Assembly: GCA_017448825.1 (NCBI GenBank)
Contig: JAFSKR010000047.1
Location: 1-47,157, forward strand
Source of the DNA: Bacteroidaceae bacterium
Lineage (GTDB): Bacteria; Bacteroidota; Bacteroidia; Bacteroidales; Bacteroidaceae
Direction: 5' to 3'
DNA: 47,157 nucleotides
Part shown: positions 1-47,157 of the stretch, one piece after another
Layout of the letters: each line of letters begins with the position of its first letter
Position numbering within the stretch: the stretch's first letter is position 1
The notes under the pieces: model-generated
Database searches by the model: none
The model's input: the letters and a program-made list of their open reading frames with translations, nothing else
Told to the model about the DNA's origin: nothing
Made by a program: the position numbers and the translations under genes

Positions 1-8
1 CGACCGAT

Positions 9-40
9 GTGCCCCACGTCGGTAAGGTGGCGTGGGGCAC
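9..40. repeat. Strong hairpin at window start
   Basis: Two perfect 10-nt arms (GTGCCCCACG at 9-18 and its complement at 31-40) enclose a 12-nt loop, and pairing continues imperfectly outward on both sides. Only a short T run (47-49 region) follows, so it could be the terminator of a gene left of the window or a free-standing palindrome linked to the neighbouring REP-type transposase. The sequence does not decide between these. Confidence 0.5.
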
Positions 41-155
41 GTCGATTTTGGGAGGAAGGGAGGGCGCTTCGCTAAATGAAAAATAATAGATGAGAAATGA
101 GAAAAGGGAAATGATATTTTTGAGCTTTTTTGCGTGGTGTTTGATGGAAAAGTTG

Positions 156-163
156 TAATTTTG
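156..163 (+). promoter_or_regulatory. Possible -7 element for the transposase gene
   Basis: TAATTTTG matches the Bacteroidetes -7 consensus TAnnTTTG and lies 39 nt before the start codon at 203. No TTTG sits at the ideal 19-nt spacing; T-rich TTTG-like sequence at 129-132 is 23 nt away. Modest support. Confidence 0.35.
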
Positions 164-202
164 TGAGGAAAATCATTTTGAGGCTTGTAAAGCCGTCCGC
201 CT

Positions 203-1519
203 ATGGAAAAGAACTCAACCCAGCCCCAATGGCACTGGCAGCAAGAAGGCACTTCGTGGAAGGGCATCGGCATCTACCACGTTACGCTCACCATCCCTTC
301 TCGTGAGCCCCTGTTGGGAAGGCTCGTCATTCCCAATAACGACCCAACACAGGCATACGTGGAGGCGACAGAGCTGGGCCGCGTACTCTTAGACTGCCAG
401 CGCTCCGTGCCGCTGTTCCATCCCGAGATTCAAATTCTGCAGTACTGCCTCATGCCCGACCACCTGCACAGCATCTGGTATGTGCGCCGCCCGATGGAGA
501 AGAGCATCCGCTATGTGGCGCAAGGCTTCTGGCGGGCAGTGAAGAAGGCAGGCAGAGCCTTCAGTTACCTTCGTGCGGCTGGCACGGCCAGCAGCCTCCG
601 CACGACCAGCCTGGCAGGCGGCGCAATGAACGAAAGCACGGGAGGCAGCAGCCTTCACGCTGCCCCCACCAGCCTGGCAGGCGGCGCAATGAACGAAAGC
701 ACGGGAGGCAGCAGCCTTCACGCTGCCCCCACCAACCTGGCAGGCGGCGCAATGAGCGAAAGCGCGGGAGGCGGCGCAATGAACGAAAGCACGGGAGGCG
801 GCAGCCTTCACGCCGCCCCGGCGGGCCTTTCGCTCCTTGCTCATGGTGGGCGGCCTTCCCTTTCGTCCCTTGCCTCGGCTTCCAGCCAGAGGGAGACCCC
901 CCTCCGTGCCCTTCTTGGCGATGATGCTTACTATGCCCTGCCTCCGCTTTTCACTGAGGTGCCCTTCCTCCGCCCGCTCTCCCGTCGCGGTCAGCTGCAG
1001 GCCATGATCCACTATGTGCAACTGAACCCACAGCGGCTCGCCACCAAGCGCCTCATGCCCGGCTTCTTCCGCGTGCAGACAGGCATCGCCATCGCTGGGC
1101 ACACTTATTCCGCTGTCGGCAATATCACCCTGCTGCAAGCCGCTCGCCTCGCCCCCGTCCATGTGCGGAGATGGATGGTGGAAGCCGCCCATCATGGAGA
1201 AACGGAAGCCCTGCGCAACTATATGAACGGCTGCGTGCTTGCTGCCCGACAGGGTGCGGTCATGGTCTCGCCCTTCATCTCGCAACAGGAGAAGGATGTG
1301 CAGGCCGTCCTTCTGCGTGAGCAGCATCCCCTCATCGTCCTTGCCGATAACGGCTTCCGCGACTACTACAAGCCCTCCGCCCATCTCTTCGAAGCCACCG
1401 CTGCCGGCAGGGTGCTCATCCTCAGCCCGTGGGCTTACGATGCTGGCAAGCGGCATATCAGCCGTGCCGACTGCATGGCGCTGAACAAGATGGCAGAAGA
1501 CATTGCTGCCATGACATAA
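203..1519 (+). CDS. REP-associated tyrosine transposase (Y1/HUH) with internal repeat insert
   Basis: This 438-aa protein belongs to the IS200/IS605-like Y1 transposase superfamily, REP-associated branch (RAYT). The HUH pair is seen as H87-L-H89 in CLMPDHLHSIW, and the candidate catalytic Tyr is Y271 in MIHYVQLNPQR, the usual place in RAYTs. Family members nick single-stranded DNA at REP hairpins and are usually single-copy domesticated genes. Two things are odd. About 110 residues rich in Gly, Ala and Ser (roughly 128-240) are inserted between HUH and Tyr, made of 21-aa tandem repeats. There is also a C-terminal extension of about 140 residues (300-438), hydrophobic in places (ISQQEKDVQAVLLREQ, LILSPWAY), which I cannot assign. 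No flanking inverted repeats or target duplication are visible, so this is not an intact insertion sequence. The long antisense frame over the gene is a composition shadow. Confidence 0.82.
   Translation: MEKNSTQPQWHWQQEGTSWKGIGIYHVTLTIPSREPLLGRLVIPNNDPTQAYVEATELGRVLLDCQRSVPLFHPEIQILQYCLMPDHLHSIWYVRRPMEKSIRYVAQGFWRAVKKAGRAFSYLRAAGTASSLRTTSLAGGAMNESTGGSSLHAAPTSLAGGAMNESTGGSSLHAAPTNLAGGAMSESAGGGAMNESTGGGSLHAAPAGLSLLAHGGRPSLSSLASASSQRETPLRALLGDDAYYALPPLFTEVPFLRPLSRRGQLQAMIHYVQLNPQRLATKRLMPGFFRVQTGIAIAGHTYSAVGNITLLQAARLAPVHVRRWMVEAAHHGETEALRNYMNGCVLAARQGAVMVSPFISQQEKDVQAVLLREQHPLIVLADNGFRDYYKPSAHLFEATAAGRVLILSPWAYDAGKRHISRADCMALNKMAEDIAAMT
608..820 (+). repeat. In-frame 63-bp tandem repeats with REP-like hairpins
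   Basis: Two identical 63-nt units (608-670, 671-733) are followed by a diverged, longer unit (734-820) that holds an internal duplication of a GGCGGCGCAATGA-type segment. Each unit contains a hairpin with loop AGCCTTCAC: GGCAGC/GCTGCC at 644-664 and 707-727, and GGCGGC/GCCGCC at 797-817. The third stem differs by a paired A-T to G-C change, so pairing is kept. GGAG stands at the 5' foot of each hairpin, the tetranucleotide position known from RAYT-linked REPs. Confidence 0.8.
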
Positions 1520-1660
1520 ACCCCAATCGGTCATTAGGCTGTTAAGCCCTCATGACATAAAGAATGCCTCCTTTCGTTCCTTTTTTGTTCCTTCACTTGG
1601 TCTATTTCCGAAATAGAGGGTGCATTTTGTCTAAAAACAGGAAACAATTTGTCCATTCTC

Positions 1661-1691
1661 TTTGTCGGTGCGTGTGTTTTGTGTACCTTTG
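1661..1691 (+). promoter_or_regulatory. Near-consensus Bacteroidetes promoter without an evident gene
   Basis: TTTG at 1661-1664 and TACCTTTG at 1684-1691 are separated by 19 nt, a textbook Bacteroidetes sigma-ABfr promoter. Transcription would start near 1698. No recognisable gene follows for 500 nt, so it may drive a small RNA, a peptide of about 35 aa, or the distant giant gene. Confidence 0.6.
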
Positions 1692-1925
1692 TACAAAATT
1701 ACGGGTTGAAGAGATGCTTATGACAACAAATATGGTCATCATGGTGCTGGTAGGAGTTTGTGTTAAAAAAACGTCCTTGTGCAATCTCGGCATCTCACCC
1801 CCCCCTGTTAAAAATTGTTAATAATTCGAATTTGTCAAAAAATATGTAATTTCCGGGGAAAACGTTTTGTGGTTTTTGGGGAAATGAGTATTTTTGTAAG
1901 TTGAAAAGTTAAAGTAAAAAGTTCA

Positions 1926-2131
1926 TGTTTCGCAAGTTATATATCTTTGAAGTTAACGAAGTTATCGAAGGTTATCGGTTCTTTGCGAGCAAAGCGCTTC
2001 GCGATGACGCTCGAAGTTAACGACAATAGTTACGGACATTGAAACAGTATTGAAAACTATCGCAAAAAGTATCGTCGATAACTTCGTTAACTTCGATAAC
2101 TTCGAGCGAAGCGATAACTTCAGAAGGTTGA
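1926..2131. repeat. Promoter-bearing inverted repeat, copy 1
   Basis: This long copy of an intergenic element recurs at 15701-15881 and, shortened, at 23706-23760. It begins with a -7 element, TATCTTTG at 1942-1949. A perfect 20-bp inverted repeat (1949-1968 with 2075-2094) encloses smaller palindromes such as CTTTGCGAGCAAAG. It ends AGCGATAACTTCAGAAGGTTGA. It lies between the orphan promoter and the giant gene. Confidence 0.85.
1942..1949 (+). promoter_or_regulatory. -7 element inside repeat copy 1
   Basis: TATCTTTG fits TAnnTTTG. No clear TTTG is found 19 nt upstream. Transcription from here would place the 20-bp inverted repeat at the very 5' end of the leader of the giant gene. Confidence 0.45.
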
Positions 2132-2223
2132 GTAATTTATGAATTATCATTAATTTGATGTTAGTAGAGTTGGCGTTGAAACAAGTATCATAAAAATAAA
2201 TATCACAAAATAGAATAGACATC

Positions 2224-5200
2224 ATGAAAGAGAATCGGAAAAGACAAGAAGGGCGGACGCACAGCGGGTTATGCCGTCTGCTTGGCAGCTTGGTTGTGCT
2301 CTTCGCTTGGCTGATGCCGCAAGGGGCATGGGCAGCCGACAGCGACCTGGATCAGGTGACTGTTGGTGACAAGAGTTTCTACGTGCTGCGCAACACCGAC
2401 GACTGGAACAAGTTCCGCGCGCTGGTGACTGCCGCAGGGGGTGGTTCCGATGTCAACGCCATCATGGACGGTGACATCCTCACGACGGACATCTGCGGCG
2501 ATGCCTCCCATCCCTACAACGGCATCTTCGACGGCAACGGACACTACCTGCAATTGGGCATCGCAAGGAACGCGGATTGCACAGCTCCGTTCGGAGCCGT
2601 CAGGAACGCCACCATCAAGAACTTGCACGTGACAGGTGCTACCCGTGGATCGAACCACAATTCTGGCCTGATAGGCCAGGTGGAAGACGGTTCCAATCGC
2701 AATGTGACGATTGAGCGGGTGTGGGTGTCCACCACCGTCACCTCCACCAGCAGGTTGGTCGGTGGCTTTATAGGACATGCCCACGATGGCAACCTTACCA
2801 TCAGCGACTGTCTCTTCGACGGCATACTGAATGCCAACGGTCACTCCCTCTCATACGGCGGTGCGATTGTCGGATGGGCACACACCGAAGGCAAGTGGGA
2901 GATGAACCGCGTCTATGAGAACGGTACCTACAACAACATCTCCCATCCTGGTTTCTCCAGTTGGAACATGGGTAATTCCTGGTGGGCTTCTGGCACCCTC
3001 TGCCTCTCAGCCCACGACTGGGGCGAGATGGCGAGCGGCTGCACTAACATCACCAAGCAGAACGACGTGGTGAGCAAGATGAACAAGGGACAGGGCGGCA
3101 CCTGGCAGTTGAAGGATGGAAAGGCTGTGCCCGTGATGGAAGAAACGAAAATAGAAGCCAGCTTCGAGACCTACGACATGATTCCCGGCACGGAGGAAGG
3201 CGAGGAAGGCATGGTGAAGATACCCTTCTCCTGCGACCAGGCGGTGAAGTGGATAGATGTCACCTACACCAACGAGAACGGCGAGAAGAAGACGCTCGAC
3301 CGCATCAACTACTCGAAGAACACCTACGCCGGCTTCATCTTGCTGCCCGCCACCGAGCAGCATAAGAACCTGACCTTGACGGTGAAGTTGCTCTTGGGCA
3401 GCACCACCGTGACCATCGACGGCAAGAAAGATGCCATGATGCACAACCCCCTCGACCTCACCGCCCAGCTGTTGCGCTTCAGCACCAACAAGGTGCTTGC
3501 CGATGCCGGAGCCGTGGAGCTGAAGTGGCAGGTGAAGAATCCTGGCTACGCCGACGTGATGAGCAGCGACAACTTCATGGTGATGCGTTCTCTCACGGGA
3601 AAGGACGAGGACATGGAGGCCGTCGGTTCGGTGGCGTTCGACGAGAAAACCACCTCTTATACCTATAAGGACGAGACGCTGACCAGTGCGCTGGAGGCAA
3701 AGCACATCAACGAGCTTACAGTCACCCCCAATGTGCGATACATCGTGGTGCGCGAGTCCGCCCAAGGCCTTTGGGGCCTCGCTGGCAATGCCGCCTCTGC
3801 TGCGGTGGGTTGCCAGCTGCCGATGCTCCACCTGTTGCGCATCAAGGACTGGCAGACGGCGTGGCAAGATGAGACCGCCAGGACGGTGAAGGTCACTTGG
3901 GAGTATGCCGACGAGGCTGGTGCCGTGTGGGACGACCGTGCCCAGATGAATATCGTGGTCACGGCAATCAACCGTGCTGGCTCCGCTGTCAGCACCAAGA
4001 CCATCACGCTGACCGCCGACGAGATAGCGGCATGCCAGAAGGTGATAGAGTTAGATCGCTCGTGCGTGGATTATGGAATCATCTTCGATGTGGAGCAGGG
4101 CACGTCGCCCATCCCCGTCGAGGCACCGTACTTCGAGATTCGTACGGCTGCGGACTGGACGGAGTTCGTCGCCAGGGTGAAAGCGGCAAAAGGTGGTTCT
4201 AACGTGAATGCCTCGCTGATGGCCGACCTCACGGTGAGCGAGATAGCTGCCTATTCAGGTAACGAACCTTACCGAGGCACCTTCGAGGGCAACGGCCACA
4301 CGTTGAACCTCAACATTTCGGATAATGCTATGAACACAGCCCTCTTCTCTCATGTGGCAACAGCTACGTTCCGCAACCTGAACCTGACGGGTACCGTCAG
4401 CTGCACCACGAAACACTTAGGAAGCTTGATTGGCTGTACGGAGAAAAATTCTACCGTCACGATAGAGAACTGCCGCTCATCGGTGAACCTCGTCAGCAGT
4501 GTGAACGACGACTCTGACGTGGGTGGATTCATCGGGCTTGTAGGGGAAGGCAGCACACAAACAACCTTCTTCAACTGTGTGTTCGACGGAAGTTTCGAGG
4601 GACCCAACAACCAGCGCAATGGTGGCTTCGTGGCTTGGGTAAGTGGTGGTGGCCCTATCACTATCCAGAACTGCCTCTTTGCACCTACTGCCATCAACAC
4701 AGGTTTTCGTGACTGTCAGACGTGGGTTCGTAGTTATAAGACAACCGTGACCATTACCAACAGTTACGCCACCAAGGAGTATAAGGAATCAGCAGATGTG
4801 CCAGAACACTATATGGTCATACGTGATGCCACCAATTGGGAAACCTTTAGATCTCTGGTAAGTACAGCCCAAACAGGGGTGAATGCCATCTTGATGGCAG
4901 ACATCACCGTGAACGAGGGCATGGTAGGCACACAAAGCAATCCGTACAGAGGAGTCTTTGACGGAAATGGGCACACGCTGACCGTGAACTATAGCAACGT
5001 TAATGCCCCCTTTGGCTACACGGCGGGAGCCACCTTCAAGAACTTGAACGTGGCGGGCAGCATCAGTTCGTCGAGCAAGAATGTGGCTGGTCTCGTGAGG
5101 TTTTGCTTGTCGGGCACCAACACCATCACGAACTGCCGTATGTCGGCCACCCTCGACTGTTCCATCAACGGAGATGCCACCAATGGCGGCTTTGTTGCCT

Positions 5201-8200
5201 ACACCGCTGGTGATGCCACGCTGAACATTACTGACTGCGTGTTCGATGGCAAGTTTACCGGCAGCAAATGTTACGCCAACGGCGGCTTTGTGGGCTTCAA
5301 TGACGGCTACACGAACCTGAAGAACTGCCTGTTCAATGGTACTTTCTCAACCCTAACGTCAGGCAACAGAACCTTCGCCCGTAGTCGTGACAACAACAAA
5401 ATCACGCTGACCAATGTTTACTACATCACCGACATGGATGACGGCAACCCCAAGCAAGGTACCAGCGCATCAGGCATCGACCAGCAGACGTTGGTGTCCA
5501 AACTCGGCACCAACTGGTACGTAAAGAATGGTAAGGCAGCGCCCATTTTACAGGTGAATCTGGTCAATGGCACCGTGGCAGGCAAGACTGCCGCCCAGAT
5601 TGTAGCCCTGTTGGGCAGCGGCTGGACGACTGTCAGCGGCGACCCCGTTCCCAAGATGGCCAACAACCAGCAGGTGGAAATTGCCAACTCGGCGAAGTTC
5701 CCCTTCAAGATTCACTCGGCAGACGATTGGAACACCTTCCGCAGGATGGTGGATGAAGCCAAAGGCACGAAGGACATCTATGCACAGCTGATGGCTGACA
5801 TCAGCATCACAGAACCTGTGGGCGTCAGCACTGGTCACTTCCGTGGTGGCTTCAACGGCAACGGACACACGCTAACAGTTAATATCAATAAGGGAGGCTG
5901 GAATAGCGCAGCCCCCTTCCAGTTTGTGACGGGCAACAGCACCATCTACAACCTGCACGTCACAGGTAACGTTACGGGACAAAAGTATGCCGCAGGTATT
6001 GTGGGCGAAGTGGACAATGGTGCCACCGTCAAGGTGTTGAACTGTCACTCGTCGGTATATCTGAACGTTCTCCGATATGGTGGCGGTATCGTAGGCAATT
6101 TCAATTCCGCCACACTCACCGTGAGCAACTGTCTGTTCGATGGCACCATCCATAACCGGAGTTACGTACTTTGGAATGGTGGTTCAGCAAGTTTTGCCGG
6201 TGCTTTTGTCGGATGGGGTGAGAACTCGAATCTTGTCGTCGAGAACTGTTTAGACAATGGAACATTCGAAGGTTTCAACTATGGTAGTAGGTACCTTTAC
6301 AGTGCCAACTGCAATGGCGCATGGACTGCTTGGGGTGGCACCAACAACTGGACAAACGATGACATCGTTGCTCGGGTCTGCAATAAGATAGGCACCATGA
6401 GCACCACCGCGCTGGTTGGAGCCTTAGGCAGTATGTGGAAGGTGGACGTAACTGGGAAAGCGCTGCCCTGTACCATCGGCAGCTTGATTGACGGCATGCC
6501 TACCTTCTACTACGAGAACCTGGGCCACATCGACCAGAACTCGCTGCAAGTGCGCACTCTCGCCACCTCTGCGGTGCTGACCTGGGCGAATGTGGACGAC
6601 GAGCCCGTGGATTACTACGAGGTGTGGCGCAAGGACAAGGAGGAAAGCGAGTTCAAGCTGCTCGTCACCCAACTTATCGACACACAATATGAAGACAAGA
6701 CGACCTCGCCTGTACACCAATATATATATAAGGTACGTGGCGTGACCAGTTGCGAGGGCCTCCACTACGACGAGACGAAGGAAGTGGATGGTATGTGTGA
6801 GCAGACGGGCACCGTGGAGGGTTACCTCCGCTTCCTCGACGGCACAGGCATCCCGGGCGAGAAAATCGTCGTGACGGTGGATGGCAAGGAACGCTCTGCC
6901 ATGACTGACGAGAGCGGCTTCTTCCGCTTCACGGGTCTGCCTTACAAGAACAAGGCGGAGACCAACTACAGTTTGACGGTGGTTGGCGTCACGGGCATCG
7001 ACCCTGTGGCCGTCACCTTGGGCACAGAACCGGGTGAGAACGTGGTGAAGAGCGTGGTGATAGAAGTGGGTTCGAGCGTCAAGATAGCCGGCTACGTGCA
7101 GTACGACGGCACGAGCATCCCCGTACAGGGTGCATCGTTCTTGGTCAACGGCCATGAGGTGCGCACAGCAGCCGGCAAGGTGGAGACCGACCACGAGGGC
7201 AAGTTCTCGTTCCGCATCCTGCCAGGCGATGCCACCATCCAGGCAGTGAAGGACGGACACACCTTCCTGCGCGACGGCTACTACCACGAGAACGACGACG
7301 ACCCCGATACGACGATTACCTACAACTTCAACACCGACAAGGCTGGACTCATCTTCTACGACCAGACGCGCGTGAAGCTCATCGGACGCATCGTGGGTGG
7401 CAAGACGCAGGGCGAGAAGCCACTGGGTCACGGCCTTTCGACCAACAACCTGGGCGACAGCCTGCGGATGGTGTTCACCTTGGAGGGCGACAACGCCTCC
7501 CGACTGGTGTTCGACATCCAAGACCGCAACCTGAAGGAGCGCGACGAGGTGTTTGAGCACACGACCGCGAATTCGCACGATAAGAAGTACACCTACCAGA
7601 CTTCGACGCACACCACGCTGAACCGCATGGTGGTGACCCCCGACGCACATACGGGCGAATATGAGGTGTGGCTGCCGCCTGTGAAGTGGAAGATACAGCA
7701 AATCACCGCCTCGGGCTATGCCACCCTGTTCCAGGACGGACAGACGAACGACGTGATAGACCTGACCGACTCGCTCACCCTGCACAAGGATGTGGTGAAG
7801 GGCACATGGAAGACCATCGGCTATGGCAACGAGGTGAAAGACCCTGTGGAGGAGTACCATGCCAAGTACTGCCGCATCTACCACTCGCCCGTCATCATCG
7901 ACTACCGTCAGCAGGGCTTCGAGGGTTTCGACTACTTCGGCGACCAATACTACAGCTACCAGAACGTGAGCGGCACCAAGGAGAAGCTGCCACTCGCCTA
8001 CGGTGTGAGGAAGCAGGACTGGCCTGTGGGCAAGCGCGACTCCTTGGAGACCCACTACACCTTTGGCTACCCTGTGTTCAACATCGACCGCAAGTACCCC
8101 ATCGACATCGCTGCAACAGAGCGATACTACTATAACAACAACACGAAGAGCGACACCATCGACGTGGTGCACTTGTCGGGCGGCGTAGTGACCATCCACA

Positions 8201-11200
8201 ACGGCATGGTCAGCGCAACCCATTGCGACACCCTCCAACTGGACGAAAAGGGACAGGGCACCTACATGATGGAGGCTGCACAGACCCCTTATCTGCTGAC
8301 GGGCGACGATGCCCTCAGCACGGTGAGCATAACCTTGGAGTTGGACGGCACGCACTATGAGGCAACACCGCTGAAGGCATACGTGCTGAACATCAAGCCG
8401 ACGGATGGCGCGAAGGACATCTTGAACTACTCGGCACCGCTGTTGGTGGACATCCTGCGCGACCCACCTGGCAGTTCGTCGAAAGCCACGCTGTCGAAAG
8501 GCTCCACGCTGAAGTACTCGTACACGATGGACTTGAAGTGGAGTGCTGGTGCTGCCATCAACGTCGGCATCGGAACAGGTGTGGACACCTTCACCGGCGT
8601 GGTAATGGCACCGATGGGTGCCGGTGCCGTGGCTGGCTTCAAGAATGGCGGCACCAACTACTTCGGAACAACCATCGACCTGGTGTGGTCGGGCAGCGGG
8701 CAACGCGCCTTCAACTACACCATGACGGCTGATGAGGATATCTCCACCAGTACAGACCCGACGATGGTGGGTGCCAACGGCGACCTGTACATCGGCGTGG
8801 TGCAGAACATCGTGGTGTCACCAGCTACTGCTATCCGTGCCATTCCCGATAACGTGTTCCAGCAGATGGGCGGCGCACTGAAGGCAGGGCGTATGGTGGA
8901 GATTGCACAAGGCAAGGACAACAACGGAAAGACACTGCACCTGGTGCGCGACGAGGTGGTGACCTGCGCACCTGAAATCACGTCGGACTTCGTACATTCG
9001 CAGCACTACATCGTCAACCAGCTCTTGCCCGAACTGGCTGAGCAGATTTACTCGATGATGTTCATCGGCACCGAGGCACAGGCGAAAGCCAAGGCGAATG
9101 CCGACCAGAAGCCCGTCTATCTGTCGTTGGTGGGCAAAGACCATGCCGACTTCGGCACCCGCTATAAGATGATTTCCCCCGACGGAGCTCCTGACAACAC
9201 CGTGGATGAAGTGAAGAAGTATCAGGAGGCGATGCACAAATGGGCGGAGATGATTGCCCAGAACGAGAAGGAGAAGCTGACGGCAACGGACTTGGTCAAG
9301 AACTTCGACGTGGACGGAGGCTCTTCCGTAAGTTACAGCGAGACCTTCACGAGCGACTACTCGGTGATGAACTCCTTTGTGAGTCCTATCACGTCTGGCA
9401 CGACGGGTTACTTCGAGGATGCCGGCGACGGTGCGGCAGGCTTTGCCGCCATTGTCGGCCCCATGGTGGCCAAGCTGCTGGCTGACGTGCTTGCCGGTGG
9501 GGCAGGCAAGACCACCAGCGAATACGACATTTCTGCCGACGACAAGGGTCTGAACCTCGATGTTGAAACCACGGGCTTCACGTTCAAGTTCAGCCTTGTG
9601 CCCGCCATGACGTTCAGCATCACGCCCGAGGACACGGAGTCGAAGTCGTACAGCCGTACGGAGAGCTTCACCATCGACATGAACAAGAAGAACCACCTGG
9701 ACTTCGACGTTTATCGCGTGAAGACCTCTGTCGATGCCGTGAGCAACGGCAGTATGGGCGATTTGGACGTGTTCTACAACAAGAATTTCTACGACTTGGT
9801 GGACTACAACAGGAACCGCATGAAGGACGACGTGGATGTGAGCAAGTTCCGCTATTCGCGCAGCTTCGTCTATCGCACCCGTGGCGGCGCGACGTGCCGT
9901 CCGTGGGAGGGCGAGCGTGCGACGCTGTTCTATGAGCCGGGCAAGGTGATTGACGAGCGCACGAAGAAGATAGAGAACCCCCAAATCAAGATGGACAAGC
10001 AGAGCGTGAGCGGCGTGCCCTACGGCGAACCTGCCCGCTTCAAACTCTACCTGACCAACGAGAGCGAACAGCCCGAGGCGGTGTATTACTACTTCGACCT
10101 CTACCAGGTGGATATGTCGAACCCCAAGGGCGCGAAACTGATGATTGACGGAATGCCGCTCACCGGCACAGAGCGCACCGTCGAGATACATCCGGGCGTG
10201 GTGACGGAGAAGACCTTGGAGGTGTATGCCGGCGAGGACTTCGACTATGAGGGCCTGACCATCGGACTCATCTCACAGGACGACGTGAAAACCTATGCAG
10301 AAGTGTCATTCGACGTCCACTTCCTGCAGACGGCGGGCGGCATCGCCATCTCGTCGCCGGGCGACAAGTGGATTATGAACTGTGACGCACCCACCGATGG
10401 CAGCAAGGGCTGGTATCTGCCTGTCGTCATCAGTGGCTTCGACAAGAACCAGCACAACTTCGACCACATCGAGTTCCAATATAAGGAGACGACCCGTGGC
10501 GATGACTACTGGACGAACCTCTGCGGCTACTATGCCGACTCGACCCTCTATCGTGCTGCTTCCGGCACGAAGGCGATGATTCCTGAGAACGGCAACATCA
10601 CCGCCCGCTTCTTCGGCGAAGGCACCGTGATGGAGAAGGCATACGACCTGCGTGCCGTGCTGTTCTGCAGGAACGGAAACGCCTTCCTCACCAACGAATC
10701 GATGGTGCTGAGCGGCGTGAAGGACACGCGCCGTCCACAACTGTTCGGCACACCAGAGCCGAAGACAGGCGTGTTGGGTGTTGGCGACAACATCATCTTC
10801 AACTTCTCGGAGGACATCGAGTATAACTACCTGCAAGCCACCACCAACTTCGAAGTGGTGGGCGAGACCAACGAGACCGCTGTGCAGGAAGCACCCTCGC
10901 TGCTGTTTGGCGGCAACGGCTACGCACAGACGGAGGCGCGCCGCAACTTCAGCGACAAGAGCGTGACCATCGAAGTGATGATCAAGCCCGACGAGGTGGA
11001 GAAAAATATGCCTATCTTCTCGCATGGCAGCGACGGTAAGCACCTACAGCTGTGGCTCACTCAGGACAAGCACCTGAAGGCAATGGTGGACAACGTGGAG
11101 CTGTTGAGCAACACCACCCTGACGGGAACGGGATTCCAGCGCGTGGCACTGGTGCTCGACAACGAGGCGAAGCAACTTATGCTCTACGCCAATGAGCAGA

Positions 11201-14200
11201 TAGGGCGCAAGGATAACGTGACTTATAGCGGCTACGGGCCTCTGACCTTCGGTGCCACCAGTGAGGATGCCTCCGGCAAGCGTACCTACTATCAGGGACG
11301 TATGTTGCAAGCCCGTGTGTGGAACCGCGCACTCGACCTCGCCTCGCTCAACCGCTACGGAAACAAGCAGCTGACAGGCTATGAACTGGGACTGGTGGAC
11401 TACTACCCCATGAACGAGGGCCGTGGCGATTATGCCACCGACCTGGCACAGGGCGCTCACCTCACGCTCAACGGTGCTTCGTGGGCACTGCCGGAAGGTA
11501 TGTCGCTGAAGCTCGAGGGCAACACAGGAACTGAGACGGCAGACAAGAATATCGCCATCAGTTCTGAAAAGGACTGGAACACCTTCTGTAGCATGGTGGC
11601 AGCAGCGAAGGGAAAGTATAACGTGAATGCCTCGCTGTTAGCCGACATCACTATCACCGAGCCTGTAGGTGTCAGCACAGGCTACTTCCGTGGAACGTTC
11701 GACGGCAACGGGCACACGCTGACAGCCAATCTCAATAAGAACGAAGTCGGTATGGCTCCCATCCATTATGTTACTGGCACCACTACCATCCGCAACTTGA
11801 ATGTTGACGGCACCATCAAGGGCAGCAATATGTCATGTGGTATTGCCGGTGTTATGGACAACAGTGCCAACCTCTTGGTGGAGAATTGCCACGTGTCGGC
11901 ACACATCATCACGACCAACAACTGGGCAGGCGGCATCATCGGTCATGCACACAACAGTCGTACAACGGTACGTAACTGTCTGTTCGACGGCACACTGACC
12001 AACAATGCCAGCGGTACCTCTTACGCTGGAGCGTTCTTCTGCTGGGGCGACGGAGGCACCTTCGTTACGGAGCACTGCTTGGAAAAAGGTACATACGAGA
12101 ACTTCATGCACGTTGGAGCCAATTACCGTTCTACCAATAATAGAAATGCGTTTGGCGGTAAGACCAACTATACCTATCAGGACTGGGGCGAAATCAGCAA
12201 AGTGGGCACGATGACTTCCGCTGAACTGGCAGCCGCCTTAGGCACTCAATGGATGGTGAACTCAGCCGATCAGGTGGTGCCCATCGTCAGCATCACGAAC
12301 ACTATGGCTGGCACTCAAAAGGGCTTGCAGCTGAGGAGTGACCTCTTCCAGCGTGACGACGAACAGGACTACACGCTGATGTTCTGGTTCAAGACTGCCA
12401 AGTCGGACGGTACGCTGATGGCGAATGGTGCTGGAAAAGCCAACGATGAGGGAGCGAAGAACAAATTCTTCATCGGCTTTGAGAACGACACCTTGAGGTA
12501 TCGCACCAACGGCAACGAGTACGCCCTTGGCGACAACCTCTGCGACGATGCTTGGCACCACTACGCCATGAGCGTGAACCGTATGCGCAACGTGGCAAGC
12601 ATCTACATCGACAATGTGCCGAAGGTGCAGTTCACCACCGACTCGCTGGGTGGTATGCTCGGCACACGCTTCTTCTTGGGCAACACGGTATGGCAGATAG
12701 CTGGCAACCCCGTCGTGTTTGAAGAGAATGCATTGACAGGCCACATCGACGGCTTGGCCCTCTTCGAGCAGGCACTGCCTCTCACGCTCATCAAGCGCTA
12801 TACCAACAAGGCACCTGGCGGTTCGGAAAAGGGACTCATCGCCTACGTGGACTTCGACCATCAGGAGCGACAGAAGAATGGTGAACTGACCTTGCAGCCC
12901 TACGTGCTGAACAAGAAGGTGAAGTATGACAACGACGGCAATGCCACCGGCAAGGCCGACAGCGTGTTCGTCAACCCTGTAGCTGATGTCTTGGCACAGG
13001 TGGACATCAACGTCGGTGCGCCGATGCAGGCCTACGAGGAGCTGCGCAACCTGAACTTCAGCTATGTGGGTCGCGACAACCAGATACTGGTGAACATCGA
13101 TGAACAGGACAGCCGCGTGAACAAGCAAAACGTTTACGTGACCCTGTACGACATCCCTGACAAGAACGGTAACTTCATGAAGTCGCCTGCCACAGAGTGC
13201 TTCTTCGTGGATCGCAACCCACTGGCATGGGGTGAAAAGCGCATCACGACCACGATGATGGCAGGTTATGACCGTGAGCTGTTCTTGCAAATTGTCAACA
13301 AGGGCGGAAAGGCGCATACCTACACCATCGAAAACTTGCCACGCTGGATGACTGCCGACAAGCTCAGCAATGTGGTGGATGCGCAGAGTACGGACAATGT
13401 CAACATCACAATCAGCAAGGATATCAATGTGGGCACCTACGACCAAATCATCTATCTGACGGATGAGGACGGCCTGTCGGAGCCACTGCCGATAGAGCTG
13501 ACGGTGGAAGGCGAAGAACCCTATTGGGAGGTGGATCAGAACCTGAAGCGCTACTCGATGAACATCGTGGCACAAGTGTTCGTGGGCAACACCCTCGTCA
13601 CTGACGCGCACGACAAGGTGGCAGCCTTCGACGCAGCGGGCCGCTGCATGGGTGTCAACAACATCAAGTATGATGCCAACACCGGGCGCAGTATGCTCTA
13701 CATGACTATTTACGACAGCACCACGGTGGCAAGCACCCTGACGTTCCAGCTGTGGCATTATGCTACGGGCGCGACGATGATGCTGAGGACGGAGCCGGAA
13801 GCCATCAGTTTTGCTGAGCAGACGACCGTGGGCACTGTCTCTCACCCCGTTCAGATGTACGCGACGGAACGCTACAAGCAGACGATAGACTTGGCAGAGG
13901 GCTGGAATTGGATTTCGTTCTATGTCTATAACCAGGCCCTTGAAGACTTGACAACCATTCTCAGCAGGTACCCGTGGCAGGAGGGCGACATCCTGACCGA
14001 AGACTCGCGAGACCTGACACTGGTCTATCGCAACGGACTGTGGATGAGCAACACGGAAGTAGATATCGACAACATAGATATGTCGCAGGAGTATAGCTAC
14101 AGAATCAAGGTGCAGGAAGACCAGCACGTCGAAATCTGGGGCGAAGCCTTCAAGGATCCCGAAGACCGCACTATCCACCTGAAACAGGGATGGAACAGCA

Positions 14201-14895
14201 TCGGTTACACCCCACTGGTGAACCTGCCTGTGGGAACGGCACTGACTGAGTACTTCGACGAGGCTACCGACGGCGATGTCATCAAGAATCAACATGAGTT
14301 TGCCATGTTCGAGAGCGATGGCAAGGGCGGCGGCGAATGGCTCGGCACATTAGAGTACATGAAGCCAGGTGAGGGCTATATGCTCCATCGCCAGAGCGCC
14401 ACGCCGACCTCGTTCCGCTATCCGTACTACGAACCTGGAACGACCTTCATCGGCACATCAGGCGCACCACGCCGCATCGGTTCACCGTATGCCGCGACCA
14501 TGAACATCGTGGCTCAGGCCGTCGGTGTCGAGGTGCAGCCGGGCGACCGCCTCGCGGCATACGCCAGCGGAGAACTGGTGGGTGAGGCCGTTGTCAGCGA
14601 CCAGACCGCTGACTACGGGGAACTCTTCTTCCTGAACATCGAGGGCGACGTGGAAGCTCCACTGTCGTTCACCATCGAGCGCGACGGAGAAATCATCGCC
14701 ACCACTCGTCAGACGATAACCTACAAGGTGCACGCCATCAGCGGCAGCCCCGCAGAGCCTACCAGCATCAACTTCGTCAGCTATGACCCTGCCAACGACG
14801 GACTGTGGTACAGCGTGAGCGGCATCAAGCTGGGCAAGCGTCCTGCCACTCCTGGTGTCTATATCTTCAACGGAAGAAAGGTTGTGATTAAGTAA
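2224..14895 (+). CDS. Giant secreted multidomain repeat protein, possible adhesin
   Basis: A 4223-aa protein with a signal peptide of about 38 residues (hydrophobic LGSLVVLFAWLMPQGAWA). Five related modules with the pattern W-x-x-F...VNA-x-LMADIT...F-D-G-N-G-H-T-L, each followed by GLUG-like beta-repeat sequence (GGFIG, NCLFDGT), begin near residues 50, 636, 862, 1160 and 3110. Between them lie a fibronectin-III-like stretch (about 1436-1515), two carboxypeptidase-regulatory-like domains (about 1525-1700), a long unassigned core (about 1700-2880) and two LamG/concanavalin-like domains (about 2888-3100 and 3363-3580). Near the C-terminus are two GWNWIS/GWNSIG segments and a short tail, GVYIFNGRKVVIK, resembling type IX secretion tails. 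No catalytic motif was found. A surface adhesin or glycan-binding scaffold is the likely role, by inference. A lipoprotein gene follows after 13 nt, probably in the same operon. Confidence 0.85.
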   Translation: MKENRKRQEGRTHSGLCRLLGSLVVLFAWLMPQGAWAADSDLDQVTVGDKSFYVLRNTDDWNKFRALVTAAGGGSDVNAIMDGDILTTDICGDASHPYNGIFDGNGHYLQLGIARNADCTAPFGAVRNATIKNLHVTGATRGSNHNSGLIGQVEDGSNRNVTIERVWVSTTVTSTSRLVGGFIGHAHDGNLTISDCLFDGILNANGHSLSYGGAIVGWAHTEGKWEMNRVYENGTYNNISHPGFSSWNMGNSWWASGTLCLSAHDWGEMASGCTNITKQNDVVSKMNKGQGGTWQLKDGKAVPVMEETKIEASFETYDMIPGTEEGEEGMVKIPFSCDQAVKWIDVTYTNENGEKKTLDRINYSKNTYAGFILLPATEQHKNLTLTVKLLLGSTTVTIDGKKDAMMHNPLDLTAQLLRFSTNKVLADAGAVELKWQVKNPGYADVMSSDNFMVMRSLTGKDEDMEAVGSVAFDEKTTSYTYKDETLTSALEAKHINELTVTPNVRYIVVRESAQGLWGLAGNAASAAVGCQLPMLHLLRIKDWQTAWQDETARTVKVTWEYADEAGAVWDDRAQMNIVVTAINRAGSAVSTKTITLTADEIAACQKVIELDRSCVDYGIIFDVEQGTSPIPVEAPYFEIRTAADWTEFVARVKAAKGGSNVNASLMADLTVSEIAAYSGNEPYRGTFEGNGHTLNLNISDNAMNTALFSHVATATFRNLNLTGTVSCTTKHLGSLIGCTEKNSTVTIENCRSSVNLVSSVNDDSDVGGFIGLVGEGSTQTTFFNCVFDGSFEGPNNQRNGGFVAWVSGGGPITIQNCLFAPTAINTGFRDCQTWVRSYKTTVTITNSYATKEYKESADVPEHYMVIRDATNWETFRSLVSTAQTGVNAILMADITVNEGMVGTQSNPYRGVFDGNGHTLTVNYSNVNAPFGYTAGATFKNLNVAGSISSSSKNVAGLVRFCLSGTNTITNCRMSATLDCSINGDATNGGFVAYTAGDATLNITDCVFDGKFTGSKCYANGGFVGFNDGYTNLKNCLFNGTFSTLTSGNRTFARSRDNNKITLTNVYYITDMDDGNPKQGTSASGIDQQTLVSKLGTNWYVKNGKAAPILQVNLVNGTVAGKTAAQIVALLGSGWTTVSGDPVPKMANNQQVEIANSAKFPFKIHSADDWNTFRRMVDEAKGTKDIYAQLMADISITEPVGVSTGHFRGGFNGNGHTLTVNINKGGWNSAAPFQFVTGNSTIYNLHVTGNVTGQKYAAGIVGEVDNGATVKVLNCHSSVYLNVLRYGGGIVGNFNSATLTVSNCLFDGTIHNRSYVLWNGGSASFAGAFVGWGENSNLVVENCLDNGTFEGFNYGSRYLYSANCNGAWTAWGGTNNWTNDDIVARVCNKIGTMSTTALVGALGSMWKVDVTGKALPCTIGSLIDGMPTFYYENLGHIDQNSLQVRTLATSAVLTWANVDDEPVDYYEVWRKDKEESEFKLLVTQLIDTQYEDKTTSPVHQYIYKVRGVTSCEGLHYDETKEVDGMCEQTGTVEGYLRFLDGTGIPGEKIVVTVDGKERSAMTDESGFFRFTGLPYKNKAETNYSLTVVGVTGIDPVAVTLGTEPGENVVKSVVIEVGSSVKIAGYVQYDGTSIPVQGASFLVNGHEVRTAAGKVETDHEGKFSFRILPGDATIQAVKDGHTFLRDGYYHENDDDPDTTITYNFNTDKAGLIFYDQTRVKLIGRIVGGKTQGEKPLGHGLSTNNLGDSLRMVFTLEGDNASRLVFDIQDRNLKERDEVFEHTTANSHDKKYTYQTSTHTTLNRMVVTPDAHTGEYEVWLPPVKWKIQQITASGYATLFQDGQTNDVIDLTDSLTLHKDVVKGTWKTIGYGNEVKDPVEEYHAKYCRIYHSPVIIDYRQQGFEGFDYFGDQYYSYQNVSGTKEKLPLAYGVRKQDWPVGKRDSLETHYTFGYPVFNIDRKYPIDIAATERYYYNNNTKSDTIDVVHLSGGVVTIHNGMVSATHCDTLQLDEKGQGTYMMEAAQTPYLLTGDDALSTVSITLELDGTHYEATPLKAYVLNIKPTDGAKDILNYSAPLLVDILRDPPGSSSKATLSKGSTLKYSYTMDLKWSAGAAINVGIGTGVDTFTGVVMAPMGAGAVAGFKNGGTNYFGTTIDLVWSGSGQRAFNYTMTADEDISTSTDPTMVGANGDLYIGVVQNIVVSPATAIRAIPDNVFQQMGGALKAGRMVEIAQGKDNNGKTLHLVRDEVVTCAPEITSDFVHSQHYIVNQLLPELAEQIYSMMFIGTEAQAKAKANADQKPVYLSLVGKDHADFGTRYKMISPDGAPDNTVDEVKKYQEAMHKWAEMIAQNEKEKLTATDLVKNFDVDGGSSVSYSETFTSDYSVMNSFVSPITSGTTGYFEDAGDGAAGFAAIVGPMVAKLLADVLAGGAGKTTSEYDISADDKGLNLDVETTGFTFKFSLVPAMTFSITPEDTESKSYSRTESFTIDMNKKNHLDFDVYRVKTSVDAVSNGSMGDLDVFYNKNFYDLVDYNRNRMKDDVDVSKFRYSRSFVYRTRGGATCRPWEGERATLFYEPGKVIDERTKKIENPQIKMDKQSVSGVPYGEPARFKLYLTNESEQPEAVYYYFDLYQVDMSNPKGAKLMIDGMPLTGTERTVEIHPGVVTEKTLEVYAGEDFDYEGLTIGLISQDDVKTYAEVSFDVHFLQTAGGIAISSPGDKWIMNCDAPTDGSKGWYLPVVISGFDKNQHNFDHIEFQYKETTRGDDYWTNLCGYYADSTLYRAASGTKAMIPENGNITARFFGEGTVMEKAYDLRAVLFCRNGNAFLTNESMVLSGVKDTRRPQLFGTPEPKTGVLGVGDNIIFNFSEDIEYNYLQATTNFEVVGETNETAVQEAPSLLFGGNGYAQTEARRNFSDKSVTIEVMIKPDEVEKNMPIFSHGSDGKHLQLWLTQDKHLKAMVDNVELLSNTTLTGTGFQRVALVLDNEAKQLMLYANEQIGRKDNVTYSGYGPLTFGATSEDASGKRTYYQGRMLQARVWNRALDLASLNRYGNKQLTGYELGLVDYYPMNEGRGDYATDLAQGAHLTLNGASWALPEGMSLKLEGNTGTETADKNIAISSEKDWNTFCSMVAAAKGKYNVNASLLADITITEPVGVSTGYFRGTFDGNGHTLTANLNKNEVGMAPIHYVTGTTTIRNLNVDGTIKGSNMSCGIAGVMDNSANLLVENCHVSAHIITTNNWAGGIIGHAHNSRTTVRNCLFDGTLTNNASGTSYAGAFFCWGDGGTFVTEHCLEKGTYENFMHVGANYRSTNNRNAFGGKTNYTYQDWGEISKVGTMTSAELAAALGTQWMVNSADQVVPIVSITNTMAGTQKGLQLRSDLFQRDDEQDYTLMFWFKTAKSDGTLMANGAGKANDEGAKNKFFIGFENDTLRYRTNGNEYALGDNLCDDAWHHYAMSVNRMRNVASIYIDNVPKVQFTTDSLGGMLGTRFFLGNTVWQIAGNPVVFEENALTGHIDGLALFEQALPLTLIKRYTNKAPGGSEKGLIAYVDFDHQERQKNGELTLQPYVLNKKVKYDNDGNATGKADSVFVNPVADVLAQVDINVGAPMQAYEELRNLNFSYVGRDNQILVNIDEQDSRVNKQNVYVTLYDIPDKNGNFMKSPATECFFVDRNPLAWGEKRITTTMMAGYDRELFLQIVNKGGKAHTYTIENLPRWMTADKLSNVVDAQSTDNVNITISKDINVGTYDQIIYLTDEDGLSEPLPIELTVEGEEPYWEVDQNLKRYSMNIVAQVFVGNTLVTDAHDKVAAFDAAGRCMGVNNIKYDANTGRSMLYMTIYDSTTVASTLTFQLWHYATGATMMLRTEPEAISFAEQTTVGTVSHPVQMYATERYKQTIDLAEGWNWISFYVYNQALEDLTTILSRYPWQEGDILTEDSRDLTLVYRNGLWMSNTEVDIDNIDMSQEYSYRIKVQEDQHVEIWGEAFKDPEDRTIHLKQGWNSIGYTPLVNLPVGTALTEYFDEATDGDVIKNQHEFAMFESDGKGGGEWLGTLEYMKPGEGYMLHRQSATPTSFRYPYYEPGTTFIGTSGAPRRIGSPYAATMNIVAQAVGVEVQPGDRLAAYASGELVGEAVVSDQTADYGELFFLNIEGDVEAPLSFTIERDGEIIATTRQTITYKVHAISGSPAEPTSINFVSYDPANDGLWYSVSGIKLGKRPATPGVYIFNGRKVVIK

Positions 14896-14908
14896 AAATA
14901 AAATATGT

Positions 14909-15676
14909 ATGAAGACAAAGTATTTATTGTATGGACTCGTGGCGGCACTGTTGTGTGCTTGCGGCAGTGACGACGACGATGATGCGTCAACGGCTTACAC
15001 GTTTGAGCAGGCTGAGGTGCCGACATGGCGTGTGGACCTGACAGGCAATGACGAGGCTCCTTCGTGGACAGCCCCCGACCCTGCGATGTTTGAGAGTTCG
15101 ATGTTCATTATGGTGAAGTTGCAGGATGAGCTGGCACCTTATTCCACCGCCGACGACCGCTTGACGGTGTTCATCGGCGACGAGTGCCGTGCCGTACCTG
15201 CCGAGCCTAACAGGGACGAGGATGGCAACGTATTCTTCGTGCTGAAAATCCGTGGCAACAGCACCGACCGCTCTGTCCACTTCATGCTGTGCTACTACAG
15301 TGCCCAGCTGCACCAGATTTTCAGCCTGTCGGGTCAGGAGTCCTTCGCCTCGGAACTGACCTACGGAGTTGATGAAGACTTTGTGCCCCCATTGCTGAAG
15401 GGCTGCAAGAAGTATCCCGTGCAACAGCAACTGACGGTCAACCTGCCTGCCAATGTGCCTTTTACGCCTGCGGATGGTGACATCATAGCAGCCTTTGTGG
15501 GCAACGATTGTCGGGGTGTGGGTCGTGTGGGGCAGCCTTTCACGGTCTTCCGCACGACTTCTGACGAGACGCTCCAACTGCGCTACTACAGTACTGTTCA
15601 GGCGGGTTTCTACCGTCTTCTTCAGACGCTCACGATGAACGAAGATGAGGAGCAGGTAGTCACCCTGGGCTTTTGA
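14909..15676 (+). CDS. Surface lipoprotein, partner of the giant protein
   Basis: A 255-aa lipoprotein with Cys18 in LLCACG; CGSDDDDD follows, an acidic stretch of the kind that sends Bacteroidetes lipoproteins to the outer face of the outer membrane. The mature part contains two copies of a short module: ADDRLTVFIGDECRAV (near residue 81) and ADGDIIAAFVGNDCRGVGRV (near 189). The same module occurs twice in the C-terminal part of the giant protein just upstream (HDKVAAFDAAGRCMGV; GDRLAAYASGELVG). The 13-nt gap implies co-transcription. I do not recognise a named family. A role in anchoring or docking the giant protein at the surface is inferred from the shared module and the gene order. Confidence 0.75.
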   Translation: MKTKYLLYGLVAALLCACGSDDDDDASTAYTFEQAEVPTWRVDLTGNDEAPSWTAPDPAMFESSMFIMVKLQDELAPYSTADDRLTVFIGDECRAVPAEPNRDEDGNVFFVLKIRGNSTDRSVHFMLCYYSAQLHQIFSLSGQESFASELTYGVDEDFVPPLLKGCKKYPVQQQLTVNLPANVPFTPADGDIIAAFVGNDCRGVGRVGQPFTVFRTTSDETLQLRYYSTVQAGFYRLLQTLTMNEDEEQVVTLGF

Positions 15677-15700
15677 AAAAGTGAAAAATTAAAAATTCAA

Positions 15701-15881
15701 GTTTCGCAAGTTGTATATTTTTGAAGTTAACGAAGTTAGCGAAGTTATCGGTTCTTTGCGAGCAAAGCGCTTCGCGATGACGCTCGAAGTTAACGACAAT
15801 AGTGAAGGACATCGAAAACTATCGTCGATAACTTCGTTAACTTCGATTACTTCGAGCGAAGCGATAACTTCAGAAAGTTGA
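15701..15881. repeat. Promoter-bearing inverted repeat, copy 2
   Basis: Second long copy of the element at 1926-2131, slightly shorter because of small internal gaps. The arms are 15723-15742 and 15825-15844 with one mismatch. The central palindromic part (GGTTCTTTGCGAGCAAAGCG) is identical to copy 1. It ends CGATAACTTCAGAAAGTTGA, 17 nt before the start of the cupin gene. Confidence 0.85.
15716..15723 (+). promoter_or_regulatory. -7 element inside repeat copy 2
   Basis: TATTTTTG fits TAnnTTTG and occupies the same place in the repeat as in copy 1. It could drive the cupin/kinase/phosphatase genes that follow, with the inverted repeat in the untranslated leader. Confidence 0.45.
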
Positions 15882-15898
15882 TTAAAAAATAGAGAAAA

Positions 15899-16372
15899 AT
15901 GAGACAAAAGAAATTGTGGATGTTGGCCGCCATCCTCCTCATCTGCGGCACACTGGCAGTTGTGATAGCCTGTGAAAAGGCTAACGCACAAGACGATGAC
16001 TCCGCTGTGGCGGTGAAGAGTGTAGAACTGATTCGCACCTCGAAAAGTTGGGACGGCGCGGATTTGCCCGACTACTTTGAGGGTCGTCCCGAACTGGTGG
16101 CCGTGAAATATGAGTTCCCTGCTGGACAGAAGCTGGGTTGGCATCACCACCCCGTGATGAACTACGGCATCCTGGTACAGGGTGAACTGACCATCATCGG
16201 TCAGGACGGTCAGGAGAAAGTGGTGCATGAGGGCGAGCCTGTCGTAGAGATGGTGAACACCATCCACCACGGCGAGAACCGAGGCACCAAGCCAGTCATC
16301 CTTTATATGTTTTATCTCTCGCAAGAGGGTATGCCTTTGGCTGTGCAGCACCCCGACATACCACTGGACTAA
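15899..16372 (+). CDS. Exported cupin-domain protein
   Basis: A 157-aa single-domain cupin. Motif 1 is visible as GW-H82-H83-H84-P...YGILVQGEL and motif 2 near NTIHHGENRG, so a metal site of His residues is likely. The N-terminus is a signal peptide; Cys25 in VVIAC could be lipidated, or signal peptidase I could cut after ANA. Cupins of this size are often dioxygenase-like, isomerase-like or purely binding proteins, and the substrate cannot be told. The stop codon overlaps the next start (TAATG at 16370-16374), so translation of the kinase gene is probably coupled to it. The leader MRQKKLWMLAAILLICG resembles those of three other genes in this window. Confidence 0.8.
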   Translation: MRQKKLWMLAAILLICGTLAVVIACEKANAQDDDSAVAVKSVELIRTSKSWDGADLPDYFEGRPELVAVKYEFPAGQKLGWHHHPVMNYGILVQGELTIIGQDGQEKVVHEGEPVVEMVNTIHHGENRGTKPVILYMFYLSQEGMPLAVQHPDIPLD

Positions 16373-17232
16373 TGACAGCAGAAGTACAAAGCATCAATCT
16401 GGATGACTATATCCAGACAGGCGAGGGCGGTACAGCCCTTACTTACAACCACAAAAACGGCAAGACGCTCGCCAAGCTCTTCATGCCCAGCCTTGCTGCC
16501 GATACTGCTATCAGGGAGTTCCACATCAACCAAGTGGTGTATGAGAGTGGACTGCCCACACCGAAGCCCATCCGTCTGATTACCGACGGTACGCGTTTCG
16601 GTGCGGAGTATGAGCTGATTAGCCCCAAGCGTTCCTTCACTCGCATCATCTCGCAAGAACCCGACAAGCTGGTGCCGCTCTCGGAGCGCTTTGCCGTGCT
16701 CGCCAAGCAGATTCACCAGACCCCTGCCGACACGACGCGCTTGCCCGACATGAAAGAGCTGGTGGGCACGTGGATTGACCGACTGGAGAACCTGCCCGAT
16801 GACTACAAGGAGCGTTTCCATCGCTTTCTCGATAGCGTTCCCTCAACGCCTACCTGTCTGCACGGCGACCTGCACATCGGTAACATCATCACCGACGGGC
16901 AGAGAGACCTCTGGATTGACGTGGGCGACTTCGCCTATGGTGTGCCCGAATGGGATCTCTGCATGATGTACTATACTTCGCAGTTCATCAGTGCGGAGCG
17001 GGCTGACAACATCTTCCATCTGGACAACGACACGCTGAAGGCACACTGGGAAGCCTTTGCACCGGTGTATTACGGCACGGACTCCAAGGACGTGCTGGAT
17101 GCAGAAATCAAGAAGATGCAGCCTTTCATCGCAGTGAAAATCGCGTTTCTCATTGGCAAACTGAGCGACGGGAAGCATTCTTACAGCCAACCTCTATTAC
17201 AGTTGTTTGACAAATTCCTACCGGGAAGTTAA
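16372..17232 (+). CDS. APH-like phosphotransferase family protein (TIGR02172-type)
   Basis: A 286-aa cytoplasmic protein with the aminoglycoside/choline-kinase-like fold. The catalytic loop is H164-GDLHIG-N171 and the metal-binding Asp is D183 in LWIDVGDFAYG. The N-terminal lobe starts LDDYIQTGEGGT, a glycine loop that can hold ATP. Family knowledge: this matches the paralogous group first described in Fibrobacter (TIGR02172), related to PF01636, with unknown small-molecule substrates. It is a close paralogue of the gene at 29556. Resistance to aminoglycosides should not be assumed. The start overlaps the stop of the cupin gene by one base, which points to translational coupling and a shared job. 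Confidence 0.82.
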   Translation: MTAEVQSINLDDYIQTGEGGTALTYNHKNGKTLAKLFMPSLAADTAIREFHINQVVYESGLPTPKPIRLITDGTRFGAEYELISPKRSFTRIISQEPDKLVPLSERFAVLAKQIHQTPADTTRLPDMKELVGTWIDRLENLPDDYKERFHRFLDSVPSTPTCLHGDLHIGNIITDGQRDLWIDVGDFAYGVPEWDLCMMYYTSQFISAERADNIFHLDNDTLKAHWEAFAPVYYGTDSKDVLDAEIKKMQPFIAVKIAFLIGKLSDGKHSYSQPLLQLFDKFLPGS

Positions 17233-17248
17233 GAACTAAGCGTGAAAT

Positions 17249-18136
17249 ATGAAAAGTGAAGAATTTGCTACCGCAATTGTATTGCTTACAATGACGTTAT
17301 CTGCTCAAGTGGCCCATTCGCAGCGCGCCATCGCATTCGAAGGTATCGAGAATGCCCGCGATATGGGCACCCTCGCCATGAACGATGGGAGGGCGATTCG
17401 TACGGATATGCTCGTCCGTAGCGGCAATCTCTCTAACGCCACCGATAGTGACGTGGCGGTGTTGAAGGAGAAGTATCATCTGACCAATGTGTTCGACTTC
17501 CGATTCGAGGCAGAGGTCAACGCAGCCCCCGACCGCATCATCGACGGGGTCAGCTACACCCACCTCTCCACGCTTCCGAAGGCATTTGTCGAGGGTTTCA
17601 GCTCCTCGCGTTCTGATACCACTCGGATGGACATGAAGGATGTGGCAGCAGTGCTCATGAAGTACGCCTTCGACCCCAAGGCACAGACGATGGCTCACCA
17701 ACTTTATCCAGCCATTGTGACTGACACCCTTGCACAACGCTACTACGGTGCGTTTCTCCAAGGTGTGCTCCATGCCAAGGGCGGTGTGTTTTGGCACTGT
17801 TCGCAAGGCAAGGATCGCGCCGGGTGGGCAGCAGCCTTCCTCCTGGCAGCCCTCGGAGCCGACAGGAAGACCATCGTGGAAGACTTTGACCTCTCCAACC
17901 AGAGTTATGCCCGTCAGGTGGAGGTGATGACGGCAAAAGTGAAAGAACAAGAAGGCAGCGAGGAGGCAGTGGCTTTCATCCATGCCATGATAGGCGTGAG
18001 CTGCGAGAACTTCGAGGCGACGCTCGACTTGATTGATCAGAAATATGGTTCGCTCTCGCAATATGTAGAGAACCAATTGGGTTTCTCGAAGGAGGCACAA
18101 GAACAGTTAAGGGCGAAATACTTGATTACCCAATAA
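17249..18136 (+). CDS. Secreted tyrosine/dual-specificity phosphatase
   Basis: A 295-aa protein of the Y_phosphatase3 type (PF13350-like). The active-site loop is H-C184-SQGKD-R190-AG, the CX5R signature of cysteine phosphatases. The family's N-terminal block is also clear (GIENARDMGTL...LVRSGNLSNAT...DFRFEAEV). A signal peptide (IVLLTMTLSAQVAHS) indicates export to the periplasm. Family members act on phosphotyrosine or phosphoinositide-like substrates; the true substrate is unknown. It follows the kinase-like gene by 16 nt and precedes the alarmone hydrolase by 12 nt, so these genes are most likely one transcript. Confidence 0.82.
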   Translation: MKSEEFATAIVLLTMTLSAQVAHSQRAIAFEGIENARDMGTLAMNDGRAIRTDMLVRSGNLSNATDSDVAVLKEKYHLTNVFDFRFEAEVNAAPDRIIDGVSYTHLSTLPKAFVEGFSSSRSDTTRMDMKDVAAVLMKYAFDPKAQTMAHQLYPAIVTDTLAQRYYGAFLQGVLHAKGGVFWHCSQGKDRAGWAAAFLLAALGADRKTIVEDFDLSNQSYARQVEVMTAKVKEQEGSEEAVAFIHAMIGVSCENFEATLDLIDQKYGSLSQYVENQLGFSKEAQEQLRAKYLITQ

Positions 18137-18148
18137 AAATAGAAAAAA

Positions 18149-18730
18149 ATGGCAAACAAACCCTTAAATACCGAACTGCTGGACCGCGCCATCGTGTTCG
18201 CTGTCCGCGCCCATGCCGGGACTGAGCGTCGCGGCAAGGGATTCCCTTATATTGTTCACCCGATGGAGGCTGTGGAAATCGTCGCCACGATGACGCGCGA
18301 CCAGGAACTGTTGGCTGCCGCTGCCCTGCATGACACCGTGGAGGATACCGACGTCACGGTAGAACAGATTCGTGCCGAGTTTGGCGACCGCATTGCCTCG
18401 CTTGTGGCCTCGGAGAGCGATATCGTCCAAGAGGGCGTGAGCGAGGAGGACAGTTGGCACGCTCGCAAACAGGCTTCCATCGACCGTCTGGCCGCAGCCT
18501 CGCACGATGCCAAGATTGTGGCTCTCAGTGACAAACTCTCGAATATGCGGGCCATTGCTCGTGACTATGCCACGCAGGGCGATAAGTTTTGGAACCTCTT
18601 CCACGCTAAGGATCCTAAAGACCATGAGTGGCACTACAGGGGACTGGCAGCATCACTCCATGAGCTTCAGGACACCTTTGCCTATAAGGAGTTTGAACAA
18701 CTTATCAATAAGGTGTTTGGGAAGGGATGA
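18149..18730 (+). CDS. Small HD-domain alarmone hydrolase (Mesh1/SpoT-HD type)
   Basis: A 193-aa stand-alone HD domain matching the hydrolase half of SpoT: H37 in IVHPMEAVEIV, H61-D62-TVE65-D66 and FGDRIASLV are all in the expected order. Such small hydrolases remove pyrophosphate from (p)ppGpp using Mn2+. There is no synthetase, TGS or ACT domain. A RelA/SpoT-type synthetase lies 4 kb downstream on the same strand, so turnover may be encoded by two separate genes of one locus. Hydrolysis of a different nucleotide cannot be excluded from sequence alone. Confidence 0.8.
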   Translation: MANKPLNTELLDRAIVFAVRAHAGTERRGKGFPYIVHPMEAVEIVATMTRDQELLAAAALHDTVEDTDVTVEQIRAEFGDRIASLVASESDIVQEGVSEEDSWHARKQASIDRLAAASHDAKIVALSDKLSNMRAIARDYATQGDKFWNLFHAKDPKDHEWHYRGLAASLHELQDTFAYKEFEQLINKVFGKG

Positions 18731-18742
18731 GTGAGACATTGA

Positions 18743-18780
18743 GAGTTAAGAGTTAAAAATGAAGAGTTACGAATTAAGAG
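18743..18780. repeat. AT-rich GAGTTA-type intergenic repeat
   Basis: Short imperfect repeats of GAGTTA/GAATTA separate the hydrolase gene from the binding-protein gene. The sequence happens to contain an ATG (18759) in frame with the next gene, which would give an unconvincing N-terminus. Confidence 0.4.
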
Positions 18781-18794
18781 TGAATAGATGCATT

Positions 18795-19748
18795 ATGCTT
18801 AATAGGATGAAACCGTGGATAGCGTTGGCCTGCTTCGTGCTATCCATTCGTGTGGCGAAAGCACAGGAGGATACCTTCGTGTTCACGCCCCAATGGACAG
18901 CGCAGGCCCAGTTCACCGGCTACTATGTGGCCGAGGCAAAGGGTTTTTATCAAGAGGCAGGGGTGAAGGTACGCATAGAACACCCGTCGGCCACGCAACC
19001 CGCCATGAGTCGCCTGCGCAAGAACGAGTGTCAGGCTACGACGCTGCAGCTCTGTCAGGCGATGGAGATTGTCGATGAGGGCATCCCTTTGATCAATATC
19101 CTTCAGACGTCGATGAACAATGCGATGGTCATTGTCTCAGCCCGAGACAAGGATCCGCTGACCCAAAAAGGTGCCCGTGTTGGCATCTGGAGTGTCGGTT
19201 TCGGTCAGTTGGCCATCTGCATGAGTCTCAAGGATCATCTGAACTATGAGTGGGTGCGCTTCGCCCAGAACGTGAACCTGTTCGTGGTGGGTGCTCTTGA
19301 TGCCACGCTTGCCATGAGTTATAACGAGTATTATCAGTTGGTACAGGCGGGCATCGTGATGACCGACAAGAACGTCTATCGCTTCTGTGACCACGGCTAC
19401 AATGTGCAGGAGGATGGCATCTATATGACTCGCGACTACTACGAGGGGCATAAGGATCAGGCACGCCGCTTTGCCCAAGCCAGCAAGAAAGGCTGGGAGT
19501 GGGCTGCCGAGCACCCCGAGGAGGCACTGGACATCGTGATGCAGTATGTTGAAAAGAACCACATCGCCACCAACCGTGTGATGCAGCGTCTGATGCTCAA
19601 GGAGGTGCTGCGCTTGCAGGTGGACAGAGAGTCGAAGAAGCGCGAGTTCCGGCTGCGTCCTGACATGGTGCGGCTGGCCAGCCACCTGATGGTGGAGAAC
19701 AAGATGCTGAGTCGCGAAATAACATACGAAGAACTAATAGATAAATAA
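18795..19748 (+). CDS. NMT1/THI5-like periplasmic binding protein
   Basis: About 317 aa with a signal peptide (MKPWIALACFVLSIRVAKAQ). The mature start, FTPQWTAQAQFTGYYVAEAKGFYQEAGV, split here as FTPQWTAQAQFTGYY and VAEAKGFYQEAGV, is the hallmark of NMT1/SsuA-type binding proteins (PF09084), which carry pyrimidine precursors, sulfonates or similar. I chose the ATG at 18795; 18807 is equally plausible. The frame opens at 18759 but its first 12 residues come from intergenic repeat DNA. No ABC permease or ATPase lies next to it. Instead a membrane sensor phosphatase follows after 79 nt, so it may be a signal-input protein and not a transporter part. No thiamine riboswitch was seen. Confidence 0.75.
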   Translation: MLNRMKPWIALACFVLSIRVAKAQEDTFVFTPQWTAQAQFTGYYVAEAKGFYQEAGVKVRIEHPSATQPAMSRLRKNECQATTLQLCQAMEIVDEGIPLINILQTSMNNAMVIVSARDKDPLTQKGARVGIWSVGFGQLAICMSLKDHLNYEWVRFAQNVNLFVVGALDATLAMSYNEYYQLVQAGIVMTDKNVYRFCDHGYNVQEDGIYMTRDYYEGHKDQARRFAQASKKGWEWAAEHPEEALDIVMQYVEKNHIATNRVMQRLMLKEVLRLQVDRESKKREFRLRPDMVRLASHLMVENKMLSREITYEELIDK

Positions 19749-19753
19749 TTGAA

Positions 19754-19803
19754 CCACGAATGAAACAGGTTTTCTGTACACAGCCAATCCGTGTCATTCA
19801 TGG
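19754..19803. repeat. Imperfect inverted repeat between binding protein and sensor
   Basis: CCACGAATGA at 19754-19763 pairs, with one mismatch, with TCATTCATGG at 19794-19803. It lies in the 79-nt gap before the sensor gene and could act as an attenuator or be a common intergenic palindrome. Confidence 0.4.
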
Positions 19804-19827
19804 TACCAAATATATGGGTTACTTATT

Positions 19828-22203
19828 ATGAAAGGAATCATCGCATATATCCGTCGTAAACTTTCCGTGAGGGTCAGCCTTTGGGTGGTATTTTTTGCTG
19901 CCATCATCTTCAATGTTGCCCTCGGTTTCCTGTTCTATCAGGCTCGTGAGACCGTGCGTCAGGAGGCAGTCAGTCGCGCCACGCAAATCCTGAACAAGAC
20001 CTCTTTGCGCGTGGAGGGCATCCTGAACCGTGTGGAGGTGGCCTCGAACATGACCAAGTGGCTTGTGCAGCGTCATCCTAACCAAGCCGACTCGATGTTT
20101 GTCTATAGCCGAAGTATGTTGCAGAACAACCCCGATTTCTACAACTGCTCCATCGCCTTCGAACCTTATTACTTCGAGGAAAAGGGTCGTTACTTCTCTG
20201 CCTACACCAAGCACATCGGTGACAGCCTCCGCACCATACAGGGCGGTAGTGACAACTACCAGTACTTTTTCACGGACTGGTATCTCATGCCCCAACTGCT
20301 TGACCGTCCGTGTTGGACGGAACCATATGTGGATCTTGACGTGCCTACCAACACCAGCGAGATGGTGACCAGTTACTGCCAGACCATTACGGACAATCAG
20401 GGTCAGATGATAGGTGTCATCAATACGAGCCTCTCCATCACCTGGCTTTCGCAGACAATTTCTTCCGTCAAGCCTTATCCCAATTCCTACAGTATCATGA
20501 TAGGTCGTGGCGGCACCTATTTCGTGCATCCCGATACGGCGAAAATCACCCGTCAGACCATTTTCACACAGACGCTGGAACAGCCCGACACGGCTCTGAC
20601 CGCTCTGGGCCATGCCATGCAGCGCGGCGAGGAGGGCATGAAACACATGAACATCAACGGCGAGGATAGCTATGTCTTCTACAAGCCCCTTGGTAAGACA
20701 GGATGCTCAATGGCCATCGTCTGTCCAGAGAGCGACATCTTCAGTGGTTTCGACCGTTTGCGCCACACAATCATGGGTATCGTCACCGTCGGTCTGTTCC
20801 TGATGCTCTACTTCTTCATCCGTATCATCACTCGTGAGTTGAAGCCCTTGCGACGGTTAGCCAAGGAGGCTGAAACCATCGCCTCGGGACAGTTTGATGC
20901 CGAGTTGCCCGATTTCCAGCGTATCGATGAGATAGGCCAGTTGAGCCACTCGTTCGGAAATATGCAGCAGTCGTTGGTGAAATACATCGAGGAACTGAAG
21001 AATACCACCGCCCAGAAGGCTTCGATAGAGAGTGACCTCCGTATTGCCAGTGGCATACAGATGGGTATGCTACCCGAGACGTTCCCCACCAAGGATGACC
21101 GCGACGACGTGCAGCTCTATGCCTCGCTGACTCCTGCCAAGGAGGTGGGCGGCGACCTGTTTGACTTCTATTTCCGCGACGAGAAGCTTTTCTTCTGCAT
21201 CGGCGATGTGTCGGGAAAGGGTGTGCCTGCCTCGCTCTTCATGGCCGTCACCCGTTCCACCTTCCGCACCGTGTCGGCTCATGAGTCGATGCCAGACCGC
21301 ATCGTGACCACGATGAACAAGACGATTGCCGATATGAACAAGACCCATATGTTCGTGACGCTCTTCATCGGTGTGCTTGACCTGCCCACAGGCCGTTTGT
21401 ACTACAGCAACGCGGGTCATGATGCTCCGTTGCTGGTCGGTGCAGGTGTAGGCGAACTGCCTTGTGACCCCAACATCCCCGTTGGTTTCATGCCTACATG
21501 GAAGTACACGTTGCAAGAGTCGCAAATATTCACAGGAACCACCATCTTCCTCTTCACCGACGGACTGACCGAGGCTATGGATGCCGACAAAGCCTTGTTC
21601 CAGATGGAGCGTGTCAACGATGTGGCAAACCTTGCGTTGAACAACCATCAGCAGGAACCTCGTCAGCTCATCGCCCGAATGACCGAGGCCGTCCATCAGT
21701 TTGTGGGCGATGCCGAACAGAGCGACGACTTGACCATGATGGCGATACAGTATATCAAGCAGCATAGTGATGTGAGGATGCGGAAGACCCTCGTGCTGGC
21801 AAACGACACGCAGGAAGTGCCACGGCTGAATGCTTTTGTCGAAGAGGCGTGTCAGGCCGTGGAATTTGACCAGGTTGTCACGATGCAGGTGAAAGTGGCT
21901 GTGGAGGAGGCTGTGGTCAACGTGATGAAATATGCCTACCCGATTGGACATCGTGGTGACGTGACCATCGAGGCATCTTCGAACGATGTGCGCCTGAAGT
22001 TCACCATCACCGACAGCGGCAAGCCCTTCGACCCTACCGTTCAGTCTGAGGTTGACACCACGCTTTCTGCCAAGGAACGGAAAATCGGTGGACTGGGCAT
22101 CCACATCATACGTCAGAATATGGACTCCATCAACTACGAGCGTATGGACGGACTTAATGTGCTGACGTTGAGGAAGAAACTGAAAAATGAAGATAAAAAG
22201 TAA
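19828..22203 (+). CDS. Membrane sensor with PP2C phosphatase and RsbW-like kinase domains
   Basis: A 791-aa single-chain partner-switching regulator. Order: TM1 (about 14-37), periplasmic Cache-like sensor (about 38-310), TM2 (about 315-336), HAMP (about 337-390), SpoIIE/PP2C-type Ser phosphatase (about 410-650; VGGD443LFDFY, IGDVSGKG and SDDLTMM give the metal-binding Asp residues), then a GHKL kinase domain like RsbW/SpoIIAB (about 660-790; VEEAVVN, TDSGKPFDP, GGLGIHIIR). Known families: the phosphatase activates and the kinase inactivates a STAS antagonist. The cognate STAS gene follows after 20 nt. Having both activities in one chain is known in other phyla but leaves open which sigma or other target is controlled. 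Confidence 0.88.
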   Translation: MKGIIAYIRRKLSVRVSLWVVFFAAIIFNVALGFLFYQARETVRQEAVSRATQILNKTSLRVEGILNRVEVASNMTKWLVQRHPNQADSMFVYSRSMLQNNPDFYNCSIAFEPYYFEEKGRYFSAYTKHIGDSLRTIQGGSDNYQYFFTDWYLMPQLLDRPCWTEPYVDLDVPTNTSEMVTSYCQTITDNQGQMIGVINTSLSITWLSQTISSVKPYPNSYSIMIGRGGTYFVHPDTAKITRQTIFTQTLEQPDTALTALGHAMQRGEEGMKHMNINGEDSYVFYKPLGKTGCSMAIVCPESDIFSGFDRLRHTIMGIVTVGLFLMLYFFIRIITRELKPLRRLAKEAETIASGQFDAELPDFQRIDEIGQLSHSFGNMQQSLVKYIEELKNTTAQKASIESDLRIASGIQMGMLPETFPTKDDRDDVQLYASLTPAKEVGGDLFDFYFRDEKLFFCIGDVSGKGVPASLFMAVTRSTFRTVSAHESMPDRIVTTMNKTIADMNKTHMFVTLFIGVLDLPTGRLYYSNAGHDAPLLVGAGVGELPCDPNIPVGFMPTWKYTLQESQIFTGTTIFLFTDGLTEAMDADKALFQMERVNDVANLALNNHQQEPRQLIARMTEAVHQFVGDAEQSDDLTMMAIQYIKQHSDVRMRKTLVLANDTQEVPRLNAFVEEACQAVEFDQVVTMQVKVAVEEAVVNVMKYAYPIGHRGDVTIEASSNDVRLKFTITDSGKPFDPTVQSEVDTTLSAKERKIGGLGIHIIRQNMDSINYERMDGLNVLTLRKKLKNEDKK

Positions 22204-22223
22204 AAATCAAATAGTAAATAATC

Positions 22224-22529
22224 ATGGTAAAAACAACGATTCAAGAACAAGACGGCAACATGGTTGCCATTCTGGTGGGCAGTCTCGACACTGCTGCTGC
22301 CGCAGAAACTGAAAAGGCAATGAGTCCCCTCAACGACGTGGAAGGGAAAAACATCATCATCGACTGTACTGATTTGGAGTACATTTCGTCAGCCGGTTTG
22401 CGTATCTTCCTTGGTGTTTTGCAGAGCACCCAGGTAAAGGGTGGTCATGTCTATATCAAGGGCATCAACGACAACGTCCGTGCTGTCTTCACCATCACAG
22501 GCTTCAGTAATATCTTCGAGTTCATGTAA
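22224..22529 (+). CDS. STAS-domain anti-anti-sigma-type protein
   Basis: A 101-aa stand-alone STAS domain. The conserved segment DLEYISSAGLRIFLG carries the candidate phosphorylation site, S55/S56, and GSLDTAAAAETE is the usual N-terminal block. It is the expected substrate of the kinase and phosphatase domains encoded directly upstream. The downstream synthetase gene begins only 6 nt after its stop, so the STAS protein may act on the synthetase as well as, or instead of, a sigma-factor pathway; no sigma factor gene lies in the window. That last link is inference. Confidence 0.88.
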   Translation: MVKTTIQEQDGNMVAILVGSLDTAAAAETEKAMSPLNDVEGKNIIIDCTDLEYISSAGLRIFLGVLQSTQVKGGHVYIKGINDNVRAVFTITGFSNIFEFM

Positions 22530-22535
22530 ACTGGC

Positions 22536-23696
22536 ATGCAGATGGGAAAACAAGAGAAAAAAGAGGATCAGCAAGAGCAGAGTGAAGCTTGCATCGGTTC
22601 TGCCGAGCATAAGCAGGTAGAATCGAAGGTCAAACTGGATGCACATGGCGAAATGCTGCTGCGACAATACCGCGAGTTGCGCCCCACGTTGCAACAGTTG
22701 TCTGACGAGGCCAGCCACTTGTTGCGTCAGGCACTGAGCGAACAGGGTATCTACGTCACAGCTATTGAGCACAGGGTGAAGACCGAGAAGTCGCTCATAG
22801 GGAAACTGGAACTGAAAGGTGCAAAGTACAAGGACATTGGCGACATCACCGACCTTGTGGGCTTGCGCATCATCACGTTCTATACTGACGAGGTGGACAA
22901 GGTAGCGGTCATCGCCAAGCGCCTCTTTGATATTGACTGGAAAGATAGTGTCGATAAGCGTAAGTTGCACGAACTGGATGCCTTTGGCTATAACTCGTTG
23001 CACTACATCTGTCGGCTAAAGACGGGTGGTCCGCGCTTCGAACTGCAGATGCGTACGGCCCTACAGCACGTGTGGTCTACCATCGAACACGACACAGGCT
23101 ACAAGGGGGACGTGAAGATTCCTCGTGTGTATATGCGGCAGTTCAGTCGTTTGGCAGGCATGATGGAACTGATTGACGACGAGTTCAGCCGCCTGCGCAC
23201 TGTGCTCACCGACTACCGCCGCCAGACGCTGGCACTGGTGAAGAACGGCAAACTCGACGACGTTCCACTGTCGCGTGACACGTTCCGCAGCTATCTCGAA
23301 CTGCATCCCTTCGACCATTTGAACCGCCGCATCGCTGCCGTCAACCAGGCTGAGCTTTTCCCAGTCTCTATGATGTCCTATTTGCCTGTGTTCGAGTCGT
23401 TCGGACTGGAGACCGTAGGCGATGTGCAGCACTTTATCGATGAGAACAGTGAAGATGCCTATCAGCTGGCACTCTCGCAACTGGCCATCACCGACCTTGA
23501 CATACTCTCGTCCAATACGGCTCTACAGTATCTCTGTCTGGTCTATGTACTGAAACACGACGGCGGGCGCGACGGTTTGAAATCGCTTTACGACATCATC
23601 AATGGCGAGAACAGTACCAATGGCATGCTGGCCGACTTGATGATGGAGCAAGCCAAGACACTGCCCTTCTTTGGAAAGTTGAAAACTAAAAACTAA
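22536..23696 (+). CDS. RelA/SpoT-type (p)ppGpp synthetase
   Basis: A 386-aa protein with the nucleotidyltransferase core of RelA/SpoT: DITDLVGLRIITFY, FGYNSLHY (usually GYxSLH) and FELQMRTALQHVWSTIEHD are in order within residues 80-190. There is no HD, TGS or ACT domain, so it is longer than a small alarmone synthetase (about 200-250 aa) but not a RelA. The N-terminal 35 residues are charged and low-complexity. About 190 C-terminal residues (from 195 on) are mostly helical and have no assignment I can make; they may be regulatory. The start at 22536 could instead be 22542. Tight spacing to the STAS gene implies one transcript. Confidence 0.85.
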   Translation: MQMGKQEKKEDQQEQSEACIGSAEHKQVESKVKLDAHGEMLLRQYRELRPTLQQLSDEASHLLRQALSEQGIYVTAIEHRVKTEKSLIGKLELKGAKYKDIGDITDLVGLRIITFYTDEVDKVAVIAKRLFDIDWKDSVDKRKLHELDAFGYNSLHYICRLKTGGPRFELQMRTALQHVWSTIEHDTGYKGDVKIPRVYMRQFSRLAGMMELIDDEFSRLRTVLTDYRRQTLALVKNGKLDDVPLSRDTFRSYLELHPFDHLNRRIAAVNQAELFPVSMMSYLPVFESFGLETVGDVQHFIDENSEDAYQLALSQLAITDLDILSSNTALQYLCLVYVLKHDGGRDGLKSLYDIINGENSTNGMLADLMMEQAKTLPFFGKLKTKN

Positions 23697-23705
23697 AATT
23701 TAAAA

Positions 23706-23760
23706 CTTGTATATCTTTGAAGTTAACGAAGTTAGCGAAGCGATAACTTCAGAAAGTTGA
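23706..23760. repeat. Promoter-bearing repeat, copy 3 (internal deletion)
   Basis: This 55-nt copy joins the left end of the long element (TATCTTTGAAGTTAACGAAG) directly to its right end (AGCGATAACTTCAGAAAG). All of the central palindromic part is missing. Only 3 nt separate it from the next start codon. Confidence 0.8.
23712..23719 (+). promoter_or_regulatory. -7 element inside repeat copy 3
   Basis: TATCTTTG fits TAnnTTTG. It lies 44 nt before the start at 23764, a normal distance, so the repeat probably supplies the promoter of the kinase-like gene. Confidence 0.5.
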
Positions 23761-23763
23761 ATC

Positions 23764-24402
23764 ATGAATAAAAACAATCAATTTGTCATCACGATTAACC
23801 GTGAACTTGGTAGTGGCGGACGCACTGTGGGCCGCCTGTTGGCAGAGAAGTTAGGCGTGCCCTTCTACGACAAGGCACTCATCAAGGCTTTGCAGGAGAA
23901 GTATAACCTCACTACAGCAGAGATTGAGCGGCTGAAGGGCCGCAAGCACAGCTGGTGGGCCGATGTGGAACGTATCTTGAAGATAGATTCAGGCATGAGC
24001 ATCGAATACTACTTGCCGCAGAAAGGTGACTGGCCCGACCTGCTGACCACCGACGAGATGTTCAAGACTGAAACGCTGATGCTACAAGACCTCGCTGCTG
24101 AGAAGTCGTGCATTGTGGCTGGTCGTAGCGGCTTCCATGTGTTCCGCGACCATCCCAACCATCTGAGCATCCTTATCCAGGCTTCGATGGACTACCGTGT
24201 GGAGCGCGTGGCCCGCAAGCAGAATATGACAGCTGAAGAGGCCCGCAAGACCATCGAAAAGGTGGACAAGATGCGCGAGAATTATGTCAAGAAGTACACT
24301 GGCACGTCGCGCTACGACACCCGCAACTACCAGCTCGTCATCGCTGCTGATGGCAAGACGGAGGAAGAAATGGCTGAAATCATCATGCAGTACATCGGAT
24401 AA
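23764..24402 (+). CDS. Cytidylate kinase-like protein
   Basis: A 212-aa P-loop protein of the cytidylate-kinase-like family (PF13189). The N-terminus TINRELGSGGRTVGRLLAEK contains the atypical Walker A loop of that family. The later RSGFHVFRD and VERVARKQNMTAEEARK match its lid region. Housekeeping Cmk proteins form another group, so the substrate may differ from CMP. It follows the synthetase gene with only the short promoter repeat between, so it could be co-transcribed and separately boosted. Confidence 0.8.
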   Translation: MNKNNQFVITINRELGSGGRTVGRLLAEKLGVPFYDKALIKALQEKYNLTTAEIERLKGRKHSWWADVERILKIDSGMSIEYYLPQKGDWPDLLTTDEMFKTETLMLQDLAAEKSCIVAGRSGFHVFRDHPNHLSILIQASMDYRVERVARKQNMTAEEARKTIEKVDKMRENYVKKYTGTSRYDTRNYQLVIAADGKTEEEMAEIIMQYIG

Positions 24403-24420
24403 TAATTGAAACAAACGATA

Positions 24421-25239
24421 ATGAGAAAGATGTTGAATTGGGTGATGGCCGCCACTCTCGTTTGTGGTGCAACGGTCTTCACGGCGTGTACGTCGGACAA
24501 CGACGATAACCCCGCCATCGACGGCCTGGCCGAGAAGGTGATGGGAAAGTGGATTCACACCGATACCGACGGGGAGGCGGTCACGACAGACATGAAGTCG
24601 GTCTATACCTTTACGAAGAACGGCTCCGCGCTGAAGGGCTTCTACAGCATGTCGATGACGGAGAGCGGTGTGTGGGCCTACAATCAGGAGACCGACGTGA
24701 CCATCAGCGGCAACGCCATCACGATGACATCGCGCTTGGCCGACGGACAGTCGTCGGTGGTCGAACTGACTGACGTCACCGTCAGCGGCGATGACCTGCG
24801 CTTCACCGCCAAGACCACGCTTACGAAGGACGGTCAGGTGACGGTCACCTATGGCCCGCGCCAGGAGCACTTCACCAAGACAGAAGCCGATTACACCAAG
24901 ACTGTCATCGGCCTCTGGGATATTTACTTCACAAGCGATGACCCTGAACACGAATCGCTGGAGCCTTATCGCGAGGAATACCGCGCCGACGGCACCTGCA
25001 GTTTCTATGACCTCATCGACGGGCAGTGGGTGGAGGAGGAAACGACCTACTCCGAATACTTTGCCGACGGCCCCCTGTTCTGCTTTCGCTGGCAGAAGCG
25101 TGATGCGGGAATCGACCGGCGTGAGAATTGGGAAATCGTCTCCTACGAGGATGGCAAGATGGTGTCGAAAGCCCTCCACCGACGTGCCGACGGCACCACC
25201 TACACCATCACCGCGTACTTGACGAAAGTTAAAAACTAA
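24421..25239 (+). CDS. Lipoprotein with two lipocalin-like halves
   Basis: A lipoprotein of about 272 aa with Cys23 in VFTAC; CTSDNDDNP follows and suggests surface exposure. I chose the ATG at 24421 because it opens the standard leader MRKMLNWVMAATLVCG; the frame extends to 24406. The mature protein seems to have two similar beta-rich halves, each starting with a G-K/L-W motif (KVMGKWIHTDTDG; TVIGLWDIYFTSDD), like small lipocalin-type Bacteroidales lipoproteins. Function unknown. The leader DNA closely resembles that of the ABC gene at 26630. Confidence 0.72.
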   Translation: MRKMLNWVMAATLVCGATVFTACTSDNDDNPAIDGLAEKVMGKWIHTDTDGEAVTTDMKSVYTFTKNGSALKGFYSMSMTESGVWAYNQETDVTISGNAITMTSRLADGQSSVVELTDVTVSGDDLRFTAKTTLTKDGQVTVTYGPRQEHFTKTEADYTKTVIGLWDIYFTSDDPEHESLEPYREEYRADGTCSFYDLIDGQWVEEETTYSEYFADGPLFCFRWQKRDAGIDRRENWEIVSYEDGKMVSKALHRRADGTTYTITAYLTKVKN

Positions 25240-25291
25240 AAGTGAGAGAATGTTCTGTTAACAGGGGCAGAGGTAACTTTAACTTTTAGTT
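25234..25291. terminator. Possible hairpin terminator after the lipoprotein gene
   Basis: AACTAAAAGT (25234-25243, overlapping the stop) pairs with ACTTTTAGTT (25282-25291) around a 38-nt loop, followed by TTTATAGTTTATAG. AT-rich and long-looped, so weak support. Confidence 0.35.
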
Positions 25292-25321
25292 TATAGTTTA
25301 TAGTTTTTAGAGAGAAACTAT

Positions 25322-26578
25322 ATGGAGAAACTATTCTTTTTTGATGAGACATTCTACTGGGGGCGCTCTGGAAAGAGGGCCACGGTGATAGAGGCGGAAT
25401 GTGAGTTGATGCAAAACGTGCGCCCCGATGAGCTGCGGGCGGCAGTGCTGAACGCTCTGAGGGTACACCGCAATTTCAGAGCACGCCCAGCCATCGTGGG
25501 GCGGCGATTCCTCGTGGATACCTCCGAGGCAGAGCAGGTCACGGTGGTAAGGGACGGCCAGCCGCGATCCCTTGGCACCAAAGAGACCGAGGGTCTCATG
25601 CTCTATGTGTCCTACGGCGAGAGGTGCTTCACGCTTCATGTGTTCCACGGGCTTGGCGACATGCGCTCTATCTGCGCCTTCCTCCATACAGTCCTGAGAT
25701 TCTATTGCCACGTGGATGATGACAACCTGCCTGCTGCTGATAGCATGGACACTTTCCCATGCCACGAGCACATCCTGCAGGAATGCACACCCGGAGAACC
25801 CGAGGGCAAGTTCATCCCGCAGGAGCACGACATCTTCCATCTGCCGGAAGAGCTGTTCAGCAGCACGACCACGCGGCAGCGCATCATCGATATAGACTTG
25901 CCACTCAAGCCGATTCTTGCCTTTGCCCACGAGAACGGCAGCTCCGTGGTGCCAGCCCTGAACGCCATCATAGGCCGAGTCATCCGCCAGTGCTACGACG
26001 TGGGACAGAAGGAGATTGTATGCTATGTTCCCATTGACCTGCGCAGGGTGTTCCATTTCGAGTCCGGTGGCAATGGCGCAATTCCCTTCTCACTCCCCTA
26101 CACAGCAGAGACCGACCATCTGCCGGTAGGCGAAAGGGCAAGGCGGCTGCGCATGGAGTTGAACGTGCAGATTAGACTGGAAAACCTATACGCAACGGTG
26201 GCCCGTCAGCGGTCTGACTTCGACCCTGTTTTCTCCTCGCAGTTGCCCGTGCAACAGACATCGTCTTGGGCCGTCAAGAACGGAAGGAAGATAGATTCAG
26301 CCATCAACACCTACGGCATATCCTACGCAGGACATCTCGACTTCGGTGATGCCATAGCCCAGCAGGTGCAGACCGTGGGTGTCAGTGCCGGCTCCTACTC
26401 CTATCCGCTGTGGATTGTGGCCTGCGAGTATAAGGGCATCATCCGCATGAGGCTCGTGCAGTCGTTTGAGAGCGACAGGCTGGCCACTGCTATCCATCAG
26501 GAACTCATCGCACTCTTCCCTGGCACAACCTACACAGACCGGGGATGGCATGATTTCGACTCGTTCCCCCTTGAGTAG
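25322..26578 (+). CDS. Condensation/alcohol-acyltransferase-like protein
   Basis: A 418-aa cytoplasmic protein with the chloramphenicol-acetyltransferase-like fold of condensation domains and alcohol acetyltransferases. The active-site motif HxxxDG appears as H109-GLG-D113-M, keeping the catalytic His and Asp but not the Gly. The second structural motif (DFGWG type) appears as D340-FGD. No signal peptide, carrier protein or synthetase gene is nearby, so a free-standing acyl transfer to a small alcohol or amine is more likely than peptide synthesis. Substrate unknown. It stands alone between AT-rich intergenic stretches. Confidence 0.65.
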   Translation: MEKLFFFDETFYWGRSGKRATVIEAECELMQNVRPDELRAAVLNALRVHRNFRARPAIVGRRFLVDTSEAEQVTVVRDGQPRSLGTKETEGLMLYVSYGERCFTLHVFHGLGDMRSICAFLHTVLRFYCHVDDDNLPAADSMDTFPCHEHILQECTPGEPEGKFIPQEHDIFHLPEELFSSTTTRQRIIDIDLPLKPILAFAHENGSSVVPALNAIIGRVIRQCYDVGQKEIVCYVPIDLRRVFHFESGGNGAIPFSLPYTAETDHLPVGERARRLRMELNVQIRLENLYATVARQRSDFDPVFSSQLPVQQTSSWAVKNGRKIDSAINTYGISYAGHLDFGDAIAQQVQTVGVSAGSYSYPLWIVACEYKGIIRMRLVQSFESDRLATAIHQELIALFPGTTYTDRGWHDFDSFPLE

Positions 26579-26629
26579 CGTTCCGCGTAAAGGCAATACA
26601 CAAGTATAAATGTATAAACAAAAACATTG

Positions 26630-29425
26630 ATGAAAAAGGTGATGAATAGGGTGATGGCCGCCACCCTCATAGGATGCTGTACGGTGTTGACAAGCTGCAC
26701 CTCTATAGCCGAGAGTTTTACCAACAACCTAATAGCCGAAGACCGTTACAGGATGATTCTTGATGGCTTGCAGGTGACGCTCCTCATTACGTTCTGCGCC
26801 ACTGTCTTAGGCACGCTCTTAGGCGGACTGGTGTGCTGGATGCGTATGAGCCGTCGGGCATGGCTACAGCAAGTGGCCAAGGTGTACATCGACCTGATGC
26901 GCGGTACGCCCGTGCTGGTGCTGCTCATGCTAATGTACTATGTGGTGATGGCTCCGATAGATGCAACGGGCATGGTGGTGGCCATCGTCACCTTCGCCAT
27001 GAACACGGCGGCCTACATCAGCGAGATGTTGCGTACCACCATTCAGGGAATCGACCGCGGACAGACAGAGGCAGGGTTAGCCTTAGGCTTTACACAGCGG
27101 CAGACATTCTTCAAGATTGTGTTGCCACAGGTGGTCAAGGCGGTGATGCCCGTCTATCAAGGTGAGGTGGTGAGCCTGCTGAAAGGCACAAGCATCGTAG
27201 GCTATATCGCCGTGGCTGACATGACGAGAGCTTCCGACCTGATACGCTCGCGAACGTTCGATGCCTTCTTCCCCCTCATTGTGACGGCCATCATCTATTT
27301 CCTCATGGCATGGCTTATCGGACTACTGCTGAAGTCGTTAGTGCAGCGGCAACGCATGAAGGCGTTCGTAGCGGCAGCACTGCTGGCTATCGGGGGAACG
27401 GTGTGTTATGTGCCCACGCTGGCAAGTGACACTTCTTCCACCGCCGAGACAGATGGTTCGTCGAGCGTTCCTTCCGTCTTCAAGGCACTCTCAGGCAAGC
27501 GCATCGGTGTTGTTATCGGAAGCATACAGGACATGGCCTTCACCAAGTTGGCACCCGATGCCGACATGATGCGACTGGCCAACACCACCGATATGCTGGC
27601 TTCACTGGAGAACGGTAAGGTGGACGTGATTGGTGAAGAGAATCTTTCGGTGACCTTCAACAAGGAGATTGCAGCGAAGGTGGACACGGTGAATGCCGGT
27701 CTGCCACCGATGCCCATAGGAGCTTGCTTTCGCTTGGACAACACCCAACTGAAGCAGGACTTCGACAGCTTTTTGGCCGATATCCGCCACGACGGCACCT
27801 ACCAGCAAATTTACGACCGATGGAGAAAAGCCGACAACCCTTCGTCGGTGACTGTACCTCAGCAACACGGCACGGGACAGACACTACGCATAGCCATCTA
27901 TCCGGCAATGCCTCCCTTCAGCTTTATCAGTTCAGGGAAGCCCTCAGGCTTAGAGATAGACATACTGACGGAATGGGCCAACCGACGTAATAGGAAGCTG
28001 GAATACCTCACCATGGACTTCGCCTCGCAGATTCCAGCCGTGCAGACAGACAAAGTGGATATGGCCATGGGATCCATCAGCATCACCGAGGAACGACAGA
28101 AGCAGGTGCTCTTCTCAGATGGCTATATAGAGTCGTATATCATGCTCCTCACACGGAAAGGAGAAGTGGGGATTCTTACAGAGCAGACTCAGAAGACCCA
28201 CCTCCAACCCCTCCCTGTGAGGGAAGGAAGTAATTATCCTTGGCCGTGGGTAATAGGGGTTGTCATTATAATAGGTGGCGGCGTGTGGCTTATCCTCCGC
28301 CGCAAACGCCGCACTATGTTACTATCTACTCCCTTCCCTCACAGGGAGGGGACAGGGGAGGGTCTGCTGGGTCTTCAAATCTCCCACTTGAAGAAAAGAT
28401 ATGGCAGCCTCGACGTATTGCTCGACATCAATGCCGACATACATCCTGGTGAAGTTATCTCCATCATCGGTCCTTCGGGCACGGGTAAGAGCACTCTCCT
28501 GAGATGCTTGAACCTCTTGGAGCACCCCACAGGCGGTAGTATCGTTGTCAATGGAGAGGACATCCTCACCAAGGGCTATCCCGTTAACAAACTCCGCCAG
28601 AAAATGGGCATGGTGTTTCAGTCGTTCAACCTTTTCGAACATAAGACCGTGTTAGAGAACGTCATCTTTGCCCCCTGTCAGTTACGCCATGTGCAACCAG
28701 AAGAAGCGCGCAAGCAAGGTTTGACACTCCTGCGCAAAGTAGGGCTGGTCGAGAAAGCCGATGTATATCCTTCGAGCCTCTCAGGTGGACAGAAACAGCG
28801 TGTGGCCATCGCTCGCGCCTTGGCTATGAAGCCAGAGGTCATCCTTTTCGATGAGCCTACGTCGGCTCTCGACCCGACGATGGTGGGCGAGGTGCTCAGT
28901 GTCATCCGCCAGCTCGCCAACGAAGGTATGACCATGCTCATCGTCACCCACGAGATGAAATTCGCTCGTGACGTGAGTACCCGCCTCTTCTTCATGTACG
29001 ACGGCTATATCCATGAGGATGGTTCGCCCCAACAGATATTCGAGGCACCAGTCCACAGTGCTACCAAAGCCTTCATACAGCGCATCCGCAAGGAGGTGTT
29101 CGAGATTGACGACCCCGACTTCGACTTCCTCGGTATGTACTCCGCCATCAATGCCTTCTGTTACAAGTACAACATCACCCAGAAACAGGAGATGGCAGAA
29201 CAGTTGACGGACAAGATGCTCAACGACGTGATGTCCCAGCATCGCCCCATCACTGTTCGTATCACCCATAGCGAACTGTCTGGTGTAACAGCCTTGGACT
29301 TCATGGTGGAGAAGATGGAAACCACCCCACTCACCGATGTCCAGCGCAGCGAACTCTCAGGACTGTGCCGACAGGTAGTGGAAGAACCCACCAAGCGAGG
29401 CTTCCGTGTGAAACTGATACTATGA
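26630..29425 (+). CDS. Single-chain amino-acid ABC transporter (permease + binding lobes + ATPase)
   Basis: A 931-aa fusion. It begins with a lipoprotein-type leader (VMAATLIGC..LTSCTS), then a HisM/GlnP permease (about 41-241; LMRGTPVLVLLML, TIQGIDRGQTEAGLALGF), a further TM (MKAFVAAALLAIGG), a binding-protein C-lobe-like half (about 287-402; GKRIGVVIGSIQ, DGTYQQIYDRW), an N-lobe-like half (about 418-513; LRIAIYPAMPPFSF, GSISITEERQ), a TM with RRKRR after it (about 538-560) and a GlnQ-type ATPase (about 581-823; GPSGTGKST at 614, LSGGQKQRVA, VILFDEPTSALD). The last 108 residues are unassigned. The binding-protein halves are in reverse order compared with the family. An ATG at 26630 is preferred over TTG at 26627. 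Two arms of an inverted repeat lie inside the gene. Confidence 0.85.
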   Translation: MKKVMNRVMAATLIGCCTVLTSCTSIAESFTNNLIAEDRYRMILDGLQVTLLITFCATVLGTLLGGLVCWMRMSRRAWLQQVAKVYIDLMRGTPVLVLLMLMYYVVMAPIDATGMVVAIVTFAMNTAAYISEMLRTTIQGIDRGQTEAGLALGFTQRQTFFKIVLPQVVKAVMPVYQGEVVSLLKGTSIVGYIAVADMTRASDLIRSRTFDAFFPLIVTAIIYFLMAWLIGLLLKSLVQRQRMKAFVAAALLAIGGTVCYVPTLASDTSSTAETDGSSSVPSVFKALSGKRIGVVIGSIQDMAFTKLAPDADMMRLANTTDMLASLENGKVDVIGEENLSVTFNKEIAAKVDTVNAGLPPMPIGACFRLDNTQLKQDFDSFLADIRHDGTYQQIYDRWRKADNPSSVTVPQQHGTGQTLRIAIYPAMPPFSFISSGKPSGLEIDILTEWANRRNRKLEYLTMDFASQIPAVQTDKVDMAMGSISITEERQKQVLFSDGYIESYIMLLTRKGEVGILTEQTQKTHLQPLPVREGSNYPWPWVIGVVIIIGGGVWLILRRKRRTMLLSTPFPHREGTGEGLLGLQISHLKKRYGSLDVLLDINADIHPGEVISIIGPSGTGKSTLLRCLNLLEHPTGGSIVVNGEDILTKGYPVNKLRQKMGMVFQSFNLFEHKTVLENVIFAPCQLRHVQPEEARKQGLTLLRKVGLVEKADVYPSSLSGGQKQRVAIARALAMKPEVILFDEPTSALDPTMVGEVLSVIRQLANEGMTMLIVTHEMKFARDVSTRLFFMYDGYIHEDGSPQQIFEAPVHSATKAFIQRIRKEVFEIDDPDFDFLGMYSAINAFCYKYNITQKQEMAEQLTDKMLNDVMSQHRPITVRITHSELSGVTALDFMVEKMETTPLTDVQRSELSGLCRQVVEEPTKRGFRVKLIL
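28208..28351. repeat. Inverted repeat inside the ABC transporter gene
   Basis: Arms at 28208-28232 and 28327-28351 are 25 nt each and complementary at 24 positions. They flank the TM-coding segment between binding lobe and ATPase. Translated, they give the low-complexity peptides PLPVREGSN and TPFPHREGTGEG. The arms resemble the C-rich/G-rich palindromes found between genes at 39015-39120. Confidence 0.8.
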
Positions 29426-29555
29426 CGGTGCCGAGACTGATAGGAAAGGAGAAAAATTATAATTCAAATGTATAATTGACAATGTACAATTTAGGCTAAT
29501 GTGATGCACACACACCGAATGGCAAATTGTAAATCGTAAAATTGTAAATCAGAAT

Positions 29556-30407
29556 ATGGAAAAGAATTACAAACTGATTGACCTGAACGACTATGTTCAG
29601 ACGGGCGAGGGCGGAACATCCCTCACCTACACGCACAAGACACGCAAAGCGCTTGCCAAGCTCTTCAATCCTGGACGCGAGGCCGAGCAGGCAGAGCGTG
29701 AGTTCTTGACGGCCAGAGCCGTGTTTGAGATGGGTGTACCCACGCCCGAACCCTACCAGCTGATTACCGACGGTCAGCGTCAGGGCGTAGAGTACGAATT
29801 GATTAAGGACAAGCGCTCGTTTACGCGCATCGTCTCCCAGGAACCAGAAAGGCTGGAGGAAATCTCATTGTCCTTCGCCCGTATGGCTCGCGAACTGCAT
29901 GCCACTAAGGCTGACACCTTGCGTTTCACGTCAATCAAAGAGACGCTCCGCCGCTTCTATCTGGAGAAAGGTGAAAGGGTGACGGAAGAATACAAGCAGC
30001 GTGCCCTGAACTTCTTAGACAAGGCTCCCGATGCCGAGACCAGCCTGCACGGTGACCTCCATATAGGCAATGTCATCACCGACGGCCAGCGCAATCTCTG
30101 GATTGACTTGGGGCAGTTCAGCTATGGCGTACCAGAGTGGGATTTGGGCTGGATGTGGACCATCTGCCACCGTATGGACGGGCATCGGAGTGACTTTATA
30201 CTCCATCTCACCCCCGAGACCCTCACTGCCCATTGGGACATCTTCCTCCCAGCCTATTTGGGAACGAACGACAAGGTGGCGATTGGTCAGTTCACGAAGC
30301 GACTCATGGCGTTCTATGCCGTCAAGCTGCCCTTTATGTACGACCTGCAAGCACAGGAACGGCTTCCCGAAGCCGCGCTACAGCAGCTGCCGCAGGTGAT
30401 AGAATAA
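29556..30407 (+). CDS. APH-like phosphotransferase family protein, second paralogue
   Basis: A 283-aa paralogue of the protein at 16372, with the same start (LNDYVQTGEGGTSLTY), catalytic loop H165-GDLHIG-N and metal Asp D184 in LWIDLGQFSYG. After the Asp the paralogues differ (GD versus GQ). As for the first copy, it fits the TIGR02172-type branch of PF01636 with unknown substrate. It is preceded by about 130 nt of AT-rich sequence with short AAATTGTA repeats and followed by a decayed leader fragment, then the TonB receptor gene. Confidence 0.8.
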   Translation: MEKNYKLIDLNDYVQTGEGGTSLTYTHKTRKALAKLFNPGREAEQAEREFLTARAVFEMGVPTPEPYQLITDGQRQGVEYELIKDKRSFTRIVSQEPERLEEISLSFARMARELHATKADTLRFTSIKETLRRFYLEKGERVTEEYKQRALNFLDKAPDAETSLHGDLHIGNVITDGQRNLWIDLGQFSYGVPEWDLGWMWTICHRMDGHRSDFILHLTPETLTAHWDIFLPAYLGTNDKVAIGQFTKRLMAFYAVKLPFMYDLQAQERLPEAALQQLPQVIE

Positions 30408-30411
30408 CTAA

Positions 30412-30459
30412 ATGAAAAGATTGATTTGATGGGTGATGGTTACCACCCTTGTCATCATA
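30412..30459 (+). pseudogene. Vestigial signal-peptide leader fragment
   Basis: Translation gives MKRLI-stop-WVMVTTLVII, which lines up with the leaders MKKMKLWVMAATLAIC (30532) and MRKMLNWVMAATLVCG (24421). It carries a stop codon in the leader and no downstream gene in frame, so it looks like a dead copy of the start of such a gene, 120 nt before a live one. Confidence 0.6.
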
Positions 30460-30531
30460 AAAAACAACGTGATTCAGGGATGAACCAATATTTTATACAT
30501 TAAAATAGACTCAAAAACTATAAACAAGACA

Positions 30532-32934
30532 ATGAAAAAGATGAAATTATGGGTGATGGCTGCGACTCTTGCCATCTGCGGCGCAGTGAATATGCAGGCA
30601 GAGACCCTGCGCGGAACCGTGAAGGACGCTATCACAGGCGAGCCGCTGACGGGAGCCACGGTGAAGATTGTGGAGTTGTCGGGGGTTGGTGCTGTTGCCG
30701 ACATCGATGGCAACTACCTGATAAGTGTCAGCCAAGGGGGACGTTATACCATTGAGGCGAACTACATCGGCTATGAGCCGAGCGTGATGAAGGAAATTCT
30801 GATTTCGGGTGCCAAGGAGGTGGTACTCGACATCACCCTGCGAGAGAACAACACCGAACTCACTGAGGTGGTGGTTCGTCCCCGTGTGAACAAGGAGGCG
30901 ACGGTGAACCCAACGGTGCTGACAGGTGGCGTGATGCTCTCGATGGAGGAGGCCAGCCGATTTGCCGGTGGCGCCAACGACCCTGCCCGACTGGTGATGT
31001 CCTTCGCCGGTGTGTCGGGAGAGGCTGACGGTAGCGGCCTGTCAGTTCACGGCAATGCACCAGAGCGCATGCAGTACCGTATAGAAGGCGTGGAGGTGTT
31101 TACGCCCAACCACTACAATGACATGTGGAACGCTGGTTACGGACTGGTGAGCGGACTGAATTCCAACGTCATCGGCAACAGTGACTTCTTCACCTCAACC
31201 TTCAATGCGAACTACTCCAATGCCCTAAGCGGTGTCTTCGACGTGAAGATGCGACCAGGCAACAACGCCAAGTACGAGAATATCTTGCAGGTGGGTTCTG
31301 TGTTCGAAGAACTGACGCTGGAAGGCCCGATCTCGAAGAAAAACTATGCCAGCTATATCGTTAACTACCGCTACGGTTTCTCGTCGCTTGTTGACAAAAT
31401 GGGTCTCATCGACACAGAGGGAGACCACATCACTTTCCAGGACTTATCGTGGAAGCTGAACCTGCCCACCAAGCGTGCCGGAACCTTCTCTGTTTTTGGT
31501 TTGGCGCTGTTCGACAAGACGCACACCGACCGTGTTAAACTGAAGGACATGCACTCGGCTTACGATGCATCGAACAACGACGGCGACATGATGCAGATAC
31601 TGGCAGGAGTTTCGCACAAGATTCACTTGGGTAACAAATGGACGTGGCGCACCACGGCGGCATACAATATGCAGCATATCAGCATGGACAATCTCTACTA
31701 CGGCCTACAGCGCGATGCCAACGGTGTGCTGACAACCCCGCTGGCTTTCGAGGAACCTGAAAAACAATATCTCTTCAGCAAGCAGAAGCAGAACGAGGAT
31801 CGACTGCTTTTCAACACAGAACTGTCGAAGCAGGTGTCGGGCAAGTGGCTTACGCAGTTCGGAGCGGAATACTCGCACCGATTCTTCGACCTGAACTACC
31901 GTAGCGTGGACAGGCTCTACGCCGACCCCTCGACCATGCAGACCTTTACCAACATGAAGGACAACACGGGGCTCGCCAGTGCCTTCTGGCAGAACCTGCT
32001 CACCCTGAGCGACCACATCAGTATGTCCTTGGGAGTCGCTGCCAACTACTTTGTGCTTTCGAAAGACTTTTCAGCGGAGCCACGTTTCAGCATAAAGTGG
32101 CAACCCGACGACAAGAACAGCATATCCTTCGGCTACGGCCTGCATTCGATGGTGGAAAAACTCGATGCCTACTTCTACCGCGACGCGGCTGGAAATCTCG
32201 TGAACAAAGACCTTGGACTCACCAAGGCTCATCACCTGCTGGCAAACTATATGTATAAGATCAATGATAACATGAACATTCGCCTGAACCTGTTCTATCA
32301 GTACGGCTTCGACACGCCCGTGGGAACGAATGGCAGCACCTACTGCGTCTGCAACCGCTTTTATGCCTACACCAATGAGCCGCTCGTCGGAAAGGGCAAC
32401 ACCCGCAACTACGGCGGAGACATCACTTTGGAACACTACATGAGTCACGGCTTCTTCGGGCAGACGAACTTCTCACTCTACAAATCGGAATACAGGGGAG
32501 AAGACAAGGTGTGGCGAAACCAGTTCTACGATCGAGGTTTCATGTTCAAGATTTTGGGCGGCAAGGAGTGGATACTGGGCAAGAACGTGCTCAACGTCAG
32601 CGCGAAGTACAGCATCCAGGGTGGTCTGCGCTATACGCCTATCGATGTTGACCAGATGAGTGCCAATCTTGATGCAGGCATCATCGACGACACACCGATA
32701 TACAAGGACAATGAGGCCTTCTCAAAGAGATTCAAACCGACCAGTGTCGTTGACCTCACCGTGAGCTACAAGATTAACAAGCGTAAGGTGAGTCACACCA
32801 TCGCCTTCGAGGGTCTGAACATCCTGGGATCAAAGGCTCCGCTGTGGCAGCGTTTCGACCTCGGTACACGTGATGTGCGCACCGACAAGGCTGGCATCTC
32901 GCTGCCTAACATCTTCTACCGCCTCGACTTCTGA
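30532..32934 (+). CDS. TonB-dependent outer-membrane receptor
   Basis: An 800-aa receptor: signal peptide (to about residue 24), CarboxypepD_reg-like domain (LRGTVKDAITGEPLTGATVK to about 110), plug domain (about 130-235, with GANDPARLVMSFAGVSGEAD and the SVHGNAPERMQYRIEGV segment), then a beta-barrel ending in FYRLDF with the terminal Phe typical of outer-membrane proteins. No SusD-like gene lies next to it, and it is shorter than most SusC proteins (about 1000 aa), so it is better seen as a general TonB receptor for metal chelates, peptides or cofactors than as a glycan receptor. Substrate unknown. A very strong inverted repeat follows its stop. Confidence 0.88.
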   Translation: MKKMKLWVMAATLAICGAVNMQAETLRGTVKDAITGEPLTGATVKIVELSGVGAVADIDGNYLISVSQGGRYTIEANYIGYEPSVMKEILISGAKEVVLDITLRENNTELTEVVVRPRVNKEATVNPTVLTGGVMLSMEEASRFAGGANDPARLVMSFAGVSGEADGSGLSVHGNAPERMQYRIEGVEVFTPNHYNDMWNAGYGLVSGLNSNVIGNSDFFTSTFNANYSNALSGVFDVKMRPGNNAKYENILQVGSVFEELTLEGPISKKNYASYIVNYRYGFSSLVDKMGLIDTEGDHITFQDLSWKLNLPTKRAGTFSVFGLALFDKTHTDRVKLKDMHSAYDASNNDGDMMQILAGVSHKIHLGNKWTWRTTAAYNMQHISMDNLYYGLQRDANGVLTTPLAFEEPEKQYLFSKQKQNEDRLLFNTELSKQVSGKWLTQFGAEYSHRFFDLNYRSVDRLYADPSTMQTFTNMKDNTGLASAFWQNLLTLSDHISMSLGVAANYFVLSKDFSAEPRFSIKWQPDDKNSISFGYGLHSMVEKLDAYFYRDAAGNLVNKDLGLTKAHHLLANYMYKINDNMNIRLNLFYQYGFDTPVGTNGSTYCVCNRFYAYTNEPLVGKGNTRNYGGDITLEHYMSHGFFGQTNFSLYKSEYRGEDKVWRNQFYDRGFMFKILGGKEWILGKNVLNVSAKYSIQGGLRYTPIDVDQMSANLDAGIIDDTPIYKDNEAFSKRFKPTSVVDLTVSYKINKRKVSHTIAFEGLNILGSKAPLWQRFDLGTRDVRTDKAGISLPNIFYRLDF

Positions 32935-32942
32935 TGTCATTC

Positions 32943-33003
32943 ATCATGCAAAATCAAGCTGACGCGACGTACCCAACATCGCGTCAGCTTGATTTTGCAT
33001 GAT
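32943..33003. terminator. Perfect 25-bp inverted repeat between convergent genes
   Basis: Arms 32943-32967 and 32979-33003 are perfectly complementary over 25 nt around an 11-nt loop (CGTACCCAACA). It sits between the convergent TonB receptor and GH98 genes, so a two-way terminator is the simple reading. Such perfection is more than termination needs. Confidence 0.7.
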
Positions 33004-33038
33004 TGCTTCGCTGCCTCCGCCAAAGGGAAGTATGCGGA

Positions 33039-36000
33039 TTACTGTACATATACTTTTCGGACTTTCCCGTCTGTGCCGCGTACTATGTTCACTCCTTTTT
33101 GCAATGAGCGGAGTGCTTGTCCTGCGGCATTGTAGATGCCGATGGGACGGGATGCGACGGATGGGTGGATGCCCTCGATGCCGTCAGGGGTTTCCACTAT
33201 GTTGATGCGGCACTCCAGCAGTAGGTATTCGTCGTAGCTGTTGCTGGTGTTGCTCATGTTGACAAAGCGGATGATGTAGTTGCCTTTTTCTGTGATGGTG
33301 AAGGGCAGTTCATATTCCTTTGCCTTTGAGATGTTTGCCGAGGTGTTGCCGTTGGCATTGGGGGTGGAGGTATAGGTGTCAGATTCTGCCACCACGTTCT
33401 CCTTCGTGTCGAGCAACTGTACTTTGTACTTCGGATTGAGTTTCCATGCTGCCTGTGCGAAGGTGAGTTTGTAGTCACCTGGTTCGAGTGACAGTCGGTA
33501 AGCACTCTGTGTGCCATACTCGGCACAGCCTTCACGCCAGTAGAGTGCCTTGCCTTGATAGCCTGTGAAGCCTGCAAAGGTGCGGGCGCCTGCTGAGTAT
33601 TGGTTGGGGTATTGGTGCACATCGTTGTTCTCTTGTGTGGCACGCCATCCTGCTGGCAACGTGCCTGTGAGCACACTGGAGAAGTCGAGAGTGTAGATGG
33701 CTGTCTTGTCAGCGAATGTTGGCAGGATGGTGATGTTTTCGTCTGGCATCGTGAAGGTGATGCCGTTGGTTGTCTCGTCTGTCGAAAGATACTTGTTCTG
33801 TGTGAAGTACACGGAGTTGACCACTTGAAGTGATTGGAGCGCATAACCCTCGTCGGGAATGACAGTGAGCGTCACCACTTCACCTTCAGCTGCTGAATCT
33901 ACATCTGCCACCACTGTGCCGTGTTCCACAGGTCTGAGCGTCACCTTGAACTGCTCGGCTTCAACATCGGCTGGTGCGTAGGTCACATTGTCGATATACA
34001 TGGCGGCTCCTCCTGTGTTGGTGATGGTGAGTGTGTTCTTGCCTTCTTTGAGGGTGGCATCGAAGGTGGCTTTCTTCCATTCGTTCGAGGTGGTCTTCTC
34101 GCATCTTACAGAGTTGCGCTTGCCATTGATTGTTGTTGCCAACGTGGCAGTTTTCGATGTGCAGTTGTAGCGTATAGCCACCCGATAGTCGCCAGGGTGC
34201 TTGATGTTGATTTCATGCCGCAGGGCACCTGACGTGTTGTTTCCCATATCCATGAACCCGTTGCCTGCATGACCGCGCACGTTAGGATACCAAGTGTATG
34301 GGTCTGTCACACAACTCTTGATGTTCTTGAAGTCCATGTCTTCTGCTTCGATGATGATTTCCCCCTCGTAGTCCTCTGGTTGCTTGGGCAGGTCGGCAGA
34401 GAGTGGGGTGCTGCTCACCATATCGCTGCTTCTCTCCGTGGCCTCTCCTGCACAATGGAGGGTGATATCTACAGGTCCCATGTGCTTCACGCTGAGCGTA
34501 TATGTGCCTGTCTCGGCATCCCATTCGTTCGTTGTGGTGGCAGTGGCTTTCCCTCGTTTCGTCAGCGTGAATGTTGGTTCCTCTGTGGCACCTGTCACTG
34601 CAATCTTGTCCAGCACTGCTGTTGTCGTGTCAGTGCGGTAGTTGTTCAGATAGAAAGTGATGCTGTCGGCATATTCCTTGATGAGACCGCTGCTCAATTT
34701 CCCCCATGTGAGTTCCAGTTTCTCGCAGGTGTTATATTCCAGTGGAATCTCTGCCGAGGCGGTGGTCTTCTTGTTCATGTAGGTGTAGGGAGTATAAGTG
34801 ACCAGTTGGTTCTTGTAGCGGTTCACGTAAAGGTCGCCTGTGCTCACTTCGCGATACTGCTTGTTGAACTCTGCCACTTTCTTGGTCTGACTTGACCATC
34901 GGGAGGTGTATGCTGACTTCTTCACCTGCACAGGAATGGCTTTTGCCACATCGTCGTACAACCCTATTGCCACTGGGATGGCACCATAGCGTCCCGTCTT
35001 CTTGAAGTAGCAGTAGTTGTCCATCCATTGGCCATTGTTTTTGTTGAAGGGGTCGGTTTGCTTGTAAAGCCCGTCGTAGAGGTCGCCCCATGCAGCATAT
35101 TTCTGTTCGTCATTGCCCGATGAGACATCGTTGATGACCACAATCTTTGTCTTCTCCACCACTTCCTCGCGTGTGGGAATGTAAAGGGTGCCGTCGATAA
35201 TTTTGCGGAACATATCTATCCACGCATTCTGAAAGCCAGGGAAAGTGCCCCAGTTTCTTCTTGTGTAGCCATTCACGGTCGAATTGTTCAGATTCTGGAA
35301 GTCTTCCGTCCAGATGAGTTCGGGACCATCCCACACGGCACCGCCGTTCACACACGTCTGTTCCATCACCGTGCCAATGCCTGCTGCCACGGGATATTTC
35401 TTTCCGTTATCTTTTCCAAAAAACGCTTCCAATGCACCGTTCCATCCGCAGTTGTCGTAGCGAACGCCATAGTTCTTTGCCAAACCCGAAATGAAGGGCG
35501 AGAACGTCACACTCTCGTTGTTGTAGAAGCAGGAGGAAGTAGTGTATTTGTAGAGCCACAAAATCGCTTCAGGATAGTCTTGGCAGGCCTTCAGGAGGTC
35601 TTTGTTGCGCTTCATCATTCCCACGGGGTTAAGGGGATGCGACCAGATGTTGCCACAGAAAGAAACCGTCAGGAAACCTCCATACTGATGTGCCATTGGC
35701 ACCAGTTTGGCAAACAATGCAATGCGTGACGATTGTGTGCTGCTGCTCTTGTCGCCAGCCTCGTCGAAGCCCCAGAACTGCTCGGCGTAGTTCCAACCGA
35801 GGAAGTTCGGGAAATGCTGGTAGAAATACTCGAACGTCTCGAGGTCGTCATCTTGAATGTGGGTGTGCCCGCCGCTGGCAGGCTGACAGGTGAACCACAT
35901 TCCGTTCTGCTGGCACACCGTGCCCCATGACTTGTAGGTCTTCACGGCATTCTGCGGCATCTTGTACACGTTCTTCTCCGTGTCGTACTGGCACGACAAT

Positions 36001-36203
36001 GAGAGGTTCATACACACATACGGCTTGATGTCGTCGGGAATCAAGTCGATAATCTTCTGAGGGTCTGCCTTGTTCCACACGTCCACATGGACGAGCCACA
36101 GAGGGTGTTTCGAGTCAATGGGTCGGCGTTCCTGTGCCGACACGTTCAGCGACGCAATCAGGAGTGTCGCAGCAAGCGCTAAGCGAATCATGGAGGTCTT
36201 CAT
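33039..36203 (-). CDS. Secreted glycoside hydrolase family 98-like enzyme
   Basis: About 1054 aa. Start at 36203 (MKTSMIRLALAATLLIASLNVSAQ split as MKTSMIRLALAATLL / IASLNVSAQ) gives a clean signal peptide; the frame extends to 36251 across the promoter. The first about 350 residues (HPLWLVHVDVWNKADPQKII, KPYVCMNLSLSCQYD, FLGWNYAEQFWGF) resemble the GH98 catalytic barrel; the Glu in NYAEQFWG is a candidate acid. A second GH98-type beta domain follows. Then come a CBM6/35-like domain (about 612-755; EIIIEAEDMDF), a bacterial repeat domain (about 755-835), a C-terminal beta domain and a short sorting-like tail (IYNAAGQALRSLQKGV). Known GH98 enzymes release blood-group A/B antigens or cut xylan; which applies here cannot be told. 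Confidence 0.72.
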   Translation of the reverse strand: MKTSMIRLALAATLLIASLNVSAQERRPIDSKHPLWLVHVDVWNKADPQKIIDLIPDDIKPYVCMNLSLSCQYDTEKNVYKMPQNAVKTYKSWGTVCQQNGMWFTCQPASGGHTHIQDDDLETFEYFYQHFPNFLGWNYAEQFWGFDEAGDKSSSTQSSRIALFAKLVPMAHQYGGFLTVSFCGNIWSHPLNPVGMMKRNKDLLKACQDYPEAILWLYKYTTSSCFYNNESVTFSPFISGLAKNYGVRYDNCGWNGALEAFFGKDNGKKYPVAAGIGTVMEQTCVNGGAVWDGPELIWTEDFQNLNNSTVNGYTRRNWGTFPGFQNAWIDMFRKIIDGTLYIPTREEVVEKTKIVVINDVSSGNDEQKYAAWGDLYDGLYKQTDPFNKNNGQWMDNYCYFKKTGRYGAIPVAIGLYDDVAKAIPVQVKKSAYTSRWSSQTKKVAEFNKQYREVSTGDLYVNRYKNQLVTYTPYTYMNKKTTASAEIPLEYNTCEKLELTWGKLSSGLIKEYADSITFYLNNYRTDTTTAVLDKIAVTGATEEPTFTLTKRGKATATTTNEWDAETGTYTLSVKHMGPVDITLHCAGEATERSSDMVSSTPLSADLPKQPEDYEGEIIIEAEDMDFKNIKSCVTDPYTWYPNVRGHAGNGFMDMGNNTSGALRHEINIKHPGDYRVAIRYNCTSKTATLATTINGKRNSVRCEKTTSNEWKKATFDATLKEGKNTLTITNTGGAAMYIDNVTYAPADVEAEQFKVTLRPVEHGTVVADVDSAAEGEVVTLTVIPDEGYALQSLQVVNSVYFTQNKYLSTDETTNGITFTMPDENITILPTFADKTAIYTLDFSSVLTGTLPAGWRATQENNDVHQYPNQYSAGARTFAGFTGYQGKALYWREGCAEYGTQSAYRLSLEPGDYKLTFAQAAWKLNPKYKVQLLDTKENVVAESDTYTSTPNANGNTSANISKAKEYELPFTITEKGNYIIRFVNMSNTSNSYDEYLLLECRINIVETPDGIEGIHPSVASRPIGIYNAAGQALRSLQKGVNIVRGTDGKVRKVYVQ

Positions 36204-36229
36204 AAAACGATAAGATTTAGATTTTGGTG

Positions 36230-36237
36230 CAAAGGTA
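36230..36237 (-). promoter_or_regulatory. -7 element of the GH98 gene
   Basis: On the minus strand TACCTTTG lies 26 nt before the chosen start codon (36203). It overlaps the longer frame, which argues that the true start is 36203. Confidence 0.55.
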
Positions 36238-36251
36238 CGGAAAAAACACAT

Positions 36252-36612
36252 TGGGGGGTTGCTGCCATGTTGCCGTTCCTTTCAAGAATGTTACATTCGT
36301 GCCCTTTTCGTGGGGGACGTTTGCCCTCCGCCCGAAGCCTCTCAAGTGGTCTGAGTCACACCGACCAAGCGGTGTGACTCAGACCGCCGAGGCGGTGTGA
36401 CTCACACCATTTTTGGGGTCATTACGGCAGGGTAAAAGGGGCGATTCTTGATGGCTCGGAATGGACATCCCTTGTGGTTCGAAACGGGCATCCCTGACTG
36501 TGCAGAACAAACCTTCCTTTCTTTTTGAATGGAAGAAGTGGGCGGCTTCGTTACAAAAGCCGCTTTTTCGGTGGACAGACACACAAAAACAAGAAGTTTT
36601 TCAATGCCGCAT
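36252..36612. other. Gene-free divergent region between GH98 and pta
   Basis: No gene is evident; small frames here are not supported. The region holds a three-arm palindrome (36348-36408) and, at its right end, the pta promoter. Confidence 0.55.
36348..36408. repeat. Three-arm palindrome
   Basis: GGTCTGAGTCACACCG (36348-36363) pairs perfectly over 16 nt with 36370-36385 around a 6-nt loop. A third arm, CGGTGTGACTCACACC at 36393-36408, repeats the second for 12 nt and can also fold on itself, so two alternative structures are possible. Confidence 0.75.
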
Positions 36613-36643
36613 TTTGCTAAGTCGCTGAAAAACCTTAACTTTG
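36613..36643 (+). promoter_or_regulatory. pta-ackA promoter
   Basis: TTTG at 36613-36616 and TAACTTTG at 36636-36643 with a 19-nt spacer match the Bacteroidetes promoter consensus in full. Transcription would start near 36650, ruling out the longer frame from 36641 and fixing the pta start at 36683. Confidence 0.75.
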
Positions 36644-36682
36644 CAACATAACTGTAATCAAATCAAAAACGGAAAAAACACA

Positions 36683-37696
36683 ATGGCTTTAATCGAAAGT
36701 ATTGTTGCGCGTGCAAAAGCGAACAAGCAGCGCATCGTGCTCCCCGAATCGCTGGAGGAGCGCACTCTGACCGCCGCCGACAAGAGTTTGGCGGACGACA
36801 TTGCTGACATAATCCTGATTGGCAATCCCACAGAAATCTTTGCTTTGGCCGACAAACTGGGGCTGAAGCATATCGGAAAGGCGACCATCATCGACCCTGC
36901 CACGTCGGAGAAGACAGAAGAGTATGCTCAACTGCTCTTCCAGCTTCGGCAGAAGAAGGGCATGACCATCGAGAAAGCGCGCCAGCAGGTGCTCGACCCT
37001 CTGTATTTCGGCTGTCTCATCATCAAGAGCGGCGACGCTGACGGACAAATCAGCGGTGCGCTGTCCACTACAGGCGACACGCTCCGTCCTGCTCTCCAGA
37101 TTATCAAGTGTGCCCCAGGCATCACGTGTGTGAGCGGTGCCATGCTGCTGATCACACAGACACCTCAGTATGGCGAGGAGGGTGTGCTGGTGATGGGCGA
37201 CGTGGCTGTGACCCCGATGCCCGATGCTGCTCAGTTGGCGCAGATTGCAGTGTGCACGGCTCAGACAGCGAAGAGTGTGGCAGGTTTTGCTGACCCACGC
37301 GTGGCGATGCTGTCGTTCTCAACGAAAGGTAGTGCGAAGCATGAGGTAGTTGACAAGGTCGTGGAGGCAACCCGACTTGCCAAGGAGCTTGACCCTGCCC
37401 TGAAGATTGACGGTGAACTTCAGGCTGATGCTGCCCTTGTTCCGTCGGTGGGTCAGAAGAAGGCACCGGGTAGTGAGATTGCCGGCAAGGCGAACGTGCT
37501 CGTGGCTCCATGTCTCGAAGTGGGCAACATCGCCTACAAACTCGTGCAACGGCTTGGCAATGCCGATGCCATTGGCCCCATCCTCCAAGGTATCGCACGC
37601 CCCGTGAACGACCTTTCGAGAGGTTGTAGTGTGGATGATATTTACAAGATGGTAGCGATTACCGCTTGCCAAGCAATGGACGCTGCGAAGAATTGA
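36683..37696 (+). CDS. pta: Phosphate acetyltransferase
   Basis: A 337-aa short-form Pta (PTA_PTB family): acetyl-CoA + phosphate to acetyl phosphate + CoA, the first step of acetate formation with ATP gain. The N-terminus ALIESIVARAKANKQRIVLP and the block GQISGALSTTGDTLRPALQI are characteristic. It lacks the regulatory N-terminal domains of enterobacterial Pta. Start at 36683 is fixed by the upstream promoter. The acetate kinase gene follows after 114 nt, the usual order. Confidence 0.95.
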   Translation: MALIESIVARAKANKQRIVLPESLEERTLTAADKSLADDIADIILIGNPTEIFALADKLGLKHIGKATIIDPATSEKTEEYAQLLFQLRQKKGMTIEKARQQVLDPLYFGCLIIKSGDADGQISGALSTTGDTLRPALQIIKCAPGITCVSGAMLLITQTPQYGEEGVLVMGDVAVTPMPDAAQLAQIAVCTAQTAKSVAGFADPRVAMLSFSTKGSAKHEVVDKVVEATRLAKELDPALKIDGELQADAALVPSVGQKKAPGSEIAGKANVLVAPCLEVGNIAYKLVQRLGNADAIGPILQGIARPVNDLSRGCSVDDIYKMVAITACQAMDAAKN

Positions 37697-37810
37697 TTAG
37701 GTATCAATTCTGAAGACGCGGGGTGCAGTGCTCGGCTTGTGCGAGGTCAAGGAACGAAGACCGAAGCAGAAGGCGCTAAGCACAAAGGTGAATAAAATAA
37801 AAAGAAAGCA

Positions 37811-39007
37811 ATGAAAAAGATTCTTGTATTAAACTGTGGCAGCAGTTCTATTAAATATGCATTGTATGACATGACCGACCAGTCGGTCATCACCAGTGGA
37901 GGCATTGAGAAGATTGGGCTTCCTGATTCGTTTATCACGGTGAAGTTGAATGGCGAGAAACACAAGATGGAGAAACCTGTGAAAGAGCACACCGCAGGTG
38001 TTCAGTGGATTTTCGATGTGCTCACTACGGGCGACTACGCCGTGCTGAAGAGCCTTGACGAACTGGATGCCGTGGGACACCGCATGGTGCATGGCGGCGA
38101 GAAATTCAACAAGTCGGTGTTGCTCACCCCCGAAGTAATGGAGGCTTTTGCTGCTTGCAACGATTTGGCTCCCCTCCACAACCCTGCCAACATCAAGGGT
38201 GTGAACGCTGTGAGTGCCATCCTGCCTAACATTCCTCAGGTGGGTGTGTTCGATACAGCTTTTCATCAGACAATGCCTGACTATGCTTATATGTATGCTC
38301 TTCCATACGAACTCTATGCAAAGTATGGTGTGCGTCGCTATGGTTTCCACGGAACGAGCCATCGCTATGTATCGCAGCGCGTGTGTGAGTTCTTGGGTGT
38401 GAAGCCCGAAGGCAAAAAGATTATCACCTGTCACATCGGTAACGGTGCTTCCATTGCTGCTGTGAAGGATGGCAAGTGTGTCGATACGTCGATGGGTCTC
38501 ACCCCGCTGGAAGGTCTCATCATGGGTACTCGTTCGGGCGACATCGATGCTGGTGCCGTGACCTTCCTGATGGACAAGCTGGAGTTGGACACGAAGGGCA
38601 TCAGTAACCTGCTGAACAAGAAGTCGGGTTTGTTGGGTGTGAGTGAAGGCTTTTCCGACTTCCGCGACATCCTCGCTGGCATTGAAGCTGGCAACGACAA
38701 GGCGCGTCTGGCAAAGGATATGTATTGCTACCGCATCAAGAAGTACATCGGTGAATATGCCGCCGCTATGGGAGGAGTCGATATAATCCTCTTTACTGGT
38801 GGTGCTGGTGAAAACCAGTATGAGGTGCGTGAGGGTGCCACGAAAGGTTTGGAGTTCATGGGCATCAAACTCGACGATGCCAAGAACAAGGCTTGCCGGG
38901 CGAAAGAAGCCGTCCTTTCTACGGATGACTCACGAGTGACCATCTGCTGCATCCCGACGGATGAGGAGCTGATGATTGCGCTGGACACATTGGAATTGAC
39001 GAAATAA
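37811..39007 (+). CDS. ackA: Acetate kinase
   Basis: A 398-aa acetate kinase making acetate and ATP from acetyl phosphate and ADP. The phosphate-binding start VLNCGSSSIKYALYD, VGHRMVHGGEKF, RYGFHGTSHRYVSQR and CHIGNGASIAAVKDGK are all present at normal places, and length is typical. The 114-nt gap after pta shows no terminator, so the two genes probably form one transcript. Confidence 0.96.
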   Translation: MKKILVLNCGSSSIKYALYDMTDQSVITSGGIEKIGLPDSFITVKLNGEKHKMEKPVKEHTAGVQWIFDVLTTGDYAVLKSLDELDAVGHRMVHGGEKFNKSVLLTPEVMEAFAACNDLAPLHNPANIKGVNAVSAILPNIPQVGVFDTAFHQTMPDYAYMYALPYELYAKYGVRRYGFHGTSHRYVSQRVCEFLGVKPEGKKIITCHIGNGASIAAVKDGKCVDTSMGLTPLEGLIMGTRSGDIDAGAVTFLMDKLELDTKGISNLLNKKSGLLGVSEGFSDFRDILAGIEAGNDKARLAKDMYCYRIKKYIGEYAAAMGGVDIILFTGGAGENQYEVREGATKGLEFMGIKLDDAKNKACRAKEAVLSTDDSRVTICCIPTDEELMIALDTLELTK

Positions 39008-39014
39008 ACAGACC

Positions 39015-39120
39015 CCCACTCCCCTTGGGGGGAGGGTGGTTGCCATTAACTAACAATCAATAGTAGAATACCTCCCCGCTAAACATTCTACTCCTCCCAT
39101 TTAGGGGAGGCGGGGGAGGA
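39015..39120. repeat. Cluster of C/G-rich intergenic palindromes
   Basis: Three hairpins lie side by side: CCCCACTCCCC with its G-rich partner, AGTAGAAT (39062-39069) with ATTCTACT (39085-39092), and CTCCTCCCATTTAGGGGAGG. They fill the gap between ackA and the topoisomerase gene and may end ackA transcription. The G/C-rich arms resemble those inside the ABC gene at 28208-28351. Confidence 0.6.
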
Positions 39121-39126
39121 ACCTGA

Positions 39127-41862
39127 ATGAGCGAAACTTATGATGAGGCTTTGGAGGAAGAAGTCTTCGACGCATCCCCTCCAGCTTCGGGGCAGCCACC
39201 CAAGAGTGACTATGACCCCACAGTGATGAAGGACAGCATCACGCACCATTTGAGTGGCATGTACCAGAACTGGTTCTTGGATTATGCCTCTTATGTCATC
39301 CTCGAACGTGCCGTTCCCCACATCATGGACGGCTTGAAACCTGTGCAGCGGCGTATCCTTCACTCGATGAAGCGGATGGATGATGGACGTTACAACAAGG
39401 TGGCAAACATTGTGGGACACACGATGCAGTTCCACCCTCACGGTGATGCCTCCATCAAGGATGCACTGGTGCAGATGGGACAGAAGAGCCTACTCATCGA
39501 CTGCCAGGGTAACTGGGGCAACATCCTCACGGGTGACGATGCAGCTGCAGGTCGTTATATCGAGGCTCGACTCTCAAAGTTTGCGCTCGATGTCTTGTTC
39601 AACCCCAAGACCACTGAGTGGAAACTCTCTTATGACGGACGCAACAAGGAACCCATCTCTTTGCCAGTCAAGTTCCCGCTCCTCCTCGCTCAGGGAGTGG
39701 AAGGCATTGCTGTGGGATTGAGTTCCAAGATTCTTCCTCATAATTTCAATGAACTCTGTGATGCAGCCGTCAATTACCTTTACGATGAGCCGTTCCAAGT
39801 CTATCCAGACTTCCAGACGGGTGGCTCGATAGACGTGTCGAAGTACAATGACGGACAGCGTGGCGGCACGGTGCGTGTGCGTGCCAAGATAGAGAAACGC
39901 GATAGCAAGACCCTTGCTATCACGGAGATACCCTATGGAAAGACAACTGGCTCCCCCTCGAAGCCGAGCCAGTTCATTGACTCCATTCTCAAGGCCATCG
40001 AGAAAGGGAAAATAAAGGCTCGTAAGGTGGAAGACCTCACGGCAGCAGGTGTGGAAATTGTCATCCACTTGATGCCAGGTGCTTCCAGTGACAAGACCAT
40101 CGATGCCCTCTATGCCTTCACCGACTGCGAAATCAGCATCTCGCCAAACTGCTGTGTCATTGATGACCGTATGCCGAAATTCCTTACGGTGAGTGATGTG
40201 CTGCGCAAGAGTGTCGATTATACGAAACACCTCATCAAGCGCGAACTGGAGATTCGTCGTGGCGAACTGCTCGAACAGCTGCACTTCTCCTCCCTCGAAA
40301 AAATCTTCATCGAGGAGCGCATCTATAAGGCAAAGGAATTTGAAAATGCCAAGACGATGGACATCGCCTGTGCGTATGTGGATGAACGGTTGAAACCTTT
40401 CTATCCGCAGTTTGTGCGCCAGGTGACGAAGGACGACATCTTGAAGCTGATGGAAATCAAGATGGCACGCATCCTCAAGTTCAACAAGGACAAGGCAGAT
40501 GAGTTCATAGCCCGTCTGAAGGCTGAACTGGAGCAAATCGAACGTGACCTCGCCAACCTCGTGGAAGTGACTGCCGAATGGTTCCGTTTCCTCAAGAAGA
40601 AATACGGGGCAGAGCATCCGCGTCTGACAGAAATCCGCAACTTCGACACCATCCAAGCAGCCACGGTGGCAGAAGCCAACCAGAAACTCTACATCAACCG
40701 TGCCGAGGGCTTCATCGGTACAGCCTTGAAAAAGGACGAATTCATCTGTAACTGTTCCGACATCGACGACATCATCATCTTCTACAAGGATGGTACCTAC
40801 AAAGTCATCAAGGTGGCAGAAAAAGTCTTTATCGGCGAGACAGAACGCAGTAAAGCGGAAAAACGCAAGGTGGAAGTCATTCATGTGGCTGTCTTCAAGA
40901 AGAACGACACACGTACCATCTATAATGCCACCTATAAGGATGGCAAGACAGGAGTCACCTACATCAAGCGCTTCAACGTGCCCAGTGTGACCCGTGACCG
41001 CGAGTACGACTTGACGATGGGCACACCCAAATCCAAGGTCACGTGGTTCTCTGCCAACAGCAACGGCGAGGCCGAAATCATCAAAGTGACCCTCAAGCCG
41101 CAGGAGAAGCTGAAGAAACTCGTCTTCGAGAAAGACTTCAGCGACATCGACATCAAGGGCAGGACGGCACGAGGCAACCAGCTGACCAAGCACGAAATCT
41201 TCCGTATCCAGCTCAAGGCGCATGGTGGCAGCACCCTTGGAGGACGCAAGGTGTGGTGGGACCCCGACGTACAGCGCATCAACTACGATGAACATGGCGA
41301 GTATTTAGGCGAGTTCCTCAACAACGACCAGATACTTGTGGTGCTGAAGACAGGAGAGTACTATCTCACAAACTTCGATGCCAACAACCACTACGAACAG
41401 AACATACTGCGCATTGAGAAATACAAGGCCAAGAAAGTGTGGACAGCTGTCCTTTGGGATGCCGACAACCAGAACCAGCCCTACATCAAGCGTTTCCAGT
41501 TCGAAGAGTCGAAGAAAAAGCAGAGTTTCCTCGGCGAGAACCCCGAAAGCCAGTTGATACACCTGACAGACACACCATATCCGCGCTTCCAGCTCACCTT
41601 CAACCAGCCCGACACCTTCCGTGGCCCACTTGAAGTAGATGCAGAAGAATACATCGCCGTGAAAGGATTCAAGGCAAAAGGCAAGAGACTGACCACCTAT
41701 GCACTTGACCAAGTGGTGGAACTCGAACCCACCCGTTACCCTGAACCCGAAACCGAAGAAGAAGAGTCCGAAGAAGAAGTGGAAGAAGTGATAGACCCCG
41801 ACGAAGGCAAGAGTGATGGCGATATTCGGGATGAAATAACAGGACAACTGAAACTATTCTAA
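39127..41862 (+). CDS. parC: DNA topoisomerase IV / gyrase A-type subunit
   Basis: A 911-aa type IIA topoisomerase A subunit. LERAVPHIMDGLKPVQRRIL, HPHGDASIKDALVQMGQ and the catalytic Y144 in AAAGRYIEARLS are all present, followed by the tower and coiled-coil regions (to about 500) and a C-terminal beta-pinwheel. Family knowledge: such subunits cut and rejoin DNA with a ParE/GyrB partner. The pinwheel shows no clear GyrA box, which favours ParC. The last about 45 residues are strongly acidic (ETEEEESEEEVEEV). parE is not in the window. Confidence 0.9.
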   Translation: MSETYDEALEEEVFDASPPASGQPPKSDYDPTVMKDSITHHLSGMYQNWFLDYASYVILERAVPHIMDGLKPVQRRILHSMKRMDDGRYNKVANIVGHTMQFHPHGDASIKDALVQMGQKSLLIDCQGNWGNILTGDDAAAGRYIEARLSKFALDVLFNPKTTEWKLSYDGRNKEPISLPVKFPLLLAQGVEGIAVGLSSKILPHNFNELCDAAVNYLYDEPFQVYPDFQTGGSIDVSKYNDGQRGGTVRVRAKIEKRDSKTLAITEIPYGKTTGSPSKPSQFIDSILKAIEKGKIKARKVEDLTAAGVEIVIHLMPGASSDKTIDALYAFTDCEISISPNCCVIDDRMPKFLTVSDVLRKSVDYTKHLIKRELEIRRGELLEQLHFSSLEKIFIEERIYKAKEFENAKTMDIACAYVDERLKPFYPQFVRQVTKDDILKLMEIKMARILKFNKDKADEFIARLKAELEQIERDLANLVEVTAEWFRFLKKKYGAEHPRLTEIRNFDTIQAATVAEANQKLYINRAEGFIGTALKKDEFICNCSDIDDIIIFYKDGTYKVIKVAEKVFIGETERSKAEKRKVEVIHVAVFKKNDTRTIYNATYKDGKTGVTYIKRFNVPSVTRDREYDLTMGTPKSKVTWFSANSNGEAEIIKVTLKPQEKLKKLVFEKDFSDIDIKGRTARGNQLTKHEIFRIQLKAHGGSTLGGRKVWWDPDVQRINYDEHGEYLGEFLNNDQILVVLKTGEYYLTNFDANNHYEQNILRIEKYKAKKVWTAVLWDADNQNQPYIKRFQFEESKKKQSFLGENPESQLIHLTDTPYPRFQLTFNQPDTFRGPLEVDAEEYIAVKGFKAKGKRLTTYALDQVVELEPTRYPEPETEEEESEEEVEEVIDPDEGKSDGDIRDEITGQLKLF

Positions 41863-41871
41863 CAATGCACA

Positions 41872-42738
41872 ATGCATAAACCCTTAGTTTTTAACTCAAC
41901 ATTCAGGCGTAGCTATCTTACCGCTTTGCGGGTTCTGGTCATAAAGTTGTTGCTGTTGCTAAGCCCTTGCGTGGTGGCACAGGACAACAAGGAAGTGCTC
42001 CACACCTCCATGATAGGAGCAGGATGGTCAAACGTGCTCGACACCTACCTATCCCCCTACAACTATACAGGCACCGACATCCGCATCCAGCGAGAGACCC
42101 AACGCATGACCACGTTGTGGGGAGGGCGCGTGTCAAACCAGACCCTCATCGACATCAATGCAGCCATCAACAAAAACCATGCCCGCAACATCGACGAATA
42201 TGCAGGCGGCATCCGCTATTCCCAAGGATGGTTCCACAACTTCATGGGAGGCAACATCGTCAATCCCGTCGAACGTTCAGCATCCCGCTGGAACCTCGCC
42301 GCAGGACTTGCAGCATCGGGCTACGTGGGAGCCGTCTATATCGACCGCAGCGGCAACAACCCAGCCCAGGCAAAAATCGATTTGATGGTAGATGCCAGCG
42401 CGATGGTCACATACGACATGCGCCTGTGGGGGCACCACTACCTTTGGCGATACCAAGTCGCCGTGCCCATGATAGGCATCGCCTTCTCGCCAGCTTATGG
42501 ACAAAGCTACTACGAAGCATTCGTGCTGCACAACACCGACCACAACATCCTTTTCGCCTATCCAGGCAATATGCCCTCCATGCGCCATCGCCTCACCCTC
42601 GACATCCCCATCCGTCGCTACATCCTCCGAGTCGGCTATGTGGCACAGTTCAACCAGTCAACGTTCAACCACCTGAAGTATCACAGCTACACCCACGACC
42701 TGATGATAGGATTCAACAAATACCTCTACCGCCGATGA
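41872..42738 (+). CDS. DUF3316-like exported protein
   Basis: A 288-aa protein with a signal peptide (VLVIKLLLLLSPCVVAQ). The mature part alternates hydrophobic and polar residues and is rich in Tyr, Gly and Trp (SMIGAGWSNVLDTYLSPYNYTG, split as SMIGAGWSNVLDTYL / SPYNYTG), a likely outer-membrane beta-barrel; it reminds me of the DUF3316 family of Bacteroidales. Function unknown. Its stop overlaps the next start (ATGA at 42735-42738), so it is translationally coupled to the S41 peptidase. Confidence 0.68.
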   Translation: MHKPLVFNSTFRRSYLTALRVLVIKLLLLLSPCVVAQDNKEVLHTSMIGAGWSNVLDTYLSPYNYTGTDIRIQRETQRMTTLWGGRVSNQTLIDINAAINKNHARNIDEYAGGIRYSQGWFHNFMGGNIVNPVERSASRWNLAAGLAASGYVGAVYIDRSGNNPAQAKIDLMVDASAMVTYDMRLWGHHYLWRYQVAVPMIGIAFSPAYGQSYYEAFVLHNTDHNILFAYPGNMPSMRHRLTLDIPIRRYILRVGYVAQFNQSTFNHLKYHSYTHDLMIGFNKYLYRR

Positions 42739-43760
42739 GAAAGACACTTGCCTTGATAGTTATCTGCTTATCCATGTTCTTTATCCCCTCCTGTGTTCAG
42801 GAAGACAACTACGACAATACCCGACGTGGCAACTTCGAAGCCCTGTGGCAACAGATGGACGAACACTACTGCTTCTTCACCTACAAGCAGCAAGAACTGG
42901 GAGTCGATTGGGACGAAGTACACACACGCTATGCCGCCCAAGTGAACGAAAGCATGAATAACACCCAACTCTTCGAAGTGCTCTGCAACATGCTATCCGA
43001 ACTGCAAGACGGCCACGTCAACCTCTCCGCCCCCTTCGACTATGGCCGCAACTGGAGCTACCACGAAGACCATCCCGAAAACTACAACGACAGCATAGCC
43101 CGCCTCTATCTGGGACACAACTACCAGATAGCCTCAGGACTGCGGTACGTCACCCTCGACGACAACATCGGCTACGTACGCTGTGAAACCTTCGAAGAAG
43201 GCATCGGTGACGGTAACGTCAGTGCCATGCTCAACAGCCTCGCCACCTGCACAGCACTCATCATCGACCTGCGAGGCAACGGAGGAGGACAGCTCACTAA
43301 GGCACACACCCTCGCCTCCCACTTCACCAACGAGAAAACCCTTGTAGGCTACGTCGCCCACAAGACAGGCAAAGGCCGCAACGACTTCTCCACCCCCGAA
43401 GCCCAATACCTCCACCCCGCCTCCGACGGCATCCGTTGGCAAAAGCCCGTCGTCGTGCTCACCAACCGAGCCGTCTTCTCCGCTGCCAACGACTTCGTCA
43501 AATGCATGCAGCAATGCCCCCATGTCACCATCATGGGCGACCGCACGGGAGGCGGTTCCGGCATGCCCTTCAACAGCGAACTGCCCAACGGATGGACCCT
43601 TCGTTACAGTGCCGTCGTCCATTACGACCGCGATATGCACCATACCGAGTTCGGCATCGCCCCCAACATCGAAATCACCATGTCGGGAGCCGACCTCGCC
43701 CAACAGCGAGACACCTACATCGAAGCCGCGCGGCAATACTTGAAAAAAGAAAAAAGATAG
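42735..43760 (+). CDS. S41-family peptidase lipoprotein
   Basis: A 341-aa lipoprotein: Cys20 in FIPSC, followed by VQEDNYD, consistent with surface exposure. The peptidase core of the CtpA/tricorn S41 type is seen in DNIGYVRCETF, LIIDLRGNGGGQ and the nucleophile S249 in NRAVFSAANDF, with GDRTGGGSG after it. No PDZ domain is evident. Start ATG 42735 overlaps the previous stop by 4 nt. The same frame is open back to 41967, but that part is a shadow of the DUF3316 gene. Probable role: degradation of surface or periplasmic peptides. Confidence 0.82.
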   Translation: MRKTLALIVICLSMFFIPSCVQEDNYDNTRRGNFEALWQQMDEHYCFFTYKQQELGVDWDEVHTRYAAQVNESMNNTQLFEVLCNMLSELQDGHVNLSAPFDYGRNWSYHEDHPENYNDSIARLYLGHNYQIASGLRYVTLDDNIGYVRCETFEEGIGDGNVSAMLNSLATCTALIIDLRGNGGGQLTKAHTLASHFTNEKTLVGYVAHKTGKGRNDFSTPEAQYLHPASDGIRWQKPVVVLTNRAVFSAANDFVKCMQQCPHVTIMGDRTGGGSGMPFNSELPNGWTLRYSAVVHYDRDMHHTEFGIAPNIEITMSGADLAQQRDTYIEAARQYLKKEKR

Positions 43761-43788
43761 AAACATAAAAAAAAAGATTTATTAAGTC

Positions 43789-45534
43789 ATGATGAAAAGA
43801 AAAACCCTGTCCGTGTTAGTCACACTGATGGTAGCCACCACCGCAACAGCACAAGAAGGACCCACCATGGGATGGAGTTCATGGAACACGTATGGCGTGA
43901 ACATCAACGAAAACCTGATAAAGAGTCAAGCCAATGCAATGACATCGAAAGGATTGAAGACAGTGGGATTCGACCATATCAACATAGACGACGGCTACTT
44001 TGGCGGTCGCGACAAAGAAACAGGGCAACTGCTCATCCATCCCACACGCTTTCCCAATGGACTCAAAGGCATAGTGGAATACATCCACCAGAAAGGACTC
44101 AAAGCAGGCATCTACAGCGATGCCGGGCGCAACACCTGTGGCAGCATGTTCAACGGCGATGTCATAGGCAAAGGCGTGGGACTATATGAACACGACCAGC
44201 AAGATGCCGACTACTTTTTCAAGGAACTCGGATTCGACTTCATCAAAGTAGATTTCTGTGGAGGCTCCTACTATCATAATGAAGACCATCTGGTGCTCGA
44301 TGAGCAGGCACGCTATACCGCCATAGCCCAAGCCATTCGCAACACAGGGCGAACCGACATACGCATGAACGCCTGTCGTTGGGCATATCCAGGCACGTGG
44401 ATAGATGGAGCCGCCTTCTCTTGGCGAACCACAGGAGACATCGCCGACCGATGGAGCTCTGTGCGCGACATTCTGGCCGAAAACCTCTACCTCTCCGCCT
44501 ATTGCAGCAAAGGACACTACAACGACATGGATATGCTGGAAGTAGGACGCTCAATGACCGCCGAAGAAGACAAAACACACTTTGGAATGTGGTGCATCAT
44601 GAACTCACCCCTGCTGATAGGCTGCGACCTCACCACCATCAAGACCACCACATTAAACCTGCTGCGCAACAAAGAACTAATCGCATTAAACCAAGACACA
44701 CTCTACCAGCAAGCCTACATCGCAGGATACCAAAACGGATGCCATCTGATAGTCAAAGACCTCGAACAGCTCAATGGAACAAAACGAGCCCTTGCCCTCT
44801 ACAACCCCACCGACGAAGCCAAGCAAGCGACAGTCACATTCAGCGACATCGACCTAGCAGGTACAGTCACCCTGCGCGACGTTTTTGCAAAAAAAGACCT
44901 CGGCGAGTACACCCAAGCATACGAAGTGACTCTCCCCCCACACGGCACACGTATCTACGTGGCAGAAGCAGAAGAACGCCTAGAGCGCACACGCTACGAA
45001 GCCGAAACAGGCTACATCAGCGACTACCAAGAAATCAAGAACAACCAATCCGAAAAGACGGGCATCTATACAGCTGATGCCACCTGCTCAGGCGGCTACA
45101 AGGCAGGATGGTTAGGATGCAGCCAACAAAACGCACTCGAATGGCACAATGTATATAGTCAGGAAGGAGGCAAATACAAAATGACCATCGCCTACATCTC
45201 GGGAGAAAATCGCAACATCACCATCAGTGTCAACGGCCAGAAAGTGCAAACCGTTAGCGTCAACTCGGGCGGATGGAGCACAATAGGAAAAAAGACCATC
45301 ACCCTCCAGTTAGAGAAAGGTAGAAACACCATCACACTATCCAATCCTACCAACTGGATGCCCGACATCGACTACATGGAACTAATCCCCGTGATACCCA
45401 CAGACATCAAGAGCACAGAAGCCACAAAAACACCCCGCACCCTCTCTGAAGTCTACGACTTGCAAGGCCGAAAAGTGAAACAAGACACAGCCCGCGGCAT
45501 CGTCATCATAGGTGGACGTAAAACACACCGTTAA
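43789..45534 (+). CDS. GH27 alpha-galactosidase with C-terminal CBM
   Basis: A 581-aa secreted enzyme releasing terminal alpha-galactose. Signal peptide to about TATAQ (residue 22). The GH27 start GPTMGWSSWNTYG, the nucleophile D155 in FIKVDFCGG and the acid/base D217 in WRTTGDIADRW are in place, as is GHYNDMDMLEVG. Residues about 400-545 form a CBM35/6-like module (RYEAETG...GWLGCSQQNALEW). The end, VYDLQGRKV...GIVIIGGRK, is a short type IX-like tail. It could work with the GH98 enzyme on B-type or other alpha-galactosylated glycans, which is inference. The S41 gene lies 28 nt upstream. Confidence 0.88.
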   Translation: MMKRKTLSVLVTLMVATTATAQEGPTMGWSSWNTYGVNINENLIKSQANAMTSKGLKTVGFDHINIDDGYFGGRDKETGQLLIHPTRFPNGLKGIVEYIHQKGLKAGIYSDAGRNTCGSMFNGDVIGKGVGLYEHDQQDADYFFKELGFDFIKVDFCGGSYYHNEDHLVLDEQARYTAIAQAIRNTGRTDIRMNACRWAYPGTWIDGAAFSWRTTGDIADRWSSVRDILAENLYLSAYCSKGHYNDMDMLEVGRSMTAEEDKTHFGMWCIMNSPLLIGCDLTTIKTTTLNLLRNKELIALNQDTLYQQAYIAGYQNGCHLIVKDLEQLNGTKRALALYNPTDEAKQATVTFSDIDLAGTVTLRDVFAKKDLGEYTQAYEVTLPPHGTRIYVAEAEERLERTRYEAETGYISDYQEIKNNQSEKTGIYTADATCSGGYKAGWLGCSQQNALEWHNVYSQEGGKYKMTIAYISGENRNITISVNGQKVQTVSVNSGGWSTIGKKTITLQLEKGRNTITLSNPTNWMPDIDYMELIPVIPTDIKSTEATKTPRTLSEVYDLQGRKVKQDTARGIVIIGGRKTHR

Positions 45535-45654
45535 TCCTTTCCTCTTTCCCATTTCTTCTTTTTCATTTCTCATTTATCATTTAGCGAAGCGCATTTTTCA
45601 CCACATTACAAGAAAAAAAACGCACATTTCCATTACAGCCACACAAAAAAATTG

Positions 45655-45662
45655 TACCTTTG
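45655..45662 (+). promoter_or_regulatory. tRNA-Leu promoter -7 element
   Basis: TACCTTTG matches TAnnTTTG and ends 11 nt before the tRNA 5' end, a tight fit to a tRNA with almost no leader. Confidence 0.65.
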
Positions 45663-45673
45663 CACCCGCAAAC

Positions 45674-45754
45674 GCGCTTGTGGCGGAATTGGTAGACGCG
45701 CCAGACTTAGGATCTGGTATCTCCGATGTGCAGGTTCGAGTCCTGTCAGGCGCA
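45674..45754 (+). tRNA. tRNA-Leu (UAG)
   Basis: An 81-nt class II tRNA. The acceptor GCGCTTG pairs with CAGGCGC (one T.G pair). The anticodon arm CCAGA-CTTAGGA-TCTGG gives anticodon TAG, the long variable arm lies before the T arm (GCAGG-TTCGAGT-CCTGT), and A is the discriminator base. The CCA end is not encoded. Confidence 0.95.
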
Positions 45755-45760
45755 CAACAA

Positions 45761-45803
45761 AAGCACCAGCTACTCCGAAAACGAGGGCTGGTGCTTCTTT
45801 TTT
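45761..45803 (+). terminator. tRNA-Leu rho-independent terminator
   Basis: AAGCACCAGC (45761-45770) pairs perfectly with GCTGGTGCTT (45787-45796), followed by CTTTTTT. A standard intrinsic terminator. Confidence 0.85.
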
Positions 45804-46079
45804 GATGGCAACAATGCCAGGAGATGAAAAAGAGGTGGAATGTCAGTTGTGGTCGCCACGTATGGCGACCGCCGCCGAACACTGCTGCCGTCACGCGACT
45901 GCGGCCAGTCAGGGTGGCATTGTTTCCGCTGACTATCTATCTGCTCATGCGTCGTCTCTTAGTAGTTCAGCGTTCCGTCTGCTTGTAGAGGGCTCCTATC
46001 GGACTTTCGTCATTTGTCTTTGCTTGGGATCCCACTGTGATGAGCATTATCAGAGTGGAAATAACTGTTCTTACCGACA
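45804..46079. other. Gene-free stretch with inverted repeats
   Basis: No gene is supported. GGCAACAATGCCA (45807-45819) and TGGCATTGTTTCC (45915-45927) form an inverted repeat with one mismatch in 13, around an inner 8-bp hairpin (GGTCGCCA-CGTA-TGGCGACC). The shape recalls a small decayed mobile element. Confidence 0.45.
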
Positions 46080-46913
46080 TTAATGTGTTGCCTTCAGATA
46101 CTGGAGGTCGCCATACCAATAGCTGGCGGTGCAGCCGCCGTCGATGAGCAGGTCGGCACCGCTGATGAAGCGGCCACGGCTTGACATCAGGAACTCGGCA
46201 AGGTCGCCAACTTCGTCGGGTGTTCCGGCACGACGGGCGGGCATACCCTCAATCATCTTCAGGTAGCCGTCCTTGCGGGGACCGTGCAACTCGTCGTTGG
46301 CCAGAGGGGTGATGATGATGCCTGGGCTGATGCTGTTGATGGTGGCACCGCGACGTCCCCAACGAGTAGCCTCGTACATCACTCTCAAAACATTGCAACG
46401 CTTGGAATACTGGTAGGCTTTCAGCGTGTCGTCAATCTCCTTGATAAAGGCCAGTTCCAGCAGTTCGTCACACGGAGTCATAGCCAGTGCCTCGTTCTGC
46501 TCCTTTGGCAATGCAGGCAGTCGGTGGCCGCTCTGAGAGGAGATGATCACGCCACTGCCTCCCTCGGCAATCACCTTGCCGAACTCCTCCAACAGCACGC
46601 TTGTGCCGTAGAGGTCCACACGCAGAATCTCCTCCACGGGAGCCTGCGAGGGCGACACACCAGCGGCGTTCACCAGATACTTCACCTCGCCCTTGTTCGT
46701 TGCAAACTCCACCAGCGCGAGGATGTCAGCCTTCGAGCCGAGGTCGCACTTGATGGTTGAACACTCATAGCCCGCATCCTCCAGCGTCTTCGCTGCCCGC
46801 TCAGCGTTCTCCAAACTATAGTCGGCCAACACTACATGCTTTCCTGCCGACACTCTCCTGATGATGGCCTGCCCGATGCTGCCAGCACCTACTAATACTG
46901 ATACCTGTTTCAT
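46080..46913 (-). CDS. Short-chain dehydrogenase/reductase
   Basis: About 277 aa, Rossmann-fold SDR. The nucleotide loop is SVLVGAGSIGQAI, the structural NAAG motif is in LVNAAGVSP, the active-site Ser is in VIISSQSG and the Tyr/Lys pair in AYQYSKRCN. The C-terminal block DLAEFLMSSRGRFISGADLLIDGG is typical of classical SDRs, likely using NAD(H) or NADP(H). The start at 46913 lies 1 nt after the flavodoxin stop; 46925 would overlap it by 11 nt. The two genes are probably one transcript; an oxidoreductase pair is possible. Confidence 0.88.
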   Translation of the reverse strand: MKQVSVLVGAGSIGQAIIRRVSAGKHVVLADYSLENAERAAKTLEDAGYECSTIKCDLGSKADILALVEFATNKGEVKYLVNAAGVSPSQAPVEEILRVDLYGTSVLLEEFGKVIAEGGSGVIISSQSGHRLPALPKEQNEALAMTPCDELLELAFIKEIDDTLKAYQYSKRCNVLRVMYEATRWGRRGATINSISPGIIITPLANDELHGPRKDGYLKMIEGMPARRAGTPDEVGDLAEFLMSSRGRFISGADLLIDGGCTASYWYGDLQYLKATH

Positions 46914-46914
46914 C

Positions 46915-47157
46915 TTAGAATCCAATCTTTTTTAGCCATTTTTCTACTCTTTCCCTTCCACTGCGTACATCGTGGCCGTACATCGAGAACTCGCCCGTTA
47001 CGGTGGCGTTAGGATAAGCCTTCTTCACGTCCTTCACACAACTGCCCAGCCCAGAGCCTTCATGCGTGGTGAAGGGGATGATGGTTTTGCCATTCAGGTC
47101 GTACTTCTTGAAGAAGGTGAACATCACCTGAGGATAGGTTCCCCACCACACAGGACC
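46915..47157 (-). CDS. Flavodoxin-like protein, C-terminal part
   Basis: Partial: the gene runs off the right edge, so only the last about 80 residues are seen. YPQVMFTFFKKYDLNGKTII, PFTTHEGSGLGSCVKDVKKA and the end RERVEKWLKKIGF match the flavodoxin_4-type family found beside oxidoreductases in Bacteroidales. These bind FMN for electron transfer or quinone reduction. It is followed directly by the SDR gene. Confidence 0.8.
   Translation of the reverse strand, partial: GPVWWGTYPQVMFTFFKKYDLNGKTIIPFTTHEGSGLGSCVKDVKKAYPNATVTGEFSMYGHDVRSGRERVEKWLKKIGF

Follow-up and report, generated by a model that had tools for sequence, protein, structure and literature searches.

Can one polypeptide carry a permease, an amino-acid binding domain and an ABC ATPase, with the two lobes of the binding domain in the reverse of their usual order? 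The question is raised by a gene in a 47,157-nucleotide stretch of DNA from a Bacteroidaceae bacterium (the window, which means that whole stretch). The gene lies on the plus strand at 26630..29425 and is an uninterrupted open frame of 931 amino acids plus stop; on the same strand an in-frame TTG start at 26627 precedes the ATG at 26630 by one codon. A preliminary description of the window had placed permease, binding domain and ATPase in one fused chain. The open frame and the Pfam domains bear this out, and the gene coordinates and order of parts given there were correct. The host of the gene is a gut bacterium.

The chain (all features on the plus strand unless stated) begins with a leader, residues 1-24 (26630..26701, ending at the upstream edge of the permease domain at 26702), which by sequence is lipoprotein-like (LTSC, Cys23). 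The permease domain follows at residues 25-240 (26702..27349; Pfam BPD_transp_1 at residues 60-242) and contains an EAA-type loop, E147-G153, of which E147, A148, G149 and G153 are invariant across a 71-row alignment of the window protein and 70 relatives. The ABC ATPase occupies residues 582-820 (28373..29089), with Pfam ABC_tran matching residues 599-745 and GlnQ as the best NCBIfam match at 301 of 379 bits, i.e. under the curated cut-off. Its motifs are Walker A (GPSGTGKST, 614-622), the signature (LSGGQ, 717-721), Walker B up to D741-E742 and the switch or H-loop residue H774, and these residues are likewise invariant in the same alignment. Of 73 relatives, 26 have a lipobox-type motif no more than 45 residues upstream of the permease; none was found in the other 47, so that the lipoprotein-like leader is not essential.

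Between permease and ATPase lies a binding domain with SBP_bac_3 homology across both lobes, which departs from the cluster-F chain order of N-lobe, C-lobe and a tail running back into the N-lobe. The C-lobe part with tail helices (C) is at residues 276-400 (27455..27829) and the N-lobe part (N) at residues 413-515 (27866..28174), the old C-terminus being connected to the old N-terminus by a new joint at residues 401-412 (27830..27865). On the window protein Pfam SBP_bac_3 matches two stretches, the better being residues 419-536 against positions 1-98 of the 132-position profile. A genome-wide search with the same profile matched 27467-27826 to profile positions 10-130 with 30.7 bits (cut-off 26.4), and 27884-28174 to positions 1-97 with 89 bits. 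Against AncQR (4zv1), a solved canonical binding protein, window residues 276-398 align to chain residues 105-230 and residues 413-515 to chain residues 6-109; this crossed alignment places the C part first and the N part second. L207, a relative that stands alone, behaves in the same way (query 26-147 to 107-232; 165-258 to 10-103) and places the break between residues 103 and 107 of AncQR, which we take to be the first hinge crossing of the chain. The new joint is about 17 residues long in L207, and about 14 residues separate the aligned parts in the window. All 144 permuted rows, selected beforehand as C-N and including two genes twice, matched in crossed order an independent model derived from five relatives of normal order, and in leave-one-out controls the normal-order sequences gave one colinear stretch in 5 of 5 cases. 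The alignments to canonical binding proteins confirm, at the level of sequence, that the lobe order is reversed, as the preliminary description had proposed. Its remark that there is no other copy of either half holds within the chain, as judged by Pfam; the host genome has one further SBP_bac_3 protein, which is separate and of normal order.

The two halves are predicted to form one domain. AlphaFold2, given 144 sequences, modelled residues 274-520 as a monomer with pLDDT 95.0 and pTM 0.88, an outcome that agrees with the one-domain folding expected earlier. The reading that each half is a complete domain of its own was rejected on the crossed alignment and the predicted one-domain model. A Foldseek search with the model gave TM values, by query length, of at most 0.53 among the 50 of 1103 matches listed; because Foldseek preserves chain order, a TM near 0.5 arises here and is no gauge of a re-ordered fold. 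Arg489 (in the N part), Glu488, Trp398, Gly297 and Pro429 are invariant in 144 of 144 rows. The equivalent of Arg489 presumably holds the ligand carboxylate, and residue 337 presumably matches the Asp that holds the ligand amino group. Of the cluster-F ligand residues the carboxylate Arg is present throughout, and the acidic residue at 337 is found in most window-type rows (Glu or Asp in 74 of 76), with Asp in just 42 of the 68 other rows.

Closely related chains share this order. A permease-profile scan of genome contigs confirmed 451 relatives, of which the best 80 by permease similarity were kept; the counts of order apply to these 80 and exclude the other 371. Permease, C, N and ATPase are in one frame at 73 of the 80 loci, as 73 distinct chains, among them those of the isolates Prevotella ruminicola KHT3 (L060), Xylanibacter ruminicola D31d (L101) and Prevotella sp. 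tf2-5 (L053); this concurs with the order first noted in the window. The remaining seven comprise three permease-C-N, two permease-C and two permease-only loci. Six of these reach a contig end (L046, L047, L049, L062, L067 and L108), and in L046 the N part is in another frame; in L076, away from any contig end, the ATPase has a separate frame immediately downstream of permease-C-N. N before C in the permease chain was seen at none of the 80 loci. Among 36 genomes of the same genus, in nearly all of which 14 candidates were scored, the full chain occurs only in G027 (69% identity to the window; the same gene as L087 and so not independent), and the gene is thus patchy within the genus. G013 has a broken relative, and G030 and G033 have other orders. 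Both halves of the binding domain are under purifying selection: in seven relatives hand-chosen from the 70 aligned, with synonymous sites near saturation, dN/dS was 0.12-0.26 for the C part (7 of 7), 0.05-0.16 for the N part (measurable in 6 of 7) and 0.27-0.70 for the linker and last membrane segment (measurable in 6 of 7).

The C-N order extends beyond the one-chain proteins. Permease searches covered 393 genomes of the order and 296 of the phylum; 21 and 51 of them, respectively, had hits at E up to 1e-20, with the window's genome included in both counts; by our own count 32 of the 51 phylum hits were strong and 19 weak. We read 40 further loci, 25 at places from the order search that had not previously been read and 15 from the phylum search. 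They contained 14 stand-alone C-N ORFs (258-282 amino acids stop to stop), 12 C-N-permease ORFs, 11 C-N-C-N-permease ORFs (one truncated where its contig stops), 8 C-N-C-N-C-N-permease ORFs, one permease-C-N-ATPase, six permeases only and five fragments or oddities. There were also five normal N-C-permease ORFs, all from weak permease matches, of which 5 of the 19 genomes were read. In G033 a C-N-C-N-permease-ATPase is joined in one chain. In the f136 family the FMO antenna protein (PF02327), a marker of green sulfur bacteria, was found in 6 of 6 genomes tested, and we therefore took these to be green sulfur bacteria; PF02327 was absent from 14 control genomes and 4 other genomes. By these ORF readings the C-N order is present also in Bacteroidales and green sulfur relatives, either standing alone (about 265 amino acids) or arrayed before a permease. 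Since C-N occurs by itself and also in one to three copies fused to a permease, it looks like a complete evolutionary unit in which the cluster-F (SBP_bac_3) fold has undergone natural circular permutation. What is peculiar to the Prevotella group is the placement of the binding domain between permease and ATPase, not the reversal itself.

Trees of the permease and of the binding domain bear on how this unit has moved. In a 55-row permease tree the other 50 rows are split from the five normal-order N-C-permease rows with support 100/100. The one-chain Prevotella rows group together (85/97) and adjoin G033 (93/84), both supports for the one-chain group being below the starred level and the normal-order outgroup consisting of five loci. 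In the tree of binding domains 9 of the 12 stand-alone units lie alongside the first copies from arrays, which indicates that C-N moves as a unit.

These observations allow the competing explanations to be weighed. That a faulty assembly or a frameshift has misplaced the parts might be suspected of a window from a 75-contig draft genome, and such a split had been named at the outset as what would overturn the fusion; the same one-frame order at 73 of 80 loci in distinct chains, the three isolates included, rejects it, and we consider it hardly conceivable. Decay is very improbable: the binding domain would then be a remnant, with the protein fed by another binding protein or being no importer at all. 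The weak Pfam match of the C part, the broken copy in G013 and the separate normal-order binding protein in the genome all speak for decay, but both halves are under purifying selection, the binding residues are invariant, and no other permease of the same kind was matched in the genome, which is about 86% complete.

A domain swap deserves more weight than either of these and is still unlikely. In the dimeric importer each C part would find its N partner on the opposite chain, and within arrays N1 would join C2 in normal order, so that no chain would contain a permuted domain. Two chains adjoin in any type I importer, the C-N-C-N arrays do have an N-C pair in their middle, and there is a precedent in the arginine-binding protein TmArgBP, for which a loosely domain-swapped dimer is reported (PMC4022495). 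Against a swap, the stand-alone C-N ORFs and single C-N-permease fusions counted above are common, the monomer model has high confidence throughout both halves, whose aligned parts are some 14 residues apart, and most stand-alone units group with first array copies. We therefore retain the reading of one circularly permuted domain within each chain.

Such a permuted domain probably arose from a GlnP-like tandem, N1-C1-N2-C2, by loss of N1 and C2. When L207 was compared with the SBD1-SBD2 tandem of GlnPQ (6h30), query 17-253 was colinear with chain residues 92-324, across C1-N2, this being the best of three stretches. The C1-N2 middle of GlnPQ has the permuted order, so that tandem duplication followed by loss of the outer parts would yield the domain. 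In Prevotella the permease probably took its place before the binding domain later. The segment after the permease (246-264) resembles a retained signal peptide (from the linker listing), and this, together with the leader in 26 of 73 relatives, would fit a history in which binding domains that followed a lipoprotein leader were lost and a secreted one was captured between permease and ATPase.

Beyond the ATPase the window chain has a C-terminal domain of about 110 amino acids (residues 821-931, 29090..29422), in addition to the parts named in the preliminary description. In each of the 31 ATPase ORFs next to permuted systems in L179-L213 the ATPase is followed by 81-132 residues, compared with 2-6 in the four ATPases next to permeases of normal order. 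One case with a 40-residue tail is a low-scoring other ATPase, and an exception is G030, where a permuted C-N-permease lies beside a 248-amino-acid ATPase without such a domain. HATPase_c_2 (PF13581, RsbW-like) was matched by 8 of 12 aligned members with a best E of 1.7e-5. The window's own domain gave no match to PF13581, and a comparison with the PDB gave none better than E 0.2. The domain may have a regulatory role.

An inverted repeat, which has no strand, flanks the last membrane segment: its 48-nucleotide left arm at 28185..28232 is in the linker before that segment, and its right arm is at 28327..28374. Its core occurs three times in the genome at up to 3 mismatches, two of these at the window gene, and it was rejected as a high-copy genome repeat. 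Of 73 relatives, 9 have a strong arm pair in this linker (score at least 14, whereas 20 shuffles per row shown never exceeded 11), eight with similar letters, so the protein does not need the repeat. Scans for promoters and terminators between 26400 and 29600 gave 1 and 1 sites, against 2.9 and 2.1 in shuffles, and Rfam at gathering scores over the whole window gave a tRNA alone.

How such a chain might work can be outlined from its topology. Permeases of PAAT type have five membrane segments with the N-terminus outside; a hydropathy scan gave four clear peaks in the window permease, not five. Hydrophobic segments follow the permease (residues 246-264, 27365..27421; modelled helix 242-267) and precede the ATPase (residues 538-556, 28241..28297; modelled helix 540-558), and the basic stretches KSLVQRQRMK and RRKRR fall on the predicted inner side. 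The argument made earlier from the membrane segments is a prediction that fits the sequence as judged by hydropathy and charge. The leader would place the N-terminus outside; after a five-segment permease, segment 246-264 would carry the chain from inside to outside, the circularly permuted cluster-F binding domain would lie in the periplasm, and segment 538-556 would return the chain to the inside, where the ATPase and C-terminal domain would be found. With the break in the binding domain at the first hinge crossing and the former termini joined to each other, both membrane tethers would leave at the hinge.

A type I importer requires two permease and two ATPase domains. Since each chain has one of each, two chains should be needed; the claim of a complete importer in one chain stands in that permease, binding domain and ATPase are all present, but the chain would be half of the working unit. 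An amino acid would be held between the lobes, with Arg489 at its carboxylate and acidic residue 337 at its amino group, and the loaded domain would close and dock on the permease dimer, ATP driving import. The full-chain model again contained the binding domain, ATPase and C-terminal domain, with a poor membrane part (pTM 0.42) and low confidence for both tethers (264-278 and 519-540). Because of these low-confidence tethers, a plain leash that keeps the binding domain near the permease is likelier than mechanical coupling. We infer the dimer, membrane topology, ligand class, docking and transport, and the most likely reading is a type I amino-acid importer, predicted to be a homodimer, whose binding domain is tethered twice. 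Very probably, the gene encodes a one-chain polar amino-acid importer of the HisMQ/GlnP (PAAT) type, predicted to form a homodimer, with a circularly permuted periplasmic binding domain and ATP-driven import.

Sensor design makes use of circularly permuted binding proteins. Among natural proteins, Tp0684 (MglB-2) of Treponema pallidum appears, from its crystal description, to have no fusion to permease or ATPase. Tp0684 is a natural circular permutation that still binds ligand; its authors mention tethering to the membrane as one conceivable reason and suggest the label 'Type Ic / Cluster Bc', and the protein is a Type I / Cluster B sugar binder, unlike the window's domain in fold class and ligand (PMC4990184). 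The sequence matches listed for the window's domain are to SBP_bac_3 amino-acid binding proteins, and it is set apart from the Cluster B protein by description. Tp0684 is the closest natural permutation that we found in the literature. A search of titles and abstract openings, mostly of papers other than subscription ones, gave no description of a natural permuted amino-acid binder or of a one-chain importer of permease-C-N-ATPase order; this negative rests partly on the matches listed (12 of 45, 12 of 88 and 3 of 2112) and does not imply absence from print.

Taking all parts jointly, we see about an even chance that these proteins represent a class not recognised so far, Type II (cluster-F) binding proteins with a natural circular permutation. 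The class would derive from a GlnP-like tandem minus its outer halves. In Bacteroidales and green sulfur bacteria it would have multiplied both as stand-alone units and in arrays, with no more than three units per permease (six per dimer); the Prevotella form would have turned into the periplasmic loop of an importer made as one chain, with two tethers at the hinge like ionotropic glutamate receptors, and with lobe closure perhaps felt directly by permease and ATPase. A natural amino-acid-class family in stand-alone, fused and arrayed forms would permit direct tests of how permutations arise, the normal-order tandem surviving in GlnPQ and the permuted unit in the relatives, and would let the effect of the tether attachment point in an ABC importer be tested. 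The one-chain importer would be a simple subject for structure work, and one that bears on nutrient uptake in rumen Prevotella.

Several known systems share single features with this arrangement. The ligand-binding domain of ionotropic glutamate receptors has the binding-protein fold with the membrane part between S1 and S2, attached at about the place where the window family is cut; the receptor order is S1-membrane-S2 and gates a channel, whereas in the window S2-S1 is flanked by the membrane segments of an importer. In OpuA of Lactococcus lactis the binding domain also follows the permease in the same chain, but it is of normal order, the chain ends outside and the ATPase is separate. Unlike the window importer, OpuA is an importer of glycine betaine. 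The closest known system that we found is GlnPQ of L. lactis. Its binding domains are each in normal N-C order by alignment of the crystal sequence, unlike the C-N domain of the window, and its C1-N2 stretch is colinear in sequence with the permuted domain. The GlnPQ binding domains precede the permease, with the ATPase on a chain of its own. This order is not that of the window (permease, binding domain, ATPase); relatives of the window protein do have it, but with permuted binding domains. What GlnPQ, an amino-acid importer, and the predicted window importer have in common is that cluster-F domains are covalently tied to the permease (PMC8025302).

Divergence from the window's gene is uneven along the chain of its one-chain relatives (those with permease, C-lobe part, N-lobe part and ATPase in a single frame). 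Compared with the window, the loci L055, L060 and L101 have a close permease and binding domain (dN 0.06-0.19), a distant ATPase (dN 0.31-0.33) and a still more distant C-terminal domain (dN 1.1-1.3), while L043, L053 and L088 are close in both the ATPase (dN 0.07-0.09) and the C-terminal domain (dN 0.13-0.16). Judged from these sequence comparisons, the one-chain protein looks like a mosaic, and exchange at the linker ahead of the ATPase would explain this pattern of dN.

A 48-nt inverted repeat (window 28185-28374) flanks the last membrane segment on both sides, and each of its arms is itself palindromic-looking. The arms are 83% complementary, are separated by 94 nt and both lie within the uninterrupted reading frame of the one-chain gene. 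Strong arm pairs were found at the same linker in 9 of the 73 one-chain relatives, with similar letters in 8 of these, and palindromes of this type therefore seem to recur at the linker before the last membrane segment.

The C-terminal domain that follows the ATPase (window 29090-29422) appears to be RsbW-like (HATPase_c_2): 8 of 12 aligned members give a match to that family and the window's own copy gives none. It has counterparts in ATPase genes of the further loci L179-L213. Among these loci, all 31 ATPase ORFs adjoining permuted systems seem to carry such a domain downstream of the ATPase, and none was found after the four ATPases adjoining normal-order permeases. An exception is genome G030, where the ATPase beside a permuted system lacks it. 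The domain may regulate transport.

A broken relative and an apparently split one also occur. The frame at L042 6340-8133 (G013) opens with a stretch unlike the permease, lacks the C part and most of the permease, and then continues through the N part, the membrane segment and the ATPase. At L076 5962-8695 one frame encodes permease-C-N and a separate frame directly downstream encodes the ATPase, which reflects either a genuine split gene or a sequencing slip. Elsewhere in the window, positions 2224-14895 form one open frame of 4223 codons.

In a more distant group (L199 5789-6634 and L203 5708-6550) the permease, the ATPase and a stand-alone C-N protein are all separate; the C-N protein is a weak match, and the ligand of this group may differ. 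In eight other loci (L182, L185, L188, L195, L196, L206, L211 and L213) three permuted binding domains are fused ahead of a single permease. As read from sequence, such a triple array would give a dimeric transporter six binding domains, against four in GlnPQ.
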